Part shown: positions 1 through 64,000 of the stretch, piece after piece
Layout: every line of letters starts with the position of its first letter
How positions within the stretch are numbered: the stretch's first letter is position 1
Origin: Bifidobacterium breve
Lineage (GTDB): Bacteria; Actinomycetota; Thermoleophilia; Solirubrobacterales; Solirubrobacteraceae
DNA: 64,000 nucleotides
Direction of reading: 5' to 3'
NCBI GenBank assembly: GCA_945878865.1
Contig: CAMCUD010000003.1
Location: 62,001 to 126,000, forward strand
Program-made: the position numbers and the translations under genes
Notes under the pieces: model-generated
Databases searched by the model: none
The model's input: the letters and a program-made list of their open reading frames with translations, nothing else
Told to the model about the DNA's origin: nothing

Positions 1-84
1 CGCCGAGGCGGGGCCGGCGAGGCCGAGCACGAGCGCGCCGGTGGCCAGAAGCAGGCCGGGGGAACGGCGGGAGATGGAGCGCAT
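1..84 (-). CDS. N-terminus of a secreted protein (partial)
   Basis: Reading the minus strand from ATG at 84 gives 28 codons that run off the window edge. They form a typical signal peptide: MRSISRR, a hydrophobic stretch (GLLLATGALVLGLAG), then a PASA cleavage-like end. A strong AGGAGG ribosome site (complement of 91-96) lies 6-7 bases upstream. The mature protein is outside the window, so no function can be given. It diverges from the ABC exporter operon on the plus strand. Confidence 0.7.
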   Translation of the reverse strand, partial: MRSISRRSPGLLLATGALVLGLAGPASA

Positions 85-287
85 GGTGGTCCTCCTGGGG
101 AGATGGTGATGAGGTGCCGCTTCCCAGGTTCCGCCCCGCCGGCTCCGCGGTCCGTCCGCGCCGCGCCGCTCCGTACGTCGCCTTGGCGACAGTTCTTCGA
201 CGCCTCTTCGTTTGGGCTGGCGATCGTCTTACGGGGCCGTGGTGGCATGGTCGCGCTCGTGTCATCCGGAGTGAGGAGTCCACCCCC

Positions 288-1769
288 GTGTTCTTTGTTC
301 AGTACGTCTTCGCCGAGTTGCGGCGCCGGTCCGGCAGGACCGTGCTGACCGCGCTCGGCCTCGGCGTCGGCGTCGCGCTGGTGGTCTGCGTGGGCGCGCT
401 CTCCCAAGGCCTCGACGACGCCCAGGACAAGGTGCTGCGCCCGCTGACCGGCGTCGGCACCGACATGAGCGTCGCCCGGCCGGTCGAGATCAGCCAGACA
501 TCCGGCGGCGGCCAGGGGTTCGGTCCCGGCGCCGGCCTCTCGGCCGAAGAGCGGGCGCAGCTGCGGGCCGAGAACGGCGGCGCCCGGCTGGCGCTGCGCA
601 ACCTCGGCGACCCGGGCGAGTCGTTCAGCACCGACAACTTCGTCAGCACCGCGCAGCTGAGCTTCCCGGCGACGGAGGTCGGGAAGATCGCCGGTATGGA
701 CGGCGCGAAGGCCGCCGCCGGCGGGCTGACGCTCTCGGCGGTGCACGCCGAGGGCACCGTGCCGGAGAGCACCGGCAACCGGTTCGGCATGCCGGGCGGC
801 GGCGGGCCGCCCGAAGACCTCCAGATCGACAACCGCACGGTCACCGGCGTCGAACCGGCGCAGCCCGACCTCGGCGGGGTCACCCGCGGGCAGCTTGCGG
901 CGGGCCGGTGGTTCGACCCGCGCAGCAGGCCCTACGAGGCGATCCTCACCGAGTCCTACGCCAAGCGCGAGGACCTCGGGGTCGGCGACACGTTCGACAT
1001 GGATGGCCACACGTTCACGGTCGTCGGCCTCTCCGAGCCGCCGATCGGCGGACAGGCCTCCGACATGTACGTCGAGCTGAAGACCCTCCAGCGGCTCTCC
1101 GATCGCGAGGGCCGGGTCAACACGGTCTACGTCCGCGCGGACGACGCCGACGCGGTCGCGCCATTGCAGCGGGAGATCGCCGCGTCGTTTGACGGCGCGA
1201 AGGTCACGACCGCCGGCGATCTGGCCGACCGGGTCGGCGGCTCGCTCGTCGACGCGAAGAACCTCTCGGGCAAGCTGGGCACCGCGCTCATCGTCATCGG
1301 GCTGCTCGCCTCGGTCGCGATCGCGTCGCTGCTGACCCTGTCGTCGGTGACGAAGCGCGTCCGCGAGCTCGGCACGCTCAAGGCGCTCGGCTGGCGGCAG
1401 CGGCTCGTCGTGCGCCAGGTGGCCGGCGAGTCGCTCGCGCAGGGCGCGCTCGGCGCCGTCGCCGGGATCGTGCTGGGGATCGGGGGCGCGGCGCTGATCT
1501 CGGCGTTCGGGCCCACGCTCGAGGCCAGCGTCGCCGCGCCGGAGCAGGCGGCCGGCGCGTTGCCAGGGCCGCCCGGCATCGCCGGCGGGTTCGGGGTGGG
1601 CGCGATCACCTCCGGCACCGAGAAGGTCGCGCTCGACGCGCCGGTCGATCCCCGGCTCATCGCACTCGCCGTCGGGCTCGCCCTGCTCGGCGGCCTGCTC
1701 GCCGGGGCCGTCGGCGGCCTGCGTGCGAGCCGCCTGCGCCCCGCCGATGCCCTGCGCCACATCGACTGA
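288..1769 (+). CDS. MacB/FtsX-type ABC transporter permease
   Basis: Membrane subunit of an ABC exporter, 493 residues. A first membrane helix near residues 20-40 is followed by a large extracytoplasmic MacB-PCD-like region. Two or three helices follow in the C-terminal third, including the FtsX-type segment ending ...VTKRVRELGTLKALGWR, the usual coupling region of this family. I chose GTG 288 because GAGGAG lies 9 bases upstream. The open frame extends back to 114, but that part is Arg-rich and unlike a permease. It precedes its ATPase by 11 bases. Substrate is unknown; the family exports peptides, macrolides or lipoproteins. The neighbouring sensor kinase suggests induction by an envelope stress. 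Confidence 0.88.
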   Translation: MFFVQYVFAELRRRSGRTVLTALGLGVGVALVVCVGALSQGLDDAQDKVLRPLTGVGTDMSVARPVEISQTSGGGQGFGPGAGLSAEERAQLRAENGGARLALRNLGDPGESFSTDNFVSTAQLSFPATEVGKIAGMDGAKAAAGGLTLSAVHAEGTVPESTGNRFGMPGGGGPPEDLQIDNRTVTGVEPAQPDLGGVTRGQLAAGRWFDPRSRPYEAILTESYAKREDLGVGDTFDMDGHTFTVVGLSEPPIGGQASDMYVELKTLQRLSDREGRVNTVYVRADDADAVAPLQREIAASFDGAKVTTAGDLADRVGGSLVDAKNLSGKLGTALIVIGLLASVAIASLLTLSSVTKRVRELGTLKALGWRQRLVVRQVAGESLAQGALGAVAGIVLGIGGAALISAFGPTLEASVAAPEQAAGALPGPPGIAGGFGVGAITSGTEKVALDAPVDPRLIALAVGLALLGGLLAGAVGGLRASRLRPADALRHID

Positions 1770-1780
1770 GGACCGGATCC

Positions 1781-2500
1781 ATGACCACAGAGACCATCAC
1801 ACCCGTCTACGAGCTCGTCGGCGTCAGCCGCGCATACGGCGCCGGCGACGCGGAGGTGCACGCCCTGCGCGTCGTGCCCCTCCGCGTCGACCCCGGCGAG
1901 TTCGTCGCCGTCGTCGGGCCGAGCGGCTCGGGCAAGACGACGCTGCTGCAGCTCCTCGGCGCGCTCGACCGGCCGACGTCCGGGCAGGTGCGCTTCGAGG
2001 GGCGCGACCTCGCGCAGCTGTCCGAGTCCGCCACGACGGACGTCCGCCTCAACGCGCTCGGGTTCGTCTTCCAGCAGTTCAACCTCATCCCGACACTCAC
2101 GGCTCGCCAGAACGTCGAGGTCGCGCTCGCACCGCTGAAGCTCCGCGGCGCCGAGCGGCGGGGCCGCGCCGACCGCCTGCTCGGCCAAGTCGGGCTCGCC
2201 GACCGGGCCGGACATCTGCCGTCGCAGCTGTCCGGCGGCGAGCAGCAGCGGGTCGCGATCGCGCGGGCGCTCGCCACCGAGCCGCGCGTCCTGCTCGCGG
2301 ATGAGCCGACCGGCAACCTCGACACCGCGACGGGCGACGACGTCATGGCCCTGCTGCGCGTGCTGTCCGACGAGGGGTTGACGATCGTGCTCATCACCCA
2401 CGACGATGAGATCGCCGCCACGGCCCCGCGGGTCGTCCGGATGCGCGACGGCGCGCTCACGGAGCCGCGGGCGGTCGGCGTCGGCGACCCGACAGACTGA
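1781..2500 (+). CDS. ABC transporter ATP-binding protein, MacB/LolD family
   Basis: Cytoplasmic ATPase of the exporter, 239 residues, the normal size. Walker A is GPSGSGKTT (about residue 47), the Q-loop is in [13 protein letters not shown], the signature is [15 protein letters not shown], Walker B is [12 protein letters not shown], and the H-loop is ITHD. The [10 protein letters not shown] and [10 protein letters not shown] wording is characteristic of the LolD/MacB/SalX branch that pairs with FtsX-like permeases. It lies directly behind the permease and 4 bases ahead of the response regulator, so all four genes look like one operon. Confidence 0.93.
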
Positions 2501-2504
2501 AGCG

Positions 2505-3191
2505 ATGCCCCGGACGTCCGTGCTGCTTGTCGACGACGAGCCGGCCCTGCGCGAGGCCGTCGGCCGTGCCCTGCGTCTGCAGGACTACGACGTCACGGCC
2601 GCCCCCGACGGGCACGGCGCGCTCGAGGCCCTCGCCGACCGGGCGTTCGACCTCGTCGTGCTCGACGTGAGCATGCCCCAGCCCGACGGCCTGGAGGTCT
2701 GCCGGCGACTGCGGTCGGTGGGCGACCGGACGCCGGTGCTCATGCTCACCGCGCGAGACGGGATCGACGACCGGGTCGCCGGGCTGGACGCCGGGGCCGA
2801 CGACTACCTCGTCAAGCCGTTCGCCCTGCGCGAGCTGCTCGCACGGCTGCGCGCCCTGCAACGCCGGACAGGGGCGGATGCGGGGCCCGCCGACGTCCTG
2901 CGCTTCGCCGACGTGCGGATGGATCGCGCCGCCTGGGAGGTCTGGCGCGGCGACCGCCAGATCGAGCTGACCCGCACGGAGTTCGCGCTGCTCGAGCTGT
3001 TTCTTCAGCATCCGCGGCAGGTCCTGACGCGCACCGCGATCTTCGAACGCGTCTGGGGCTATGACTTCGGTGCGTCCTCGAACGCGCTGGGTGTCTACGT
3101 CGGCTACCTGCGCCGCAAGCTCGAACAGGACGGCGAGCCACGGCTGCTGCACACGGTCCGCGGTGTGGGCTACGCGCTGCGCGAGGGATGA
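2505..3191 (+). CDS. OmpR-family response regulator
   Basis: DNA-binding response regulator of 228 residues. The receiver domain has acidic residues in VDDEP (10-12), phospho-acceptor D54 ([12 protein letters not shown]), a switch Thr in MLTARD and Lys in DDYLVKPF. A winged-helix domain follows ([22 protein letters not shown], then [10 protein letters not shown]). It resembles MprA/TcrA-type actinobacterial regulators. ATG 2505 follows the ATPase stop by 4 bases and the 3' end overlaps the kinase ATG (ATGA). It most likely controls the linked ABC exporter, as in other exporter and two-component neighbourhoods. Confidence 0.92.
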
Positions 3192-4645
3192 GCCTGCGCC
3201 GCCGCCTCACGCTCGTGTCGGCCGGCGCGGTGGCGGTCACCGTGGTCGCCGCGGCGCTGGTCGCGTACGTGCTCGTGGCGGGCATGCTGCGTGACCAGGT
3301 CGACGATTCGCTGCGCGGGATCGCGGCGGTCACCGACGACCGGCTCATCCAGCGTGTTCCGGCGCCCGCCCGGCCGGAGCAGGGCCCCCTGATTCGCGTG
3401 CCCGGCCCGTTTCTCGCGGCGCGCATCGTCGACAGCCGCGGCCGCACGAGCCGACAGTTCGGCGGCGAGGTGCCGTTCACGACGCCTCCCGAGGCGACCT
3501 CTGTCGCCCGCGCGCCTCGGGGCACGATCCGCATCATCGACGGCACGGACGCGGAGGGCGAGCCCGTTCGGGTCCTCGTCAAGTCGATGGGCGGCGGCCG
3601 CGCGCTCGTCGCGGCGCGCAACACGAGCGAGATGGAATCCCTGCTCGACCGGCTGCGCTGGGTGCTCATCGCGGTCGGCGTCGCGGGCGTGCTGGCGGCC
3701 GGCGCGCTCGGTCGCGTCGTCGCGGGCATCGCGATGGGCCCGCTCGAACGGCTGCGGGACGCCGTCGATCACGTGGGTCGCACCGGCGATCTCACGCGCC
3801 GGGTGCCCGAGGACGGGCCCGCCGAGCTGCGCGATCTCGCGGTGCGCTTCAACCTCATGCTCACGCGCCTGGAGTCGTCGATCCGCGCGCAGCGCCAGCT
3901 CGTCGCCGATGCGTCCCACGAGCTGCGCACGCCGATCGCGGCGCTGCGGACGAACATCGAGGTGCTTCAGGCCGCGCCGGGACTCGAGGGGGCGGACCGG
4001 GACGCCGCGCTCGCCGACGTCGAGGCGCAGCTACGCGAGCTGGGTGAGCTGGTCGGCGACCTCATCGACCTCGCGCGCGGCGAGGAGCCCCAGCCGGTGC
4101 TGCAGGACGTCCGGCTCGACGTCCTCGTCGCCGAGGAGGTCGAACGGGCGCGGCGGATCGCGCCGGACATGCGCTTCACCGTGACGACGTCGCCGTCCGT
4201 GCTGGACGGGGACCCGGAGCGCCTCGCGCGCGCTGTGCGCAACCTCCTCGACAACGCCGCGAAGTACAGCCCCGACGGCTCGCAGATCGAGGTCGTCGTC
4301 GACGGCGGGACGATCAGCGTGCGCGACCACGGCCGCGGCATCGCGCCGGACGACGTGCCGCACGTCTTCGATCGCTTCTGGCGGGCCGACGCCGTCCGTG
4401 ACGTCCCGGGGTCGGGGCTCGGCCTGGCGATCGTCCGCCAGGCCGTCGAGGCGCACGGCGGCCAGGTGACCGTCGACGGCGCGCCGCCCGGCGGCGGGGC
4501 GCGGTTCGTCCTGCGCCTCCCGGGTGTCACGCCGCCCGAGGAGGCCGGCGAGCTCAGCTCACCTGGCGCGGGCGCAGGCGCTGACGGCGCGCCGCCGCCT
4601 CCGCCCGGGCCTGCTCATGCTCGACCTGGCGGGCCAGCTCGTTGA
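3188..4645 (+). CDS. Membrane sensor histidine kinase
   Basis: Partner kinase of the preceding regulator, 485 residues. TM1 (about 8-32), a periplasmic loop, TM2 (about 157-178), then HAMP (180-232), HisKA with H244 in DASHELRTP, and HATPase_c with N-box [11 protein letters not shown]1 [10 protein letters not shown] and G2 GSGLGLAIV. The kinase fold is complete near residue 450. The last 35 residues are a Gly/Pro/Ala tail, and its codons (4554-4645) overlap the 3' end of the opposite-strand SRPBCC gene. The tail may be real or may follow loss of an earlier stop codon. Confidence 0.9.
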
Positions 4646-5054
4646 GCGTGCGGCGCAGGTATCCGCGGACCGTGCCGGCCGCGACGTGCTCGGCGATCCA
4701 GCCGGTGAGCCCCGCGCCGGCGATGCCGTAGGCGAGCCGCAGCTCGACGTGGGTGCGGCGGTCGCCATCACGCGCGCGCAGGCGGAAGCGCCCGCGCATG
4801 TCGACGCCGCTGACCGAGGTCCACGCCAGCTCGTAGGGCGCCTGCCACTCGACGAGCTCGATGAGGCTGCCGACGTCCACCGGACCGAGGCGCATGAGCA
4901 CGCGGTACCGGGCGCCGACGCCCGTCAGGCGCCGCCCCACGGGCTCGTAGCGCGTCAGGCCCGACCAGAAGCGCAGCTGCCCGCGCGGATCGGCGACGAA
5001 CCGCCACACGACGGCCGGGGGCGCGTCGATCGTCACGTCGGCGCGCAGCCTCAT
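4554..5054 (-). CDS. SRPBCC (START-like) family protein
   Basis: Small cytoplasmic protein of 166 residues starting MRLRADVTIDAPPAVVWRFVADP, the classic first strand and helix of a polyketide cyclase/Bet-v-1-like hydrophobic cavity. Further strands follow, such as GARYRVLMRLG and ELVEWQAPYELAWTSVSGVDMRGRFRLR. The last 30 residues are a basic helix. ATG 5054 overlaps the acyltransferase stop (ATGA), so it is the last gene of a three-gene operon with the acyltransferase and the SCP2-hydrolase. The ligand is unknown; the neighbours suggest a lipid. Its 3' end overlaps the sensor kinase tail by 92 bases on the other strand. Confidence 0.82.
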   Translation of the reverse strand: MRLRADVTIDAPPAVVWRFVADPRGQLRFWSGLTRYEPVGRRLTGVGARYRVLMRLGPVDVGSLIELVEWQAPYELAWTSVSGVDMRGRFRLRARDGDRRTHVELRLAYGIAGAGLTGWIAEHVAAGTVRGYLRRTLNELARQVEHEQARAEAAARRQRLRPRQVS

Positions 5055-5854
5055 CCGACCACCGGCAGCCGGCGGGCGCGCTGCATCGCCGTGAGCGTGC
5101 GCTGCATCTCGGCGGCGACGTCGTCGCGCACCGCCTCGGGATCGGGGTCCTCGCCGTAGCGCTCCACCAGGTCGATGGGGTGGAGGACCTCGATCGTGAG
5201 CTTCGCGGGCAGCGGAACGGTGCCGGCCAATGCGCCCACGCCGATGCCCCACGGCAGCGTCAGGGCGACCGGCATGCCACGGCGCCGGCCGAGGAACAGC
5301 GCGGTCTCCTGGCCGCCCGCCGCCACGACCGGCACGATGGGGACGCGGTGGCGCAGCGCGTGCTGCACCCAGGCCGTATCGTCGCCGAGATCGACCACGC
5401 CGCGCCGCCAGCTCGGCCGGTGCGCCTCACGTTCGCCGCCCGGATAGACCAGGACGCTGGCGCCCGTGCGGAGCGCGAGATCGGCCGCGTCGGGGGTCGG
5501 GCGGACGATCCCGAATCGCCGCAGCCATCCCGACGGCGGCCACGCCAGCGGGGCCGTGCGGGTGACGGCCAGCAGCGGGCGCTCCACGCCGAAGTACGAC
5601 GAGAACGCGGCCATGAGCATCACCGTGTCGGGCGTGGCCACCCCGCCCGAGTGGTTGCCCACGAGCAGCACCTGTCCGTGGTCCGGGATGTTCCCGAGGC
5701 CGCGGACGTCGCCCCGGAAGTACAGGCTGGAGAGCAGCCACAGGCCGGGCAGCCGCTCGCGGATGAAGTCGGGGTCGCGCTCGTCGAGGTCGGGACGAGG
5801 CTCCGGTCGGTCGAGCCTGCTCGTCCCCGGGAGCTGTCGCAGCAGCCCGATCAC
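5051..5854 (-). CDS. PlsC/DAGAT-like acyltransferase
   Basis: Putative phospholipid or glycerol acyltransferase of 267 residues. The family core is visible: VLLVGNHSGGVATPDTVML (an NHxGGxxTPD variant of the HX4D motif), RRFGIVRPTPDAADLAL, and VLVYPGGEREAHRPS, matching the F/YPGG-R-E block of the DAGAT/LPLAT-like group. Pro-rich strands toward the C-terminus (PIVPVVAAGGQETALFLGR) fit the same fold. GTG 5854 overlaps the hydrolase stop (GTGA), giving tight coupling. It probably acts at the inner membrane face on acyl-CoA and a lipid acceptor. The substrate cannot be read from sequence. Confidence 0.82.
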   Translation of the reverse strand: MIGLLRQLPGTSRLDRPEPRPDLDERDPDFIRERLPGLWLLSSLYFRGDVRGLGNIPDHGQVLLVGNHSGGVATPDTVMLMAAFSSYFGVERPLLAVTRTAPLAWPPSGWLRRFGIVRPTPDAADLALRTGASVLVYPGGEREAHRPSWRRGVVDLGDDTAWVQHALRHRVPIVPVVAAGGQETALFLGRRRGMPVALTLPWGIGVGALAGTVPLPAKLTIEVLHPIDLVERYGEDPDPEAVRDDVAAEMQRTLTAMQRARRLPVVG

Positions 5855-7110
5855 GCCGCCGCGACGCGCCGCAGGCGCCGCCGGCGCATGGGCCGGGCGG
5901 CGTTCGCGTGGTCGAAGAAGCCGTGCAGCAGCTCGGTGGTGAGCTCGGGATGCTCGACCTGCGGCACGTGGCCGCAGCCCTCCAGGACGATCTGCTGAGC
6001 GTCGGGCAGCCACTCGCGCACGTACCGGGCGAACGCGGCGGGCACGAGGCGGTCGTGCGAGCCCCAGACGAACAGCGCGGGGACCTGCAGCTGGGCCAGG
6101 CGCGGGTAGAAGCCGTTCTTGCCGAACGGCGGCTCGAGGTAGATCCGCCGCGCGGCGGAGTAGAGCGCCGCGCGCGCGGCGGGGCTGCGCTGGCGCTCCT
6201 TGAACTCCTCGACGATCGCATCGGCGAGCGCGGGATCGATCGCGTCGGGCTCGGCGAAGAAGGAGACGAGCTGCTTCTCGACGATGTCGCGGCGGATGCC
6301 GTGCGGCAGGACGCCGAGCTCGGGGCGCGCGAGCCGCACGAGCGGATGGAAGCCCCGCCGGACGAACGCGACGGCCGGCGCGAGGAGGCCGAGCGACGTG
6401 ACGCGCTCCGGCGCCTGCAGCGCGGCCTCGATGGCGACCCGGCCGCCCATGGAGTTGCCGACGAGGTGCGCGCGGTCGAGGCGCAGCTCGTCCAGGACGC
6501 CGAGGACGTGCTCGGCGAACCACGGGGCGTCGTAGGCGGCGCGCACGGGCGTGCTGGATGCGCCGAAGCCGGGCAGATCGACGAGGTGGACGCGGTAGTC
6601 ACCGGCGAGCCGGTGGCCGAGCTCGAGGAACGAGGTGCGCGAGGCCCCCAGCCCGTGGATGCAGACCACGTCGGGGCCGGTACCGCTGGAGAGCACCGCG
6701 ACGCGCTGCTTGCCCACCCGCGCATGACGCGTCTCCATGGCGGGCAGGACCGCCTCGGGCGGGCGGACCATCGCCTCGAGGCTGACTGCGGTGTCGAGGC
6801 TGCCGCGCACGGTCATCCGCCCGTCGACGATGAGCTCGATGCCCGCGACATCCCCGCGCAGCAGCGAGGTCAGCGAGGTGCTGTCGGCGGCGAGCACGAC
6901 GTGCGGGCGCTCACGCGACGGCCCGCGCCGCACGTGGATCGCGCGGTCGTCGCTGCGGAGCTCCCACGTCTGGCCCAGGTCGACGACCGCCAAGTGGACG
7001 ACGGCCTGGGTCCAGGCCGTCGTGGTCTCGGCGGTGACGCGTCCGGGCAGCGCCCGGATCTCCTGTTCCAGCGCCCCCTCGCGCTTGGAACTGACACTTG
7101 GAACTCCCAT
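5851..7110 (-). CDS. SCP2-like domain fused to alpha/beta hydrolase
   Basis: 419-residue two-domain protein. Residues about 15-120 look like a sterol-carrier (SCP2) fold (ADSTSLTSLLRGDVAGIELIVDG, then MTVRGSLDTAVSLEAM). Residues about 130-405 are an alpha/beta hydrolase with oxyanion HGLGAS, nucleophile elbow GNSMGG (Ser), acid in WGSHDRLVP and catalytic His in GCGHVPQVEHP. An Arg-rich tail follows. It heads the operon with an acyltransferase and an SRPBCC protein, which suggests handling of an acyl lipid or other hydrophobic ester. A TACCGT element lies 12 bases before ATG 7110 and no good Shine-Dalgarno is visible. Confidence 0.85.
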   Translation of the reverse strand: MGVPSVSSKREGALEQEIRALPGRVTAETTTAWTQAVVHLAVVDLGQTWELRSDDRAIHVRRGPSRERPHVVLAADSTSLTSLLRGDVAGIELIVDGRMTVRGSLDTAVSLEAMVRPPEAVLPAMETRHARVGKQRVAVLSSGTGPDVVCIHGLGASRTSFLELGHRLAGDYRVHLVDLPGFGASSTPVRAAYDAPWFAEHVLGVLDELRLDRAHLVGNSMGGRVAIEAALQAPERVTSLGLLAPAVAFVRRGFHPLVRLARPELGVLPHGIRRDIVEKQLVSFFAEPDAIDPALADAIVEEFKERQRSPAARAALYSAARRIYLEPPFGKNGFYPRLAQLQVPALFVWGSHDRLVPAAFARYVREWLPDAQQIVLEGCGHVPQVEHPELTTELLHGFFDHANAARPMRRRRLRRVAAA

Positions 7111-7208
7111 GTGCTGTTCGGCACGGTACTCCCGTGCCCGGGGGAACGCAAAGGTCGGTGCGACGGTTCTCCGGAAAGTGCGGGACGCCGTGCGGCCCCC
7201 GCACCGCG

Positions 7209-7214
7209 TAGGTT
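7209..7214 (+). promoter_or_regulatory. -10-like TAGGTT before cysS
   Basis: TAGGTT ends 9 bases before ATG 7224, which predicts a leader of only 2-3 bases. It is one of a repeated set of start-proximal TANNNT elements in this window. No clear -35 is seen. Confidence 0.4.
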
Positions 7215-7223
7215 TCGCAGGCG

Positions 7224-8588
7224 ATGCGCACGATCTCCCTGCACGACACGCGAACCGGCCGGATCACGGAGGTCCGCCCGCGCGAGCCCGGGAAGATCGG
7301 GATCTACGCCTGCGGGCCGACGGTCTACGCCCGGATCCACATCGGCAACGCCCGGCCGTTCGTCGTGTTCAGCCTGCTCAGGCGGTTTCTTCGCGCCGAG
7401 GGCTACGAGGCGACGCTCGTCATCAACGTCACCGACGTCAACGACAAGATCTACGCGGCCGCCCAGGCCCAGGGGGTCCGGTCGGCCGATCTGGCCCGGG
7501 AGATGACCGCCTTCTACGAGGCCGACACGGACGCGCTGGGCGTCGGCCGGCCCGATGTCGAGCCCAAGGCGGCGGAGACCGTGGGCGGGATGATCGATCT
7601 CATCTCCGCGCTCATCGAGGGCGGCCACGCCTACGCCGCGGGCGGTGACGTGTACTTCCGCGTGCGCACCGACAGCCACTACGGCGAGCTGTCGCACCGT
7701 GATGTCGACGAGATGGATCAGGGCGAGGGCGTCGAGGGACTGCACCTCAAGCAGGATCCGCTGGACTTCGCGCTGTGGAAGGCGACGAAGCCCGGCGAGG
7801 ACACGTCGTGGCCGTCGCCGTGGGGCGAGGGCCGGCCGGGCTGGCACATCGAGTGCTCGGCGATGGCCGAGGAGCACCTCGGCGTGGGCTTCGAGATCCA
7901 CGGGGGCGGCACGGACCTCGTCTTCCCCCATCACGAGAACGAGGCGGCGCAGACGCGCTGCGGCCGCGGCCACGAGCTGGCGCAGGTCTGGATGCACTCC
8001 GGCCTGCTGCTCATGGGCGCGGAGAAGATGGCGAAGTCCGTCGGCAACGTCGCGCTGCTTCACGAGGTCGTCGAGCGGTGGGGGCGGGACACGATCGTGT
8101 GGTTCTTCTGCACCGGCCACTACCGCCGGCCGCTCTCCTTCGACGACGAGACCCTCGAGGCCGCGCGGTCGCGCGTCGCTCGCATCCGCGATCAGGCACG
8201 CCGCCTGGCCGACGGCCCGTCGCCCGCCGACATGGCGCCGTTTCGCGAGCGCTTCCTCGACGCGCTGGCGGACGACTTCAACACGCCGCAGGCGCTCGCC
8301 GAGCTGGGCGGCTGGCTCACCGAGGCCAACCGCCGGCTCGACGCGGAGGAGACCGTCGGCCGCGACGACCTCGCCGCGATGCTCGACGTGCTGCATCTCG
8401 CCAACCTCCTGGACGCCGACACCGGCGACGGGCCCGCCGACGAGGATCTCGCGCTGCTCGAGGCGCGCCAGGCTGCGCGCGCCGCGAAGGACTGGCCCGA
8501 GGCCGACCGCCTGCGCGACGAGCTGCGCGCCCGCGGGTGGGAGGTCCGCGACGGGGCGGCCGGCGCCGAGCTCGTGCGCGCGTCGTGA
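7224..8588 (+). CDS. cysS: Cysteinyl-tRNA synthetase
   Basis: Charges tRNA-Cys with cysteine in the cytosol; class I synthetase of 454 residues, normal length. The zinc and cysteine-binding Cys30 is in YACGPTVY and the HIGH-type motif is HIGNARPFV (39-47). Zinc-site residues continue in [14 protein letters not shown] and FPHHENE, and the KMSKS-type motif is [10 protein letters not shown]-terminal DALR-like helical domain follows. ATG 7224 is the first start after the divergent hydrolase. Its stop overlaps the methyltransferase GTG (GTGA). The order cysS, rlmB, sigH parallels that of Bacillus. Confidence 0.97.
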
Positions 8589-9286
8589 TCCTCTACGGGC
8601 GCAACGCGGTGCGGGAGGCGCTGCGGGCGCGCCGCCGGACCGTCCATGAGGTGTGGGCGACGAAGCGGGTGGCCGAGGAGGCGTGGCTGCGCGACGCGAA
8701 GGTCAAGGTCCATCTCGCCGACGGCGCCCAGATCGAGCAGCGCTGCGGCGCGCCCGACCATCAGGGTGTCGCGGCAAAGGCCGCGCCGTACCCGTACGCC
8801 GACCCTCGACTGCTGCTCGAGGGTCCCGAACCGTTCCTCGTCGCGCTCGACGAGCTGCAGGACCCGCAGAACCTCGGGGCGATCTGCCGCACGGCGGAGA
8901 CCGCGGGCTGCGGCGGCGTGATCATCACCGAGCGCCGCGCCGCCGAGGTCACCCCGGCGGTCTGCAAGGCATCGGCGGGGGCGGTCGAGCACATTCCGAT
9001 CGCGCGCGTCACGAACCTCGCCGACTTCCTCATCCGGGCGAAGGAGCGCAACATCTGGTGCTACGGCGCCGCGGGCGAGGCCCGCACGAGCTACCTCGAC
9101 GTCGACTGGCGCGGGCCCGTCTGCATCGTCCTCGGGGCCGAGGGCAAGGGCCTTCGCCGCCGTGTCGCGGAGACCTGCGACGACCTCGTGGCGCTCCCGA
9201 TGCGCGGGCAGATCGAGAGCCTGAACGTCAGCGCCACCGGGGCGATTCTGCTGTACGCCGCCCTGCAAGCGCGGTTGCGTCCTTGA
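8585..9286 (+). CDS. rlmB: SpoU/TrmH-family rRNA 2'-O-methyltransferase (RlmB-like)
   Basis: AdoMet-dependent ribose methyltransferase of 233 residues, most like the enzyme acting on 23S rRNA G2251. An N-terminal substrate-binding domain ([14 protein letters not shown]) is followed by the SPOUT knot. Motif 1 is DPQNLGAICRTAE (catalytic Arg), motif 2 is IVLGAEGKGLRR and motif 3 is IESLNVSATGAILLY. The GTG start overlaps the cysS stop, so the two are translationally coupled. The exact rRNA target is inferred from family and context. Confidence 0.93.
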   Translation: MILYGRNAVREALRARRRTVHEVWATKRVAEEAWLRDAKVKVHLADGAQIEQRCGAPDHQGVAAKAAPYPYADPRLLLEGPEPFLVALDELQDPQNLGAICRTAETAGCGGVIITERRAAEVTPAVCKASAGAVEHIPIARVTNLADFLIRAKERNIWCYGAAGEARTSYLDVDWRGPVCIVLGAEGKGLRRRVAETCDDLVALPMRGQIESLNVSATGAILLYAALQARLRP

Positions 9287-9312
9287 CAGGGACTCATAAT
9301 CACGGCTAGGTT
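9283..9312 (+). promoter_or_regulatory. sigH promoter (TTGACA-N18-TAGGTT)
   Basis: A consensus -35 TTGACA (9283-9288) overlaps the stop codon of rlmB. After an 18-base spacer comes TAGGTT (9307-9312). Transcription would begin near 9319, giving a leader of about 140 bases to the sigma gene. This is the best full -35/-10 promoter in the window. Confidence 0.65.
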
Positions 9313-9318
9313 GCCGAT

Positions 9319-9356
9319 ACTTCAGGCTGAAGTACAGCTTGAAGGTCAACCTTCAA
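9319..9356 (+). promoter_or_regulatory. Two perfect inverted repeats in the sigH leader
   Basis: ACTTCA-GGC-TGAAGT (9319-9333) and TTGAAGGT-CA-ACCTTCAA (9339-9356) lie side by side starting at the predicted transcription start. Both carry TTGAAG/CTTCAA-like half-sites. Their position just downstream of the promoter suits a repressor operator. The short 2-3 base loops make RNA hairpins less likely, especially for the second. Confidence 0.5.
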
Positions 9357-9460
9357 CCTTCGGTTTCACCAACAACGGAATACCCGTTGGCGCCCTGGGA
9401 GGGGACCGCCTCGGAGCACACACCCCGGTCCATCACGGACGGAGAAAGGGCTGCTTGCTC

Positions 9461-10111
9461 GTGGCACGACTTTCCTCACGCAAGGCGCAGGACCAGCCGC
9501 AGGTCGACGACCTGTACCTCATCGCACTCGCCAAGCAGGGCGACGCGACGGCCTACGACCGCATCGTCCGCCGCTACTACGGCTTCGTGCGCCTCAAGGC
9601 GTCGTCGTACTTCCTGGCCGGCGGCGACGCCGACGACCTCATCCAGGAGGGCCTCGTCGGGCTCTACAAGGCGGTGCGCGACTACCGCTCCGACCGCGAG
9701 TCGTCGTTCCGCAACTTCGCGGAGCTCTGCATCACGCGGCAGATCATCACGGCGGTGAAGACCGCCACGCGCAACAAGCACGCCCCGCTGAATCAGTACG
9801 TGTCGTTCTCGCAGACGCCGGCCAGCGCGCCCGAAGGCGAGCCGACGCTCGACGAGGTCATCCCCGGCCCGCGGGTCAACGACCCGGCGATCCAGGCGGT
9901 CTCCAGCGAGGAGCTCCGCGCGCTCGTCGGCTGCCTGTCCACGGCGCTCTCGGATCTCGAGTCACGCGTCCTGGCGCTCTACCTCGACGGCCGCTCCTAC
10001 GAGGAGATCGGCGGCATGATCGACTGCGACGCCAAGACCGTCGACAACGCGCTGCAGCGCGTCAAGCGCAAGGTGGGCGCGCACCTGGGCTCGCGGGCGG
10101 TGCTGAATTAG
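9461..10111 (+). CDS. sigH: Sigma-H-type RNA polymerase sigma factor
   Basis: 216-residue sigma-70 family protein close to the Bacillus Spo0H/SigH group. Region 2 reads GGDADDLIQEGLVGLYKAVRDYR, followed by the hallmark SFRNFAELCITRQIITAVKTA and RNKHAPLNQYVS. Region 4 reads LSDLESRVLALYLDGRSYEEIG, then DAKTVDNALQRVKRKV. It directs RNA polymerase to alternative, typically stationary-phase promoters. GTG 9461 follows GGAGAAAGGG; TTG 9455 is a possible alternative. It sits behind cysS-rlmB but has its own promoter and a 140-base leader with inverted repeats. Sporulation is not implied by the sequence alone. Confidence 0.92.
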   Translation: MARLSSRKAQDQPQVDDLYLIALAKQGDATAYDRIVRRYYGFVRLKASSYFLAGGDADDLIQEGLVGLYKAVRDYRSDRESSFRNFAELCITRQIITAVKTATRNKHAPLNQYVSFSQTPASAPEGEPTLDEVIPGPRVNDPAIQAVSSEELRALVGCLSTALSDLESRVLALYLDGRSYEEIGGMIDCDAKTVDNALQRVKRKVGAHLGSRAVLN

Positions 10112-10119
10112 ACGGTCAG

Positions 10120-10125
10120 TACGCT
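10120..10125 (+). promoter_or_regulatory. -10-like TACGCT, leaderless arrangement
   Basis: TACGCT ends 7 bases before ATG 10133, so the transcript would start at or next to the start codon. The preceding CGGTCAG is shared with the region before the response regulator start at 57951. Confidence 0.45.
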
Positions 10126-10132
10126 CCCAGGT

Positions 10133-10528
10133 ATGGCTCCCTGGCTCATCGTCGTCATCGTCCTGGTGGCGGTCCTCCTCCTGCTCGCCGTCGGCGGGCT
10201 GATCGCCACCAACCGCCGGACCCGCTCCCACGAGGGACAGCTGCTGGCCGACCTCGAGGCGGTCAACGACGCGCTCGCCGCGGCGCACGCCGCGGACAAG
10301 GGCTGGGAACCGGAGCGCCTGCGGGCCGCCGCCGAGGCGGCCTTTGCGGAGCATCACCCTGGGGTCGAGCCTGAGACCCTGACCCTCGTGCAGGTCGACG
10401 ACCGCCCGGGCATCGAGCAGGACCGGGCGATCTTCCGCGTCGTCGCGCAGGGCGCCGAGCACCAGCTCGTCCTCGGCCGCCGCGATGACGGCTGGTTCAC
10501 CGTGGAGGCGTCACCGCGCCGGCCGTGA
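10133..10528 (+). CDS. Small membrane-anchored protein, unknown function
   Basis: 131 residues. One N-terminal membrane helix (about 3-24, rich in V, I and L) is followed by a basic turn (NRRTRSHEG) and a soluble domain of about 100 residues. That domain has a helical part (GQLLADLEAVNDALAAAHAADKG) and a beta-rich end (RAIFRVVAQGAEHQLVLGRRDDGWFTVEA). I do not recognise a family. It follows sigH by 21 bases but seems to have its own start-proximal -10. Its last 32 bases overlap the convergent TetR gene. Confidence 0.65.
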   Translation: MAPWLIVVIVLVAVLLLLAVGGLIATNRRTRSHEGQLLADLEAVNDALAAAHAADKGWEPERLRAAAEAAFAEHHPGVEPETLTLVQVDDRPGIEQDRAIFRVVAQGAEHQLVLGRRDDGWFTVEASPRRP

Positions 10529-11099
10529 GGCCGGCGAAGAGCTGGAGCAGGCCCTCGTCGAGCGACTGCGCCGTCTCCGGCGCCGCGAGCTGGCGGAGGC
10601 CGAGGCCGTCCGCGAAGGCGACGAACAGGGGTGCGACGCGCTCGGGCGACGGCATCCCGATGGCCCCCAGTGTCGCCGCCACGACCTCCTCGTACGCGGC
10701 AAAGCACCGGGCGGCAGCCGCCCGCAGCGCCGGGTTGCGCCCCGCCTCGAGGTAGAGCTCGAACTGCGCGATCGTCGCGAGGTCGCCCTCGCGCAGCACC
10801 TCGGTGAAGGCCTGCGCGGCGAACCCGGGGTCGACGTCGTCCTCGGCCGCGAGCGCGTCGCTGATCGCGCGCAGGCGCGTGACCTCCTCGTCGACGTGCA
10901 GGAGCAGCGCCTGCTCGAGCAGGTCGTCCTTGCCGTCGAAGTAGTAGCTCAGCGATCCGAGCGGGACCCCGGCCTCCTTGGCGACGGCGCGGCTCGTGAC
11001 CGCGGCGATCCCGCCGCTGCGCACGAGCGCCAGCGTCGCGACGAGGATGTCGCGACGTCGTGCCTCACCTCGAGGCTGTCGCTGACGCTCAGGGCTCAT
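10497..11099 (-). CDS. TetR/AcrR-family regulator
   Basis: 200 residues. The N-terminal helix-turn-helix reads RRRDILVATLALVRSGGIAAVTSRAVAKEAGVPLGSLSYYFDGKDDLL, the classic TetR DNA-binding domain. A helical ligand domain follows. It starts 9 bases after the oxidase gene on the same strand, so the two are probably co-transcribed. Two GGAC/GTCC dyads in front of the oxidase are its likely operators, which would give autoregulation. The ligand is unknown. Confidence 0.88.
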   Translation of the reverse strand: MSPERQRQPRGEARRRDILVATLALVRSGGIAAVTSRAVAKEAGVPLGSLSYYFDGKDDLLEQALLLHVDEEVTRLRAISDALAAEDDVDPGFAAQAFTEVLREGDLATIAQFELYLEAGRNPALRAAAARCFAAYEEVVAATLGAIGMPSPERVAPLFVAFADGLGLRQLAAPETAQSLDEGLLQLFAGLTAGAVTPPR

Positions 11100-11108
11100 T
11101 CCGCAATG

Positions 11109-12398
11109 CTACGCGCCCAGCACCCGGTCGAGGTGGGCGTTGGCGAAGATCCGAGACGGATCGCACCGCTCGCGCACCTCGGCGAAGCGCTCCCACGCCG
11201 GGAACCGTGGGGCAAGTCGCTCGGCGGTCTGGAAGTGGCGCTTGCCCCAGTGGGGCCGGCCCTCGTGCTCGTCGCAGATGTGCTCGACCGCGCGGAAGTA
11301 CGGCTCCCACGACATGCCGCGGTACACGTGCACGGCGAGGTAGGCCGTGTCCCGGTCGTGGGCGGGGGAGAGGAACGCATCGTCGCCGGCGCCCACCCGC
11401 ACCTCCATCGGGAAGTTCACGGGGAACCCGGACCGCTCGATCCACGCGCGGGACCGCTCCAGCACGTCGGGCAGCGCGGCGCGCGGAAGGGCGTACTCCA
11501 TCTCCACGAACCGCACGAGGCGCGGGCTGGCGAAGATCCGGTCGCTGCGGTCCACGCGCTCGCTGCTTCCTGCGGCCTTCGTCAGGCCGCGGTTCAGCGC
11601 CGGGATGAGCCCGGGGCGGGCGCGCCCCGCGAGGCAGGCCGCCTCGAAGACGCGGTTCGTCAGCAGGATGTCGTCCACCCACGCACGCCAGGCGGGGGGC
11701 GGCGCGGCCGGGACGTCCACGCGCCGGTTCGTCCGGGTGAGCGCCGTCTCGACGTGGGGGAAGCAGAAGAACTCGAAGTGGTCGGCGCCCGCGGCGAGCT
11801 CGTCGAGACGGGCGACGGTGGTGGGCAGCGGGGCCGGCGCGTCGGTGCCCTGGAGCGTGAAGGCCTCCACGCAGCGCAGCTCGACCTCGCAGACGACACC
11901 GAGCGCGCCGAGCGAGACACGCGCCGCGCGCCACACGTCGGGCTCGTGTGCCGTCGAGCAGCGGATGACCTCGCCCGTGCCGGTGACGAGCGTCAGCGCC
12001 TCGACCATCGAGGCGAGGTTGCCGAAGGTCGCCCCGGTGCCGTGCGTGCCGGTGGCGATCGCCCCGGCGACGGTCTGGCGGTCGATGTCGCCGAGGTTCT
12101 CCAGCGCGAGTCCGTGCGCGGCGAGCGCGTCGTTGAGCTCGTGCAGCGGGATGCCCGCCTGGACGCGCGCACGCCGCCGGGCGCGATCGACCTCGAGGAC
12201 GGAGGTCATCCGGTCGAGCGACAGCAGGACGCCGTCGGTCGGGACGAGCGCGGTGAACGAGTGCCCGGAGCCGACGGGGCGCAGGGTCCCGCCGGCGGCG
12301 CGCACGCGCTGGATCTCGGCAACGACCTCGTCGACGGATGCGGGGCGCGCCACGCGCGAGGGCGCGCAGCGTTGTTCCCCTGACCAGTTCCGCCACAC
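11109..12398 (-). CDS. FAD-linked sugar-lactone/alditol oxidase (ALO family)
   Basis: 429-residue oxidoreductase of the D-arabinono-1,4-lactone/L-gulonolactone oxidase group. The N-terminal FAD (PP-loop) domain contains VGSGHSFTAL, where His is the usual covalent flavin attachment site, and a second FAD segment GAIATGTHGTGATFGNLASMV. The C-terminal ALO signature is GRPHWGKRHF, followed by DPSRIFANAHLDRVLG. I chose GTG 12398 because the conserved family start VWRNWSGEQRC begins there; upstream codons run through an operator-like palindrome. The acceptor is probably oxygen. The sugar substrate is not determinable. Confidence 0.88.
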   Translation of the reverse strand: MWRNWSGEQRCAPSRVARPASVDEVVAEIQRVRAAGGTLRPVGSGHSFTALVPTDGVLLSLDRMTSVLEVDRARRRARVQAGIPLHELNDALAAHGLALENLGDIDRQTVAGAIATGTHGTGATFGNLASMVEALTLVTGTGEVIRCSTAHEPDVWRAARVSLGALGVVCEVELRCVEAFTLQGTDAPAPLPTTVARLDELAAGADHFEFFCFPHVETALTRTNRRVDVPAAPPPAWRAWVDDILLTNRVFEAACLAGRARPGLIPALNRGLTKAAGSSERVDRSDRIFASPRLVRFVEMEYALPRAALPDVLERSRAWIERSGFPVNFPMEVRVGAGDDAFLSPAHDRDTAYLAVHVYRGMSWEPYFRAVEHICDEHEGRPHWGKRHFQTAERLAPRFPAWERFAEVRERCDPSRIFANAHLDRVLGA

Positions 12399-12419
12399 GC
12401 CCTGAGCATGCCGAAAAGC

Positions 12420-12471
12420 TGGACGCCTGTCCAATATGTCTGCCGCGTGCGGTAGAAGTTGGACGTCCGAC
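12420..12471. promoter_or_regulatory. Paired GGAC/GTCC operator-like dyads
   Basis: TGGAC-GCCT-GTCCA (12420-12433) and GTTGGACGTCCGAC (12458-12471, core GGACGTCC) lie between the divergent oxidase and multicopper oxidase genes. They share the GGAC/GTCC half-site with spacers of 4 and 0. The TetR gene co-transcribed with the oxidase is the natural candidate to bind them. Confidence 0.5.
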
Positions 12472-12490
12472 CTACTTTGCCGCTACTTTG
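12472..12490 (+). repeat. Tandem CTACTTTG repeat, 11-base phase
   Basis: CTACTTTG occurs at 12472-12479 and again at 12483-12490, one helical turn apart, about 40-60 bases before the multicopper oxidase start. Each contains TACTTT, a TANNNT -10-like hexamer. It could be a pair of activator half-sites or two alternative -10 elements. Confidence 0.4.
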
Positions 12491-12531
12491 AGCGAACGGC
12501 CGTGTTCATGCAGGCCGGAGAGATCACTGCC

Positions 12532-13593
12532 ATGGCCAATCGCATCGACCGCCGCTCGTTCCTGGGCGCCTCCGCCGGCGCAGCCCTGCTGTGCACCATC
12601 GGCGGCACCACCTACCAAGTCAACGACGCGGCCGACCTCGCGCAGGTCGATGCTGCCGCGGCGAAGCTCAAGCGCCCGGCGCCCAAGGCGCGCGCGGCGG
12701 CCGAGCTCACGGGCTTTCCCACCCCGACGCCCGCCGAGGGCGGCCAGGTGCGCGAGTACTGGATCCAGGCCCGCACGCGGTGGTGGGACATCATGCCTCA
12801 TAAGCGCGACGACTGGCACGACGTCCCGATCCGGGGCAAGTCGACGTACCGCGCCTTCGTCTACCAGGAGATGACGCCCGGGTTCGCGGCCCCGAAGGGC
12901 CCGCCGTCGATCCCCGGCCCGATCCTCAAGTGCGAGGTCGGCGACCTGCTCGTCGTGCACTTCCGCAACGCCGACCGCGTGCTCGAGCAGGCGATCACGA
13001 TGCACCCCCACGGCGTGAAGTACAACCCCGAGTACGACGGGGCGTTCATGGGGGCGTACACCCGCACGGGCGGATTCGTCGAGCCCGGCGAGGAGTTCAC
13101 CTACCGGTGGGAGGCCACGCCCGACAGCGTGGGCGTCTGGCCGTACCACGACCACGGGCCCAACCACACGGTCAACACGATGCGCGGCCTGTTCGGCGCG
13201 ATCATCGTCTACCCCAAGGGCGCGAAGATCCCCGACGTCGAGCGCGTCCTGTTCCTCCACGCGCTCACGCCGCCCATCACCGGCCTGCCGACCGCGCGCC
13301 AGTGCATCAACGGCCGCGCGTTCGCCGGCAACACGCCGACCATCCAGGCGAAGGTCGGCCAGGACGTCGCCCTGCACGTCATCGGGATGGACGACGCGTT
13401 CCACGACTTCCACATCCACGGCCATCGCTGGAAGGACGCCAGCGGCACCTACGTGGACACCCCCGCGGTGGGCCCCAACGAGACCATCACCGCCCGCTTC
13501 ACCGAGGACAACCCGGGCCGCTGGCTCTACCACTGCCACGTCTTCTCCCACCAGGACGGTGGGATGGCGGGGTGGTACGTGGTGGACCGGTGA
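12532..13593 (+). CDS. Exported multicopper oxidase (laccase-like)
   Basis: 353 residues. A twin-arginine leader (DRRSFLGASAG, R7-R8) predicts export of a folded, copper-loaded protein. All four copper motifs are present: HPHG (H158, H160), HDH (H206, H208), HIHGH (294-298) and HCHVFSHQDGGM (334-345), with Met345 as type-1 axial ligand. The short length suggests a two-domain or otherwise compact enzyme. It would oxidise a metal or phenolic substrate with oxygen. ATG 12532 has a GGAG about 11 bases upstream; ATG 12508 in frame is possible. The stop overlaps the GTG of the longer beta-helix frame, and the cupredoxin follows in the same operon. Confidence 0.9.
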   Translation: MANRIDRRSFLGASAGAALLCTIGGTTYQVNDAADLAQVDAAAAKLKRPAPKARAAAELTGFPTPTPAEGGQVREYWIQARTRWWDIMPHKRDDWHDVPIRGKSTYRAFVYQEMTPGFAAPKGPPSIPGPILKCEVGDLLVVHFRNADRVLEQAITMHPHGVKYNPEYDGAFMGAYTRTGGFVEPGEEFTYRWEATPDSVGVWPYHDHGPNHTVNTMRGLFGAIIVYPKGAKIPDVERVLFLHALTPPITGLPTARQCINGRAFAGNTPTIQAKVGQDVALHVIGMDDAFHDFHIHGHRWKDASGTYVDTPAVGPNETITARFTEDNPGRWLYHCHVFSHQDGGMAGWYVVDR

Positions 13594-13619
13594 GCCGCAC
13601 CACCGAGAGAAGGAGTCCC

Positions 13620-14951
13620 GTGCTCCGTCGCACCACCACCATCGCCGCGGTCGCCACCGCGGCGGCCGTTCTGGCTCCGTCCGTCGCCCAGGCGGTCGAC
13701 TACCCCCCGCCGACCAACCCGAAGGCCACGGTCGGCAAGCCGAAGGGGCCGTTCAAGACCCTGAAGGTCAACAAGAAGAAGGGCCCGTACAAGACGATCC
13801 AGGCCGCGGTCGACGCCGCCGGTCCGGGCGACACCATTCGCATCGCGGACGGCACGTACAACGAGGGCGTCCAGATCAAGGGCAGCGGCAAGCGCTACCT
13901 CAAGGTCATCGGCAACCCGGCGCATCCCGAGCGCGTCGTGCTCGAGGGCAAGGGCGTCAAGGGCATCAAGGCCCAGAACGGCATCCAGGTCAACGGGGCC
14001 AACGAGGTCGGCCTCCAGGGCCTGAAGGCGCAGAACTTCAAGGCCAACGGCTTCTTCGTCGTCAACAACGTCGGCTACACGTTCGACCGTCTCGTCGCCG
14101 AGCGCGACGGCGTGTACGGCATCTACGCCTTCAACACGAAGGGCGGCACGATGAAGAACAGCGTCGCCTACTACCACAACGACGCGGGCTTCTACATCGG
14201 CCAGACGCCGCCGCAGACCAAGCCGATCCGCTCGATCGTCACGAACGTGCAGAGCTGGGGCAACGTCCTGGGCTTCTCCGGCACGAACATGAAGTACGTG
14301 ACGATCACGAAGTCGAAGTGGTTCAACAACGGCACGGGCATCGTCCCGAACGCGCTGGACTCCGAGAAGTTCGCGCCGCCGGAGGACAATGTCATCACCG
14401 ACAACGACATCTTCTGGAACAACTTCGACTACAAGGCGGGCAACGCGCCGTTCGTCCTGCGCAAGACGGCCGTCGGCTCGATCCCGTACCCGATCGGCGT
14501 CGGCGTCCTCGTGTTCGGCGGCCGCCGGCACCTCGTCTCGAACAACCGCATCTACGGCAACTACCTCGTCGGCGCGGGCATGCTCCAGCAGCTGCTGCTC
14601 AAGGACAAGAGCGCCCAGGACCTGATCGGCAATCAGATCAAGGACAACGCGTTCGGCAAGAACGGCACGGACATCAACGGCCGTGAGCTGTTCTACGACG
14701 GCAACGGCAGCGACAACTGCATCTCCGGCAACACCGGGGTGCAGCTGACGATGCCGGCGGATCAGTCGACGTTCGCGCCGTGCCCGTTCACGGGCGCCAA
14801 CGCGTTCAGCTCGGCCACGCAGAACGAGGCCATCGGCTGGGTCGGCAGCCCGACCGGCCAGTGGATCAAGCACCCGCACGCGCCGATCCCCGGTCTCGAT
14901 CCGCTCGAGACGTTCAGCAAGAGCGGGAAGTACGGGCCGAAGACCGCATGA
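13620..14951 (+). CDS. Secreted right-handed beta-helix protein
   Basis: 443 residues. A signal peptide (LRRTTTIAAVATAAAVLAPSVAQA) is followed by a Lys/Pro-rich linker. The typical beta-helix opening is GPYKTIQAAVDAAGPGDTIRIADGTYNEGV, with many short turns after it (for example VNNVGYTFDRLVAERDGVYGIYAF, NNRIYGNYLVGAG, GSDNCISGNTG). Such folds are found in polysaccharide lyases, carbohydrate-binding and NosD-like copper-related proteins. No catalytic residues stand out. GTG 13620 has AAGGAG just upstream; an upstream GTG (13590) overlaps the oxidase stop. Its place between a copper oxidase and a cupredoxin suggests a shared extracellular role. Confidence 0.82.
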   Translation: MLRRTTTIAAVATAAAVLAPSVAQAVDYPPPTNPKATVGKPKGPFKTLKVNKKKGPYKTIQAAVDAAGPGDTIRIADGTYNEGVQIKGSGKRYLKVIGNPAHPERVVLEGKGVKGIKAQNGIQVNGANEVGLQGLKAQNFKANGFFVVNNVGYTFDRLVAERDGVYGIYAFNTKGGTMKNSVAYYHNDAGFYIGQTPPQTKPIRSIVTNVQSWGNVLGFSGTNMKYVTITKSKWFNNGTGIVPNALDSEKFAPPEDNVITDNDIFWNNFDYKAGNAPFVLRKTAVGSIPYPIGVGVLVFGGRRHLVSNNRIYGNYLVGAGMLQQLLLKDKSAQDLIGNQIKDNAFGKNGTDINGRELFYDGNGSDNCISGNTGVQLTMPADQSTFAPCPFTGANAFSSATQNEAIGWVGSPTGQWIKHPHAPIPGLDPLETFSKSGKYGPKTA

Positions 14952-15316
14952 GCCGTTCGCGCCTGACGATCATCGCCGTCGCGGGCCTCGCCGCCGCCTC
15001 CGTCGCCGCTGTGCCGGCGGCGGCGGGCGGGGGCAAGCCCCAGAAGAAGACGGTGAAGATCGGCGACAACTACTACAGCCCGTCGAAGCTCACGGTGAAC
15101 AAGGGCTCGACGGTCACGTGGAAGTGGCCGGACACGACCGGCGACACGCACGACGTGACGCTGAAGTCCGGTCCCAAGGGCGTGAAGAAGTTCGCCTCCG
15201 AGCAGGCCGGGTCGTTCTACTCGTACAAGCAGAAGCTTGCGAAGCCCGGCACCTACAAGATCATCTGCACCCTGCACGAGCAGGAGATGAAGATGACCAT
15301 CACGGTGCGCAAGTAG
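14948..15316 (+). CDS. Exported cupredoxin (plastocyanin-like)
   Basis: 122 residues. A signal peptide ending VPAAAGGG is followed by a single cupredoxin domain (IGDNYYSPSKLTVNKGSTVTWKW). The likely type-1 copper ligands are His in THDV, then Cys, His and Met in IICTLHEQEM, in the correct order and spacing (C-x2-H-x3-M). ATG overlaps the beta-helix stop (ATGA). As the last gene of the copper module it is the natural electron carrier or copper donor for the oxidase outside the membrane. Confidence 0.92.
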   Translation: MSRSRLTIIAVAGLAAASVAAVPAAAGGGKPQKKTVKIGDNYYSPSKLTVNKGSTVTWKWPDTTGDTHDVTLKSGPKGVKKFASEQAGSFYSYKQKLAKPGTYKIICTLHEQEMKMTITVRK

Positions 15317-15338
15317 CGCACCGCGATCACCCTGTCGT

Positions 15339-15366
15339 CATGCGGCCGCCTCCGGGCGGCCGCGTG
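15339..15366. terminator. Bidirectional intergenic hairpin
   Basis: GCGGCCGCC-TCCG-GGCGGCCGC (15342-15363) is a perfect 9-base stem with a 4-base loop, extended to 12 pairs by the flanks. It lies exactly between the convergent cupredoxin and FKBP genes. There is no T-tract, as is common in high-GC actinobacteria, so it may be only part of a terminator. Confidence 0.65.
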
Positions 15367-15368
15367 CG

Positions 15369-15950
15369 TTACTGGACCTTCTCGAGGTCGACGACGAACG
15401 CCAGCGTCTCGTTCGGCCCGATCGCCGGCGGCGAGCCCTGCGCGCCGTAGGCCTGGTCGCCCGGGATGACGAGCAGCCGGCGGCCGCCCTCCTTCATGCC
15501 GGCGACGCCCTCGTCCCAGCCGGTGATGACCTCACCGGCGCCGAGGGTGAAGGCAAACGGCTCGCCACGGTCCCAGCTGGCGTCGAACTCCTGCTCGGAG
15601 TTGAAGCCGACGCCGACGTACTGGACGGTGACCTTGTCGCCCTTCTTCGCGGTCTTGCCGTCGCCGACGACGAGGTCCTTCTTGATGAGCTTGTCCGCCT
15701 GCGTCTCGGCGGTGATCTCGATCTGCGGCTTCTTCTTGAGGTTCTTCGCGCCCTTCACCACGACGCCGGTGCCGTCGTCGGCGGGCGTGGCGGCGGTCGT
15801 CGTCGCGGTGGTCTCCGCGGGGGCGGCCGCGGCCGTCTCGGTCGCCGTCGCGCCGGACGATCCGGACTCCGTCGAGTCGTCGTCACCGCAGGCGGCGACG
15901 CCGAACGTCAGCGCGGTCAGCGTGAGGGCGAGGGCAATCGATCGGGACAC
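15369..15950 (-). CDS. FKBP-type peptidyl-prolyl isomerase lipoprotein
   Basis: 193 residues. A lipoprotein signal with lipobox FGVAAC is followed by a 40-residue Thr/Ala/Ser-rich spacer and a C-terminal FKBP domain. Recognisable FKBP blocks are GDKVTVQYVGVGFNSEQEFDASW, FTLGAGEVITGWDEGVAGMKEGGRRLLVIPGDQAYG and NETLAFVVDLEKV. It catalyses proline isomerisation on the outer face of the membrane and probably helps fold exported proteins. GTG 15950 has TAGCCT 8 bases upstream, a leaderless-type promoter. Confidence 0.92.
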   Translation of the reverse strand: MSRSIALALTLTALTFGVAACGDDDSTESGSSGATATETAAAAPAETTATTTAATPADDGTGVVVKGAKNLKKKPQIEITAETQADKLIKKDLVVGDGKTAKKGDKVTVQYVGVGFNSEQEFDASWDRGEPFAFTLGAGEVITGWDEGVAGMKEGGRRLLVIPGDQAYGAQGSPPAIGPNETLAFVVDLEKVQ

Positions 15951-15958
15951 GGCGCGGA

Positions 15959-15964
15959 AGGCTA
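15959..15964 (-). promoter_or_regulatory. -10-like TAGCCT before FKBP gene
   Basis: TAGCCT on the minus strand ends 8 bases before GTG 15950. The same hexamer and spacing precede the M23 peptidase gene at 62495. Confidence 0.45.
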
Positions 15965-15987
15965 ACGAACCGGGCGCGTCGGCCGGC

Positions 15988-17022
15988 TCAGAGCTGATCG
16001 TCGGCGCGCTCCTGGACGACGCACCCGTACCAGCCGAGGCCCTCGTAGGTCTCGTAGCCGGGCGTCAGGTGGAAGCCGATGATCTTGTCGCCCTCGGTGT
16101 AGTACCCGCCCTCGCGCCCGTTGGTCTTCAGCGGGAAGCGCTCGGTCAACAGGCCCTCGCCTCCGGTGGAGGCGATGACGCGGTGGTCGGCGTCGAGGAG
16201 CATCGCGCGGGTGCGGGTGCGCTCCTCGTCGGTGAAGCGCAGGCCGTCGACGATGCCCTGCGCCTGCGGGCCCCACTCGAAGAAGATGCCGAGCGCGCCG
16301 ATCGCCTCGCCGTGCGTCTCGCCGCCGCGGCGGATCGCGGTGGCGTACGTCGCGACTGGCTCGTTGCCGAGCTTCATCACGCGGGTGATGTCGTCGACGG
16401 CGAAGTCCTCGCCGCTGCGCGTGCTCATCGCCTTCTCGAACCACGGCTCGCCGCTGACGTTCGTGCCGATGACGTCGCGGTAGCGGTCCGGGCGGCCGTG
16501 CGCGATGACCCGGCCGTTGCGGTCAGCGACCCAGAGGTCGAGGTAGACGGTGTAGCTGCTGAGGATCACGCCGAGGCGGTGGCAGGCGTACTGGACGGCG
16601 CCGTCGGCCTGAGGGTCGGCGCAGACGTCGACGACGGCCGCGTCGGTCGCCCACCAGCGCACGTCACAGCTGCGCTCGAAGAGGTTGCGGTCGATGAGCT
16701 CCACCGCGTAGAGCGCGAGGTCGGTGGCGCGCTGCCCCGGGACGGAGAGCACGAGGTCGCGCCCGAGCCGGTCGAGCTCGGAGATGCGCGGCGCCAGCTG
16801 CTCCGTGAGCCCTTCGGACAGCTCCTTGACGTGGCCGGCGACCTGCCCGACCTCCTCGGACACCACGGAGAACGCGGCGCCCCGCTCACCGGCATGGGCG
16901 GCCTGGATGCGGGCGTTCAGCGCGAGCATCTGCGTCTGGTTGGCCACGCGCTCGATCGCGCGCAGCTTGTCGGTCGCCAGCTCGGAGACCTCGTTCGCCA
17001 GGTGGACGACGCGCTGCGGCAT
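15988..17022 (-). CDS. Soluble chemoreceptor-like protein (MCP fragment plus Cache-like domain)
   Basis: 344 residues without a membrane helix or signal peptide. Residues about 5-85 form part of a methyl-accepting signalling hairpin (NQTQMLALNARIQAAHAGERGAAFSVVSEEV matches the family core TNLLALNAAIEAARAGE). The rest resembles a Cache-type sensor (VYLDLWVADRNGRVIAHGRPDRYRDVIGTNVSGEPWFEKAM, then VLLDADHRVIAST). The order is inverted relative to normal receptors, where Cache is N-terminal and outside. No chemotaxis gene is nearby, so it may be a cytoplasmic sensor coupling to something other than CheA. Confidence 0.78.
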   Translation of the reverse strand: MPQRVVHLANEVSELATDKLRAIERVANQTQMLALNARIQAAHAGERGAAFSVVSEEVGQVAGHVKELSEGLTEQLAPRISELDRLGRDLVLSVPGQRATDLALYAVELIDRNLFERSCDVRWWATDAAVVDVCADPQADGAVQYACHRLGVILSSYTVYLDLWVADRNGRVIAHGRPDRYRDVIGTNVSGEPWFEKAMSTRSGEDFAVDDITRVMKLGNEPVATYATAIRRGGETHGEAIGALGIFFEWGPQAQGIVDGLRFTDEERTRTRAMLLDADHRVIASTGGEGLLTERFPLKTNGREGGYYTEGDKIIGFHLTPGYETYEGLGWYGCVVQERADDQL

Positions 17023-17135
17023 GGAAGGGGATGTCCTTTCGTGCTCTCGAAGAAGGGATGGCGGTGCGCGCCGCGGTGGCGCTGGGTGTGCCTTGGCCCC
17101 TTGGTCGGCAAGACATCGTGCCCCTGTAGTGGGGA

Positions 17136-17166
17136 CGGCCCGCTCGACGGATGTTCGAGCGGGCCG
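17136..17166 (-). terminator. Strong hairpin downstream of the DUF892 gene
   Basis: CGGCCCGCTCGA and its exact complement form a 12-base stem around a 7-base loop (17136-17166). A second small hairpin, CCCC-TGTAGT-GGGG, lies at 17121-17134. Both lie between the end of the DUF892 gene and the start of the receptor-like gene. They fit a rho-independent terminator for the former, without a T-tract. Confidence 0.65.
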
Positions 17167-17222
17167 CGTTCATCCAGGAAACACGGCGGTTTTCCGTTGT
17201 GCGGAAGATCGCCGTGGTGGGC

Positions 17223-18242
17223 TCAGGAGCTCGTGCTGGCGGGTTGGCGCTCGGTCGCCGCGAGCACGCTCTGGCGCGCCTTGTGCGCGCGCTCGTAGTC
17301 GCGGACCTCACGCCGGGCGGTCTCGTCGGCGTCGGCGAGGCGCGCCCGGATGTCGCTCGCGGTCGCTTCGTCGTAGCCCGCCCACGGCTCCGACGTCCTC
17401 AGGTTGCCGATGCGGTCGAGGACCGTGCTGCGCTCGGCGTGGCGGCGCTCGTAGGCGTCGACGATGCCCAACTCGAGCTGGCTGAGGTCGCCGAGGCGGC
17501 GAACCACTTCGTCGGCGGTGAGGTCGTCGTAGCCGCGGATCGGCAGGTCGTCGGCCGACGCGGCGGCTCCGCGGACCTCACCCTCGACCTGCGTGGCCCC
17601 GGGGACCCGGCGGGCCTGTCGACGCGCCGCCTTGCCGCCCTTCTTCGCGGCGGAGCGCGCCGACTTCGCGGTCGCGCGCGCTGCGTCGGCTGCGCCCGTG
17701 CGCGACGGGTCGTACGACGGGTCGTCGGCGAACTGCGCGCGGGCCACGTCGTCGGTGAGCGTGCCGAGGTGCTCGCGGATGCGCTCGAGCATCCGCTCCT
17801 CGTCACGGCGGATGGAGGCCGCGAGCTTGGCGGTCTCGGTGTCGCCGACGGACGTGGCGAGGCGCTCGATCGCGGTGTACGTCGCAATCTCCAGCGCCTC
17901 GGAGGCGGCGGCGTCCTTGGCGTTCTTCAGGAGCTTCTCCTCGCCGCCGCGGCCGCGGAGCAGCACGAGCGGCCCGCGACCGAGGGCGATCACCTGGCCG
18001 GCGGCCGTCTCGGCCACGCCGACGGCGAAGCGCACCGGATCGCGGCGCACGCCGAGTTCGCGGGCCCGCCGGCGCACGCGCGCCGCATGGTCGCGCGTCT
18101 CGCGCAGGTGGCGCTCGAGGTCGTCGCGGTAGGGGCCGGACGGGGTCATGGCGATCTGCGTCTCGAGTTCGCGCTGGAGGGCGGCCTCGGTGGCGTGCGC
18201 CTCCTCGAGGTAGCGCACGATCGTCGTTCGGGCTCGGTCCAT
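17223..18242 (-). CDS. DUF892 ferritin-like protein with duplicated C-terminal motif
   Basis: 339 residues. The N-terminal part (about 1-170) is a four-helix ferritin-like DUF892/YciF-type domain (TTIVRYLEEAHATEAALQRELE; ALEIATYTAIERLATSVGD). An Ala/Lys/Arg-rich linker (about 188-225) follows. Two copies of a helical motif end the protein: GYDDLTADEVVRRL...VDAYERRHAERSTVLDRI and GYDEATASDIRARL...VRDYERAHKARQSVLAA. AGGAGG lies 5-6 bases before ATG 18242, so this gene has a normal leader. The family is associated with stress; the function is unknown. No ligand set for a di-iron site is obvious. Confidence 0.75.
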   Translation of the reverse strand: MDRARTTIVRYLEEAHATEAALQRELETQIAMTPSGPYRDDLERHLRETRDHAARVRRRARELGVRRDPVRFAVGVAETAAGQVIALGRGPLVLLRGRGGEEKLLKNAKDAAASEALEIATYTAIERLATSVGDTETAKLAASIRRDEERMLERIREHLGTLTDDVARAQFADDPSYDPSRTGAADAARATAKSARSAAKKGGKAARRQARRVPGATQVEGEVRGAAASADDLPIRGYDDLTADEVVRRLGDLSQLELGIVDAYERRHAERSTVLDRIGNLRTSEPWAGYDEATASDIRARLADADETARREVRDYERAHKARQSVLAATERQPASTSS

Positions 18243-18322
18243 GGGGGCCTCCTGAACGGAGTCGGGGTCACGGGTTCGGCGCCCACTGCGCTACCCGGTC
18301 CCCGCGCCGGGTGAATCGTGAG

Positions 18323-18976
18323 CTACGAGCGCGGGGTGCGCAGCGCTTCGTCGAACTCGTCGACGTCCAGCGGCGGGCCGGGCAGGGCGCCGGCCTCCGG
18401 GGAGGCGCGCAGGCCGTCGATCGCCAGGGCCAGGAACCGCCGCCACGCGTCGGACCGGATCCCGGCGGTGGAGTCGATCGCGGTGACGAGCATGAGCGTG
18501 GTCATCCCGATGTCGGTGTGGGCGAGATCGGCCCGCGCCGCCCCGGCGTCCTGCGCCCGACGCAGGAGCTCGGCGATGCGCGGCACCATCTGCTCGCGGG
18601 CGGCGCGGACCCGCTCGCGCCCGCGCTCGGGATGGTGGACGAGGTCGCGCAGCCCGCGGTCGCCGGCCTGCAGCTCGACCGCTCGCTCGAGGAAGCGACA
18701 GAGGCCGGCCCATGCGTCGTCCTCGGCCAGGCAGGCGTCGGCGATCCCGACGAGCTCGCCGATCCGCTCGTCGAACAGGATGTCCAGCAGGGCGTCCTTG
18801 TCGGGGAACCGCCGGTAGACCGTGCCGACGCCGACGCCCGCGCGGGCCGCGACGGCGTCGAGCGTCGCGCCGATGCCCTGCTCGGCGAAGACCTCGCGAG
18901 CGGCCTCGAGGATGCGCTGCCGGTTGCGCTCGGCGTCGCGCCGCAGCGGTCGGTCGGTCGCTTCCGGGGAGGCCAT
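18323..18976 (-). CDS. TetR-family repressor of the adjacent MFS pump
   Basis: 217 residues. The helix-turn-helix domain is RNRQRILEAAREVFAEQGIGATLDAVAARAGVGVGTVYRRFPDKDALLD, with an SBP/PsrA-like C-terminal ligand domain. It diverges from the MFS exporter across 114 bases holding two similar operator dyads, the classic arrangement of a drug-responsive repressor controlling itself and a pump. ATG 18976 is preceded at 6 bases by TAGCGT, predicting a leaderless transcript. Confidence 0.92.
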   Translation of the reverse strand: MASPEATDRPLRRDAERNRQRILEAAREVFAEQGIGATLDAVAARAGVGVGTVYRRFPDKDALLDILFDERIGELVGIADACLAEDDAWAGLCRFLERAVELQAGDRGLRDLVHHPERGRERVRAAREQMVPRIAELLRRAQDAGAARADLAHTDIGMTTLMLVTAIDSTAGIRSDAWRRFLALAIDGLRASPEAGALPGPPLDVDEFDEALRTPRS

Positions 18977-18982
18977 GCCTGG

Positions 18983-18988
18983 ACGCTA
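18983..18988 (-). promoter_or_regulatory. -10-like TAGCGT before the TetR gene
   Basis: TAGCGT on the minus strand lies exactly 6 bases before ATG 18976, so the start codon would be the transcription start. Operator 1 begins only 6 bases further upstream, where a bound repressor would block this promoter. Confidence 0.5.
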
Positions 18989-18994
18989 GCAGGA

Positions 18995-19061
18995 AAACGG
19001 AGGAGATCTCTCCAGTTTCGTGGTAGCCTTGCCGATGGAAGCGGAGACAGTGCCTCCGCTT
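18995..19061. promoter_or_regulatory. Two matching TetR operator dyads
   Basis: Operator 1 (18995-19018) reads AAACGGAG-N7-CTCC-A-GTTT around GAGATCTC. Operator 2 (19039-19061) reads AAGCGGAG-N7-CTCCGCTT, a perfect 8-base inverted repeat. Both share AA(A/G)CGGAG-N7-CTCC and are centred about 44 bases apart. A candidate -10 for the MFS gene, TAGCCT (19024-19029), lies between them. Confidence 0.7.
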
Positions 19062-19090
19062 TGCCTCCTCCTCCCAGACCGGAACTGCCC

Positions 19091-20551
19091 ATGACCTCCA
19101 GCACCGATCCGCACCACCGCCGGCGCTGGGCGATCCTCGCCGTCCTCGGCTTCGCCCAGCTCATGGTCGTCCTCGACGCGACGATCGTGAACATCGCCCT
19201 GCCGTCCGCGCAGGCCGATCTCGGCTTCTCCGACGAGGGCCGGCAGTGGGTCATCACCGCCTACGCGCTGGCCTTCGGCGGCCTGCTCCTGCTCGGTGGC
19301 CGTCTCAGCGACATCTTCGGCCGCAAGCGCATGTTCATCGTCGGCCTCCTCGGCTTCTCCGTCGCGTCCGCGCTCGGCGGCGCCGCGGGCAGCTTCGGGG
19401 TGCTCGTCGCCGCCCGGGCCGCTCAGGGCGCGTTCGGCGCGCTGCTCGCGCCGGCCGCGCTCTCCCTGCTGACCACGACGTTCACCGATCCGACCGAGCG
19501 CCGCACCGCCTTCGGCATCTACGGCGCGATTGCCGGCGCCGGGGGTGGACTCGGCCTCCTGCTCGGCGGCATGCTCACCGAGTGGCTGTCGTGGCGCTGG
19601 TGCCTGTACGTCAACCTCGTCATCGCGATCCCCGTCGCGATCGCGGCCGCCGGGCTCCTCCATGCCCAGGTCGCGGACGTCAAGCCCAGGCTCGACCTCG
19701 TCGGCGCGGTCACGGCCACGCTGGGCCTCGTCTCCCTCGTCTACGGGTTCTCCCACGCGGAGACCGACGGATGGGGCGACACCGTCACCATCGCCATGAT
19801 CGCCGGCGGCATCGTGCTCCTCGGCCTGTTCGTCGTCGCCGAGACGCGCGTCGCCCAGCCGCTGCTGCCGATGCGCGTCGTCCTGGACCGCGATCGCGGC
19901 GGGGCGTACCTGTCCGTCGGCATCGTCGGCGCCGGGATGTTCGGCGTGTTCCTCTTCCTGACGTACTACCTGCAGCAGACCCTCGGCTTCACGCCGATCC
20001 AGAGCGGGCTGTCGTTCCTGCCGATGATCGGCGCGATCATCATCTCGTCGACGGTCTCCACGACGCAGCTGCTCGGCCGGGTCGGCCCGCGGCCCCTCGT
20101 GCCGACGGGCATGCTGCTCGCCGCCGGGGCGATGGTCTGGCTGACGGGTGTCGAGGTCGACTCGAGCTACGCGACCGCCGTGCTGCCCGCGCTCATCGTC
20201 GCGGGCCTGGGGTTCGGGCTCATCATGGCCCCGTCGATGGCGAGCGCGACCCTCGGGGTGCGACCCACCGACGCCGGCGTGGCCTCGGCGATGGTCAACA
20301 CGACGCAGCAGGTGGGCGGCTCGCTCGGCACCGCGCTGCTCAGCACGTTCGCCGCGACGGCCGCGAGCGACTTCGCGGCGTCACGAGCGCCTAGCGCCGA
20401 GCTCGCCGCGCAGGCCGCCGTCCACGGCTACGTCACGGCGTTCTGGTGGTCGGCGGGGATCTTCCTCCTGGGGGCCGTGGTGAGCGCGCTCGTGCTGCGC
20501 TCGGGCGTGCAGGAGGCCGATCCGACCGCCGAGCCGGTGCTCGCGCACTGA
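19091..20551 (+). CDS. MFS drug exporter, DHA2 (EmrB/QacA) family
   Basis: 486 residues with about 14 predicted membrane helices, the DHA2 pattern. Visible signatures are FAQLMVVLDATIVNIALPSAQADLGFS in helix 1 (motif D1), GRLSDIFGRKRMF (motif A) and GAIAGAGGGLGLLLGGML (motif C, antiporters). It would expel a hydrophobic or cationic compound using the proton gradient. ATG 19091 follows the TetR operators. Substrate is unknown; a TetR-controlled DHA2 pump usually handles antiseptics, antibiotics or metabolites. Confidence 0.93.
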   Translation: MTSSTDPHHRRRWAILAVLGFAQLMVVLDATIVNIALPSAQADLGFSDEGRQWVITAYALAFGGLLLLGGRLSDIFGRKRMFIVGLLGFSVASALGGAAGSFGVLVAARAAQGAFGALLAPAALSLLTTTFTDPTERRTAFGIYGAIAGAGGGLGLLLGGMLTEWLSWRWCLYVNLVIAIPVAIAAAGLLHAQVADVKPRLDLVGAVTATLGLVSLVYGFSHAETDGWGDTVTIAMIAGGIVLLGLFVVAETRVAQPLLPMRVVLDRDRGGAYLSVGIVGAGMFGVFLFLTYYLQQTLGFTPIQSGLSFLPMIGAIIISSTVSTTQLLGRVGPRPLVPTGMLLAAGAMVWLTGVEVDSSYATAVLPALIVAGLGFGLIMAPSMASATLGVRPTDAGVASAMVNTTQQVGGSLGTALLSTFAATAASDFAASRAPSAELAAQAAVHGYVTAFWWSAGIFLLGAVVSALVLRSGVQEADPTAEPVLAH

Positions 20552-20564
20552 CCCGGCGGGGAGC

Positions 20565-21614
20565 TCAGACGGTCTCGAGGACCCGCGCGGGCGCCGCCTC
20601 GGCGCGCGGCGCCGGCGGGGCCTCGGCCCGGACGGCGGCGGTCTCGCCGCGCTTGCGCGGGCGCTTGACCTTCACGTACTCGGCGAGGTAGTAGGAGCCG
20701 ACCACGAAGAGCGCGGCGAGCACCTGGGCGGCGAGGGTCTGCCAGTACGAGTACATCTCAAACCAGGAGCCCATCCACTCCGGCACGGTGAACGGCGTCG
20801 GTGTCAGGCCGATCCAGCCGAGCTCGCCGAACGTCAGCGCGGTGCCGCCGATCATGACGACGAGCACGAAGCCGACCATCACGCCGGTGAGGATGAGCAT
20901 CTTCTTGTAGGGCAGCTTCTGGTGCAGCCAGAAGACCGCGACGCCGACGAGCGCCGTTCCGGCCAGGCCGAGGAGCAGGCCCTCGAGGACTGCGGAGCTG
21001 CCGTCCTTGAGCTGGAGGGCCTGGAGGAAGAGCACGACCTCGAAGCCCTCGCGGTAGACGCTCGTGAAGCCGAGGAGCACCAGCCCGAGCACGGCGCCCG
21101 CGCCCGTCTGCGCGAGGAGCTTGCGGCGCTGGCGGTGGTGCTTGCCGATCCACTCGCTCCAGTAGACCTTGTGGACGAACCAGTTGAGGATCACGAGCAG
21201 CACCGCGATGGCGATGAAGCCGGTGATCGCCTCGAGCTTGGGGCCGAGTGGGCTGGCCGCGTCGAGGACTGCCTGGATGACGAACCAGGTCACGATCGAC
21301 GCGAGGAACGCGACGCCGGCGCCGGCGATGACCGGGCGGCGCTTGGCCTTGTTCGCCCCCAGGAAGCTGGCGGTGACGGCCGCGAAGATCAGGACGGCCT
21401 CGAGGCCTTCGCGGAACACGATGATCGCCGAGTTGAAGACGACGGTTCCGTGGCTCTGCGGGTCGGTCGCTTCGGTCGGGTCGACCGGGCCGGTGCTCGC
21501 GGTGGCCATGAGGTAGACGATGCCGGCGAGCACGGCGAGCCCGCCGACCCACCACAGAGCGCGGAGGGACGACAGGGTGCGGCGCGTCGCGGGGACACTG
21601 GTCGGCGGCTGCAT
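20565..21614 (-). CDS. FTR1/EfeU-family high-affinity iron permease
   Basis: 349 residues with about 7-8 membrane helices. Both FTR1 iron motifs are present: FREGLEAVLIF and YREGFEVVLFL (REGxE). EfeO and EfeB are not adjacent. The mature end carries a basic Ala/Pro-rich tail (about 315-349). ATG 21614 lies inside an iron-box-like palindrome, with TAGGTA 6 bases upstream, so transcription may be leaderless and directly blocked by an iron repressor. It probably imports Fe3+ across the cell membrane. Confidence 0.9.
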   Translation of the reverse strand: MQPPTSVPATRRTLSSLRALWWVGGLAVLAGIVYLMATASTGPVDPTEATDPQSHGTVVFNSAIIVFREGLEAVLIFAAVTASFLGANKAKRRPVIAGAGVAFLASIVTWFVIQAVLDAASPLGPKLEAITGFIAIAVLLVILNWFVHKVYWSEWIGKHHRQRRKLLAQTGAGAVLGLVLLGFTSVYREGFEVVLFLQALQLKDGSSAVLEGLLLGLAGTALVGVAVFWLHQKLPYKKMLILTGVMVGFVLVVMIGGTALTFGELGWIGLTPTPFTVPEWMGSWFEMYSYWQTLAAQVLAALFVVGSYYLAEYVKVKRPRKRGETAAVRAEAPPAPRAEAAPARVLETV

Positions 21615-21627
21615 TAGGCATACCTAA
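21614..21627. promoter_or_regulatory. Iron-box-like dyad overlapping the FTR1 start
   Basis: TTAGGCATACCTAA is an inverted repeat TTAGG-N4-CCTAA, the core of DtxR/IdeR operators (consensus TTAGGTTAGGCTAACCTAA). It covers the predicted -10 and first base of the start codon. A degenerate second copy, TGAGGGCGCCCTAA, lies at 21650-21663, 36 bases away, overlapping the stop of the upstream gene. Confidence 0.6.
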
Positions 21628-21659
21628 GCACATCTGCGGCCGTTGTGCATGAGGGCGCC

Positions 21660-22217
21660 CTAACTCTCAGAATTGGACAAGACGCCCAGTTGTGCGGGCG
21701 TCTCCGTGTGCGCCGGTCGCAGCACGAGCAGCTCGCAGTCGTCGCGCTCGAGCAGCCACGCGACGTCCTCGGGCGCGAGGCCGTCGGTCTCGTCGGTCGC
21801 CACGGCGACGACGATCCGGTCGAAGCGCTCGTGCGCGATCGCCTGGCGCAGCGCGTGGCGGACCGTTCGGCCGCGCTCGATCCGGCTGTCGACCGCGATC
21901 TGCTGGGCCGCGGCCCGGGACTCGATGGCTTCGAAGACGGGAAGCGCCGCGAGCGCTGCGCCCGGTGTCGCCGCCGTGAGCGGAAGGTCGAGCGGCACCT
22001 GCGCGAGATAGACGGGCACGAGGACGGCATCCTCCGCCCGGGCGAGCCGCAGCGTCGCGTCGAGCGCGCGGCGCGACACCGCGGCGCCGAGGAACGGGAA
22101 GAGGATCCGATGCGCGGTGGGGTGCAGCTCGGCCGCTCGGCGCCGGCGCACGAGCAGCCAGACGAGGACGACCACCACGCCGGTGAGAATCGGCACGAGA
22201 AAGTCCAGCCCGCTCAC
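21660..22217 (-). CDS. Membrane-anchored universal stress protein (UspA-like)
   Basis: 185 residues. One N-terminal helix (about 6-24) ends in RRRRAAE, then a single UspA-like domain (HRILFPFLGAAVSRRALDATLRLA, later FDRIVVAVATDE and a terminal strand ELLVLRPA). The ATP-binding GxxGS motif is absent or degenerate, so it may bind no nucleotide or another ligand. It overlaps the kdpD N-terminal gene by 4 bases and ends the kdp operon. Its Usp-like fold next to a KdpD fragment hints at a role in potassium sensing. Confidence 0.75.
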   Translation of the reverse strand: MSGLDFLVPILTGVVVVLVWLLVRRRRAAELHPTAHRILFPFLGAAVSRRALDATLRLARAEDAVLVPVYLAQVPLDLPLTAATPGAALAALPVFEAIESRAAAQQIAVDSRIERGRTVRHALRQAIAHERFDRIVVAVATDETDGLAPEDVAWLLERDDCELLVLRPAHTETPAQLGVLSNSES

Positions 22218-23332
22218 GGCTGCTCCTTTCGCCGGGTGCGGTCGGCGACGATCCGGACGTCGACACCCGGCAGCGCGCGCACCAGCCGCATGGGCAGCGG
22301 CTCGGTGAACCGGCGCAGGCCCGACCGGCGCGACGGGACCCCGAGCAGGATGTACGTCGTCCCGCGCTCACACGCGACGCGGGTGACCGTCCGGACGACG
22401 TCGTCACCCGGCTCGATGAGCAGGTGGGCGCCGAGCACCGAGGCCAGGCGCCGCAACCCCTCGAGCTCCTCCTGCTGGGCGGGCGTGGGCTCGCGGCCGG
22501 CGGGCGCGACCCACAGCAGGTCGAGCTCGGAGCCGAGGCGCTGCGCGGCGCGGAAGGCGCGGCGGACGACCTTCTGCGCGTTCGGCCCGGGCGTCACGAG
22601 GGCGAGGAGGCGCTCCCCGAACGCGACCGGCGTCGTCAGGACCCGGTCATCGCGGGTCGCCGCGCGAAGCGGGCGGTCCACGAGCAGCCGCTTCTCCTGC
22701 ACCTCCTCGGCGACTTGGCGCAGGGCGACCTCGCGCAGCGCCGAGAGGTGCTCGGTCTTGAAGAATCCGTTGAGCGCCGCCGCGATGCGGTCGGCGGGGT
22801 AGACCTTGCCCGCCTGCAGACGCGAGATGAGCTGGTCGGGCGGCAAGTCGATGAGCAGGACCTCGTCTGCGTCGGCGAGGACACGATCCGGCAGGGTCTC
22901 GCGCACCTTCACGCCCGTCAGTTCCGCCACCTGGTCGTTGAGCGACTCGAGATGCTGCACGTTGACGGTGGTCCAGGTGTCGATGCCGGCCTCCAGGACG
23001 CTCTCGACGTCCTGCCAGCGCTTGGCGTGCTCGACCCCCGCCGCGTTGGTGTGGGCCAGCTCGTCGATGAGGCAGAGCTCGGGCGCGCGCTTGATCACTC
23101 CGGGGAGGTCGACCTCCTCGAGCGTGCGCCCGCGGTAGGTGATCCGCCGGTGCGGGACCCGTTCCAGCCCGTCGGCCTGATCCTCCGTCTCCCGCCGCCC
23201 GTGCGGCTCGAGATAGCCGATCACGACGTCCCGGCCGTTTGCCGCTTCGGCACGTCCGTCGGCGAGCATCCGGTACGTCTTGCCGACGCCCGCGGCCATC
23301 CCGAGATAGATCCGGTGGTGGCCGCGGGCCAT
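22214..23332 (-). CDS. kdpD: KdpD N-terminal sensor module as a separate protein
   Basis: 372 residues. Residues about 5-210 are the KdpD sensor domain with Walker A GMAAGVGKT, the signature ELCLIDELAHTN and TTVNVQHLESLNDQV. Residues about 225-360 are a Usp-like domain, the part that binds c-di-AMP in some KdpD proteins. The protein ends there: the four membrane helices and the kinase domain are absent. These are encoded at 28641-30053 on the other side of kdpFABC. ATG is 3 bases after kdpB. It probably acts in trans on the separate kinase. Confidence 0.9.
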   Translation of the reverse strand: MARGHHRIYLGMAAGVGKTYRMLADGRAEAANGRDVVIGYLEPHGRRETEDQADGLERVPHRRITYRGRTLEEVDLPGVIKRAPELCLIDELAHTNAAGVEHAKRWQDVESVLEAGIDTWTTVNVQHLESLNDQVAELTGVKVRETLPDRVLADADEVLLIDLPPDQLISRLQAGKVYPADRIAAALNGFFKTEHLSALREVALRQVAEEVQEKRLLVDRPLRAATRDDRVLTTPVAFGERLLALVTPGPNAQKVVRRAFRAAQRLGSELDLLWVAPAGREPTPAQQEELEGLRRLASVLGAHLLIEPGDDVVRTVTRVACERGTTYILLGVPSRRSGLRRFTEPLPMRLVRALPGVDVRIVADRTRRKEQP

Positions 23333-23335
23333 CGC

Positions 23336-25378
23336 TCAGGCGCCGAGGACGTTGTGGACGACGAGGTCGATGAGCTTGATCCCGACGAAGGGGGCGACGA
23401 TCCCGCCGAGCCCGTAGAGGAGGAGGTTGCGGCGCAGCAGCGCCGTCGCGCCCGACGGCCGATAGCGCACGCCGCGCAGCGCGAGCGGGACGAGCAGCGG
23501 GATGACGATCGCGTTGAACACGATCGCGCTGATGATCGCCGACTCGGGCGTCCCCAGGTTCATGACGTTCAGCGTGTCCAGCGGGCCCGTGGCGTCCCCG
23601 GACGCCGCGTAGGTCGCCGCGAACATCGCCGGCAGGATCGCGAAGTACTTCGCGATGTCGTTGGCGATGGAGAACGTCGTCAGCGCGCCGCGGGTGATCA
23701 GCAGCTGCTTGCCCACTTCGACGATCTCGATGAGCTTCGTCGGATTGGAGTCGAGGTCGACCATGTTTCCGGCCTCACGGGCGGCCTGCGTGCCCGTGTT
23801 CATCGCGACCCCGACGTCGGCCTGGGCCAGGGCGGGCGCGTCGTTCGTGCCGTCGCCCGTCATCGCGACGAGCCTGCCCTGCTCCTGCTGCTCGGCGATG
23901 AGGGCCAGCTTGCGCTCGGGCGTCGCCTCGGCGAGGAAGTCATCGACGCCGGACTCCTCGGCGATCTTCGCGGCCGTCAGGCGGTTGTCGCCGGTGACCA
24001 TCACGGTGCGGATGCCCATCGCCCGCAGCTGGTCGAAGCGCTCGCGCATCCCGTCCTTGATCACGTCCTTGAGGTAGATGACGCCGAGCACCTGGCTGTC
24101 GCGGGCGACGGCCAGCGGGGTGCCGCCCTCGCGGGCGATCCGATCGAGCTGCTCGCGCAGCTGGGGCGGGGTCGAGCCGCCCTCGTCGGTGACCCAGCGC
24201 TCGATCGCCTCGCCGGCGCCCTTGCGCAGGCGGTGGCCGTCCACGTCGATCCCGCTCATCCGCGTCTGCGCGGTGAACGGCACGAACTCGTGGTCGACGC
24301 CGGCGAGGTGGCGCTCCCGGATCCCGAACTGCTTGGCGAGCACGACGATCGACCGGCCCTCCGGCGTCTCGTCGGCGAGCGAGGCGAGCTGCGCGGCCTC
24401 GGCGAGGTCCTGCTCGGTCACGCCCGGCATCGGGTGAAACGAGGTGGCCTGACGGTTGCCGAGCGTGATCGTCCCGGTCTTGTCCAGCAGGAGCACGTCG
24501 ACGTCGCCGGACGCCTCCACGGCCCGGCCGGAAAGCGCGAGCACGTTGCGCCGGACCAGTCGGTCCATCCCGGCGATGCCGATCGCCGACAGCAGCGCGC
24601 CGATCGTCGTCGGGATGAGCGCCACGAGCAGCGCGATCAGCGTCGCGGTGGAGATCGCGGTGTCGGCGAAGTCGGCCATCGGCCGCAGCGCGACGACGAC
24701 CACGAGGAAGATGAGCGTCAGGCCGGCGAGCAGGATGCCGAGCGCGATCTCGTTCGGGGTCTTGCGCCGCGACGCGCCTTCGACGAGGGCGATCATCCGG
24801 TCGATGAAGGAGGACCCGGGCTCCTGGGTGATCTCGACGACGATGCGGTCGGAGAGCACGCCGGTGCCGCCGGTCACCGCCGACCGATCCCCGCCGGCTT
24901 CGCGGATGACCGGGGCCGATTCGCCCGTGATCGCGGACTCGTCCACGGAGGCGATCCCTTCGATGACCGTGCCGTCGCCCGGGATCGTCTGGCCGGCCTC
25001 GACCACGACGACATCGCCGGGCCGGAGGTCCTGCGCGGGCTTCTCCGTGCCGTCGCGCATGACGGCGGTGGTCGTGGAGCGCATCGCGCGCAGCGTCGCG
25101 GCTTGGGCCTTGCCCCGGCCCTCCGCGAGCGCCTCGGCGAGGTTGCCGAAGACGACCGTCAGCCACAGCCAGACGGTGACGGTGAACGTGAACCAGCCGG
25201 GGTCGTCGCCGCTGCCGGCGAGCCACGCGATCGTCGTCACCGCGGCGCCGACTTCGACGACGAACATGACGGGGTTGCGGACCATGTGCCGCGGGTCGAG
25301 CTTGCGGACCGCGTCGACCGACGCCGGCCCGAGGATGGACGGATCGAACATCGAGCGCTCTTGCGTGGTGGCGGTCAC
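23336..25378 (-). CDS. kdpB: Potassium-transporting ATPase ATP-binding subunit
   Basis: 680-residue P-type ATPase, normal length. The phosphorylated aspartate is D299 in [12 protein letters not shown], the actuator motif is AITGESAPV, and the hinge motifs [10 protein letters not shown] and [18 protein letters not shown] are intact. It hydrolyses ATP to drive high-affinity K+ uptake through KdpA in the membrane. ATG 25378 overlaps the kdpC stop. Confidence 0.97.
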
Positions 25379-25953
25379 CGGGTCTCCTCATCGAGGGCGA
25401 GGTTCAGCGTGAGCACGTTGACGCCGGGCTCGCCCATGAAGCCCAGTCCCCGGCCGTCGGTGTGCTCGTCGATCAGGTCGTTGACCCGATCGAGGGAGAG
25501 GCCCCGCACGCGAGCGACGCGGCGGGCCTGGATCTCGGCGTTCTCGGGCGAGATATGCGGGTCGACGCCGGACGCGGACGTCGTCGCGGCATCGACCGGG
25601 ACGTCGGCGAGGGCGATGCGCTCCCGGCGGGCGTAGGCGACCGCCGCCTGATGTTGCTGCGTGGCCAGGTCACGCTGGTTGGGGCCGAGGTTGTTGAAGA
25701 AGGTCGCGTCGGCCGAGTCGTCGCTCGCGGACGGTCGGCTCTGGAAGTACCGTCGCCGGCCCTGGAAGTCCTGGCCGATGAGCTCCGAGCCGACGACCTT
25801 CCCGTCGCGCTCGATCTGCGACCCGTTGGCCTTCCCTGGCATCGTCACCTGCGCGATCCCGGTCACGGCCAGCGGGTAGATGAGCCCGCAGACGACGGTG
25901 AAGAGCAGCACGGCGACGGCCGAGGCGATGAGGTCCTTGCGCATCGTCGACAC
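25375..25953 (-). CDS. kdpC: Potassium-transporting ATPase C subunit
   Basis: 192 residues. One membrane helix (about 9-32) and the KdpC outer domain with [28 protein letters not shown], then [27 protein letters not shown], both hallmark blocks. It stabilises the KdpFABC complex. It lies between kdpA (3-base gap) and kdpB (4-base overlap). The order here is F-A-C-B, not the usual F-A-B-C. Confidence 0.96.
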
Positions 25954-25956
25954 CTC

Positions 25957-27687
25957 CTAGAACAACTGGTTGGTCAGGCCCTGGACCACGGGTCCGAGCA
26001 GGAGGGCGGGAACGAACGTCAGGAGCGCGACGAGCGCGACGGCGCCGACGAGGAGCACCACGAACGTGGGCGTGTCGGTCCTCATGGTGCCCGGCCCCGG
26101 AGGGGACACCCGCTTCCCGGCCAACGCGCCGGCGACGGCGAGGGCGGCGAGCATCGGCACGAAGCGCCCGAACAGCATCGCCGCGGCACCCAGCAGGTTC
26201 GCGAACGTGATCCCGAACGCGCCCACGTTGTCGCCGTTCGGCTGGACGAAGCCGGTGTAGCCCGCGAAGGCCGACCCGTTGTTGTTGGCCTGCGAGGTGT
26301 AGGCGTACAGCGTCTCGCTGAAGCCCTGCGGCCCGCTGTCGTAGATCGAGGGCGCGCCCCATTTCGTCCCGATCGCGAGTGCCGTGAAGACCAGGACGAC
26401 GAGCGGCACGAACAGCGTGCCGATCACCACCAGGCGAATCTCCCTCGGGCCGATCTTCTTGCCGAGGTACTCGGGCGTCCGGCCGACCATAAGTCCGGCG
26501 AGGAAGACCGCCAGGAGGACGAACAGCAGCATCCCGTAGAGCCCGGAGCCGACTCCGCCGAAGATGACCTCGCCGGTCATCATGTTCGCCATCGGGACGG
26601 CGCCGCCGAGGCCGGAGAACGATTCCATCGCGGCGTTGACGGCGCCGCAGGACGCGACGGTCGTGACGGCGGCGAACAGCGAGGACGACCCGATGCCGAA
26701 GCGGACGTCCTTGCCCTCCATGTTCGCCCCGTGCAGGCCGGCGGCGTGCATCGCGGGCGTGCTGTCGGACTCGGCGATGTAGACGAGGGCGACCGCGGCG
26801 ATGAACCACACCGCCATCGCGGTGTAGACCGCCCAGCCCTGGCGCTGACTGCCGACCATCCGGCCGAACGTGTTCGTCAGGGCGGCGGGGATGATGAGGA
26901 TGGCCAGCATGAGCACGAAGTTCGTGAGCCCCGAGCTGTTCTCGAACGGCATCGCGGCGTTGACGTTGAAGAAGCCGCCGCCGTTGGTCCCGAGCTCCTT
27001 GATGAACTCCTGGCTGGCGACCGGGCCGCGCGCGAGCGTCTGGGTGCCGCCGGTGAGCGTGGTCACGTCGACGTACGCACCGAGCGTCTGGATGACGCCT
27101 TGGCTGACGAGGAACAGCGCGCCGACGAGGCAGAGCGGCAGCAGCACGTAGAGCGTGCACCGGATCGCGTCGACCCAGAAGTTCCCGACCCGCGTGGCCT
27201 CCCGTCGCGCGAAGCCCCGGATCACCGCGACCGCGACCGCGATCCCCACGGCCGCGCTGACGAAGTTCTGGACGGCCAGGCCGGCCATCTGGGTGAAGTA
27301 CGACATCGTCGTCTCGCCCGCGTAGAACTGCCAGTTCGTGTTCGTCAGGAACGAGACGGCGGTGTTGAAGGAGAGGTCCCACGGGGGTGCCGTGAGTCCC
27401 TCGGGGTTCAGCGGCAGTGAACCCTGCAGGCGGATGAGCAGGTAGAGCGCGGCGAGGAACAGGCCGCTGAAGACCAGGACGGTCCGGGCGTAGCCCTTCC
27501 AGTCCTGCTCTCGGTCGGGCGACGTGCCGAGCAGGCGGTACGCGCCGCGCTCGACGGGGCCGAGGACGGGGGTGAGCAGCACCCGTTCGCCCTCGAAGAC
27601 CTGCATGAGGTAGCGGCCGACGATCGGGGTCACGGCGGTGAGGGCCGCGATGAACACGACGATCTGCAGCCAGCCGGCGACGTTCAC
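25957..27687 (-). CDS. kdpA: Potassium-transporting ATPase potassium-binding subunit
   Basis: 576 residues with about ten membrane helices. Selectivity-filter-like segments are visible: SFLTNTNWQFYAGE, GTNGGGFFNVNAAMPFENSSGL, SCGAVNAAMESFSGLGG and SQANNNGSAFAGY, the four pore loops of the SKT family. GTG 27687 has GGGGAGG 4 bases upstream and overlaps the kdpF stop (GTGA). A longer frame upstream is not needed. Confidence 0.97.
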   Translation of the reverse strand: MNVAGWLQIVVFIAALTAVTPIVGRYLMQVFEGERVLLTPVLGPVERGAYRLLGTSPDREQDWKGYARTVLVFSGLFLAALYLLIRLQGSLPLNPEGLTAPPWDLSFNTAVSFLTNTNWQFYAGETTMSYFTQMAGLAVQNFVSAAVGIAVAVAVIRGFARREATRVGNFWVDAIRCTLYVLLPLCLVGALFLVSQGVIQTLGAYVDVTTLTGGTQTLARGPVASQEFIKELGTNGGGFFNVNAAMPFENSSGLTNFVLMLAILIIPAALTNTFGRMVGSQRQGWAVYTAMAVWFIAAVALVYIAESDSTPAMHAAGLHGANMEGKDVRFGIGSSSLFAAVTTVASCGAVNAAMESFSGLGGAVPMANMMTGEVIFGGVGSGLYGMLLFVLLAVFLAGLMVGRTPEYLGKKIGPREIRLVVIGTLFVPLVVLVFTALAIGTKWGAPSIYDSGPQGFSETLYAYTSQANNNGSAFAGYTGFVQPNGDNVGAFGITFANLLGAAAMLFGRFVPMLAALAVAGALAGKRVSPPGPGTMRTDTPTFVVLLVGAVALVALLTFVPALLLGPVVQGLTNQLF

Positions 27688-27773
27688 AGCTCCTCCCCGC
27701 GCAGCAGCGCGAAGACGAGCCAGGCGGCGAGCGCGCACGCGACCGCCAGGCAGGCGGCGTCGGAGAAGCTCAT
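27684..27773 (-). CDS. kdpF: KdpF small membrane subunit
   Basis: 29-residue peptide (ATG 27773): SDAACLAVACALAAWLVFALLRGEEL. It is one membrane helix ending in LLxGExL, the typical KdpF C-terminus. It overlaps the kdpA GTG by 4 bases and the preceding tiny ORF by 4 bases. KdpF stabilises the KdpABC complex. It is easily missed because of its size. Confidence 0.85.
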   Translation of the reverse strand: MSFSDAACLAVACALAAWLVFALLRGEEL

Positions 27774-27889
27774 ACGCGCTCCAGTCCGGCGAGCACGAGG
27801 AAGAGGGCCGCGAAGCCGAGGAGGCCCAGGACGACGCTGACGACGTCACCTGCGCCGTCGGGCAGTCCCAGAAAGGCGAGTGTGGACAT
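27770..27889 (-). CDS. 39-residue membrane peptide heading the kdp operon
   Basis: ATG 27889 opens a 39-residue ORF with one predicted helix (DVVSVVLGLLGFAALFLVLAGLERV). Its stop overlaps the kdpF ATG (ATGA), the same coupling used throughout the operon, so it is likely translated. It resembles kdpF in size and polarity but ends in GLERV, not LLRGEEL. No function is known to me; it may be a second small subunit of the Kdp complex or of the sensor. Confidence 0.65.
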   Translation of the reverse strand: MSTLAFLGLPDGAGDVVSVVLGLLGFAALFLVLAGLERV

Positions 27890-27913
27890 GACATCCACGG
27901 TGCGCCCGCGGTC

Positions 27914-27963
27914 GTCAGGGCGGCGTCAGGATCGGCCGCCGCGGCGTCAAGATGTCGTCAAGA
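27914..27963 (-). promoter_or_regulatory. Four 7-base direct repeats, likely KdpE boxes
   Basis: Read in the direction of the operon: TCTTGAC-N4-TCTTGAC-N14-TCCTGAC-N4-CCCTGAC. Each pair is spaced 11 bases, and the pairs are offset by 32 bases (three turns). OmpR/PhoB-type regulators bind 7-base direct repeats with 4-base gaps. The array fills the space between the kdpE stop and the small ORF that opens kdpFABC. A -10 is not clear. Confidence 0.65.
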
Positions 27964-27981
27964 CCGACGTTCCGGCCGGTC

Positions 27982-28644
27982 CTACGCGAACCTGTAGCCG
28001 ACCCCGGGATCCGTCCGGATCCTCGTGCCGTCCGGGTCGACCTTGCGGCGCAGGTTCGACATGTGCGTGCGCAGCGTCGCCGTGTCGTGCTCGTAGGCGG
28101 CGCCCCACACCTCGGTGAGCAGCACGCGGTGGGTGAGCAGCCGGCCGCGGTGGCGCAGCAGCGTCTTGAGCAGGTCGAACTCGATGGGGGTGAGGTGGAC
28201 GTCGTCGCCCTCGAGCCGGACGGTGTGCGCCGCCACATCGAGCTCGAGCCCGTCGGCGCGCAGGACCGGGTCGGAGGGGCCACCGGATGCGCGCCGCAGG
28301 GCCGCCTGAAGCCGCGCGACCAGCTCGCGCGGGCCGAACGGCTTGACGACGTAGTCGTCGGCGCCCGCCTCGAGCGCCCGGACCTTCTCCTCCTCGTCGC
28401 CGACGGCCGAGAGCACGAGGATCGGCATCTCGGTCCATTCGCGCAGCCGGCGGCAGACCTCGATCCCGTCGATGTCGGGGAGGACGAGGTCGAGGATCGC
28501 GGCGTCGGGCGGGCGGACGGCGGCGCGGTCGAGCGCCTCTTCGCCGGTCTCGGCCGTGACCGCCTCGAACCCGGCCTCGCGCAGCACGACCTTCAGCGCC
28601 CGGACGATGTGGGGCTCGTCGTCGCAGACCAGGACGCGGCTCAT
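27982..28644 (-). CDS. kdpE: KdpE response regulator
   Basis: 220-residue OmpR-family regulator. Receiver acidic residues are in CDDEPHIVRALKVVLR, the phospho-acceptor Asp in AILDLVLPDIDGIEVCRRLRE, and Lys in DDYVVKPFG. A winged-helix domain follows (LTPIEFDLLKTLLRHRGRLLTHRVLLTEVWG, then DPGVGYRFA). ATG overlaps the kinase stop, so the kinase comes first and kdpE second, with kdpFABC downstream on the same strand. It activates kdp under K+ limitation. Confidence 0.93.
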   Translation of the reverse strand: MSRVLVCDDEPHIVRALKVVLREAGFEAVTAETGEEALDRAAVRPPDAAILDLVLPDIDGIEVCRRLREWTEMPILVLSAVGDEEEKVRALEAGADDYVVKPFGPRELVARLQAALRRASGGPSDPVLRADGLELDVAAHTVRLEGDDVHLTPIEFDLLKTLLRHRGRLLTHRVLLTEVWGAAYEHDTATLRTHMSNLRRKVDPDGTRIRTDPGVGYRFA

Positions 28645-30053
28645 CGCGCGGACTCCTCGACCCGGACCGGCAGCGGCAGCTCGATCACCAGGGAGGTGCC
28701 CTGCCCGGGCAGGGACTCCGCGAAGATCCGTCCCCCGTTGGCCTCGATGAACCCGCGTGCGACCGCGAGGCCGAGGCCCGAGCCGCCGGTGCGATCGTCG
28801 CGCCGCCGGTAGAACGCCTCGAAGATGCGCTCGAGTTCCGTCGCCGGGATGCCCGCGCCGCGGTCGACCACGCGAATGACGACCCGCGAGCCGACCGCCC
28901 GCGCGCGCACCGAGACCTCGTGCCCGCCGCTGTGCTGCCGCGCGTTCTCCAGGACGTTGGCGAGCGCCCGCTCGAGCTGCCCGGCGTCGAGCTGGACGAG
29001 CGGGGTCTCCGGATCGGCGCTGACACGGAACTCCCCGTCACGGGCGTTGATCGCCTGCAGCGCGCCGGTGAGCAGCTCGGGGACCGCGACCCAGTCGGGC
29101 CGCGGTTCGGCCGCGCCGGCCTGCAGGCGCGAGAGGTCGAGGAGCTGGTCGACGAGGCGCGTGAGCCGCCGGGCGTCCTGGCCGATCGCGGTGACGAGCT
29201 CGTCGCGCTCGTCGTCGCGCAGCACGGGCGAGGCGAGCGCGTCGGCGCTCGTGATGATCGACGTCAGCGGCGAGCGCAGGTCGTGTGAGACCGCGCGGAG
29301 GATCGCGGTCTTCAGCTCGTCGCTGCGGCGCAGCGCGCGGGTCTCGACGACCTCGCGCTGCAGCGTCTGACGATCCAGGGCCGAGCGCAGCACCGCCTCG
29401 AGCGGCGGGACGAGGCGCTCGGCGATGCGGGCCCGCGCCTCGTCGGGCAGCGGCCCGGGCAGCAGCAGCGTCGCCGGCCGGCGCTGCGCTCCGGCGTCGA
29501 GGGTGAACGCGACGTGGTGGGCGTCGCCCCGGGCCTCGTGCAGGACGATCGTCGCGGACGGGACGCCGACCGCCTCGGCGACATGCGCGGCGGCGGGAGG
29601 CAGCGCGGCGTCGACGTCGGTGGCGCCGAGCAGCTCACGCGCGAGCACTGCCGCGAGATCCGCCTCCCGGCGGCGCTGCTCGGCGTCGATCGTCCTGGAA
29701 CGGGCGAGGTCGGCGAGCGTGCCGATGGCGACCGCCGTGACGAAGAAGATCGCGAGCGCGACCCAGTTCTCGCCGTCGGCGATGGTGAACGTGCCGGTCG
29801 GGGTGACGTGGAAGAAATTGAACGCGAGCGCCGAGGCGACCGCGGCGGCGATGCCGAGCGCCCGGCCGCAGACCGCGGCGACGAGGATCACGGCCAGGAG
29901 GTAGACGACGGCGAGCGAGAGCGTCGGAGCCACCGCGCGGATCGGATAGCCCAGGAGCGTCACCGCCGCGACCGCCGCCACGGCGATCACCGCGCCGACC
30001 GCGAAGCGCGGCCGCGCGGGACGCAGCAGGGTCTCGGTGCCGGCGCGGTCCAT
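28641..30053 (-). CDS. kdpD: KdpD C-terminal half: membrane kinase as a separate protein
   Basis: 470 residues. Four membrane helices of the DUF4118 type (about 18-120, with FNFFHVTPTGTFTIADGENWVAL, a KdpD signature) are followed by a GAF-like region (about 140-245). HisKA has AVSHDLRSPLTSI and HATPase_c has N-box ANVLENARQHS, VDRGAGIP and GSGLGLAVA. The N-terminal KdpD sensor and Usp domains are missing and are encoded separately at 22214-23332. TACGCT lies 8 bases before ATG 30053. Confidence 0.92.
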   Translation of the reverse strand: MDRAGTETLLRPARPRFAVGAVIAVAAVAAVTLLGYPIRAVAPTLSLAVVYLLAVILVAAVCGRALGIAAAVASALAFNFFHVTPTGTFTIADGENWVALAIFFVTAVAIGTLADLARSRTIDAEQRRREADLAAVLARELLGATDVDAALPPAAAHVAEAVGVPSATIVLHEARGDAHHVAFTLDAGAQRRPATLLLPGPLPDEARARIAERLVPPLEAVLRSALDRQTLQREVVETRALRRSDELKTAILRAVSHDLRSPLTSIITSADALASPVLRDDERDELVTAIGQDARRLTRLVDQLLDLSRLQAGAAEPRPDWVAVPELLTGALQAINARDGEFRVSADPETPLVQLDAGQLERALANVLENARQHSGGHEVSVRARAVGSRVVIRVVDRGAGIPATELERIFEAFYRRRDDRTGGSGLGLAVARGFIEANGGRIFAESLPGQGTSLVIELPLPVRVEESAR

Positions 30054-30061
30054 CGACGATC

Positions 30062-30067
30062 AGCGTA
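30062..30067 (-). promoter_or_regulatory. -10-like TACGCT before the kdp kinase gene
   Basis: TACGCT on the minus strand ends 8 bases before ATG 30053. The identical hexamer precedes the genes at 10133 and 55527. Confidence 0.45.
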
Positions 30068-30074
30068 CGGGCGT

Positions 30075-30797
30075 TCAGCCCAGATCGGGCCAGCGTTCCA
30101 GGACCACGGCCTGCAGGTCCAGCAGCGCGTCGATCACGCGGGTCGTCTCGGCGGTCGCCGCGATCGCGCGGGCATGCACGTCCAGGCTTCGCGGCAGGGC
30201 ATCGTCGAGGTGCAGCGTCAGGAGGTTGGGGACGGTGCGATGGCTGGACGCCACGGCGGTTCGCAGCGCCGCGATCCGGCCGGCCACATCGAGGCGCAGG
30301 ACGAGGTCGCGCGGGTCGGGCGGCAGCGGCGCGTCCGGCGCGAGCGACGCGACCTCGAGGCGCGACCGCCGCACGAGCAGCGTGAATCGCTCGATGTCTC
30401 GCAGCCTCACCGTGAGGTCGGCCTCCTGCTGCTCGAGCGTGTGCAGCAGCCGGCGCCGCGCCATCTCCAGTTCGTCGTTGTCTGCGGGGCCCCGCCCGGC
30501 GCTCCGTGCGTCGGTGGCGGCGCCCTCGAGCACGAGGACGGCCGCATCCAGCGCGCGGCCTGTCGCCTGGATGCCGTGCCGGACGACCGGAACCCCCGCG
30601 GGCACTTCGGGGATCAGCGCGAGCAGCTGCAGGGCGTCACGCAGCGAGGCGCGCACGTAGCGCAAGGCGACGTGCAGCGCCGGTGCCGTGCCCGGAACCG
30701 TGGCGAGGAGCGCGGCGGCGGACGCATCGGACGACCGCGCGTCGGCGTCGGCGATGGCTGCGGCGAGGGCGTCAGCGGGTGAAGGGGGGATGGCCAC
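30075..30797 (-). CDS. Helical protein of unknown function
   Basis: 240 residues from GTG 30797, almost entirely helical and Ala/Leu/Arg-rich (ADALAAAIADADARSSDASAAALLA; LEMARRRLLHTLEQQEADLTVRLRDIERFTLLVRRSRLE). No signal peptide, membrane helix or catalytic motif is evident and I do not recognise a family. It lies just upstream of the kdp kinase on the same strand, 21 bases apart, but is probably independent because the kinase has its own -10. The frame extends upstream, but those codons look like intergenic sequence. Confidence 0.55.
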   Translation of the reverse strand: MAIPPSPADALAAAIADADARSSDASAAALLATVPGTAPALHVALRYVRASLRDALQLLALIPEVPAGVPVVRHGIQATGRALDAAVLVLEGAATDARSAGRGPADNDELEMARRRLLHTLEQQEADLTVRLRDIERFTLLVRRSRLEVASLAPDAPLPPDPRDLVLRLDVAGRIAALRTAVASSHRTVPNLLTLHLDDALPRSLDVHARAIAATAETTRVIDALLDLQAVVLERWPDLG

Positions 30798-30889
30798 GTG
30801 CGGCCCCGCGGTTCGGCAGACGATGCGGAGCAGGGCGTGGGCGGACGGTAGTGTCGGCGGCGGTCGGCACCCCGAGGAGGACGAGAGGC

Positions 30890-31756
30890 ATGGCAGCACC
30901 GCAGTTCGACGTGCGCGGCAAGGTCGCGCTGATCACGGGCGGCGCCCGCGGCATCGGCTTCGGCACGGCGAAGGCGCTCGCCCGCCGGGGCGCGACGGTC
31001 GTCATCGTCGACCTCGATCAGGGCGCCTGCAACGAGGCGGCCGCCGAGCTCGGCGGGGACGCGATCGGCCTCGCCGCCGACGTCACCGACCTCGGCGCGA
31101 TGCAGCGGGTCGTCGCGACCGCGGTCGAGCGGTTCGGCGGCCTGGATCTCGTCATGGCGAATGCGGGCATCGCGTCAAAGGCCGCGACGTTCCGCGCGAT
31201 GAACCGCGAGAGCTTCGACCGGGTGTTCGAGGTCAACGCCAACGGGGTCATCCGCACGGTGGAGGCGGCGCTGCCGGAGATCATCCGCCGGTGCGGACAC
31301 GTCGTCGTGGTCGCCTCGGTCTACGCCTTCGTCAACGGCGTCGGCGCTGTGCCGTACGCCATGAGCAAGGCCGCGGTCGAGCAGCTCGGCCGGGCGCTCC
31401 GGGTCGAGCTCGCCCAGCATGGCGCGAGCGCGACGACGTGCTACTTCGGCTTCATCGACACGACGATGGTCCACAAGGGCATCGACGAGGACCCGCTGTC
31501 CGACCGCCTCATGGGCCAGCTCCCCGGGCCGCTGGCGAAGCGGCTCACGCCCGACCAGGCCGGCGAGGCCGTCGCCCAGGGGATCGAGAAGCGCGCCGCG
31601 CGGGTCATCGTGCCGCCCGTCTGGCGCGTCCTCTTCGTCCTGCGCGGGATCCTCGGACCGCTCATGGACCGCTACATGGAGCGCTCGGGCGATACGCAGA
31701 GCCTGGCGCGGGACATGGACGCCCGCGCGGGCGAGGAACAGCCCACCACGCTCTGA
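30890..31756 (+). CDS. SDR-family oxidoreductase
   Basis: 288 residues, classical short-chain dehydrogenase. The cofactor loop is TGGARGIGFG (TGxxxGIG). Asp in VIVDLD at the end of strand 2 suggests NAD(H) preference. NANG is in the expected region and the catalytic Ser and Tyr-x3-Lys are in VVASVYAFVNGVGAVPYAMSKAA. A C-terminal extension has a hydrophobic stretch (VWRVLFVLRGILGPL). GAGGAGG lies 10 bases before ATG 30890 and TAGTGT about 36 bases upstream. Substrate is unknown, possibly a hydrophobic alcohol. Confidence 0.9.
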   Translation: MAAPQFDVRGKVALITGGARGIGFGTAKALARRGATVVIVDLDQGACNEAAAELGGDAIGLAADVTDLGAMQRVVATAVERFGGLDLVMANAGIASKAATFRAMNRESFDRVFEVNANGVIRTVEAALPEIIRRCGHVVVVASVYAFVNGVGAVPYAMSKAAVEQLGRALRVELAQHGASATTCYFGFIDTTMVHKGIDEDPLSDRLMGQLPGPLAKRLTPDQAGEAVAQGIEKRAARVIVPPVWRVLFVLRGILGPLMDRYMERSGDTQSLARDMDARAGEEQPTTL

Positions 31757-31761
31757 CCGCG

Positions 31762-32238
31762 CTACGCGTCGTGGCCGGGCGTGATGCGCTCGGCCACGTG
31801 CTCGGCCAGCGCCGTGAACGGGCCGGGTGACTCGGCCCAGAACGGCGCGAGCAGGAACGCGTCGTGATCGCCGCAGTCCATCCGGCCGATGATGTCGCCG
31901 GCGAAACGGTGGGGGAGGTCATCGAGGATCGGCAGGCCGCGCGGGCCCTCATGCCAGGCGCATCGCGCGAACTTGTCGAGGTGATCGCCGGTCTCGCCGC
32001 CGAACAGCTCGGCGAGCGCCATCGCGTCGGCGGTCACCACGTGGACGGCGAGCGCGCTTGCGTCCCGGGCGATCCGCGAGGTCCGATTCCTGTCCGACAG
32101 GCACACGAGGAAGCGGCCCGGATCGATGCTCGCCTGCGTCGCGAAGCCGACGAGGCAGCCGTCGCGCTCGGCGCCGGCCGCCACGGTCACGATGAACATC
32201 GGGCCGTCGATCCGGCCCGCGAGGTCGTCGAAGGTCAC
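31762..32238 (-). CDS. Flavin reductase-like (FMN-binding split barrel) protein
   Basis: 158 residues with the flavin-reductase fold: VTFDDLAGRIDGPMFIVTVAAGAERDGCLVGFATQASIDPGRFLVCLSDRNRTSRIARDA, then LAVHVVTAD and LAELFGGETGDHLDKF. It probably binds FMN and reduces it or another acceptor with NAD(P)H. GTG 32238 begins at the conserved strand. It diverges from the riboswitch-controlled cob genes and is not obviously part of them, although reduced flavin is the substrate of BluB. Confidence 0.85.
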   Translation of the reverse strand: MTFDDLAGRIDGPMFIVTVAAGAERDGCLVGFATQASIDPGRFLVCLSDRNRTSRIARDASALAVHVVTADAMALAELFGGETGDHLDKFARCAWHEGPRGLPILDDLPHRFAGDIIGRMDCGDHDAFLLAPFWAESPGPFTALAEHVAERITPGHDA

Positions 32239-32266
32239 GGGCGCACCGTACCCGCGGAGCGCCTTG

Positions 32267-32272
32267 TAGGAT
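32267..32272 (+). promoter_or_regulatory. -10 TAGGAT for riboswitch 1
   Basis: TAGGAT lies immediately before the conserved riboswitch core, placing transcription start near 32279. No good -35 is present. Confidence 0.5.
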
Positions 32273-32277
32273 CCGCG

Positions 32278-32436
32278 GCGCCCGTCCGAGGAAGCCGGTG
32301 TGAATCCGGCACGGTCCTCGCCACTGTGACCGGGGAGCGGGCGCCCACGATGCCACTGGACCACGGTCTGGGAAGGCGGGCGCTCTGCACTGATCCGGGA
32401 GTCAGGACACTCGTCCGGGCGTTGCGTCCACGAGTG
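32278..32436 (+). ncRNA. Cobalamin riboswitch 1 (cobGHIJ leader)
   Basis: Conserved B12-element blocks appear in order: GAGGAAGCCGGTGTGAATCCGGCACGG split around CGGTCC, then the B12 box region CGCCACTGTGACCGGGGAGC, CTGGGAAGGCG, and the 3' block CCGGGAGTCAGGACAC. A peripheral stem GGCGCCCG/CGGGCGCC brackets the core. After it, CACTCGT (32408-32414) can pair with ACGAGTG (32430-32436), which ends 3 bases before GGAG. This places a hairpin over the ribosome site, so control is probably translational. Confidence 0.9.
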
Positions 32437-32449
32437 AATGGAGCCGACG

Positions 32450-33586
32450 GTGCATGCCGTGGTGTTCGACGATCTCGCACCACGCCGTCCGGCGGGTGCG
32501 ACGGAAGGTGACCGGTGCCCTGGCGCGCTGCGGCTGCATCAGGCCGCTGACGGGTGGCTCGCGCGGATCCGCATTCCTGGCGGGCGGCTCACGCCCACCC
32601 AGCTGGCGGCGCTCGCCGACGTCGCGACCGCGCAGGGCAACGGCCTGCTCGACCTGACCTCGCGGGCAAACGTCCAGCTGCGCGGGCTGCGCGGCGACCC
32701 ATCCGCCGCGATCGCTGCGGCCGGGCTGCTGCCCGCTCCGGCCCACGAGCGCGTGCGCAACGTGCTCGCCTCGCCGCTGGCCGGGCGCGACCCCCGCGCG
32801 CTGCTCGACGGCGTGCGGCTGACGGCGGCGCTCGACGCGGCGATCTGCGCGGACCCCGCCCTGACGGCGCTGTCCGGCCGGTTCCAGTTCGCCGTCGAGG
32901 ACGGCTCCGGCCTGCTCGCGGGCGCGGACGCCGACCTGCTGCTCGAGGCCGTCGGTCGGGACGAGGTTCGGCTCGTCACCGCGGGCGTGCCGGGAGAGGC
33001 CCGGGCGGACGAGGCGGGCGCGCCGGCGCTTGCGGTCGCCGCGGCCCGGACGTTCCTCGCCGGCGCCGACGGCGCCTGGCGCATCGCGCGGACGGCCGCA
33101 CCGTCAGCACCGTCCGCGCCGCTGGAACTCGGCCCGTTCGCGCAGCCCGACGGCCGGGTGGCGCTCACCGCGCTCGCGCCGCTCGGGCGCCTGGATGCCC
33201 AGCAGCTTCGAGGCCTCGCCGCCCTCGGCCGAGAGCTCCGCGTGTCGCCGTGGCGGACAGTCACGCTCGTGGATGCGGACGCCGGAGACGCTACGGCGCT
33301 GCGCGCCCTCGGGCTCATCCTCGACGCGGACTCCGGCTGGCGCGGGCTGACGGCGTGCGCCGGGCTCGGCGCCTGCCCGCGGGCCCGACTCGACGTCCGC
33401 GCGGCCGCCGCCGCCCGGGCCCGGCGCCGTTCTCCCGGCGACCCGGCCGAGCACTGGAGCGCGTGCCCGCGCCGGTGTGGCGCGCCGCGCGCGGGCGCGG
33501 CGACGGTGACGTGGACCACCGACGGCGTCCGGTCCGAAGGCCTCGACCCGGGCGCGGTGCGTGCCGCGCTGGAGGTGGCGGCGTGA
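32450..33586 (+). CDS. cobG: Precorrin-3B synthase
   Basis: 378 residues, sulfite/nitrite-reductase-like. It converts precorrin-3A to precorrin-3B with oxygen, marking the aerobic B12 route. The [4Fe-4S] cysteines are in [10 protein letters not shown] and [12 protein letters not shown]. The ferredoxin-like half reads [25 protein letters not shown], and [16 protein letters not shown] is a family block. I prefer GTG 32450 because GGAG lies 6 bases upstream; ATG 32438 is the alternative. It is the first gene behind riboswitch 1. Confidence 0.9.
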
Positions 33587-34218
33587 CCGTCGAGCCTTAC
33601 CTCAAGGACGGCGCGGAGATCTACCGCCGGTCCTTCGCCACGATCCGGGAGGAGACCGACCTCGCGCGCTTCGATGCCGTGCTCGCGCGCGTCGTCGTGC
33701 GCATGGTGCACGCGTGCGGCATGGTGGACCTGGCCGGCGACGTCGAGGCGTCACCGGGGTTCGGCCAGGCCGCTCGGGCGGCGCTGCGCGACGGCGCGCC
33801 GATGCTCTGCGACACGAACATGGTGGCGGCCGGCATCACGCGGGCGCGGCTACCCCGCGACAACGAGGTGGTCTGCACGCTGCGCGAGCCCGAGGTTCCG
33901 GCGCTCGCCCGGGAGCTGGGGACGACGCGCAGCGCTGCGGCGATGCAGCTGTGGGGTGCGCGCCTCGGGGGCGCGCTGGTTGTCGTCGGCAACGCGCCAA
34001 CCGCGCTCTTCCACCTGCTCGAGCTGGTCGACGCAGGCGCACCGCGTCCAGCCGCGGTCATCGGCATCCCTGTCGGGTTCGTCGGCGCGGTGGAGTCGAA
34101 GGTCGCGCTGGCCCGGCACGCCGGCGGCTTGGAGTACCTCGTCGTTCACGGGCGGCGGGGCGGCAGCGCGATGGCGTCCGCCGCAGTCAACGCGCTGGCG
34201 CGGGACGAGGAGATCTGA
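33583..34218 (+). CDS. cobH: Precorrin-8X methylmutase
   Basis: 211 residues. It moves the C11 methyl to C12, forming hydrogenobyrinic acid. Family blocks are [29 protein letters not shown] (catalytic His), [38 protein letters not shown] and [15 protein letters not shown]. The GTG start overlaps the cobG stop. It is in the riboswitch 1 operon. Confidence 0.96.
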
Positions 34219-35696
34219 TGGCGGCAGGAAGGCTGTTCGGCGTCGGGGTGGGTCCCGGCGATCCCGAGCTCGTCACGGTCAAGGCGCAACGGATCATCGC
34301 CGCGGCCGACGTCGTCGCGTATCCCACGACCCGGGCGAAGCAGCCCATCGCGCGGGGCGCGGCGGATCCCTACGTGCGTGGCGACCAGATCGAGCTGCCG
34401 CTGCGCTACCCCGTGACCACGGGGGTCACCGAGCACCCCGGGGGCTACGAGGGCGCGCTGCGCGACTTCTACGACGAGGGCGCTGCCGCCATCGCGGCAC
34501 ACCTCGACGCGGGGCGCGACGTCGCCGTGCTCTGCGAGGGTGACCCGTTCCTCTATGGCTCGTACATGTACCTGCACGAGCGGCTGGCGGGCCGCTACCG
34601 CACCGAGGTCGTCCCCGGCATTCCCGCGTTCGCCGCGGCCACGGCGGCCGCGGGCAGACCGCTCGCCCAGCGCGACGAGGTGCTGACGATCCTGCCCGGG
34701 ACGCTGCCCGCCGCCGAGCTGCGCGCGCGGCTGGCGAGCACGGACGTCGCGGTCGTGATGAAGCTCGGCCGCACCTTCGAGCGCGTCACCGCGGCGCTGG
34801 AGGCCAGCGGCCTCGGAGCCGGCTCGGTGTACGTCGAGCGGGCAAGCCACGCGACGCAGCGGGTCGCGCCGCTGCGCGAGGTGGCGGGCAAGGTGCCGTA
34901 CATGTCGCTCGTGCTCGCCCCGACGGGCGCGCGCGAGGCGGCGCATGGTCGCGACGCCGGGGAGGTCGCCGTCGTCGGCCTGGGCCCGGCCGGACCGGAG
35001 TGGCTGACGCCCGAGGCGCGGGGTGCCCTGGCCGCCGCCGATCACGTCGTCGGGTATCAGACCTACATCGACCGCGTCCCGGTCCGCGCCGGCCAGAAGC
35101 GCCATGCCTCGGACAACCGCGTCGAGGCCGACCGGGCGCGGCACGCGCTTGACCTCGCGGCGGGCGGGGCCCGCGTGGCGGTCGTCTCCTCGGGCGACCC
35201 AGGCATCTTCGCGATGGCGTCGGCGGTCCTCGAGCAGCTCGAGGCGGGCAACGGGCAGTACGCGAACGTCGACGTCCGGGTCGTCCCCGGGCTGTCGGCG
35301 ATGCAGGCCGCCGCCTCGCGGGTTGGCGCGCCCCTCGGCCACGACTTCGCGGTCATCTCGCTGTCGGACATCCGCAAGCCGTGGGACGTCGTCGCCCGCC
35401 GGCTCGAGGCGGCGGCGGCCGCCGACCTGGCGATCGCGCTCTACAACCCGGCCTCGAAGACACGTCGCGAGCAGCTCGATGCGGCCCGCGAAGTCCTGCT
35501 ACGCCACCGCACGCCGGACACGCCGGTCGTGGTCGCCCGCGACGTGGGGGGCGAGAGGGAGCGGGTGGAGGTCACGACGCTCGGCGTGCTGCCCGTCGAG
35601 CGCGTCGACATGCGCACGCTGCTCGTGATCGGGAGCTCGCAGACCCGCGTGCTCGACGGCGGGCAGGTCTACACGCCGCGCAGCTACCCGGGCTGA
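34218..35696 (+). CDS. cobIJ: Fused precorrin-2 C20- and precorrin-3B C17-methyltransferase
   Basis: 492-residue fusion of two SAM-dependent tetrapyrrole methylases. CobI half (about 1-240): LFGVGVGPGDPELVTVKA, VLCEGDPFLYGSYMYL, EVVPGIPAFAAATAAAG. CobJ half (about 250-492): VAVVGLGPAGPEWLTPEA, VAVVSSGDPGIFAMASAV, VRVVPGLSAMQAAASRVGAPLGHDFAVISLSD. The fusion is known in other actinobacteria. ATG shares one base with the cobH stop (TGATG). Its 3' end overlaps the end of the opposing cobF gene by 13 bases. Confidence 0.96.
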   Translation: MAAGRLFGVGVGPGDPELVTVKAQRIIAAADVVAYPTTRAKQPIARGAADPYVRGDQIELPLRYPVTTGVTEHPGGYEGALRDFYDEGAAAIAAHLDAGRDVAVLCEGDPFLYGSYMYLHERLAGRYRTEVVPGIPAFAAATAAAGRPLAQRDEVLTILPGTLPAAELRARLASTDVAVVMKLGRTFERVTAALEASGLGAGSVYVERASHATQRVAPLREVAGKVPYMSLVLAPTGAREAAHGRDAGEVAVVGLGPAGPEWLTPEARGALAAADHVVGYQTYIDRVPVRAGQKRHASDNRVEADRARHALDLAAGGARVAVVSSGDPGIFAMASAVLEQLEAGNGQYANVDVRVVPGLSAMQAAASRVGAPLGHDFAVISLSDIRKPWDVVARRLEAAAAADLAIALYNPASKTRREQLDAAREVLLRHRTPDTPVVVARDVGGERERVEVTTLGVLPVERVDMRTLLVIGSSQTRVLDGGQVYTPRSYPG

Positions 35697-36424
35697 CGGC
35701 GCCGCAGCAGGTACGTGTCGAACATCCAGCCGTGCTTCTCGCGCGCGCCCGCACGCGCGAGCGAGATATCCTCCTCGACGTCGCGAACCGGGCCGGAGAT
35801 GAGCAGTTCGTCGGGCGTGCCGAGGTAGGCGCCCCAGTACACGTCGACGTCGTCGGGCGCCCGGCGCCATGCCTCGCGGGTGTCGAGCAGGACGACGGCG
35901 TCATCGACGTCGTCGGGCACTCTGTCGGCGTAGCGCCGGCCCGGCGTCAGCTCGATCGCGCCGCCGAGCCGGTTCAGCGCGATGCCGTGCGCGGCGGCCA
36001 GCGCCTGCGGGCTGCTGATGCCCGGGACGACCTCGATCGCGAGATCCGCCAGCGCGAGGTCGTCCAGCACGTCGAGCGTGCTGTCGTAGAACGCTGGGTC
36101 GCCCCAGACGAGGAACGCGCCGGTCTCGCCGTCGCGCAGGTGGGCGTCGATCGCGGCGCCCCAGCGGCGGGCGCGCTCGGCGCGCCAGATGGTGACGGTC
36201 GCGCGATAGTCGGCGGGGGTTCGCTCGCGGTCGGGGTCCTCGATCGTCACGACCCGCGGCTCCTGGGTGGCGTGCTCGGCGAGCATCTGCCGGCGCAGGT
36301 CCTCCAGCGGACGGGTGGCGCGGCGCTTCTCCACGAGGAAGACGACATCGGCGCGGCGCATTGCCTTGATGGCCTGGAGCGTCAGGTGGTCGGGGTTCCC
36401 GGCGCCGATCCCGATGACGAGCAT
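35684..36424 (-). CDS. cobF: Precorrin-6A synthase (deacetylating)
   Basis: 246-residue SAM-dependent methylase that adds the C1 methyl and removes acetate. Blocks: MLVIGIGAGNPDHLTLQAIKAM, GAFLVWGDPAFYDSTLDVLD, EVVPGISSPQALAAAHGIALNRLGGAIELTPGR. ATG 36424 is 5 bases after the cobK stop; an upstream in-frame GTG (36442) would overlap it. It is the last gene of the long riboswitch 2 operon. Confidence 0.94.
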   Translation of the reverse strand: MLVIGIGAGNPDHLTLQAIKAMRRADVVFLVEKRRATRPLEDLRRQMLAEHATQEPRVVTIEDPDRERTPADYRATVTIWRAERARRWGAAIDAHLRDGETGAFLVWGDPAFYDSTLDVLDDLALADLAIEVVPGISSPQALAAAHGIALNRLGGAIELTPGRRYADRVPDDVDDAVVLLDTREAWRRAPDDVDVYWGAYLGTPDELLISGPVRDVEEDISLARAGAREKHGWMFDTYLLRRRQPG

Positions 36425-36429
36425 GGTTC

Positions 36430-37152
36430 TCAGGCCAGCCACTGCAGCGCCTCCTCGACGGTCGGGACGGTCGGCACGCCGGGACGAGGTGGGCGGTCGA
36501 CGACGATGACGGGGATGCCGCGCTCGCGGGCGGCGCGCAGCTTGGGGGCGGTGTGCTCACCGCCGCTGTCCTTCGTGACCAGGACGTCGATCCCGTGCTG
36601 GGTGAGAAGCGCCCGCTCGCCCTCGAGGCTGTACGGGCCGCGGTCGAGCAGCAGCAGGTGACGCGGTGGCAGGGGCGGCATCGGCGGATCGACACAGCGG
36701 ACCAGGAACCACGGCGCGTCGAGGTGGGCGAAGGCGGGAAGGCCCTGACGGCCCGTGGTGAGGAAGACCCGCGCGCCGTCGATCGCGGCGGCGGCCTCCT
36801 CGAGCGAGGCGACGCGCCGCCAGTCGTCGCCGGGTTGCGCGGTCCATCTGGGCCGTTCGAGGCGGACGAGCGGCACAGCGGCCGCCGGGGCGGCCCGCGC
36901 GGCGCTGGCGGAGATGCGCTCGGCGAACGGGTGCGTCGCGTCGACGACCGCGGTGACGCCGTGCTCGCGCAGCCATGCCGCGAGCGCGTCGGGGCCGCCG
37001 AAGCCACCGACACGGACCTCGCCGACCGGGAGCCGGGGCCGCGCGACGCGGCCCGCGAGGGAGGAGACCACCGGCCGGCCGGCGTCGTGCAGGCGGGCGG
37101 CGAGCTCGCGAGCCTCCGCGGTGCCGCCGAGGATGAGCACGCGGCCGGTCAT
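36430..37152 (-). CDS. cobK: Precorrin-6A reductase
   Basis: 240 residues. NADPH-dependent reduction of precorrin-6A to 6B. Family blocks are [61 protein letters not shown] and [14 protein letters not shown], then [32 protein letters not shown]. It overlaps cobM by 4 bases. Confidence 0.95.
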
Positions 37153-37889
37153 CGCGCGCGGTGGGCCGAGTAGAGGTGGCTCTCGCAGCCGCGGGCGTCG
37201 CCGAGGGCGGGGCCGACGAGGATCATCGCCGTCCGGCGGAGCCCGGCCGCCTCGACCTGCCCGGCGACGGTCGCGACCGTCCCGCGAAGGATCTCCTCGT
37301 CGGGCCAGCTCGCGCGGGCGACGACCGCGGCCGGACAGTCGTCGCCGTAGTACGGCGCGAGTGTGGCGGCGATCTCGTCGATCGCCTGCGTCCCGAGGTG
37401 GATCGCGAGCGTGGTGCCGTGGGCGGCGAGATCGGCGAGCTGCTCGCCAGCCGGCAGTGCGGTGGCGCGCCGCGCGTGGCGGGTGAGGATGAGCGACTGC
37501 GCGACGCCGGGACGCGTGAGCTCCTGGCCGAGCGCGGCAGCCGCGGCGGCGAACGCGGGGACGCCGGGGGTGAGCGTGTACGGGATGCCCAGGGCGTCGA
37601 GGCGCCGGAGCTGCTCGCCGACGGCGCTCCAGATCGACAGGTCGCCGGAATGCAGGCGCGCGACGTCCTCGCCGCGCTCGTGGGCGGCCCGCAGTTCAGC
37701 GACGATCTGGTCGAGCGTCAGGTGCTGCGTGTCGACGACGTGCGCGCCGGGTCGGCAGTGCGCGAGGATCTCCGGCGGCACGAGGGCGCCCGCGTACAGG
37801 CACACGGGGGACGCGGCGATGAGATCCCGCGCGCGCAGGGTGAGGAGATCCGGGGCGCCGGGGCCGGCGCCGATGAAGTGCGCGGTCAT
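37149..37889 (-). CDS. cobM: Precorrin-4 C11-methyltransferase
   Basis: 246-residue SAM-dependent methylase: [69 protein letters not shown], then [34 protein letters not shown] 37889 overlaps the cobL stop. A longer start upstream would only add a Pro-rich stretch. Confidence 0.96.
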
Positions 37890-39088
37890 GCGTGGGGGCG
37901 CTCCAGGGTCCACTGGGTCAGGGGGAGATGGGGGCGCCATGCGGTGAATCGGCCGAGCGGCTCGGCGCGGCTCACCGCAAGCCTCGTCAGGCGGCCACCA
38001 TGTGCTGCGTGGGCGGCGATCAGGACCTGCTCGGTCTCGATCGTCACCGCGGTGGCAACGAGCCGGCCCCCGGGGCGCAGCGCGCTGAGGCAGGCGTCGA
38101 GCACCCCCTCGGCGGTGAGCCCGCCGCCGACGAAGATCGCATCCGGTGCCGGGAGACCGGCGAGCGCGGCGGGCGCGCGGCCCTCGACGACGTCGAGGTG
38201 TGGGACGCCGAGCGCCGCGGCGTTCTCACGGGCGCGGTCGGCGCGGTCGGCGCGTGGCTCGATCCCGACGGCGCGCATCGCGGGGTGCGTACGCAGCCAT
38301 TCGATCCCGATCGACCCGCTGCCGGCGCCGATGTCCCAGAGCAGCTCGCCGGGCAGTGGGGCGAGCGCCGCGAGGGTCAGCGCACGCGCTTCGCGCTTCG
38401 TCAGCTGGCCGTCGTGGTCGAACGCGTCGTCGGGGAGGCCCGGCGTCCGGCCGAGCACCCGCGCGCCTGGGGCAGCCCGGCAGTGCAGCGCGAGGGTGTG
38501 CAGCTGCGCGGCGGTGCCGCGGTGCGCGTCCGCGGTCGTCGCGCGGACCTGCTCGTGTGCGCCGCCGAGGTGCTCGAGGATCGTCATCTCGGTCGGTCCC
38601 CAGCCATGGTCGCGCAGGAGTGCGGCCACGTCGTTCGCGCCATGGCGGTCGGAGACGTAGACGACCAGGCGCCGTCCGGGCGCCAGGGCGGGCAGCAGCC
38701 GCGCGATGGGCCTGTCGACGAGGCTGACGAGCTCGGTGTCGGCCATCGGCCAGCCCAGCCGCGCGCAGGCCAGCGACCATGCCGAGGCGGCTGGGAGCAC
38801 GTGCAGGCGATCCGGCCCGGCTCGCCGCGCGAGGGATGCGCCGACGCCGTGGAGCATCGGGTCGCCGCTGGCGAGCACGACGACGGGGTCGGCGGTGCGT
38901 GCGAGGTCGTCGAGCATCGGCGTCATCGGCGACGGCCACGGCTCGCGGGCTGCTCGCGTCGCGTCGGCCGGGACGAGGTCGAGGTGTCGCGTGCCGCCCA
39001 CGATCCGCGCCGCGCCGGCGATGGCCTCGCGTGCGGGCGTGGCCAGGCCGTCCCAGCCGTCGTCGCCGATCCCCACGACGGTGATCAC
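37886..39088 (-). CDS. cobL: Precorrin-6B C5,15-methyltransferase (decarboxylating)
   Basis: 400 residues with two domains. The N-terminal CbiE-like methylase reads [32 protein letters not shown], then [20 protein letters not shown]. The C-terminal CbiT-like Rossmann methylase reads [38 protein letters not shown], then [17 protein letters not shown]. It methylates C5 and C15 and removes the ring C acetate carboxyl. GTG overlaps the preceding stop (GTGA). Confidence 0.96.
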
Positions 39089-40596
39089 GCGAGGGCCTCC
39101 ACGAGCCGGGCGTTCGAGGCGGGCTCGCGGGCGGTGATCCGCAGGTGCTGCGCGGTGAGTCCCGGGAACGACCCGCACGGCCGGGCGGCGATGCCGGCGT
39201 CGCGGAGCCGGCCGAGCGCGCCGTGACCAGGGTGGGTCAGCACGAAGTTCGCCGCTGCCGGCCAGCGGCGAACGCCAGCGTCGTCCAACCGCCGCTCGAG
39301 GTCCTCGCGTTCGTGGCGGACGCGCACGGCGATGGCGGCGAGCTCTTCGGGCCGCTCGGCGGCGGCGCGGAGGACCGCGAGCGCGACCACGTTGGCGCTC
39401 CACGGCGGGCGGACCGCGCGGAGCCGGTCCGCCACGGCTGCGGCGGCCAGGGCGTAGCCGACGCGCAGGCCGGGGACGGCGAGCGCCTTGGTCAGGCTCC
39501 GCACGACGATCACGTCGGCGGGCGCATCGCGCGCGAGGCTGCCCGGCTCGCCGGGGACGAGGTCCATGAACGCCTCGTCGACGACGACGGTCCGGCCCGG
39601 GCGGCGTAGTGCGAGGATCGCCCCGGCCCCGACGAGCGTGCCCGACGGGGACGCCGGGTTCCCGACGACGACGAGGTCGGCGTCGGCGGGCACGGCGGCC
39701 GGGTCGATGGCGAACCCCGCGTCGGGGTCGCGCAGCACGCGAGTGACGGGCACGCCGTGGGCGCGCAGTGCCGCTTCGCTCTCGGTGAACCCGGGGTGCA
39801 GGACCGCGGCATGGCGCGGGCGCAGGGCGGCGGGGAGCAGCCACAGCGCCTCAGCCGCGCCGTTGGTCGCGACGACGTCCTCTGCCGCGCGGCCGTGGCG
39901 GGCGGCGGTGGCCGCCACGGCTTCGTCCTCGCGCGGGTACGCCGAGACGTCGGCGCGCAGGGCGTCGGCCAGCCAGGCCGGTGGGCCGCCCGCGACGACG
40001 TTCACCGCGTGGTCGGCGGCGCCGGGCGGCACGAGCCGGTCGCCGTGGGTGCGCAGCTCTTCGCCGTGGCGACAAACGCATGCGTGACGTGCAGAACTCG
40101 CCACGGCGGGAAGCTCGATCGCGCGGCCGGCCACCACATGCACCGCTCGCGTGCTCGCCGCGACTGCGAGCTGCGCGGCCTCGCCGAGGAGGTCGACCCA
40201 GGCGCGGGCCTGCGGGTCGGCGGGTAGCACCCCGCCGCCGGCCTCCTCGATCACGAGCGCCACCGGCGCCGGCCGCGCGGTGGCCGCGGCCACCAGGCGC
40301 CGGATCCGGTCGAGCGGGTCGGCCCACCCGTGGTGCAGCGCCGAGGCCAGCCACACGCCGAGCCCGTCGACGAGCACCGCGGCGTCGCCGCCGAGGACAT
40401 CGAGCTCTGGGCCGGCCTCCACGGTCTCCCACGACGCGGGCCGCCGCGCGACGTGGCGCGCGATGCGGTCCTCCATGCCGGCACCTGCTTCCGCGGTCGC
40501 CACGTACCGCACCGGCAGCTCCCACGACGCCACGAGCTCCTCCGCCCACGCGCTCTTGCCCGAGCGCGCGCCGCCGAGCACGACGATCAGACCCAC
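39085..40596 (-). CDS. Fused CobU-type kinase/guanylyltransferase and CobC-type PLP decarboxylase
   Basis: 503-residue fusion. The first about 175 residues match CobU/CobP: LGGARSGKSAWAEEL (P-loop), ARHVARRPASWETVE (region of the guanylylated His) and a VLVDGLGVWL block. Residues about 190-503 match CobC/CobD L-threonine-phosphate decarboxylase: YPREDEAVAATAARHG, VVGNPASPSGTLV, and the PLP lysine in VVRSLTKALAVPGLRVGYAL. So one chain would supply aminopropanol phosphate and activate cobinamide. GTG 40596 overlaps the cobB stop by 10 bases. Confidence 0.9.
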   Translation of the reverse strand: MGLIVVLGGARSGKSAWAEELVASWELPVRYVATAEAGAGMEDRIARHVARRPASWETVEAGPELDVLGGDAAVLVDGLGVWLASALHHGWADPLDRIRRLVAAATARPAPVALVIEEAGGGVLPADPQARAWVDLLGEAAQLAVAASTRAVHVVAGRAIELPAVASSARHACVCRHGEELRTHGDRLVPPGAADHAVNVVAGGPPAWLADALRADVSAYPREDEAVAATAARHGRAAEDVVATNGAAEALWLLPAALRPRHAAVLHPGFTESEAALRAHGVPVTRVLRDPDAGFAIDPAAVPADADLVVVGNPASPSGTLVGAGAILALRRPGRTVVVDEAFMDLVPGEPGSLARDAPADVIVVRSLTKALAVPGLRVGYALAAAAVADRLRAVRPPWSANVVALAVLRAAAERPEELAAIAVRVRHEREDLERRLDDAGVRRWPAAANFVLTHPGHGALGRLRDAGIAARPCGSFPGLTAQHLRITAREPASNARLVEALA

Positions 40597-41942
40597 AGCG
40601 CCTCCCGCGCCCTCGCGGCGGCGACGAACCGCTCGGCGACCTGCGGGAACGCCGCCCAGTGCAGATGCAGGTAGCTCGCGCTGAGGGTCGGCGTGGTGAA
40701 CCCCTCGCGCCGCTCCCGTCCCCGGGCGCGCAGGATCCAGGCGGCGTCCGGCCCGCACGACGGGTCGACGGTGGAGTAGTGGAACTCGTGGCCGCGCAGC
40801 ACGTCGCCCGCGGCTGCGACCGGCGAATCGGACTGCGCACGTGCTTCGCGGTATCCCAGCGAGAGGCGCCCCGCCATCCGCGCCCGACCGGGGACGACGC
40901 CGCACATCGGCTGACCGTCGAGCTCTTCGCAGAGATAGAGCAGTCCGCCGCACTCGGCGATGGTCGGCAGGCCGTCGCGGACGGCGCCCGCGACGGCGCG
41001 GCGCAGCGAGGTGTTGCCGGTGAGCTGCTCGGCGTAGACCTCGGGGAACCCGCCCGCCAGCAGCAGGGCCGACGTGCCCTCAGGCAGACAAGTGTCGGTG
41101 GCCGGGTCGAACGGGACGAGCTCCGCGCCGGCCGCGCGCAGCAGCTCGAGGTTCTCCGCGTAGTGAAACGAGAAGGCGCTGCCGGCCGCCACCGCGATCC
41201 GCACGGGCGGCCCCTCGACCAGGGGCGGCGCCCACGGGTCGACGGGCAGCGGCGGCGCGGCGCGCGCCAGGCGCACGAGGTGCTCGAGCTCGACGTGCTC
41301 GGCCACGGCGTCGGCGAGCGCGTCGAGCGCGCGTCGTGCCTCGGCGGCCCGCTCGGGCGCGGGGACGAGCCCGAGATGTCGTTCGGGCGTCGCGAGCCGC
41401 TCCGAGCGGCGCACCGCCCCGACCACCGGCACGCCGAGCGGCTCGATCGCGTCGCGCAGCAGCGCCTCGTGGTGCTCGGAACCGACCCGGTTGAGGATCA
41501 CCCCCGCGATACGCACGTCGCGATCGAAGTCGCGGAAACCGAGGACCACCGCCGCCGCCGATCGCGCCATCGCTGTGGCGTCGACGACGAGCACGACCGG
41601 GCTGTCGGTGAGCTTCGCCACGTGCGCCGTCGACGCCAGCTCCCCGCGCCCGGACGCGCCGTCGAACAGCCCCATCACACCCTCGATCACCGTGATGTCC
41701 GCGCCCGCGCAGCCGTGCAGCAGCAGCGGCGCCACGAGCTCGGGGCCGGCCATGAACGCGTCGAGGTTGCGGCCCGGCCGGCCGCTGGCCATCGCGTGGT
41801 AGCTCGGATCGATGTAGTCCGGGCCGACCTTCGCGCCCTGGACCACATGGCCGCGGGCGCGCAGCGCGCCGATGAGCCCGCAGGCGATCGACGTCTTCCC
41901 GGCGCCCGAGCTGGTTCCGGCGACGACGAGGCGCGCGCTCAC
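40587..41942 (-). CDS. cobB: Hydrogenobyrinic acid a,c-diamide synthase
   Basis: 451 residues. The N-terminal synthetase domain has VVAGTSSGAGKTSIACGLIGALRARGHVVQGAKVGPDYIDP and VIEGVMGLFDG. The C-terminal class I glutamine amidotransferase has LLLAGGFPEVYAEQL, the nucleophile in IAECGGLLYLCEEL, and His in SYLHLHWAAFP. It amidates the a and c side chains with glutamine and ATP. GTG overlaps the preceding stop. Confidence 0.96.
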   Translation of the reverse strand: MSARLVVAGTSSGAGKTSIACGLIGALRARGHVVQGAKVGPDYIDPSYHAMASGRPGRNLDAFMAGPELVAPLLLHGCAGADITVIEGVMGLFDGASGRGELASTAHVAKLTDSPVVLVVDATAMARSAAAVVLGFRDFDRDVRIAGVILNRVGSEHHEALLRDAIEPLGVPVVGAVRRSERLATPERHLGLVPAPERAAEARRALDALADAVAEHVELEHLVRLARAAPPLPVDPWAPPLVEGPPVRIAVAAGSAFSFHYAENLELLRAAGAELVPFDPATDTCLPEGTSALLLAGGFPEVYAEQLTGNTSLRRAVAGAVRDGLPTIAECGGLLYLCEELDGQPMCGVVPGRARMAGRLSLGYREARAQSDSPVAAAGDVLRGHEFHYSTVDPSCGPDAAWILRARGRERREGFTTPTLSASYLHLHWAAFPQVAERFVAAARAREALWV

Positions 41943-42823
41943 GGGCGCTCCACCGGCAGCTCGGCGACCCACCGCTCCGTCATCCGGCGTCCGGTCGTGG
42001 CGCTCGCGGTCGCCCGCCGCTTCGGCATGGCGAGCACCGGGAGATCCTCGTCGTCGGGCAGCTCGTCTTCGATGGCGCCCTGCTCCCACACGACCGCGGG
42101 GACGGGCGCGTCGTCGTGCAGGCCGGTGCGCGGGTCGGTGCCGTGGTCGGGTGCAACGGTGAGCCGGCCGCCGTGGGTGAGCACCGCGGCGGCGATCGGG
42201 GCGAGCACCTGCTCGTCCGCGGCGCTCAGCGCCGCGACCTTCGCGTCGGGATCGAGCCGATGCGCGGCGTCGTCGGCGCCGGGCACGTGCACCACGACTC
42301 GCGGCGTGCCCGCCTCGATCTCCGCGACCGCGCCGTCCCTGGCCACCCGCGCGCCGAGCAGCGCTGCGAGTCCGGCTGCGGCGCCGGGTGCGGCGATGAA
42401 GACGATGTCCGCGTCGAGGATCCGCGGCGGGACGATGCCCTCGGGCCACACCCGCGCTCCTTCGGGCTCACCCTCGCCGATCACCAGCGCGGCCCGGTCG
42501 GTCAGCCGGTGGACCTCGGCGCCCGCGGGCACAGCCGTCAGCCCGTCGACGCGGCGCGCCGGTCGCCCGCCCAGCTCGATACCCCGCCCGGCCGCCTCCA
42601 GCGCCGCCCGGTCCACCGGCGCGGGCGGCGTCCAGCCGAGCAGGACCGCAATCCCGGTCTCCGACCCCGCAGCCAAGCCCTCGGGCGTCGTGCGCAGCCG
42701 CCGTACCGTGCCGCCCTGCGCGAGCGCGTCGAGCACCGGCGTGTCGGCGCGCTCCAGTGACGTCGGCTCCTCGTCGACGACCGGCTCGCTCGCTCCGTCG
42801 AGGATGACGAGGACGTCGCTCAC
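41939..42823 (-). CDS. ApgM-like alkaline-phosphatase-superfamily enzyme
   Basis: 294 residues resembling archaeal-type cofactor-independent phosphoglycerate mutase (ApgM). The N-terminal metal and nucleophile region reads VLVILDGASEP, then PVLDALAQGGTVRRLRTTPEGLAAGSETGIAVLLGW. A later metal block is TVAPDHGTDPRTGLHDDAPVPAVVW. It sits between cobB and cobO with 4-base overlaps on both sides, so it belongs to B12 synthesis or salvage, not glycolysis. A phosphatase or phosphomutase acting on a B12 lower-ligand or aminopropanol phosphate is a plausible guess. GTG 42823 or 42826 starts it. Confidence 0.8.
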   Translation of the reverse strand: MSDVLVILDGASEPVVDEEPTSLERADTPVLDALAQGGTVRRLRTTPEGLAAGSETGIAVLLGWTPPAPVDRAALEAAGRGIELGGRPARRVDGLTAVPAGAEVHRLTDRAALVIGEGEPEGARVWPEGIVPPRILDADIVFIAAPGAAAGLAALLGARVARDGAVAEIEAGTPRVVVHVPGADDAAHRLDPDAKVAALSAADEQVLAPIAAAVLTHGGRLTVAPDHGTDPRTGLHDDAPVPAVVWEQGAIEDELPDDEDLPVLAMPKRRATASATTGRRMTERWVAELPVERP

Positions 42824-43434
42824 CACTCGATTCCCTGCTGGCCGCGGATGCCCTGTTCCATCTGGTGCTTGACGAGCGTCACGTCGCTGACGAGGTCCGC
42901 GGCGTCGATGAGGGCCTGCGGGGCGTCACGCCCCGTGATGACGACGTGCTGGAACCCGGGACGCGTCGTCAGCACCTCGACGACCTCGTCGACGTCGACC
43001 CAGCCCCACTTCAGCGGGTACGTGAACTCGTCGAGCAGGAGGAACTCGTAGCGCTCGGCGGCGACCCTCTCCCGGACGTGCTCCCATCCCGCCCGCGCGA
43101 GGTCGGCGGACTCCTCGAGGTCACGGCTGATCCACGACCAGCCGTCGCCCATCTTCTCCCAGTCGATCCCGCCGAGCTTCTCGGCCGCCTTCTGCTCGCC
43201 GACCTTCCACTTGCCCGACTTGACGAACTGGAAGACGCCGCAGCGGTAGTCGCGCGCCCAGGACCTCAGCAGCATCCCGAAGGCGCTCGTGCTCTTGCCC
43301 TTGCCCTTGCCCGTGATGACGATGAGCAGCGGCCGGTCGCGCGGCTTGCGGCGCTTGGGCTCGGCCGTGCCGCGGTCATGCGGGGTGTGGGGGACGTCGA
43401 CGTCGGTGTTGCGGGTGAGGGCGTCGGTGCTCAT
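42820..43434 (-). CDS. cobO: Cob(I)yrinic acid a,c-diamide adenosyltransferase
   Basis: 204 residues, BtuR/CobO type. The unusual P-loop is VITGKGKGKSTSAFGMLLRSWARD. Other blocks are GVFQFVKSGKWKVGEQ, YEFLLLDEFTYPLKWGWVDVDEVVEVLTTRP and VVITGRDAPQALIDAADLVSDVTLVKH. It attaches the adenosyl group to cobalt(I) corrinoids. It overlaps chlID by 4 bases. Confidence 0.96.
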   Translation of the reverse strand: MSTDALTRNTDVDVPHTPHDRGTAEPKRRKPRDRPLLIVITGKGKGKSTSAFGMLLRSWARDYRCGVFQFVKSGKWKVGEQKAAEKLGGIDWEKMGDGWSWISRDLEESADLARAGWEHVRERVAAERYEFLLLDEFTYPLKWGWVDVDEVVEVLTTRPGFQHVVITGRDAPQALIDAADLVSDVTLVKHQMEQGIRGQQGIEW

Positions 43435-45050
43435 GCGGCCTCCAGTCGGGTCAGGTCGGCGCCGGCGCTCGCGGCGAGCTCGGCGGCGAGGCCGAGGCGG
43501 GCGCGGCCGTCCTCGAGGTCGGCGACGACCGTGCGATCCGCGGCGGCCGCGAGGCGGCGCAGGGCGGTGCGGGCGCGGCCGTCCTCGTCGGGCGCGCGGC
43601 CGTCAGTCAGCAGGACGGCGAGCCGGGGCCGGTCGGCGCGGTCACGCTCGAGGAGCTCCGCGGCGTGGTCGAGGCCTGCGGCCAGGGGCGTGCGGCCACC
43701 GGCGGGCAGCTGCGCGGCCTGCGCGGCAGCGGTCTCCAGCGGGGTGCCGGGCGCCACGAGGGTGTGCGCGCCGGTGCCGGCGAAGGTGACGATCGCGATG
43801 TCGTCGCGCCGCGCGTAGGCCTCGCGCAGGGCGCGCTCGATTGCGCCTTTGACCCGGGCCAGGCGCCGCTGCGCGCCCATCGATCCGCTCGTGTCGACGA
43901 CGAGGCACAGCAGCGCGCCGCGCCGGCCATCGGTGATCGCGGTGCGCGGCGCGGCATCGCCGCGCAGGCGCGCGAGCAGGGAAGGGAGGGCGGCGATGGG
44001 GTCGTCGTCGGTCGCTGGGCGGCTGTCGATCGCCGCGAGCGTCCCGCCGCGGCGGGGGACGACCAGGGCGTCGGATGGGAGCCGGGCGCCGACCGCCGCC
44101 GGCATTCGCGAACGTTCTTCCCGCTCAGCGGGAAGTTCGTTCGTCTCCGTGGACTCGAGCGCCTCATCCAGGCGCGGCTCGCGCTCGCTGCTCGACGGCG
44201 GCGGGGCAAGCGGGTCGCGGCGCAGCCGGTGGCGCAGCGCCAGATGCGCGGCGCGCTCGACGTGCCGGTCGGCGACCTCGGTCTCACCGTCGAGCGCGGC
44301 GAGCGCGCGTGCGGCCTGCGCGCAGACGAGGTCGCCGCGCACGCCGTCGAGGTCGAGTTCGCAGCAGACGGTGGTGATGCGCCGCAGCGCGCGCTCGCCG
44401 AGGTCGACCTCGCCGACCAGCGCCCGGGCTGCGGCCAGCCGCGCCGCGAGCGCCGCCTCCTCGTCGGCCCACGCCGCGGTGAACGCGGCCGGGTCGGCGT
44501 CGAAGGCCATCCGCCGCCGCACGATCTCGGCGCGCACCTCCGGATCGCGTGGCCCCGCCACGACGACCCCGAGCCCGAAGCGGTCCAGCAGCTGCGGGCG
44601 CAGCTCACCCTCCTCCGGGTTCATCGTCCCCACGAGGAGGAACCGCGCATCCGCGACGGCGCTCACGCCGTCACGCTCCACCGTCACGGAGCCCGCCGCA
44701 GCGGCGTCGAGCAGCACATCGACGAGGTGGTCGGCGAGGAGGTTGACCTCGTCGACGTAGAGGACGCCGCCGTGGGCACGCGACAGCAGCCCGGCCTCGA
44801 CACGGTGCTCACCATCGAGCGCCGCGCGGACGTCGAGCGAGCCGACCACGCGGTCGAGCGTCGCGCCGAGCGGCAGGTCGACGAGCGCGCCGCCGAGCAT
44901 CGGCGCGAGCGCGCGGACGGCCGTGGTCTTCGCCGTCCCGCGCTCGCCGCGGACGAGCACGCCGCCGACGACGGGGTGGACCGCGCAGATCAGCAGCGCC
45001 TCGACGAGGTCGTCCTGTCCGACGATGGCGGTGAGCGGAAAGGCGGTCAC
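43431..45050 (-). CDS. Fused ChlI/ChlD-type chelatase subunit (CobN partner)
   Basis: 539 residues. The AAA+ domain (about 1-300) has Walker A RGERGTAKTTAVRAL, GVLYVDEVNLLADHLVDVLLDAAA, and LLVGTMNPEEGELRPQLLDRFGL. An acidic linker (EREPRLDEALESTETNELPAEREE) is followed by a vWA domain (about 365-539) with MIDAS VDTSGSMG. This magnesium-chelatase-like I/D fusion replaces CobS and CobT of proteobacteria and powers CobN. GTG 45050 overlaps the cobN stop. Confidence 0.93.
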   Translation of the reverse strand: MTAFPLTAIVGQDDLVEALLICAVHPVVGGVLVRGERGTAKTTAVRALAPMLGGALVDLPLGATLDRVVGSLDVRAALDGEHRVEAGLLSRAHGGVLYVDEVNLLADHLVDVLLDAAAAGSVTVERDGVSAVADARFLLVGTMNPEEGELRPQLLDRFGLGVVVAGPRDPEVRAEIVRRRMAFDADPAAFTAAWADEEAALAARLAAARALVGEVDLGERALRRITTVCCELDLDGVRGDLVCAQAARALAALDGETEVADRHVERAAHLALRHRLRRDPLAPPPSSSEREPRLDEALESTETNELPAEREERSRMPAAVGARLPSDALVVPRRGGTLAAIDSRPATDDDPIAALPSLLARLRGDAAPRTAITDGRRGALLCLVVDTSGSMGAQRRLARVKGAIERALREAYARRDDIAIVTFAGTGAHTLVAPGTPLETAAAQAAQLPAGGRTPLAAGLDHAAELLERDRADRPRLAVLLTDGRAPDEDGRARTALRRLAAAADRTVVADLEDGRARLGLAAELAASAGADLTRLEAA

Positions 45051-48000
45051 GACGTCGCGCCTTCCATCTCGTCTTCCAGCGCCAGGTACCGCGAGGTGAT
45101 CGCCTGCATCGTCTCGGGTGACGGATCGGCCCACATCCCGCGCTCGGCGGCCTCGAGCAGCCGCTCGGCGATCTGCCGCGCCGCCCACGGGTTCGCGCGA
45201 TCCATGAACGCCGCGATGTCCTCGTCGAGGAGGTACTTCGCCGCGACGTCCTCGTACATCCAGTCGCTCGCGACATCCGTCGTCGCGTCGTAGCCGAACA
45301 GGTAGTCGACGGTCGCCGACAGCTCTGCGGCGCCCTTGAAGCCGTGGCGCGTCATCGACCCGATCCACCGCGGGTTCGCCACGCGCGCGCGGAACACCCG
45401 GCGGGTCTCTTCGGCCAGGGTGCGCATGCGGATCCGCTCGGGGTCGGCGCTGTCCCCCAGGTAGACCTCGGGCTCGCGACCGCGCAACGCCCGGACGGTG
45501 GCGACCATCCCGCCGTGGTACTGGAAGTAGTCGTCGGAGTCGAGGTGGTCGTGCTCGCGGCTGTCCACGTTCTTCACCGCCACGTCGATCTGCGCGAACG
45601 CCGCGCGCATCGCCTCGCCGGCGGGCGTGCCGTCCAGCCCGCGACCGTAGGCATAGCCGCCCCACGACTCGTAGACCGTCGCGAGGTCGGCGTCGTCGCG
45701 CCAGTCGCGGGTCTCCAGGAGCTGGATGAGCCCGGCGCCGTACGTACCGGGCTTCGAGCCGAAGATCCGCGTCGTCGCGCGCCGCCACGCCTCGGCCTCG
45801 CCGAGCTCGCCGGCGAGCGCCGCGGCCTCGGCCCGCGCGTTGGCCGCGACGAAGTTCATGTCGTCGGGCTCGTCGAGCGCGGCGACCATCGTCACGGCGT
45901 CATCGAGCAGCCCGAGCAGGTGCGGGAACGCGTCGCGGAAGAAGCCGGAGATCCGCAGCGTCACATCGATGCGCGGGCGCCCGAGTTCCTCGAGCGGCAC
46001 GACCTCCAGCCCGGTCACCCGCCGCGACGCCGGATGCCATGTGGGGCGGACGCCGAGCAGGGCGAACACCTCCGCGGCGTCGTCGCCCTGCGTGCGCATC
46101 GCTGCGGTGCCCCAGGCGACGAGGCCGACCATGCGCGGCAGCGCGCCCGTGTCGTCGAGGTGGCGCTGGAGCACCGCGTCGGCGAGCTTCACCCCCGTCT
46201 CGTACGACAGCGCGCTGGGCAGGGCGCGCGGGTCGACGGTGTAGAAGTTCCGGCCCGTCGGCAGGGCGTCGAAGCGCCCGCGGGTCGGCGCGCCGGACGG
46301 GCCGGCGGGAACGTGGCGGCCGCGCAGCGCGCCGAGCACGTTCGCGGTCTCGTCGGTGGTCCGGCGCAACGCCGGAACGATCTCGGCGGCGGCGAAGGCC
46401 AAGGCCCGCTCCACGCCGTCGTTGGGGGAGCCGAGGATCGTCTCGGTCACCTCGCCCACCCGCGCCGGGCCCCAGCGAAACGACGCCAACGCGTCGAGCA
46501 ACGCGGTCTGCGCCTCCTCGAGGCGGTCGAGGACGTCGCTTCCCCGATACGCAGTCCCGGGGAAGCGCGCGAGCAGCGCCGCGGCGTCGTCGGGGGCGAC
46601 GCGCCGGCCCGGCGCATCCACGAGCGCGGGCTCGTCGAAGCCGAACGCCGCCCCGATCGCGCGACGCAGCCCCGGGACGTCGCCGATCCCGTGCCGCCCG
46701 ATCGCCGCGACGAGCCCGCGCAGGTGCGGGCCCTCCGGCGCCCGGCCGAGGATGTGCAGCCCGTCCTTGATCTGCACGTCCTTGACCTCGCAGAGGTAGC
46801 CGTCGAGGTGCTCGACGAGCAGGCCTGCGTCCTCCGGGCGATCCTCCACGCCGAGGTCCTCCTGGAGGTTCGCGCGCTCGATCGCCTCCCAGATCTGCGC
46901 GCCGAGGCCCGGCAGCTTCGAGGGGTCGAGGACCTCCAGGCGCGCGTACTCATCCATGAGGGCCTCGAGGTCGGCGAGCTCGTCGTAGCTCTCCGCGCGC
47001 ATCATCGGCGGGACGAGGTGGTCGACGACGACCGCGTGCGCGCGGCGCTTGGCCTGCGCGCCCTCGCCGGGGTCGTTGACGACGAACGGGTAGACGAGCG
47101 GGACGTCGGCGAGCGCGGCGTCCGGCGCGCACGACCGCGAGAGGGCGAGCATCTTGCCGGGCAGCCACTCCAGGGTGCCGTGCTTGCCGAGGTGGACGAT
47201 CGCGTCGGCGCGCCAGTGCGCCTGCAGCCACCGGTACGCGGCGAGGTAGTGGTGCGCGGGGGCGAGCTCGGGGTCGTGGTAGATGCCGACCTGGTCGTCG
47301 CCGTAGCCGCGCGGCGGCTGGATGAGGACGACGACGTCGCCGAGGTCGAGCCCGGCGATGACGAGGTCGCCGGTGTCCGGATCGCGATATCGGTCGCCGG
47401 GTGCGGGGCCCCACTTCTCGACCATCGATGCGCGAAGGTCCTCCGGCAGCGTCTCGTACCACTCCAGGTAGTCCGCCTGGCTGATGCGCAGCGGCGCGGC
47501 GCGCAGGAGGTCGTCGGTGAGGAACTCCGGGTCATGCCCGCCGGCGGCGATGAGCTCGTGCATGAGCGCGTCGCCGTCCTCGGGGATCCGCTCGACGGCG
47601 ATGCCGTCCGCGCGCAGCGCGTGCAGCAGGTCGATCGCCGACGCGGGCGTGTCGAGGCCGACGGCCATGCCGATCCGTGCGTGCTTCGTCGGGAACGCCG
47701 TGAGGATGACGGCGACCTTCCGGCGGGTCGCGGTGCGCAGCTTCGCGTGGCGAACGACGAGGCCGGCGAGGCGGTCGCAGCGCTCGGCGTCGGGGACGTA
47801 GCGGGGGATGGGGACCCCGATCGGAGAGTCCTCGCTGGCTCGTTCCTTGAACGAGATGGGCCCTCCGATGATCCGCCCGTCGAACTCCGGAATCGCCACC
47901 TGTGTCGCGGCGTCAAGCGGAGACAGGCCGGCGTCGCCCTCGTGCCAGCGCGCCCGGCTCTGCGTGACCGTCAGCGCCTGCACGACGGGGACGCCGAGCG

Positions 48001-48784
48001 CCTCGATAGCCGTGGCGTCCCAGCCGCCCTCCTCGTCGGCGGCGGTCGAGCCGCCCGTGGCGAGCATCGTTGTCACGAGCGCGTCGACGTCCCCGCGCAG
48101 GAGCTCGAGGGCGGGGACGGCACCGTCCTCGCCGCCGCGGCGCAGCGTGGCGCTCCAGACCGGCAGCGGCACGCCGCCGGCGCGGTCGATCGCAGAGCAC
48201 AGCTCGTCGACGAAGTCGGTGTTCCCGGTGAGCCGGTGCGCGCGGTAGAACGCGATCCCGATGACGGGCCGGTTGGGGTCGCGGCCGGCGAGCGCCTCCT
48301 CGAGCGTGACGTCGCCGCGACCCGGCAGGTAGACGCCGAGATCGCCGACCGCCCGTGGCGCCTCGAAGCCGAAGCCTTCGAGCAGGAACGTGTCAGCGAG
48401 GAACCGCAGGAGCTGCTCGACGTTGTCGACGTCGCCGTTGAGGAGGTACTCGCCCGCCTGCGCCACGGCGCCGGCCGGCGCCGTCGAGAGCGCCGTCATC
48501 TCCGCGTCGGGCCGGGCCTCTCCGCCCAGCGCGATGAGCGCGATCCCGTCCTGCCGGCAGCGGGCGGCGAGCCGGTCGACCCCGCCGTCCCACCCGCGGC
48601 GCCCGCCGAGGATGCGGCAGACGACCACGCGCGCGCCGTCGAGCACGTCGTCGAGGAAGGCGTCGTGGTCGGTCACGCCGCCCGGGTTGGCGCACCGCAC
48701 CTCCGGGAATCCGTCGGGAAGGCGGCGCACGGCTGTCGCCGCGGCGAGGATCTCGGTGTCGGCGGTGGTGATCAGGCGGAGCAC
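45047..48784 (-). CDS. cobN: Aerobic cobaltochelatase large subunit
   Basis: 1245 residues, the usual size. It inserts Co2+ into hydrogenobyrinic acid a,c-diamide. Family blocks are visible along the length: RPVIGIAFYRAHRLTGNTDFVDELCSAID, VVQALTVTQSRARWHEGDAGLSPLD, VAVILTAFPTKHARIGMAVGLDTPASAIDLLHALRADG split by short loops, HLGKHGTLEWLPGKMLALS, and YGAGLIQLLETRDW near the C-terminus. GTG 48784 overlaps the end of cobQ by 13 bases. The partner I/D subunit follows directly. Confidence 0.97.
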   Translation of the reverse strand: MLRLITTADTEILAAATAVRRLPDGFPEVRCANPGGVTDHDAFLDDVLDGARVVVCRILGGRRGWDGGVDRLAARCRQDGIALIALGGEARPDAEMTALSTAPAGAVAQAGEYLLNGDVDNVEQLLRFLADTFLLEGFGFEAPRAVGDLGVYLPGRGDVTLEEALAGRDPNRPVIGIAFYRAHRLTGNTDFVDELCSAIDRAGGVPLPVWSATLRRGGEDGAVPALELLRGDVDALVTTMLATGGSTAADEEGGWDATAIEALGVPVVQALTVTQSRARWHEGDAGLSPLDAATQVAIPEFDGRIIGGPISFKERASEDSPIGVPIPRYVPDAERCDRLAGLVVRHAKLRTATRRKVAVILTAFPTKHARIGMAVGLDTPASAIDLLHALRADGIAVERIPEDGDALMHELIAAGGHDPEFLTDDLLRAAPLRISQADYLEWYETLPEDLRASMVEKWGPAPGDRYRDPDTGDLVIAGLDLGDVVVLIQPPRGYGDDQVGIYHDPELAPAHHYLAAYRWLQAHWRADAIVHLGKHGTLEWLPGKMLALSRSCAPDAALADVPLVYPFVVNDPGEGAQAKRRAHAVVVDHLVPPMMRAESYDELADLEALMDEYARLEVLDPSKLPGLGAQIWEAIERANLQEDLGVEDRPEDAGLLVEHLDGYLCEVKDVQIKDGLHILGRAPEGPHLRGLVAAIGRHGIGDVPGLRRAIGAAFGFDEPALVDAPGRRVAPDDAAALLARFPGTAYRGSDVLDRLEEAQTALLDALASFRWGPARVGEVTETILGSPNDGVERALAFAAAEIVPALRRTTDETANVLGALRGRHVPAGPSGAPTRGRFDALPTGRNFYTVDPRALPSALSYETGVKLADAVLQRHLDDTGALPRMVGLVAWGTAAMRTQGDDAAEVFALLGVRPTWHPASRRVTGLEVVPLEELGRPRIDVTLRISGFFRDAFPHLLGLLDDAVTMVAALDEPDDMNFVAANARAEAAALAGELGEAEAWRRATTRIFGSKPGTYGAGLIQLLETRDWRDDADLATVYESWGGYAYGRGLDGTPAGEAMRAAFAQIDVAVKNVDSREHDHLDSDDYFQYHGGMVATVRALRGREPEVYLGDSADPERIRMRTLAEETRRVFRARVANPRWIGSMTRHGFKGAAELSATVDYLFGYDATTDVASDWMYEDVAAKYLLDEDIAAFMDRANPWAARQIAERLLEAAERGMWADPSPETMQAITSRYLALEDEMEGATS

Positions 48785-50286
48785 GGGGCCTCCAGGCGGG
48801 AGCCGAGGACGGGGAGGTCGGCGGGAGCGCCGCCTTCGATGAGTCGGCGGAGCGCGGCCGTGTCGACGTGGTCGGCGATGAGGTCGCCCAGCCGGTCGAG
48901 CCGCCGGTCGCGCGTCGCGGCGAACGGCTCGGTCCCACCGGTGAACGAACGACCCCGGGCGGCGGCCACCCGGCGCAGCAGCGCGCGCCGCAGCTCGTCG
49001 CCTTCCAGCGCGCCGTGCCAGCTCGTGCCGAGCGTCCAGCCGGTCCGGCACCCCTCGTCGCCGAAGAGCGGCTCGCCACCGTGGCGGACTGGGCGGCCAT
49101 GGCGGATCTCATATCCGGAGACCGGCGCGCCGCCGAGCCACCCGCACGTCGCGGCGGGGCGGGTCAGCACCTTGTCGGCCGCGAAACGGGTGGTGACCGG
49201 AAGCAGCCCGAGGCCGTCGACCGTGCCGCGGCGCGACTCGATCTCGTCCGCGATGCGCTCGCCGAGCAGCTGGTAGCCACCGCAGATCCCGAGCAGCGGC
49301 TGCCCGGCGGCCGCGCGGCGGCGCAGCGCCTCGTCCAGTCCATCGGCGCGTAGGCGCGCGAGATCCTCGACCGTCGCCTTCGTCCCCGGGACGATCACGA
49401 GGTCGGCACGCTCGATGTCCGCCGCGCTGCGGGTGAAGCGCACGCGCACGCCGGGCTCGCCGGCCAGCGCGTCCGTGTCGGTGAAGTTGCTCATCCACCG
49501 CAGGCGGACGACGGCGACGTCGAGGGTGTCGTCCCCGGGCGCGGGCGCGATCTCCGGACGGCGCTCCAGCGAGAGCGAGTCCTCGACGTCCATCCAGAGG
49601 TCCTCGACGTACGGGAGGACGCCGAGCGTGGGGCGGCCCGTGCGCTCACGCAGGTCGTCGATCCCGGGCTGCAGGATCGAGAGGTCACCGCGGAACTTGT
49701 TGACGAGGAAGCCGGAGACGAGTGCCTGGTCGGCGGGCTCGAGCAGCGCGAGCGTCCCGTGGAAGGAGGCGAAGACGCCGCCGCGGTCGATGTCTCCGAC
49801 GACGAGCACCGGGAGGTTCCCGGCCCGGGCGAGGCCCATGTTCGCCAGGTCCCCCGCCCGGAGGTTGATCTCCGCCGGGGAGCCGGCGCCTTCGCAGACG
49901 ACGACGTCGAACCGCGCGCGCAGCGAGGACAGCGCGTCGCCGACGATGTCCCGGAGGCGGTGCTTGAGCTCCTGGTAGCTGCGCGCGTCGGTGTCGGCGA
50001 ACGGGCGGCCGTTGACGATCACCTGGCTGTGACGCTCCCCGCTGGGCTTGATGAGCACGGGGTTCATCGCCGCCTCGGCAGGTACCCCCGCCGCGCCGGC
50101 CTGGACGATCTGCGCGCGCCCGATCTCCGCGCCGTCGGATGCGACGGCGCTGTTGAGCGCCATGTTCTGTGCTTTGAACGGCGCGACGGACACCCCCTGT
50201 CGGGCCAGCCACCGGCAGATGCCCGCCGTGACGAGCGACTTGCCGGCGTCCGAGCACGTGCCGGCGACGAGGATCGCGCCTTTCAC
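48772..50286 (-). CDS. cobQ: Cobyric acid synthase
   Basis: 504 residues. It amidates the b, d, e and g side chains. The N-terminal ATPase-like domain has GTCSDAGKSLVTAGICRWLARQGVSVAPFKAQNMALNS and VVCEGAGSPAEINLRAGDLANMGLA. The C-terminal amidotransferase has LVIVPGTKATVEDLARLR, the nucleophile in LLGICGGYQLLGERI, and His in LGTSWHGALEGDELR. GTG overlaps the cobD stop. Confidence 0.97.
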   Translation of the reverse strand: MKGAILVAGTCSDAGKSLVTAGICRWLARQGVSVAPFKAQNMALNSAVASDGAEIGRAQIVQAGAAGVPAEAAMNPVLIKPSGERHSQVIVNGRPFADTDARSYQELKHRLRDIVGDALSSLRARFDVVVCEGAGSPAEINLRAGDLANMGLARAGNLPVLVVGDIDRGGVFASFHGTLALLEPADQALVSGFLVNKFRGDLSILQPGIDDLRERTGRPTLGVLPYVEDLWMDVEDSLSLERRPEIAPAPGDDTLDVAVVRLRWMSNFTDTDALAGEPGVRVRFTRSAADIERADLVIVPGTKATVEDLARLRADGLDEALRRRAAAGQPLLGICGGYQLLGERIADEIESRRGTVDGLGLLPVTTRFAADKVLTRPAATCGWLGGAPVSGYEIRHGRPVRHGGEPLFGDEGCRTGWTLGTSWHGALEGDELRRALLRRVAAARGRSFTGGTEPFAATRDRRLDRLGDLIADHVDTAALRRLIEGGAPADLPVLGSRLEAPCSA

Positions 50287-51218
50287 CGAAACGCTCCTGA
50301 GGAAAGGGTCGCCAGGCGGACCTTTCTTCCGGCGGATGCGAGCAGCGCCGCGCTCACACCCACGGCGCGGGAGAGTCGCCGCGCCCGTGCGATGTCGCAG
50401 ATCGCCGGCGGCGGCCCGTCACCGAGCGACGGGCGCCGCTCCTCCCGGTCGCCGTAGCGCAGCGTTCCGCCGAGCCGGATGCCGAGGGCCCCCGCGAACG
50501 CGGCTTCGAGCCGTCCCGCGTTGGGCGAGGGATGCGCCGCGCCGTCGCGTCGCAGCACGGCGAGCGCGCGGCGCGGCGACCCGGCGACGAGCGGGGCGCA
50601 GGCACACGCCAGGAGCGCGCCGATCCGCGCCGCCGGCCACGCCATGAGGTCGTCGAGCCGCGCGGCCGCCCAGCCGAACTCGGCGTACCGCGAGCTGCGG
50701 TGGCCGACCATCGCGTCGAGGGTGTTCGCCGCCCGGAAGGCGCAGACGCCCGCGGGCCCGAGTGCGGCGCCCCACACGAGCGGCCCGACGACCGCGTCGC
50801 CGGTGTTCTCGGCCACGGACTCCACGACCGCGCGGGCCACGCCGCGCTCGTCGAGCGCCGAGGGATCGCGCCCGACGAGCGCCGGCAAGCCCGCCCGCGC
50901 GGCCGCGAGATCGCCCGCGCGCAGCAGCTTCTCCAGGTCCCCGGCGACGCCGACGAGCGACCGTCCGCCCAGCGCCGCCCAGCCGACGATCGCCAGGGCG
51001 CGCGCCCGGCCGACCCGGCGCGCGAGCAGCTCCCCGAAGACGGCGGCTCCGCCGACGAAGACGCCGCAGAACAGGGTGCCGCGAAGCCGCGACGGCGCGT
51101 ACACGCGGCGCTCGGCCGCGAGCGCAAGCTGCCCGAAGCCCGCCACGGGATGGCCACGCCGCGGATCGCCCGCGAGCAGGTCGGCGGCGAAGCCGGCGAG
51201 CAGCGCGCCGGCGCTCAT
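50283..51218 (-). CDS. cobD: Adenosylcobinamide-phosphate synthase
   Basis: 311-residue CbiB/CobD-type membrane protein. Blocks: LLAGFAADLLAGDPRRGHPVAGFGQLALAAER, VARAVVESVAENTGDAVVGPLVWGAALGPAGVCAFRAANTLDAMVGHRS split by short loops, and YAEFGWAAARLDDLMAWPAARIGALL. It couples the aminopropanol (phosphate) arm to adenosylcobyric acid. ATG 51218 overlaps the phosphatase stop (ATGA). Confidence 0.95.
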   Translation of the reverse strand: MSAGALLAGFAADLLAGDPRRGHPVAGFGQLALAAERRVYAPSRLRGTLFCGVFVGGAAVFGELLARRVGRARALAIVGWAALGGRSLVGVAGDLEKLLRAGDLAAARAGLPALVGRDPSALDERGVARAVVESVAENTGDAVVGPLVWGAALGPAGVCAFRAANTLDAMVGHRSSRYAEFGWAAARLDDLMAWPAARIGALLACACAPLVAGSPRRALAVLRRDGAAHPSPNAGRLEAAFAGALGIRLGGTLRYGDREERRPSLGDGPPPAICDIARARRLSRAVGVSAALLASAGRKVRLATLSSGAFR

Positions 51219-51772
51219 GCGTTCACCTGTGCCACGGTCCACCGGCCGTCATGGGCGTGCAGCTCCGTCGCGCGCAGCGGAGCGACGTCGATCCGCCAGA
51301 ACGCCTCGAGCGGCGCGTCGAGCGCGTGCACGACCGCCGCCTTGACGACACCGCCATGGGTGATCGCGACCGCGCGCCCGTCCCGGGCCGCCTGCTCGTC
51401 GAGCCAACTGCCGACTCGTGCGCAGAAGGCGCGCAGCGTCTCCCCGCCATGGGGCGCCGCGTCCGGGTCGGCCATCCACGCGCCGACGCCCCCGGGGTCC
51501 GCGGCGTGGACCTCCTCGAGCGAGCGCCCGGCCCACGTGCCGAAGTCGCACTCGGCCAGCCGCGGGTCCTCGATCGCGGTCGCGTCCGGCGCGACGGCCG
51601 CGCAGGTCTGGCGGGCGCGCCGAGCCGGCGAGCTCCAGGTCTCGCCGGTGAACCGCCCGGCGAGCGCGGCGGCGTCGGCCGTCCCGCGCTCGTCCAGCGG
51701 CTCATCGACGGGGAAGGCGGCGCGGCGCACCGCTGACGTCCGGGCGTGGCGGATGAGCACGAGCCGCCTCAC
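51215..51772 (-). CDS. Histidine phosphatase, probable alpha-ribazole phosphatase
   Basis: 185 residues. The phospho-His motif is LVLIRHARTSAVRR (RHG variant RHA). Other conserved parts are DEPLDERGTADAAALAG, SSPARRARQTC, the catalytic acid region ECDFGTWAGRS and the second His in VAITHGGVVKAAV. Placed between cbtA and cobD with 4-base overlaps, it most likely removes phosphate from alpha-ribazole phosphate or adenosylcobalamin phosphate, the role of bacterial CobC. The operon also holds an ApgM-like enzyme that could do a similar job. Confidence 0.85.
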   Translation of the reverse strand: MRRLVLIRHARTSAVRRAAFPVDEPLDERGTADAAALAGRFTGETWSSPARRARQTCAAVAPDATAIEDPRLAECDFGTWAGRSLEEVHAADPGGVGAWMADPDAAPHGGETLRAFCARVGSWLDEQAARDGRAVAITHGGVVKAAVVHALDAPLEAFWRIDVAPLRATELHAHDGRWTVAQVNA

Positions 51773-52512
51773 GCGCGCTGCGCCGCCACCCGCGGTTGCG
51801 CTGCCCGGTACGACGCGATCCCGTACCCGACGCCGAGCACCGTCCACAGCACCGCCTGGGTGCCGAGCGAGCTCAGCCGGAACTCCCAGATGAGCTGCGC
51901 GGGGAAATCGGCGGGGATCTCGTGCACCGCTGGGAGCGCGAGCATCAGGACAGCGACGAGCACGACGAAGGTTCCGCCGGCCAGGAGCGGTCGCTTCCAC
52001 GGAACGGCGCCGTCGGGCACGGCCCACGCGACGCGGGCGGCCGCGAGCATCGCCAGCGCCGACCCGACGAGGAGCACGAGGTAGTACGCCGTCCGGTCCC
52101 CGATGGTGTCCGGATTCCCCACGGCCGGCGGGTTCGCCGGGTACTTCAGGAACGGCACGAGCACGAGCGCCAGGAACAGCGCGCCCGCCAGGCGGACGGC
52201 CAGCTCGTAGTCGGTGCGCGCCCGGCCGCGGCCGCGCAGCGTCGCGAAGAGCACGCCGAACACGCCGCCGACCGCGAGACCGTACAGGCCCGTCGCGAGG
52301 AACAGGCCGAAGCGCTGCTCGTCGCGCGAGACGACCCAGTCGCTGATGTGCGCCGGGATGACCGGGATGAGGGAGGCGTGCGCCGAAGCGGCCTCCTCGA
52401 TGTCGATGGCGTCCTGGACGCGGGGCTCACCGATGACAAACGCGAACGCGCCGGCCAGCAGGCCGGCGACAGCGCCGACGACGAGCCCTCGCAGGACGAG
52501 GGTCCAGACCAT
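51769..52512 (-). CDS. cbtA: CbtA-family cobalt transporter subunit
   Basis: 247 residues with five or six predicted membrane helices. The N-terminal GLVVGAVAGLLAGAFAFVIGEPRVQDAIDIEEA and the loop VPFLKYPANPPAVGNPDTIGDRTAYYL are typical CbtA blocks. Together with CbtB it is thought to import cobalt. It lies 18 bases after cbtB and overlaps the phosphatase GTG. Riboswitch 2 control means that cobalt uptake and B12 synthesis are shut down together. Confidence 0.92.
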   Translation of the reverse strand: MVWTLVLRGLVVGAVAGLLAGAFAFVIGEPRVQDAIDIEEAASAHASLIPVIPAHISDWVVSRDEQRFGLFLATGLYGLAVGGVFGVLFATLRGRGRARTDYELAVRLAGALFLALVLVPFLKYPANPPAVGNPDTIGDRTAYYLVLLVGSALAMLAAARVAWAVPDGAVPWKRPLLAGGTFVVLVAVLMLALPAVHEIPADFPAQLIWEFRLSSLGTQAVLWTVLGVGYGIASYRAAQPRVAAQRA

Positions 52513-52530
52513 GGAACTGTCCGGGCCGGC

Positions 52531-52719
52531 TCAGTGGCAGGGCACGCCGAGCAGGTGGCGCCCGTCGTGCATCAGCTCGTGAAGGAACGTGCCCGACTGC
52601 GACAGCGCCCCCTGGTCGAACTGGACGAGATAGACGAGCAGCGCCAGCAGCGTCGTGACGAGCAGGGCGGGCAGCAGCTGCCGAACGGGAATGGGCTGCT
52701 GCGCGGAGATGGGGTCCAT
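52531..52719 (-). CDS. cbtB: CbtB-type cobalt transporter small subunit
   Basis: 62 residues with one membrane helix (about 15-35) and a His-rich end, FLHELMHDGRHLLGVPCH, with four His and one Cys, the expected CbtB metal-binding tail. GAGGAGG is about 8 bases before ATG 52719. It is the first gene behind riboswitch 2. Confidence 0.92.
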   Translation of the reverse strand: MDPISAQQPIPVRQLLPALLVTTLLALLVYLVQFDQGALSQSGTFLHELMHDGRHLLGVPCH

Positions 52720-52769
52720 CGGTGAGGCCTCCTCGGGATCGGGCGTCCCGGACTGGTGGGGCGTTCGCG

Positions 52770-52868
52770 GCGGACGAGTTCCTGACTCCCGGATCGAGTG
52801 ACCCGGTCACAGTGGCGCGACCGTCCCGGATTCCCACCGGGTTCCTCGCACCGCCACGCTGACGGTCG
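52770..52868 (-). ncRNA. Cobalamin riboswitch 2 (cbtB operon leader)
   Basis: Minus-strand blocks in order: GAGGAACCCGGTGGGAATCC, GGGACGGTCGCGCCACTGTGACC, then CCGGGAGTCAGGAACTC. These are the B12-element core motifs. Only about 10 bases separate the CACTGTGACC block from the CCGGGAGTCAGGA block, whereas riboswitch 1 has about 70. It therefore lacks the peripheral stems and is a compact variant. It ends about 50 bases before the GAGGAGG site of cbtB, leaving room for a regulatory hairpin. Confidence 0.88.
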
Positions 52869-52870
52869 GC

Positions 52871-52876
52871 ACCCTA
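52871..52876 (-). promoter_or_regulatory. -10 TAGGGT for riboswitch 2
   Basis: TAGGGT on the minus strand precedes the riboswitch core. The same hexamer on the plus strand (52916-52921) serves the divergent bluB-cobT gene. Confidence 0.45.
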
Positions 52877-52915
52877 GCGCGGCGAGTGGCGGGATGCCAC
52901 CCCGGGCCCGGTGTG

Positions 52916-52921
52916 TAGGGT
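52916..52921 (+). promoter_or_regulatory. -10 TAGGGT for bluB-cobT
   Basis: TAGGGT ends 9 bases before GTG 52931, predicting a leader of two or three bases. There is thus no room for a riboswitch on this transcript. Confidence 0.45.
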
Positions 52922-52930
52922 GCCCGCCCC

Positions 52931-54700
52931 GTGACGACCGACCATGACCGCTTCGTCCGGCCGCCGACACCCGCAGGGTTCGATCGATCGAGAGCCGCTG
53001 AGCGCGCAGCAGACCCCCGTGGCTGGCGCTATGAGGACGCCGCGCGCGACGCCGTGCACCGGGTCATCGCCGAGCGCCGGGACATCCGTCGCTTTCGCCC
53101 GGACGACGTCCCGGACGACGTGCTCGACCGGGTGCTCACCGCGGCGCACCGCGCGCCGTCGGTCGGGCTCATGCAGCCCTGGCGCTTCATCGTGGTGCGG
53201 GACGTCGCGACCCGGGCGGCGGTCCGCACGCTGGCCCAGCGCGAGCGGGTCCGCCAAGCCGAACGGTTCGACGCGCGGGCGCGGCATTTCCTCGACCAGA
53301 AGATCGAGGGTGTGGTGGAGGCGCCGCTGGGGGTCGTCGTGTGCTGCGACCCCGGTGACGCGGGGACGGAGATCCTCGGTCGCGGCACGATCCCGGAGAC
53401 CGACGTGTATTCCGCGGCTTGCGCAATCGAGAATCTCTGGCTGGCGGCGCGCGCCGAGGGGCTCGGCGTGGGGTGGGTGAGCTTCTATCGGCCCCCGGAT
53501 CTCCGCGATGTGCTGGGGATTCCCGACGCCGTGATCCCGATGGCCTACCTCTGCGTCGGGTGGCCCGACGAGCGCCCCGTGCGACCCGGCCTCGAAGCGG
53601 CGGGATGGTCGTCGCGGCTGCCGCTTGAGCGCGTGGTGATGCACGAGAAGTGGAAGAACATGGAGCATCTGCCGAACACGCCGACTGGTGCCAATCGCCG
53701 GGCGCTGGCGGCCGTCCGCGACCGCTCCGACACGCAGATCCGGCCCGCCGGAAGCCTCGGGCTGCTCGAGGGCCTGGTCGAGCGCTGGGCGGCGGTCACC
53801 GGCGCCCCGCCGGATCCGCGGCTGCGCGCCGGCGTGCTGCTCTGTGCGGCCGACCATGGCCATACGGCGCACGGCTCCAGCCTCTACGGCGCGGAGGTCT
53901 CGCGCGACATCGCCGCGGCCGCGGGGCGCGGGGAGTCCAGCGCGGCGGTGCTCGCGGCGGCGGGCGGCCACGCATTGCGCGTGGCGGACGTCGGCCTCGC
54001 GGGGCCGACGCCCGAAGGCGTCCTCGATCGCAAGGTCGCGCCGGGCACCGTTGACGTCCTCGCCGCGCCCGCGATGACCGCCGCACAGTGCGACGCCGCC
54101 ATGCGCGCCGGCGCCGCGCTCGCCGACGAGCTGATCGACAAGGGCGTCGGGTGCCTCGTGCTCGGCGAGATCGGGATCGGCAACACCACGACCGCGGCGA
54201 TGCTCACCGCGGCGCTCACCGGCGCGACGCCGGAACAGGTCGTCGGGCGTGGGGTCGGCGTCGACGCGGCAGGCTTGGAACGGAAGCGCGCGATGGTCGC
54301 CGACGCCATCGCGCGACACGCAGACGCAATCGCGGCCGGCCCGCGCGCGGCGCTCGCCGCCGTCGGCGGGCTCGAGCTCGCCGCGCTGGCAGGTGCCGCC
54401 GCCCGCGCCTGGGAGCGACGGATCCCGGTGATCCTCGACGGCTTCGCGGCGACCGTCCCGCTTCTCGTGACGGTGCGCGAGGACGCCACCGCGGCCGACG
54501 CGCTCGTCGCCGGTCATCGCTCTCCCGAACCCGGCCACGGCGTCGTGCTGGCGGAGCTCGGGCTCGAGCCGCTGCTCGACCTGCGCATGCGCGTGGGGGA
54601 GGGCGTGGGTGCGCTCATGGCCCTCGGCGTCATCGAGCGCGCCGGCGCGCTGCACGCCGGGCTGGGCGCCTTCACCGAGCCCGGTCAGCCGGTCGCCTGA
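52931..54700 (+). CDS. BluB-CobT fusion: DMB synthase and nicotinate-nucleotide:DMB phosphoribosyltransferase
   Basis: 589 residues. BluB part (about 35-240): nitroreductase-like, with VIAERRDIRRFRPDDVPDDVL, APSVGLMQPWRFIVV, TDVYSAACAIENLWLAARAEGLGVGWVSFY and LCVGWPDERP. It makes 5,6-dimethylbenzimidazole from FMNH2 and oxygen. CobT part (about 255-589): LLCAADHGHTAHGSSLY, EVSRDIAAAA, LGEIGIGNTTTAAMLTAALTG, VGRGVGVDAAGLERK, and ILDGFAATVPLL with the catalytic Glu expected in the last block. It would pass DMB directly to alpha-ribazole phosphate formation. No own riboswitch; start-proximal -10. Confidence 0.94.
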   Translation: MTTDHDRFVRPPTPAGFDRSRAAERAADPRGWRYEDAARDAVHRVIAERRDIRRFRPDDVPDDVLDRVLTAAHRAPSVGLMQPWRFIVVRDVATRAAVRTLAQRERVRQAERFDARARHFLDQKIEGVVEAPLGVVVCCDPGDAGTEILGRGTIPETDVYSAACAIENLWLAARAEGLGVGWVSFYRPPDLRDVLGIPDAVIPMAYLCVGWPDERPVRPGLEAAGWSSRLPLERVVMHEKWKNMEHLPNTPTGANRRALAAVRDRSDTQIRPAGSLGLLEGLVERWAAVTGAPPDPRLRAGVLLCAADHGHTAHGSSLYGAEVSRDIAAAAGRGESSAAVLAAAGGHALRVADVGLAGPTPEGVLDRKVAPGTVDVLAAPAMTAAQCDAAMRAGAALADELIDKGVGCLVLGEIGIGNTTTAAMLTAALTGATPEQVVGRGVGVDAAGLERKRAMVADAIARHADAIAAGPRAALAAVGGLELAALAGAAARAWERRIPVILDGFAATVPLLVTVREDATAADALVAGHRSPEPGHGVVLAELGLEPLLDLRMRVGEGVGALMALGVIERAGALHAGLGAFTEPGQPVA

Positions 54701-55527
54701 TCCGCGCCCCAGGCGGCGGTGACGCGGTAGACGAAGTTCCGCGCCTGCTCGTCCATGTCGTCGAGGTACGCGCTGGGGACGTGGCCGGCGCCGCGCACGT
54801 CGCGCAGCCCGGCGATGAACCCATGCTGGACGAGCCAGGAGACGTTGTCGTACGCCCACTTGTACGGGACGACGGTGTCCTCCGTGCCGTGCCAGAAGAA
54901 CATCGGCGGGTCGCCAGGATCGAACACGCCGTTGAACGGCAGCGCGCCGGAGATCGAGTAGACGCCGCGCACCTGGGTCTGCGGCCCGTCGGGCGTTGCG
55001 CCCGCGAGGATCGACGCGACCGCGCCCGCCGACGCGCCGCCGATCGCGATCCGGTTCGGGTCGATCCGCAGGGTCGCGGCGTTCGCCTTCAGCCAGCGGA
55101 TCGCCATCCGCTCATCGTCGGCCGCGGCCATCACCGCCGGCGTGCACGACGTCACCGACGCCTCACCGCCGCACGCTTCCGCGGCCAGCAGCCGGTAGGA
55201 GATCGAGACCGCTACGTAGCCGCGCCGCGCGAACCGGCGGGCGAGCTCGACCATCATCCCGTCCTTGCGGCTGCCGAACTTGAAGCCGCCGCCGTGCATC
55301 CACAGCATCACCGGGCGCTTCGCCGCGCGGTCACCGGCGGGGGCGTAGACGTCGAGCTGCAGGCGCTGGCCGTCGGCCTCGCCGTAGACCTGGTCGGGCG
55401 TCTCCTGCACCGAGAACGTCATGTCGCGGTAGCGCAGCGGGTACCCGCCCTCGGGCGGCGGCACCTCGCACCCGGCGACCAGCAGCGCCGCGGCGACTAG
55501 CGCGCCGACGATCGTTCTCCTCCCCAC
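54685..55527 (-). CDS. Secreted alpha/beta hydrolase (esterase) lipoprotein
   Basis: 280 residues. The lipoprotein signal is GRRTIVGALVAAALLVAGC. A hormone-sensitive-lipase/BD-FAE-type hydrolase follows: oxyanion WMHGGGFKFGS, nucleophile IGGASAGAVAS (GxSxG), acid in FWHGTEDTVVPY and His in GAGHVPS. GTG 55527 is chosen because TACGCT lies exactly 6 bases upstream and the signal peptide begins there. It overlaps the end of the bluB-cobT gene on the other strand by 16 bases. It is likely an extracytoplasmic esterase of unknown substrate. Confidence 0.88.
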   Translation of the reverse strand: MGRRTIVGALVAAALLVAGCEVPPPEGGYPLRYRDMTFSVQETPDQVYGEADGQRLQLDVYAPAGDRAAKRPVMLWMHGGGFKFGSRKDGMMVELARRFARRGYVAVSISYRLLAAEACGGEASVTSCTPAVMAAADDERMAIRWLKANAATLRIDPNRIAIGGASAGAVASILAGATPDGPQTQVRGVYSISGALPFNGVFDPGDPPMFFWHGTEDTVVPYKWAYDNVSWLVQHGFIAGLRDVRGAGHVPSAYLDDMDEQARNFVYRVTAAWGADQATG

Positions 55528-55533
55528 GGCGCG

Positions 55534-55539
55534 AGCGTA
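55534..55539 (-). promoter_or_regulatory. -10-like TACGCT before the esterase gene
   Basis: TACGCT on the minus strand, then 6 bases, then GTG 55527: an exact leaderless arrangement. Confidence 0.5.
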
Positions 55540-55600
55540 CGCGCGCCCAGCCGCGTGCGCGACGACGTAAGACGTGCGGTCTCCGCGATACTCGCGCGCC

Positions 55601-56218
55601 ATGCCGCGCCGCGAGATCGACCCCGCCCAGCTCGGATCAGGCCCGTTCTACGGCTTCCTGACCTCGGTGATCGTCCCGCGGCCCATCGCGTGGGTTTCCA
55701 CCACATCCGCCGACGGGGTCGACAACCTCGCGCCGCACTCGTTCTTCACCGTCGCGTCGACCGACCCGGCGGTGGTGCAGTTCACCTCGGTCGGCCGCAA
55801 GGACTCGCTGCGCAACGCCGAGGCCACCGGCGAGTTCGTCATCGGCTTCACCCCGGCCGGGCTGTTCGAGCAGATCAACGCCACGGGGACGAACTTCCCG
55901 CCCGGCGTCAGCGAGTTCGACGCCGTCGGCCTCACCCGCGAGCCGAGCGCGAAGGTGTCACCGCCGCGGGTGGCCGAGTCACCCGTGGCACTGGAATGCG
56001 TCCTGCACGCGACGATCGGGATCGGCCGCTCGACCGTCGTCCTCGGCCGGGTGGTGCACGCCGCCGTCGACGAGGCCGTGCTGCGCGACGACCGCCCCGC
56101 GATCGATCTGCTCGACCCGGTCGCCCGCCTCGGCGCCAACGAGTGGGGGCACGTCGGCGAGATCCGCACGATCACGCGGATCGGCTACCACGAGTGGCCG
56201 GGCCACTACGAGAAGTAG
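55601..56218 (+). CDS. Flavin reductase-like (FMN-binding split barrel) protein
   Basis: 205 residues. The family pattern is GPFYGFLTSVIVPRPIAWVSTTSADGVDNLAPHSFFTVASTDPAVVQF (flavin-binding loop), then RNAEATGEFVIGF and VVLGRVVHAAVDEAV. It resembles the larger DIM6/NTAB flavoprotein group. It starts at ATG 55601, with GATACT 8 bases upstream. It probably binds FMN. It is not related to the shorter protein at 31762 beyond the fold. Confidence 0.88.
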   Translation: MPRREIDPAQLGSGPFYGFLTSVIVPRPIAWVSTTSADGVDNLAPHSFFTVASTDPAVVQFTSVGRKDSLRNAEATGEFVIGFTPAGLFEQINATGTNFPPGVSEFDAVGLTREPSAKVSPPRVAESPVALECVLHATIGIGRSTVVLGRVVHAAVDEAVLRDDRPAIDLLDPVARLGANEWGHVGEIRTITRIGYHEWPGHYEK

Positions 56219-57903
56219 GGCAGGCGCAGGGCGCCCGGCGCGAGCCCGAAGCGCGCGCCGACCCGGCTGAGCAGCGCCTCGGGCGCATCGAGGCCCGCCA
56301 GCAGACGATCACCGGGAAGGGCGATCGAGGCTCCCGGCGCGTCGCTGTTGGCCGGCGGCCGCAGGTAGGCCATCGGAGAGACGCGGGGGAACCCGACGAC
56401 CTCGGCGTCGGCCAGGGAGAGGCCGGCCCGCCGCGCCGCGGATCGCAGCGCCGCCTCGAGGTTCCCGAGCTCGTCGACGAGCCCGCGCTCCCGCGCGTCG
56501 GCGCCGGTCCACACCCGGCCACGCGCGAGCGGTTCGAGCTGCTCGACGGGCATGCCACGCCCGTCGGCAGCCTTCTGCGTGAAGTCCGCGTAGACGTCGT
56601 CCAGCCAGCGGTCCAGCCACGCCACCTCGTCGTCGGTGAACGGGCGGCCCGGCGACCACATCGACGCGCGCTCGCCCGTGGCGACGATCTCCCGGCCGAC
56701 ACCGACCTTCTCCTGCGCGGCGGCCACGACCATCTTGCCGGCGAACACGCCGATCGACCCGGTGACGGTGCTCGGCAGCGCGAAGATCTCGTCCGCGCCC
56801 ATCGCGACGAAGTACCCGCCGGAGGCCGCCACGCCGCCCATCGTCGCGACGACCGGGCGGCCCTGCCCGCGCAGCCGGAGCACCTCGCGGTGGATCGCGT
56901 CCGACGCGGTGTACGAGCCCCCCGGGCTGACGACCCGCAGCACCACGGCGGCGACCCGCTCGTCCTCGCCGGCGGCACGCAGGGCGCTGCAGATGGTGTC
57001 CGACCCGGCCGTCCGGCCCATGAGCGGCGAGGCGCCGTTGCGGCCGAGCATGATGCCGCCGACCACGGGGACGACCGCGATGGTGTCGGGCTTCGCGGCG
57101 CGGCCCAGCCGGCGCGGAAGCTCGCGCTTCAGGCGCTTCTCCAGCTCGGCGCCGCGCGGCGGTGCCCAGCGGTGGACGTAGCGCAGCTCGGCGTCGTCAC
57201 CGATCCGTTCACGCAGGGCGGCGTAGGCCTCGTCGCGGTAGCCGAGGCGGTCGACGAGGCCGCGCTCGCGGGCACCCTCGGCGGTCAGCGGCGCGGCGGC
57301 AATCGCCTCGCGGACCTGCTCGGGGGTCAGCGACCGCCGGCGGGCGACTGTGGCGACGACTGACGCCGTGAGCCCGTCGGTCAGCGCCTGCAGCGCCTCG
57401 CGCTGCGCGTCGCTCATCGACTCGCGCCGGAACATGTCCGGCGCGTTCTTGTACTCGTGGCGCGCGTGGATCTGCGGCTCGACGCCGACCCGGTCGAGCA
57501 CCCGCCGCAGGAACAGCCCCTGCGAAGCGAAGCCCACGAGCCCCAGACCGCCGGACGGCTGGACCCAGATCTCGTCGAAGTGCGCGGCCAGGTGGTAGTC
57601 GACGGTGCCGTTGCCGGTCTCGCCGAAGGCCTCCGTCCAGCACACCGTCGGCTTGCCCGCGGCGGCGAACGCCTCGACGGCGGCGCCGAGCTCCTCGGCC
57701 TGCGATGGCTCGATGCCGTCACCACCGACGTGCGCGATGAGCCCGACGACCTCCGGCCGCTCGCGCGCTTCGCGCAGGCGCCGCAGCACGCCCGGCAGCG
57801 ACGGCGTCAGGCGCGCGCGCCACGCGGCGAGCGGATCGGCCGGCGGCGCCTCCAGGAGCCCGCCGGTGAGGTCGAGTTCGAGCAGGATGCGGGTCTGCGC
57901 CAT
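56206..57903 (-). CDS. sppA: Signal peptide peptidase SppA, 67K-like
   Basis: 565 residues with two SppA (S49) repeats. The general-base Lys is in ARHEYKNAPDMFRRESMS (first repeat). The nucleophile Ser is in GGVAASGGYFVAMGAD, followed by TGSIGVFAGKMVV (second repeat). There is no N-terminal membrane helix, so it is probably cytosolic or peripheral. It would degrade cleaved signal peptides or other small membrane peptides. TACCGT lies 6 bases before ATG 57903. Its end overlaps the flavin reductase gene by 13 bases. Confidence 0.92.
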   Translation of the reverse strand: MAQTRILLELDLTGGLLEAPPADPLAAWRARLTPSLPGVLRRLREARERPEVVGLIAHVGGDGIEPSQAEELGAAVEAFAAAGKPTVCWTEAFGETGNGTVDYHLAAHFDEIWVQPSGGLGLVGFASQGLFLRRVLDRVGVEPQIHARHEYKNAPDMFRRESMSDAQREALQALTDGLTASVVATVARRRSLTPEQVREAIAAAPLTAEGARERGLVDRLGYRDEAYAALRERIGDDAELRYVHRWAPPRGAELEKRLKRELPRRLGRAAKPDTIAVVPVVGGIMLGRNGASPLMGRTAGSDTICSALRAAGEDERVAAVVLRVVSPGGSYTASDAIHREVLRLRGQGRPVVATMGGVAASGGYFVAMGADEIFALPSTVTGSIGVFAGKMVVAAAQEKVGVGREIVATGERASMWSPGRPFTDDEVAWLDRWLDDVYADFTQKAADGRGMPVEQLEPLARGRVWTGADARERGLVDELGNLEAALRSAARRAGLSLADAEVVGFPRVSPMAYLRPPANSDAPGASIALPGDRLLAGLDAPEALLSRVGARFGLAPGALRLPYFS

Positions 57904-57909
57904 TCCTGC

Positions 57910-57915
57910 ACGGTA
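57910..57915 (-). promoter_or_regulatory. -10-like TACCGT before sppA
   Basis: TACCGT on the minus strand, 6 bases, then ATG 57903. The 6-base gap GCAGGA also contains AGGA, but it is too close to the start for a normal ribosome site. Confidence 0.5.
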
Positions 57916-57936
57916 GGGGGCGCACAGGCGGTCAGT

Positions 57937-57952
57937 ACAGTCGGACGACTGT
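57937..57952. promoter_or_regulatory. Perfect dyad over the response regulator start
   Basis: ACAGTCG-GA-CGACTGT is a perfect 7-2-7 inverted repeat. It overlaps both the -10-like TACAGT (57936-57941) and the GTG start (57951) of the response regulator, a position suited to repression or autoregulation. OmpR-type regulators usually prefer direct repeats, so a different protein may bind it. Confidence 0.5.
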
Positions 57953-58607
57953 GCGCTCGACGGTCGGGATCTGCGAGGACGACGACGCGCTGCGCGGCAC
58001 CATCCGCCGTGCGCTGGAACAGCAGGGGTTCACGGTCCGGCCGACGGCGTCGGGCACCGAGGCGGTGCGCGCGTTCAGCGAGGACCCCCCCGACCTTCTC
58101 GTGCTGGACATCGGGCTGCCGGACTCCGACGGACGGGACGTGTGCCAGGCGCTCCGGGCGCAGGGCGCCCGCATGCCCGTCGTGTTCCTCACGGCCAGGG
58201 ACGCGCTTCCCGATCGCCTGAGCGGCTTCCACGCCGGCGGCGACGACTACCTGACGAAGCCGTTCGCCCTCGCCGAGCTCGTGGTGCGCATCGAGGCGCT
58301 GCTCCGCCGGTCGTCGACCCAGGGCACGCCGACCCTCGCGCTCGACCCGACCGGCCACGCCGTCGAGCACGACGGCCGCCGCGTTGCCCTGACCCCGACC
58401 GAGTTCCGGATCGTCGCCGCGCTCGCGGCGCGCCCCGGGGAGGTCGTCCGCCGCACCTCACTCGTCGCGGCGGCATGGCCCGACGGCGCGATCGTGCACG
58501 CGAACACGCTGGACGCGTACATCGCGCGGATCCGGCGCAAGCTGCGCGACGTGGGATCGCCGGTGACGCTGGAGACCGCCCGCGGCGTCGGGTACCGGCT
58601 GTCGTGA
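57951..58607 (+). CDS. OmpR-family response regulator
   Basis: 218 residues. The receiver has acidic residues in CEDDDALRGTIRRAL, phospho-acceptor Asp in LLVLDIGLPDSDGRDVC and Lys in DDYLTKPFALAEL. A winged-helix domain follows (LTPTEFRIVAALAARPGEVVRRTSLVAAAWP, then ETARGVGYRLS). GTG 57951 starts it and its stop overlaps the kinase GTG (GTGA). It diverges from sppA, so envelope quality control is a possible but unproven theme. Confidence 0.93.
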   Translation: MRSTVGICEDDDALRGTIRRALEQQGFTVRPTASGTEAVRAFSEDPPDLLVLDIGLPDSDGRDVCQALRAQGARMPVVFLTARDALPDRLSGFHAGGDDYLTKPFALAELVVRIEALLRRSSTQGTPTLALDPTGHAVEHDGRRVALTPTEFRIVAALAARPGEVVRRTSLVAAAWPDGAIVHANTLDAYIARIRRKLRDVGSPVTLETARGVGYRLS

Positions 58608-59902
58608 CGTTCCGGGCGCGGCTGATCTTCACGGCGATGATCACGCTCGCAGTCGGGCTCGGTGCGCTGCTCGTGGCCGGCAACGTCCTGCTCGATCGGC
58701 GGGTCGGCGTCGAGGCGTCGAACGTCCTGCACGGGCGCGCGGAGGCGGAGGTCGCGGCGCTGACGATCCGCGACGGGCGGGTCATCGTCCGGGAGACGCC
58801 CAACGATGTGGAACTCGACCGGTCGTCGTGGGTGCTCGAGGGCCGGCGGGTCGTCGAGCGCCCGCCGGCGGTCTCCGCGGGACTGGACCGTCGCGCCGTC
58901 GCGCTCGGCCGCACGGGACGGGCGGCGGAGGTCGAAGGCCCGAACGACACGCGCCTGCTCGTCCGTCCGCTGGTCGAACGCGACGGCTCGACCGTGGGCG
59001 CGGTGGTCGTCGCGGCATCGACGACGTCGCTCGAGCGTTTGCAGCAGGAGGTCTTCGTTGGCTCATTCGTGCTCGCGGCACTCACGCTGCTGGCGGGCTG
59101 GTTTGCCATCCGGTCGGCCGTTGACGGCGCGCTGCGCCCGGTGGCGCAGATGACCTCCGCAGCGGAGGAATGGGGGGCGCATGACCTCGACCGTCGGTTC
59201 GATCTGGGCCCTGCGCGTGACGAGCTCACCGGCCTGGCCGCGACGCTCGACCACCTTCTCGCGCGGATCGCCGCCTCGCGGCGCCATGAGCAGCGGTTCG
59301 CCGAGGACGCCGCGCACGAACTCCGCACCCCGGTCACACGGCTGCGGGGGGAGGCCGAGCTCGCGCTCGGGGCGACCGGCCCGGACGCTGACGCACGGCG
59401 CGTGGCGGCGCTGCGTACCGTGGTCGCCGAGACGGAGGAGCTCGAGCGCGCCGTGCACGTGCTCATGGACGTCGCGCGGCGCAGCGCCTCGGGCGGCGAG
59501 CAGGGCGTCGACCTCGGTGCCCTCGCGGCGAGCTTTGCCGGCGTCACGGTGGTCGCGCCACCCGACCTTCCTCGCGCCGAGGGCGATCCGGAGATCGTGC
59601 GCCGGGCGCTGGCGCCCCTCGTCGAGAACGCGCAACGCCACCGGGCGACCATGGTGAGCATCGAGCTCGCCGCCGGCCACGGCCGCGTGCACGCGACGGT
59701 GCGCGACGACGGTCCGGGCCTCGACCGGGCGCTCGGCGAGCGAGTCTTCGAGCCCGGCGTGCAGGGACCGGACGAGGCCGGTGGCGCGGGCCTCGGCCTG
59801 CCGCTCGCGCGTCGGCTCGCGCGGGCGTGCGGCGGTGACGTCACCCTTGGGGAGGGCCCCGGCGGCTGCGTTGTGTTGGAGCTCCCGGAGGCCGCCCGCT
59901 GA
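58604..59902 (+). CDS. Membrane sensor histidine kinase
   Basis: 432 residues. TM1 (about 6-28), an extracytoplasmic loop with hydrophilic beta strands, TM2 (about 149-170), HAMP, then HisKA with AEDAAHELRTPVTRL and HATPase_c. N-box: PLVENAQRHRAT; G1: RDDGPGLD; G2: GAGLGLPLAR. The ATP lid is short and the N-box lacks the usual second Asn, but the fold appears complete. It is translationally coupled to the regulator. The signal is unknown. Confidence 0.92.
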   Translation: MTFRARLIFTAMITLAVGLGALLVAGNVLLDRRVGVEASNVLHGRAEAEVAALTIRDGRVIVRETPNDVELDRSSWVLEGRRVVERPPAVSAGLDRRAVALGRTGRAAEVEGPNDTRLLVRPLVERDGSTVGAVVVAASTTSLERLQQEVFVGSFVLAALTLLAGWFAIRSAVDGALRPVAQMTSAAEEWGAHDLDRRFDLGPARDELTGLAATLDHLLARIAASRRHEQRFAEDAAHELRTPVTRLRGEAELALGATGPDADARRVAALRTVVAETEELERAVHVLMDVARRSASGGEQGVDLGALAASFAGVTVVAPPDLPRAEGDPEIVRRALAPLVENAQRHRATMVSIELAAGHGRVHATVRDDGPGLDRALGERVFEPGVQGPDEAGGAGLGLPLARRLARACGGDVTLGEGPGGCVVLELPEAAR

Positions 59903-59934
59903 CGGCGTTCAGGTCCCCGCAAGGTCCGCGGGCC

Positions 59935-59940
59935 GATGCT
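59935..59940 (+). promoter_or_regulatory. -10-like GATGCT before the COG4705 gene
   Basis: GATGCT, 6 bases, then ATG 59947. It is a weaker match (G for T at the first position) of the start-proximal set. Confidence 0.3.
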
Positions 59941-59946
59941 GGGTCC

Positions 59947-60753
59947 ATGACCACGCTCGTCTCACCGGCGCCTGAGGTTTCGCTTGGGCGGCGGATGCTC
60001 AACAAGGTGCCTGAAGTCACCGTCTTCTTCTGGCTCATCAAGATCATGTGCACCACGGTTGGGGAGACCGGGGCGGACTACCTCAACGTGAACCTCGGCT
60101 TCGGGCTGACGAAGACGACGTACGTCGCGGGGGCCCTCCTCGCGGTCCTGCTCGTCATCCAGTTCCGGCTGCGGCGGTATGTGCCCGTCGCCTACTGGGG
60201 CGTGGTCGTGGTCATCAGCGTGTTCGGCACGTTGATCACGGACAACATGACCGATGCGCACAGCGTGCCGCTGACGACGAGCACGCCGATCTTCGCGCTC
60301 ATCCTCGGCGCGGTGTTCGCGGCGTGGTACGCGGTGGAGCGCACGCTGTCGATCCACACGATCGTGACGACCCGCCGCGAGGCGTTCTACTGGCTGGCGA
60401 TCCTGTTCACGTTCTCGCTCGGCACCGCCGCCGGGGACCTCGTCGCCGAGCAGTTCAGCCTGGGCTACGGCGTGTCGATCGCGATCTTCGGCTCGGTCAT
60501 CCTCGCCGTCGCGTTCGCGCACTATGCCCTCGGGATGAACGCCGTCCTGACGTTCTGGCTGGCGTACATCATGACCCGGCCGCTCGGGGCGTCGGTCGGC
60601 GACTTCATGAGCCAGCACAGCAAGCGCTTCGGTGGCCTCGGGCTCGGCACCACCGGGACGAGCTCCATCTTCATCGCGTGCATCGTCGTCCTCGTCGGCT
60701 ACCTGACGATCAGCAAGCGCGACCAGAGCGCGAGCGCTGAGGCTCCGGCCTGA
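59947..60753 (+). CDS. COG4705-family multi-pass membrane protein
   Basis: 268 residues with seven or eight predicted helices. The family start is recognisable: NKVPEVTVFFWLIKIMCTTVGETGADYLNVNLGFGL, and the internal repeat FSLGTAAGDLVAEQFSLGYG mirrors it. The two halves each carry a TT/GTA-GET/GD-DYL/DLV type motif, suggesting an inverted-repeat transporter. The function of the family is not established. Its stop shares a base with the uppP start (TGATG), so the two are coupled. Confidence 0.85.
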   Translation: MTTLVSPAPEVSLGRRMLNKVPEVTVFFWLIKIMCTTVGETGADYLNVNLGFGLTKTTYVAGALLAVLLVIQFRLRRYVPVAYWGVVVVISVFGTLITDNMTDAHSVPLTTSTPIFALILGAVFAAWYAVERTLSIHTIVTTRREAFYWLAILFTFSLGTAAGDLVAEQFSLGYGVSIAIFGSVILAVAFAHYALGMNAVLTFWLAYIMTRPLGASVGDFMSQHSKRFGGLGLGTTGTSSIFIACIVVLVGYLTISKRDQSASAEAPA

Positions 60754-61706
60754 TGTCGTATCTGCAGGCCGTGGTGATCGCACTCGTCCAGGGCGTCACC
60801 GAGCTGTTTCCGATCTCGAGCCTCGGCCACTCCGTCCTCGTGCCCGCGTGGGTCGGCGGGGACTGGCAGACGCTCGTGACCCAGTCCTCGCAGGCGACGA
60901 GCGAGACGTCCTTCTACCTGGCCTACATCGTCGCGCTGCACTGCGCGACCGCTGCGGCACTGCTCTGGTTCTTCCGGACCGACTGGGTGCGGATCATCCG
61001 CGGCTTCGTCCGGACCGTCGTGCCCGTCGTCCGGACCCGCCGCCTGCCTGGCGACGACGCCGACGCTCGGCTGGCGTGGCTGCTGGTGATCGCGACGATC
61101 CCGGTCGGGATCACGGGGCTGGCGCTCGAGCACGTGTTCCGCACGGTCTTCGCCAAGCCCGCGGCGGCCAGCGCGTTCCTCCTGGCCAACGGCCTCATCC
61201 TGCTGGCGGGCGAACGGCTGCGCCGGAGCGCGTCGGTCGCCGCGGACTCGGCGGAGCGTGAGGCGTACCTCGCGCGGCTTGCGCGGGGGGAGGAGCCGAC
61301 CGAGGGGGCGGAGTCCGACACGCGGCTGGCGGCGCTGTCCGTCGGCGACGGGCTGCGTGTCGGCATCCTCCAGGTCCTCGCGCTGCTGCCCGGCATCAGC
61401 CGGTCGGGCGTGACCATGGTCGGCGGCCTCTGGCGTGGGTTGTCGCACGAGGACGCGGCGCGCTTCGCGTTCCTGCTGGCGACCCCGGTCATCCTCGCCG
61501 CCGGCGTGCTGAAGTTGCCGAGCCTCGCCGCGGACGCCGGCGCGCACATCCACGGCCAGGTCGCGGTCGGGGTCGTCGTCTGCGGCGTCACCGCCTACCT
61601 GTCGGTGAAGTTCCTCGTCCGGTGGTTCGAGACCCAGACGCTCACGCCGTTTGCGATCTACAGCCTCGTGGTCGGCGGGGCCAGTCTCGTGCACTTCGCG
61701 GTGTGA
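60753..61706 (+). CDS. uppP: Undecaprenyl-diphosphatase
   Basis: 317 residues, BacA/UppP family, somewhat longer than the usual 265-280 because of a charged loop (about 160-190: SVAADSAEREAYLARLARGEEPTEGAESD). Catalytic motifs are QGVTELFPISSLGHSVL (E and S) and LPGISRSGVTM (the R-S-G block). It dephosphorylates undecaprenyl diphosphate at the membrane for reuse in cell wall synthesis. Its last 49 bases overlap the end of the cation-efflux gene on the other strand. Confidence 0.94.
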   Translation: MSYLQAVVIALVQGVTELFPISSLGHSVLVPAWVGGDWQTLVTQSSQATSETSFYLAYIVALHCATAAALLWFFRTDWVRIIRGFVRTVVPVVRTRRLPGDDADARLAWLLVIATIPVGITGLALEHVFRTVFAKPAAASAFLLANGLILLAGERLRRSASVAADSAEREAYLARLARGEEPTEGAESDTRLAALSVGDGLRVGILQVLALLPGISRSGVTMVGGLWRGLSHEDAARFAFLLATPVILAAGVLKLPSLAADAGAHIHGQVAVGVVVCGVTAYLSVKFLVRWFETQTLTPFAIYSLVVGGASLVHFAV

Positions 61707-62389
61707 TCGTCTGCGCAGCATGCCTCTGCGGCACCCGGCGCCACCGGCGCCTGGACGCAGCAGCCCTCGCCGCGCCACGCCTCGCGACCCTCCACGACCG
61801 CAACGCCGGCGATGAGCAGCCCGACGATCGGATCCAGCCACCACGCGCCGACCAGCGCGTTGCCGAGGAGGCCGACCAGCAGCGCTCCCGCGAGATAGGC
61901 GCACAGCATGTTCTGCCGGCCCTCGCCCTTCGTCGCCGCCGAGCCGAGATGCTCGGCGATGCGCTGCTTGGCGATCCCGAGCATCGGCATGAACACCACG
62001 GAGCCGATCGCGAGCAGGATGCCGGCGAGGCTCGGGTCGGCGCGCTCGCCCGTCACCACCGCCCGGATCGACTCCACGGCCACGTATGGCGCGAGGATGA
62101 AGAACTGGACCGCGACGAGCTTCTGGGCACGGACCTCGGCTGCGTGCGAGTGGATCCGGTGGCCGGTGAAGCGCCAGATGATGATCACCGACGCGAAGCC
62201 CTCGATCGCGGAGTCCAGGCCGAACCCGACGAGCGCGACGGAGCTCGCCACGATGCCCGCGGCGATGGCGACGCCGCCTTCGATGGTCATCCACAGCAGC
62301 GAGAGCCAGGACAGCAACCGCGCGCGCCGCGCGAGCTGCTCGACCGTCGCGCGGTCGGGGCCCGACGTCATCGGCAGGACGACGCTCAT
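61658..62389 (-). CDS. Cation-diffusion-facilitator-like membrane protein
   Basis: 243 residues from ATG 62389, with TACGAT 10 bases upstream; an in-frame start at 62428 also exists. Five or six helices: LLSWLSLLWMTIEGGVAIAAGIVASSVALVGFGLDSAIEGFASVIIIWRF carries the CDF metal-site pattern (S-x-A-L-x-x-F-x-x-D-x-x-x-E). A second helix pair ends in DPIVGLLIAGVAVVEGREAW. The usual soluble CTD is replaced by a short Cys-rich tail (GCC, ACCADDH, KC). It is likely a metal exporter; substrate unknown. Confidence 0.82.
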   Translation of the reverse strand: MSVVLPMTSGPDRATVEQLARRARLLSWLSLLWMTIEGGVAIAAGIVASSVALVGFGLDSAIEGFASVIIIWRFTGHRIHSHAAEVRAQKLVAVQFFILAPYVAVESIRAVVTGERADPSLAGILLAIGSVVFMPMLGIAKQRIAEHLGSAATKGEGRQNMLCAYLAGALLVGLLGNALVGAWWLDPIVGLLIAGVAVVEGREAWRGEGCCVQAPVAPGAAEACCADDHTAKCTRLAPPTTRL

Positions 62390-62480
62390 GCGGTCACGGA
62401 TCGTATCGCCGGGGCGCCGCGGCGACACGCGCGTTTCCGGGCGGCGTCTTGCAGGAGTCGAGCCCGCGGACCCGGGTCTC

Positions 62481-62486
62481 TAGCCT
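62481..62486 (+). promoter_or_regulatory. -10-like TAGCCT before the M23 peptidase gene
   Basis: TAGCCT, 8 bases, then GTG 62495. It is identical in hexamer and spacing to the FKBP gene promoter. Confidence 0.45.
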
Positions 62487-62494
62487 TGTTCCGC

Positions 62495-63733
62495 GTGCGA
62501 CATGACGTCCATCGCGCGCGTCGCTTCCGCCTGGGTGGGGGCGCCGCCGTCATCACCGGCGCCGCCTTCGGCCTGTGGGCGCTGCTGCCCCTCGGCTCCG
62601 AGGGCGCGGCCACCCAGGCGCGGCTCAGCCAGCTCGACGAGCGGATCGACCGCACGCGCGGCCAGATCGGCAAGAAGAAGGGCACCGAGCGCGCGCTCGG
62701 CGTCGACATCCGCTCGTACAGCGTGAAGATCAACCGGCTCCAGGGCCGGATCAACGTGCTCGAGTCGCGCCAGGACCGCGTGCAGGCCGACCTCGACGCC
62801 AAGCAGGCCGAGCTCGACCGGCTGCGCGGCGAGCTGCGTGACGAGCGCGCCCGGCTCACACGCCTGCGGGCGCGGCTGAAGGTCGCCCGCCGCGGCCTCG
62901 AGGCCCGGCTCGTGGAGATGTACAAGGCCACCGAGCCCGACGTCATCACGGTCGTCCTGAACTCCGACGGGTTCGCCGATCTGCTCGAACGCACCGAGTT
63001 CATCCGCCGCATCTCCGCGCAGGACCGGCAGGTCGTGCGCGTCGTGCAGACGGCGAAGGCCGACGCCATCCGGACCGAGAAGCGCCTGGCGAAGCTCGAG
63101 ACCCGCCAGGAGCAGGTCACCGAGGCCGTGCTGGCCCGCCGGGAGGAGATCCGCGAGGTCAAGGACGGCCTCCTCGGCACGCGGGTTGGCCTCGACCGGA
63201 CGAAGGCGGGCAAGCAGGCGGCGCTGCTGAAGGTGCGCACCGACCGGCACGAGCTCGAGGAGGACCTCGCGGCGATGGAGAAGGAGTCGGCGAAGATCCA
63301 GGCCAAGCTCCAGGGCGTGCAGCCCGGCAACGCCGGATCGCTCCCCGCGGGCGCGATCAAGCGCGGCAGCGGCTCGCTGATCTGGCCGGCAAACGGCAGC
63401 GTGAGCTCGGGCTTCGGCCCGCGCTGGGGCCGCCTGCACGCGGGCATCGACATGCCGCTGCCCGAAGGCACCCCGCTGCGCGCCGCGGCATCCGGCAAGA
63501 CCGTGATCGCCGGCTGGGTCAGCGGCTACGGCAACTACACCTGCATCCAGCACACCGCGTCGATGTCGACGTGCTACGGCCACCAGTCCCGCCTGGGCAC
63601 CAGCGTCGGCGCGTCGGTGAAGCAGGGCCAGGTCATGGGCTACAGCGGCAACACCGGGAACTCGACCGGCCCGCATCTGCACTTCGAGGTGCGGATCAAC
63701 GGCACGCCGGTGAACCCGCTCGGCTACCTGTAG
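62495..63733 (+). CDS. M23 (LytM/EnvC-like) peptidase with coiled coil
   Basis: 412 residues. An N-terminal basic and hydrophobic anchor or signal (FRLGGGAAVITGAAFGLWALL) is followed by a long coiled coil (about 40-270, rich in E/R/L heptads such as LDERIDRTRGQIGKKKG and KQAELDRLRGELRDERARL). The LytM domain (about 285-412) has HAGIDMPLPEGTPL, TCYGHQSRLGTS and GPHLHFEVR. Zn ligands H...D, then HLH, look intact, so it may be an active endopeptidase or an activator of amidases in cell separation. GTG 62495 is the best start. Confidence 0.88.
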   Translation: MRHDVHRARRFRLGGGAAVITGAAFGLWALLPLGSEGAATQARLSQLDERIDRTRGQIGKKKGTERALGVDIRSYSVKINRLQGRINVLESRQDRVQADLDAKQAELDRLRGELRDERARLTRLRARLKVARRGLEARLVEMYKATEPDVITVVLNSDGFADLLERTEFIRRISAQDRQVVRVVQTAKADAIRTEKRLAKLETRQEQVTEAVLARREEIREVKDGLLGTRVGLDRTKAGKQAALLKVRTDRHELEEDLAAMEKESAKIQAKLQGVQPGNAGSLPAGAIKRGSGSLIWPANGSVSSGFGPRWGRLHAGIDMPLPEGTPLRAAASGKTVIAGWVSGYGNYTCIQHTASMSTCYGHQSRLGTSVGASVKQGQVMGYSGNTGNSTGPHLHFEVRINGTPVNPLGYL

Positions 63734-63740
63734 CCGAGGA

Positions 63741-64000
63741 TCAGGCGCCCAGCGCCGCCGCGAGCGCCTGGGGCAGCCGCTCGAGGGTCTCGTCCATCGT
63801 GTGCGCAGGGTTGGCGGCCTGGGCGACGTAGGCGCCGTCGATCGCCGCGAGGGCGAGCCGGGCGGCCTGCGTGACCTCTGCGCTGGCCGCGTCGCGCCCG
63901 AACGCGAGCGCGATCTGCTCACCCAGCCGGCGCCGCCCTTCGGCCCGGACCCGGTTGATGACCGCATGGATGTCGTGGTGGTCGTCGACGGGCGGCTGCA
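63741..64000 (-). CDS. C-terminus of a probable TetR-family regulator (partial)
   Basis: The last 85 residues and stop of a minus-strand gene that continues beyond the window: HHDIHAVINRVRAEGRRRLG, QAARLALAAIDGAYVAQAAN, ETLERLPQALAAALGA. The composition and helix pattern match TetR C-terminal ligand domains. The DNA-binding part is outside the window, so the call is tentative. The gene converges on the M23 peptidase 7 bases away. Confidence 0.55.
   Translation of the reverse strand, partial: QPPVDDHHDIHAVINRVRAEGRRRLGEQIALAFGRDAASAEVTQAARLALAAIDGAYVAQAANPAHTMDETLERLPQALAAALGA

What the first reader, a model, noticed from the sequence alone, without database searches (positions are those of the whole stretch)
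12420..12490. Divergent oxidase/copper-module control region with two dyads and a phased direct repeat
Within 71 bases there are two GGAC/GTCC inverted repeats and a tandem CTACTTTG repeat exactly 11 bases apart. A TetR gene is co-transcribed with the flavin oxidase on one side. The arrangement suggests that one TetR regulator links the sugar-lactone oxidase with the secreted copper proteins, while a second factor or tandem -10s act at CTACTTTG.
Basis: partly seen in the sequence, partly recalled or inferred. Interest (0 to 1): 0.5.

Follow-up and report, generated by a model that had tools for sequence, protein, structure and literature searches.

The report
Twin TetR operators between divergent operons
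A short stretch of DNA between two oppositely pointing gene sets carries two copies of what is very probably the docking site of a TetR-type repressor, one over each promoter, so one regulator probably switches both sets together; the arrangement is ordinary in kind but well supported by comparison across species.

Summary
Confirmed with corrections. The 133-bp gap between a FAD-linked oxidase gene (minus strand, tetR 9 nt behind it) and a two-domain multicopper oxidase (MCO)/beta-helix/cupredoxin set (plus strand) holds two sites of one 16-bp form, TTGGAC-N4-GTCCAA: O1 12419-12434 (11/12) and O2 12459-12474 (10/12). Across own genome and two congeners 22 of 24 half-site bases are invariant, against 1 of 8 spacer bases and 29 of 71 other ungapped bases of the gap. 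Outside the genus, 24 of 25 MCO loci with a divergent TetR upstream hold a GGAC-N4-GTYC or GTAC-N4-GTAC dyad; without an adjacent TetR, 1 of 29 near homologues do. A TAnnnT -10 follows at 17-20 nt in 15 of 24; in the window this is the second CTACTTTG copy, so 'second factor or tandem -10s' is not supported. Best reading: paired TetR operators over the -35 of each divergent promoter, with TetR probably autoregulated. Which TetR binds, and the inducer, are not shown: a paralogue has the same operator word. New member of a known kind.

The parts
12419..12434 (.). Operator O1, CTGGACGCCTGTCCAA (reverse strand TTGGACAGGCGTCCAG), 11/12 to TTGGACN4GTCCAA; covers the -35 of the leftward oxidase-tetR promoter
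12459..12474 (.). Operator O2, TTGGACGTCCGACCTA, 10/12; covers the -35 and upstream spacer of the rightward MCO promoter
12484..12489 (+). Probable -10 element TACTTT of the MCO promoter (inside the second CTACTTTG), 19 nt after TTGGAC or 18 nt after TGGACG
   Evidence: spacing shared with relatives
12472..12479 (+). First CTACTTTG copy: shares 12472-12474 with O2's right arm and lies in the promoter spacer; 7 of 8 bases invariant in three genomes
12405..12410 (-). -10-like CATGCT (CATACT in both congeners), 18-19 nt after TTGGAC and 6 nt before the oxidase start codon I chose, in 3 of 3 genomes: possible leaderless mRNA
   Evidence: read by eye; leaderless rule from passages of PMC3160421 and PMC3898074
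11109..12398 (-). FAD-linked oxidase (PF01565 + PF04030; above cut-off of TIGR01679). GTG start chosen by me from the reach of the homologue alignments; the longest open frame begins at TTG 12434
10497..11099 (-). TetR-family regulator (PF00440 + PF17940), 9 nt downstream of the oxidase
12532..13593 (+). Two-domain multicopper oxidase (PF07732 + PF07731) with a twin-arginine-like signal (by eye)
13590..14951 (+). Right-handed beta-helix protein with a signal-like N-terminus (by eye), overlaps the MCO stop by 4 nt
14948..15316 (+). Cupredoxin-like protein, overlaps the previous stop by 4 nt

Best explanation
O1 and O2 are two operators for a TetR-family repressor of the PF17940 group, most likely the one encoded at 10497-11099. 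A dimer on the 16-bp site TTGGAC-N4-GTCCAA covers the -35 element and upstream spacer of the promoter. O2 would block the MCO/beta-helix/cupredoxin promoter (-10 TACTTT 12484-12489), and O1 would block the oxidase-tetR promoter, giving autoregulation. A ligand would release the repressor and induce both operons together. Compared with relatives, which have TetR<-[one dyad or two]->MCO, the window's genus has the oxidase gene between tetR and the control region and one operator for each promoter. Shown: the genes, the dyads, their conservation, their association with a neighbouring TetR, and the promoter-like spacing. Inferred: binding, repression, autoregulation, induction, and which TetR binds.
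For: Footprint in own genome, G001 (Svornostia abyssi J379 by L099) and G002: half-site bases 22 of 24 invariant, spacers 1 of 8, the other bases of the gap 29 of 101, or 29 of 71 if columns with an alignment gap are left out. Outside the genus, 24 of 24 distinct MCO loci with a divergent TetR in the first set carry GGAC-N4-GTYC (12) or GTAC-N4-GTAC (12); 200 shuffles of the same gaps average 0.4 of 24, maximum 3; the strict dyad with spacer 4 occurs in 23 of 24, with every other spacer from 0 to 12 in at most 6. A locus fetched later, L192, lacks it in its 569-nt gap: 24 of 25 in all. Without an adjacent divergent TetR: 1 of 24 near homologues, then 0 of 5 more, and 0 of 17 distant ones; the one exception, G032 (L154), has a related TetR on another contig with a matching dyad starting 64 nt upstream of the TetR match. 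TAnnnT lies 17-20 nt after the first half-site in 15 of 24 linked loci, including 12 of 12 of GGAC type; about 2.2 of 24 loci would show one in the wider window searched (14-21 nt) at a random place of the same gaps. In the window and both congeners the hexamer is at 19 nt. tetR lies 9 nt behind the oxidase and next to it in G001.
Against: No binding or expression data. In the TetR tree the window-genus clade lies in an unresolved fork with MCO-linked L043 and L053 (joined by L047), L042, L049 and a clade of 13 TetRs without MCO, and the 24 MCO-linked TetRs are not one clade. L043 and L053 go with a TTGTAC-type dyad, not TTGGAC. A paralogue (own contig C20) has a perfect TTGGACACTTGTCCAA upstream and could also bind here. 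O2's right half, GACCTA, is an imperfect arm; O1 in G002 is weak (9 of 12). 9 of 24 linked loci, all of GTAC type, have no TAnnnT at the expected place. Genome G030 has a related TetR with TTGGACGTTTGTCCAG upstream (L054) while its MCO homologue (53% identical) has no dyad in 300 bp upstream (L191). Sites within 2 mismatches are hardly enriched genome-wide in the congeners (37 against 37 and 41 against 39 for the reversed pattern; own 46 against 27). In G002 the oxidase and tetR lie at the ends of two contigs, so their adjacency there is unknown.
Confidence: 0.78

Rival explanations
1. The sites are TetR operators, but the main binder is another TetR of the genome, such as the C20 paralogue beside a flavin monoamine oxidase; the local TetR may act elsewhere or share the sites.
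For: Perfect TTGGAC-N4-GTCCAA beside the C20 paralogue and beside its counterparts in G001 and G002, each 20 nt before the predicted amine-oxidase start, the same gap as O1 to the oxidase start I chose; the window TetR is not in a purely MCO-linked clade.
Against: A TetR beside the dyad-bearing gap is the pattern in the 24 linked loci; tetR stays behind the oxidase in own genome and G001.
Confidence: 0.15
2. TTGGAC(A) is only a -35 element that happens to be conserved on both sides; the inverted arms are accidental.
For: TTGGAC is the invariant half on both sides and sits at -35 spacing in both directions.
Against: The right half of O2 is invariant in 6 of 6 bases and the distal half of O1 in 4 of 6, while spacers change (1 of 8); 24 of 25 TetR-linked relatives have both arms at spacer 4, GTAC-type dyads among them.
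Confidence: 0.05
3. The CTACTTTG tandem repeat is the site of a second regulator, or a pair of tandem -10s.
For: The exact repeat at 11 nt is real and the first copy is conserved in 7 of 8 bases.
Against: The repeat is exact in only 2 of 3 congeners; the second copy is at the -10 spacing seen in relatives; by eye no TTG-type -35 lies 16-19 nt upstream of the first copy. The simple sigma-70 scan found no promoter-like site at all in this region, so it favours neither copy.
Confidence: 0.05

Closest known systems
Classical divergent TetR operator/promoter arrangement (tetR/tetA, AcrR, KstR type; recalled)
   Same: Short inverted repeat over the promoter, regulator gene near its target, probable autoregulation
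   Different: Two operators, one per promoter; their distance varies between species (40, 42 and 52 bp), so no fixed phasing; a metabolic gene lies between regulator and operators
TetR proteins of known structure: EbrA repressor 3hta and RcdA 7aco/7acl
   Same: Among the best sequence matches to solved chains
   Different: E-values only about 1e-14 to 3e-13; no evidence of shared operator or ligand
Two-domain (small) laccases, e.g. 3t9w and 8aip
   Same: The MCO at 12532-13593 aligns over most of both cupredoxin domains
   Different: Set in a gene series with a beta-helix protein and a separate cupredoxin; the top hits are venom factor V-like, ceruloplasmin and factor V chains
MCO-TetR divergent pairs of Solirubrobacter, Conexibacter and relatives
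   Same: Same MCO family, related TetR, same N4 dyad architecture
   Different: No oxidase gene between; one dyad, or two (23 bp apart in six loci); GTAC instead of GGAC core in 12 of 24

Membership tests
TetR family regulator (gene 10497-11099) | N-terminal TetR_N helix-turn-helix above Pfam gathering score | tested here: met
   PF00440 44 bits against 24; PF17940 70.9 against 27.4
TetR operator (O1, O2) | Inverted repeat overlapping the promoter and conserved with the regulator | tested here: met
   the promoter itself is predicted, not mapped
TetR operator (O1, O2) | Bound by the TetR protein | not testable with these tools
   needs EMSA or footprinting
Sugar 1,4-lactone oxidase (TIGR01678) | Score above the curated cut-off | tested here: not met
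   271.3 against 396.8 bits; it does pass TIGR01679 FAD-linked oxidoreductase, 438.3 against 292.25, and PF04030, 253.3 against 23.1
Two-domain multicopper oxidase | Both Cu-oxidase_3 and Cu-oxidase_2 above gathering score | tested here: met
   74.3 against 21 and 73 against 20.4 bits; HxH motifs and HCH-x3-H seen in the translation
Leaderless transcript (oxidase) | TAnnnT -10 about 12 nt upstream of the start codon | tested here: inconclusive
   First base of the hexamer 12 nt upstream in 3 of 3, but the hexamer is CATRCT, not TAnnnT; rule from passages of PMC3160421

The most novel reading that the evidence does not exclude
A TetR lineage in Solirubrobacterales has kept one operator architecture (NNGNAC-N4-GTNCNN) at a secreted copper-oxidase operon while its core switched between GGAC and GTAC. 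In the window's genus a FAD oxidase gene lies between repressor and operators, with one operator per promoter, making a bidirectional switch that couples a flavin oxidase with extracellular copper oxidation and shares its operator word with a paralogous TetR/amine-oxidase switch (possible cross-talk).
Probability: 0.35. Interest if true: 0.5.

Novelty: new member of a known kind. Interest (0 to 1): 0.35.

Why it matters
It gives a concrete, testable operator for a TetR group whose targets I did not find described, predicts joint control of a flavin oxidase and a laccase-like copper module in a little-studied order, and offers a natural series (GGAC against GTAC dyads with their neighbouring TetRs) for studying how TetR specificity changes. 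In the listings of my literature searches I saw no paper on this operator; two searches returned mostly unrelated papers and searches were cut to 15 rows, so this is weak evidence of absence.

Tried and rejected
Rejected: the GGACGTCC register of the second dyad (not conserved); tandem -10s or a second factor at CTACTTTG; a consensus sigma-70 promoter (none found by the simple scan); a regulon read from all sites within 2 mismatches (reversed-pattern controls nearly as many in the congeners; in 9 of the 25 site regions looked at the site falls inside a frame called by my crude gene finder). The loose pattern GGACN{4,20}GTCC is useless as a test (2681 matches per strand, 2108 for the reversed control). 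HTH residues of the TetRs were compared by eye with the operator core: no clean residue code, and kinship confounds it. A larger set was sought by searching the family (146 genomes); its 51 MCO genomes were all already. Four of the extra loci then taken (L185-L188) repeat genomes or records already counted, so the only later cases are L192 (linked, no dyad) and L189, L190, L191, L193, L194 (no adjacent divergent TetR, no dyad in 300 bp). Rows dropped before the counts: MCO loci sharing the first 150 matched residues were merged (70 distinct left); L078 and L157 have no upstream sequence and left the unlinked count; L069-L071 are the window genus and were counted apart. itself prints those three under 'unlinked'. 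The GGAC/GTAC pattern was fixed after reading the gaps, so 24 of 24 is descriptive; the spacer comparison and the loci without TetR are the controls. The pattern used for linked, unlinked and shuffled gaps also allowed GAAC-N4-GTCC.

Full report
What is there. The window is part of a 4.96-Mb assembly of 79 contigs. Minus strand: tetR 10497-11099, and 9 nt upstream of it the FAD-linked oxidase 11109-12398; I chose its GTG start from the reach of the homologue alignments. Plus strand: MCO 12532-13593, beta-helix 13590-14951 and cupredoxin 14948-15316, with 4-nt overlaps. The gap 12399-12531 is the control region. One congener, G001, corresponds to the Svornostia abyssi J379 chromosome: L099 (CP088295.1) matches the MCO at 87% identity at nearly the same position (the recorded contig lengths differ by 100 bases).

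The dyads. Aligned with the two congeners, both sites fall in one register, TTGGAC-N4-GTCCAA. O1 on the minus strand: TTGGACAGGCGTCCAG (own), TTGGACACGTGTCCCG (G001), TTGGACGCCTGTACGG (G002). O2 on the plus strand: TTGGACGTCCGACCTA, TTGGACATCCGACCTA, TTGGACAGACGACCTA. Invariant bases: half-sites 22 of 24, spacers 1 of 8, the rest of the gap 29 of 101, or 29 of 71 without columns that hold an alignment gap. The distance from O1 to O2 differs (40, 42 and 52 bp), so they look like two independent operators, not a phased pair.

The comparative test. The oxidase has homologues in 82 of 151 genomes at E up to 1e-60. Of the 30 loci returned, 3 are the window genus, all with the MCO beside it, and 0 of the other 27 have a match to the window's TetR, MCO, beta-helix or cupredoxin in the fetched flanks. 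The MCO has homologues in 108 of 299 genomes at E up to 1e-40. Among 70 distinct MCO loci, 24 outside the genus have a related TetR divergently upstream, without the oxidase between; all 24 carry GGAC-N4-GTYC (12) or GTAC-N4-GTAC (12) in the gap. In 200 dinucleotide-preserving shuffles the average is 0.4 of 24 and the maximum 3; the strict dyad with spacer 4 occurs in 23 of 24, with any other spacer from 0 to 12 in at most 6. Without an adjacent divergent TetR, 1 of 24 near homologues and 0 of 17 distant ones have the dyad, and 0 of 5 loci taken later. The one exception, G032, has a related TetR on another contig with a matching dyad starting 64 nt upstream of its match. A linked locus fetched later, L192, has a TetR 570 nt upstream and no dyad in the gap, so the fair count is 24 of 25. 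Against the simple rule, G030 has a dyad upstream of its TetR (L054) but none upstream of its MCO homologue (L191). The loci are related and the pattern was fixed after reading them, so these counts are not independent trials.

The promoters. In the linked loci a TAnnnT hexamer follows the first half-site after 17-20 nt in 15 of 24, among them all 12 of GGAC type; the other 9 are of GTAC type and have none. At random places of the same gaps about 2.2 of 24 would show one in the window searched, 14-21 nt. In the window the hexamer is TACTTT 12484-12489, spacer 19 (18 if the -35 is read as TGGACG), also at 19 in G001 and G002. This is the second CTACTTTG; the first overlaps the right arm of O2. 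The 11-nt direct repeat is real but exact in only 2 of 3 congeners. On the other side CATGCT (CATACT in both congeners) lies 18-19 nt after TTGGAC and 6 nt before the oxidase start codon in 3 of 3 (by eye), close to the layout described for leaderless genes in Actinobacteria (passages of PMC3160421, and PMC3898074), though without the first T of TAnnnT. The simple promoter scan found nothing in the region.

Which TetR. The window-genus TetRs form one clade (100/100) in an unresolved fork with MCO-linked and other TetRs; the 24 MCO-linked TetRs fall in several places of the tree. The own genome also has a paralogue on contig C20, divergent from a flavin monoamine oxidase (named by eye from its translation), with a perfect TTGGACACTTGTCCAA 20 nt before the predicted start of that gene; G001 and G002 have perfect sites at the matching place. 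The operator word is therefore shared within this TetR group and cross-binding is possible. Linkage favours the local TetR. The inducer is unknown.

Mechanism. Most likely steric repression: a TetR dimer on O2 excludes RNA polymerase from the MCO promoter and a dimer on O1 from the oxidase-tetR promoter. The finding is a good example of a known kind of control region, not a new kind.

Noticed in passing
L145 (own contig C20:32000-38000), site 2672-2687: A paralogous TetR divergent from a flavin monoamine oxidase-like gene with a perfect TTGGACACTTGTCCAA; perfect sites sit at the matching place in G001 (L177) and G002 (L179).
   Followed up: partly
L084, L111, L113, L115, L123, L160 (Solirubrobacter and relatives): Two GTAC-type dyads 23 bp apart between TetR and MCO.
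   Followed up: partly
L153 and L154 (genome G032): MCO and a related TetR lie on different contigs, yet both have a GTAC-type dyad upstream.
   Followed up: partly
L173 site 2388 (G001) and L178 site 2137 (G002): An identical perfect site TTGGACGCAAGTCCAA in both congeners before a gene starting MTDF; not among the own genome's listed sites.
   Followed up: no
L146 site 2996-3011 (own contig C12): A perfect TTGGACAGTCGTCCAA 12 nt before a gene with a signal-like N-terminus; could be chance.
   Followed up: no
window 9311-10111: A sigma-70-type factor gene (PF04542, PF08281) near the tetR operon.
   Followed up: no

What the first reader, a model, noticed from the sequence alone, without database searches (positions are those of the whole stretch)
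27914..27963. Phased direct repeats as KdpE boxes
Four TCTTGAC-like heptamers in two pairs, each with an 11-base period, the pairs three turns apart, lie just before the kdp structural operon. This is the spacing bound by OmpR/PhoB-family dimers and offers a clear binding model of two KdpE dimers on one face of DNA.
Basis: partly seen in the sequence, partly recalled or inferred. Interest (0 to 1): 0.6.

Follow-up and report, generated by a model that had tools for sequence, protein, structure and literature searches.

The report
Double KdpE operator before kdp operon
Four short repeated DNA words just before the potassium-pump genes are very probably docking sites for two pairs of the neighbouring switch protein KdpE; their exact spacing is kept in about 90% of related loci, their letters change in step with KdpE's DNA-reading helix, and the same spacing also sits, apparently unremarked in the papers I could search, in the E. 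coli kdp promoter.

Summary
Four YCYTGAC heptamers lie on the minus strand at 27963, 27952, 27931 and 27920 (offsets 0/11/32/43), between kdpE and the kdp structural genes. YCYTGAC-N4-YCYTGAC occurs only twice in the 4.96-Mb genome, both times here.

The KdpE reading is supported and extended. In the order, 84 of 92 kdpA-C-B loci keep four half-sites at 0/11/32/43, followed exactly 11 bp later by a -10-like NANNNT and then a start codon where transcription should begin (leaderless). Half-site letters differ between clades but change together within a promoter, and they match the adjacent KdpE: Arg at residue 197 goes with CGTNAY (15 of 15; 0 of 52 others), Gly at 193 with CTGNAY (12 of 12; 0 of 55). 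Scanning all 220 KdpE residues, the best predictors of hexamer positions 2 and 3 are recognition-helix residues 197/200 and 193/194.

Most likely mechanism: two KdpE~P dimers on one DNA face, the distal where E. coli KdpE binds, the proximal straddling the -35 region, as PhoB does. E. coli, a Klebsiella plasmid and some other bacteria carry the same spacing. A KdpE operator is a known kind; the fixed two-dimer array and helix/half-site code look new. Nothing was tested experimentally.

The parts
27957..27963 (-). half-site B1 (TCTTGAC), upstream half of the distal KdpE dimer site
   Evidence: sequence; conserved in order
27946..27952 (-). half-site B2 (TCTTGAC), +11 bp; downstream half of the distal dimer site
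27925..27931 (-). half-site B3 (TCCTGAC), +32 bp; upstream half of the proximal dimer site
27914..27920 (-). half-site B4 (CCCTGAC), +43 bp; downstream half of the proximal dimer site
27897..27902 (-). -10-like element CACCGT (form NANNNT), exactly 11 bp after B4
   Evidence: across 81 relatives A is kept in 78 and T in 77 at these two positions; 95% have both, other registers at most 11%
27889..27891 (-). predicted transcription start at or within 2 bases of the ATG (leaderless kdp mRNA)
   Evidence: inference: 7 bases after the T of the -10; in relatives the first start codon lies 23-24 bp after B4 in 60 of 81
27770..27889 (-). 39-aa membrane-peptide ORF (first KdpF-like peptide), probable first gene of the operon
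   Evidence: starts at the predicted transcription start
27684..27773 (-). kdpF, 29 aa
   Evidence: TIGR02115 below cut-off, E 8e-4
25957..27687 (-). kdpA
   Evidence: TIGR00680, PF03814
25375..25953 (-). kdpC
   Evidence: TIGR00681, PF02669
23336..25378 (-). kdpB
   Evidence: TIGR01497
22214..23332 (-). KdpD-like non-kinase sensor (KdpD + Usp domains)
   Evidence: NF038185 is best match, below cut-off; PF02702
27982..28644 (-). kdpE response regulator; specificity residues Thr193 (codon 28066-28068) and Asn197 (codon 28054-28056) in the recognition helix
   Evidence: covariation
28641..30053 (-). sensor histidine kinase (DUF4118 + HisKA + HATPase), the kinase half of a split KdpD

Best explanation
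The four repeats are the operator of the kdp promoter, read by the neighbouring response regulator KdpE. Under K+ limitation the split KdpD kinase phosphorylates KdpE, and two KdpE dimers bind head-to-tail to two 11-bp direct repeats (B1/B2 and B3/B4) whose centres lie 32 bp apart on one face of the DNA. The proximal dimer covers roughly -40 to -24 and takes the place of a -35 element, contacting RNA polymerase next to sigma as PhoB does at a pho box. The distal dimer covers about -72 to -56, where E. coli KdpE is known to bind, and adds recruitment or cooperativity. Transcription starts at or next to the first start codon. Shown here by computation: the array, its conservation, its fixed distance to the -10, and the match between half-site letters and the KdpE recognition helix. 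Inferred: binding, phosphorylation dependence, activation, polymerase contacts, leaderless start.
For: Genome-unique array at the right place. 84 of 92 A-C-B kdp loci of the order keep four half-sites and a -10 at 11 bp. ATG-anchored autocorrelation, which uses no motif letters in the lag test, has its top lags at 32, 11, 21 and 43, exactly the differences among 0/11/32/43. In an unanchored repeat-lag test, lags 32 and 11 stand out in the order without the window's genus, in the class and in the rest of the phylum; lag 21 is also high but coincides with 3-base coding periodicity. NANNNT at +12 to +17 after B4 in 95% of 81 loci. KdpE Arg197 goes with CGT boxes 15/15 against 0/52; Gly193 with CTG boxes 12/12 against 0/55; each trait changes at least 3 times on a receiver-domain tree and its partner changes with it. 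Of all 220 residues, 197/200 best predict hexamer position 2 and 193/194 position 3. These align with PhoB R201 and V197, base-contacting residues (PMC3264566), and the PhoB half-site TGTCA(T/C) has the G expected for Arg. The E. coli KdpE site is TTTATA-N5-TTTACA, also an 11-bp repeat (PMC3264566).
Against: No binding or expression data for this organism. The half-site model was loosened (YTTNAY to YKKNAY) after looking at relatives. The independent evolutionary changes behind the covariation are few: on well-supported branches 2 for Arg197 and 3 for Gly193, all in agreement, too few for the tree-aware sign test to be significant alone. Pair B3/B4 is weaker than B1/B2 in several relatives. 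Outside this order many kdp promoters lack the array or carry it on the other strand.
Confidence: 0.88

Rival explanations
1. Only the distal pair B1/B2 is a working KdpE site, as described for E. coli; the proximal pair is a weak remnant or merely the promoter's -35 region.
For: The E. coli literature describes one site (PMC3264566). B3/B4 match the half-site less well in E. coli (TTTTGC, CTTTGC) and in some relatives such as L058, L114, L111.
Against: B3/B4 letters follow the clade's KdpE type in most loci (CTG with CTG, CGT with CGT, CTTCAG with CTTCAG). The distance from B4 to the -10 is fixed, so B4 is under constraint. Both pairs are strong on a Klebsiella plasmid.
Confidence: 0.15
2. 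Another OmpR/PhoB-family regulator (for example an MtrA- or PhoB-like one) binds these repeats, alone or as well.
For: Such regulators commonly bind 11-bp direct repeats; PhoP of M. tuberculosis uses 7-bp repeats with a 4-bp spacer (PMC4832192). The window KdpE scores slightly better against the MtrA family model than the KdpE one, both below cut-off.
Against: Half-site letters track the recognition helix of the KdpE encoded in the same locus. The best solved-structure match is E. coli KdpE. The array occurs only at kdp in this genome.
Confidence: 0.06
3. The repeats are a chance cluster of TTGAC-like -35 words in G+C-rich DNA.
For: YCYTGAC is not rare: 30 copies on both strands of this window.
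Against: 0 of 200,000 shuffles of the gap reach it; the spacing is conserved while the letters change.
Confidence: 0.01

Closest known systems
E. coli KdpE binding site at kdpFABC (S1 TTTATA - N5 - S2 TTTACA; PMC3264566)
   Same: [quoted passage not shown] at offsets 32 and 43 E. coli also has TTTGCG and TTTGCA, the same spacing as the window.
   Different: The paper describes one recognition site (two half-sites); the letters are AT-rich, TTTAC rather than TTGAC.
PhoB pho box (class II promoters)
   Same: 11-bp direct repeats lying in place of the -35 with a fixed short distance to the -10; residues aligned to PhoB V197 and R201 read the bases.
   Different: Different regulator; here two dimer sites are 32 bp apart, not contiguous. 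The pho-box geometry is from general knowledge, not re-measured here.
M. smegmatis 22-bp KdpE motif CCGTAAAGAAACCATCAAGGCC (PMC5401905)
   Same: Its reverse complement, GGCCTTGATGGTTTCTTTACGG, reads CTTGAT-N5-CTTTAC: the same half-site and 11-bp period.
   Different: On the opposite strand as printed; the authors reported no noticeable similarity to other KdpE motifs and a SigF-type promoter with a 120-bp leader.
M. tuberculosis PhoP direct repeat (7 bp, 4-bp spacer; PMC4832192)
   Same: Same heptamer-plus-four-base-spacer format bound by a tandem dimer.
   Different: Other regulator and genes; the higher arrays tested in that paper had 4-bp spacers throughout.

Membership tests
OmpR/PhoB-type tandem direct-repeat operator | two half-sites in direct orientation, 11-bp period | tested here: met
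   conserved
KdpE operator of the kdp promoter | lies upstream of the kdp structural genes | tested here: met
KdpE operator of the kdp promoter | conserved at orthologous kdp promoters | tested here: met
   84 of 92 A-C-B loci of the order
KdpE operator of the kdp promoter | bases match the DNA-reading residues of the cognate KdpE | tested here: met
KdpE operator of the kdp promoter | bound by KdpE in vitro or in vivo | not testable with these tools
   needs footprint or EMSA
E. coli-type KdpE half-site | TTTA(T/C)A letters | tested here: not met
   the window has CTTGAC/CCTGAC; TT and AC shared in register, central base differs
PhoB-like class II activation geometry | operator half-site at fixed distance from the -10, in place of a -35 | tested here: met
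   NANNNT 11 bp after B4 in 95% of 81 loci; columns between B3 and B4 are G+C-rich without a -35-like consensus
PhoB-like class II activation geometry | contact with sigma region 4 | not testable with these tools
   needs structure or genetics
OmpR/PhoB-type response regulator (KdpE protein) | receiver plus winged-helix domains | tested here: met
   PF00072 and PF00486; best PDB match E. coli KdpE 4kny
KdpE equivalog (NF007820) | score over NCBIfam cut-off | tested here: not met
   201 bits against cut-off 325; the assignment rests on gene context and best structure match

The most novel reading that the evidence does not exclude
A rigid two-dimer KdpE array (half-sites at 0/11/32/43, B4 11 bp from the -10) is an old, widely shared layout of kdp promoters, including an overlooked proximal site in E. 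coli (TTTGCG/TTTGCA, about -39 to -24). In these actinobacteria two recognition-helix residues (193, 197) have repeatedly switched together with all four half-sites, giving a natural specificity code that can insulate two Kdp systems in one genome (G175: L070 with Gly193 and CTG boxes, L110 with Arg197 and CGT boxes).
Probability: 0.55. Interest if true: 0.72.

Novelty: new variant of a known kind. Interest (0 to 1): 0.58.

Why it matters
KdpE/kdpFABC is a textbook two-component system, yet its operator is described as one site, and motifs from different bacteria were thought unrelated (M. smegmatis against E. coli, PMC5401905). A single register unites them and predicts a second, proximal KdpE site in E. 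coli that can be tested by point mutation in a laboratory strain. The paired changes in helix and half-sites form a natural mutational series for how OmpR/PhoB regulators change DNA specificity without losing function.

Tried and rejected
Chance cluster: rejected by shuffles and conservation. Hairpin: the gap does not fold better than shuffles as single-stranded DNA (z -0.37). Further KdpE targets in the genome: 16 one-mismatch pairs elsewhere against 4 for the control; many lie inside long ORFs, none forms a four-box array, and they were not followed further. Array in other phyla: absent by this test from Eremiobacterota, Acidobacteria and other loci and from the rhizobial, Acetobacter, Sphingomonas, L. 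plantarum and Streptomyces plasmid loci read. Class members outside the order: only 4 of 12 A-C-B loci meet the strict test; some keep the spacing with other letters (TTAGAG, L240; CTTAAG, L242), others show nothing. Structure prediction was not run: E. coli KdpE structures (4kny, 4kfc) already exist.

Full report
Context. The window genome belongs to the same genus as G001 and G002; the named best matches to its KdpA are Svornostia abyssi J379 (83%) and a Solirubrobacteraceae MAG (79%), so this is a Solirubrobacterales actinobacterium. On the minus strand the genes run: histidine kinase (30053-28641), kdpE (28644-27982), the repeats, a 39-aa membrane-peptide ORF, kdpF, kdpA, kdpC, kdpB and a non-kinase KdpD sensor.

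Observation. The four heptamers are real, at the stated coordinates, at offsets 0/11/32/43. They are unique in the genome as phased pairs and as a four-box array. Shuffles never reproduce them. Single-strand folding is no better than random, so this is not a hairpin.

Conservation. I fetched kdp loci from the order and class, located kdpA, kdpE and neighbours by tblastn, and scored the upstream regions. The strict letters YCYTGAC are found in the window's genus and a few relatives. The spacing is far more conserved than the letters: 84 of 92 A-C-B loci of the order keep four half-sites with a -10 at the fixed distance. Of the eight failures, two lie too close to a contig edge and one was left unscored, L117/L267 have the four boxes but a shifted -10, and L098 shows the boxes with one base less. 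Two tests that use no motif letters agree: autocorrelation upstream of the ATG peaks at lags 32, 11, 21 and 43 (the ATG choice there used the motif position), and an unanchored repeat-lag test shows 32 and 11 enriched in the order without the window's genus, in the class and in the rest of the phylum, but not in other phyla. Lags that are multiples of 3 (including 21) are inflated there by coding sequence.

Promoter. After B4, position 13 is A in 78 of 81 loci and position 17 is T in 77, so NANNNT at +12 to +17 is present in 95%. These are the two most important -10 positions of sigma70-type promoters (general knowledge). The first start codon falls 23-24 bp after B4 in 60 of 81, where transcription should begin; a leaderless mRNA is the simplest reading. 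In the window the -10 is CACCGT at 27902-27897 and the ATG is at 27889. The columns between B3 and B4 show no -35-like consensus. Hence B3/B4 lie at about -40 to -24, as a pho box does, and B1/B2 at about -72 to -56. That E. coli KdpE protects about -71 to -55 is from general knowledge; the E. coli sequence read here is consistent with it.

Who binds. In 67 loci with both a readable KdpE and an array, the majority half-site class fits the recognition helix without exception: Arg197 with CGTNAY (15/15; 0/52 others), Gly193 with CTGNAY (12/12; 0/55), Thr/Ala/Val193 with Asn197 with CTTNAY. On a tree built from the receiver domain and linker only, each trait changes at least three times and the partner changes each time. 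On well-supported branches there are 2 and 3 independent pairs, all concordant: consistent, but too few for a significant sign test. A scan of all 220 residues, with no choice of mine, ranks 197 and 200 first for hexamer position 2 and 193 and 194 first for position 3; residue 189, at the helix's start, tops position 4. Residues 193 and 197 align with E. coli I194/H198 and PhoB V197/R201, which contact bases in PhoB (PMC3264566). PhoB has Arg and its half-site TGTCA(T/C) has G at the predicted place. One genome (G175) carries both types, each KdpE beside matching boxes (L070, L110).

Beyond the order. The E. coli K-12 kdp promoter, read from NC_000913.3, has TTTATA and TTTACA (the known site) and, at offsets 32 and 43, TTTGCG and TTTGCA; none of 200 Markov shuffles scored as well. 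Eleven bases after the last hexamer comes TACCCT, a plausible -10. A Klebsiella plasmid has four strong half-sites (TTTTAT, CTTTAT, ATTTAC, TTTTAC); Duffyella, Azospirillum and Mycetohabitans also exceed all shuffles. Rhodococcus and several other actinobacteria show the array on the opposite strand, as does the divergent g21 kdp lineage for one pair. The M. smegmatis 22-bp motif, reverse-complemented, is CTTGAT-N5-CTTTAC, although its authors saw no similarity to other KdpE motifs. I found no paper in the open library that describes the second E. coli site or the fixed two-dimer array; subscription papers are not covered.

Weighing. That this is a KdpE operator is close to settled computationally. 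That both pairs work together, the proximal one in place of a -35, is inferred from geometry and constraint. Novelty lies in the fixed two-dimer layout, its reach to E. coli, and the helix/half-site code, not in the existence of a KdpE site.

Noticed in passing
27889-27684, minus strand: Two KdpF-like membrane peptides in tandem: a 39-aa one ending ...LERV and a 29-aa KdpF (MSFSDAACLAVACALAAWLVFALLRGEEL). Relatives show the same tandem overlap; Mycetohabitans L308 also has two small ORFs.
   Followed up: partly
27687-23336, minus strand: Gene order kdpA-kdpC-kdpB instead of kdpA-kdpB-kdpC, shared by nearly all loci of the order and part of the class.
   Followed up: partly
30053-28641 and 23332-22214: KdpD is split: a kinase half (DUF4118 + HisKA + HATPase) beside kdpE and a non-kinase KdpD/Usp sensor at the far end of the operon.
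   Followed up: partly
L070 and L110 (genome G175): Two kdp systems in one genome whose KdpE helices and half-sites differ in a matched way (Gly193 with CTG boxes; Arg197 with CGT boxes).
   Followed up: partly
L063, L090 (genomes G136, G022): A divergent kdpA-B-C lineage in the same family carries a KdpE-like pair on the opposite strand, about 175 bp before kdpA.
   Followed up: partly
L240, L244, L245, L246: Other families of the class keep the four-box spacing with different letters: TTAGAG-like or CTTCAG-like half-sites.
   Followed up: partly
L308 and L314: Mycetohabitans and Rhodococcus plasmid kdp loci show the four-box spacing, on the plus and minus strand respectively.
   Followed up: no
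20565-21614, minus strand: FTR1/EfeU-type iron permease gene downstream of the kdp cluster.
   Followed up: no
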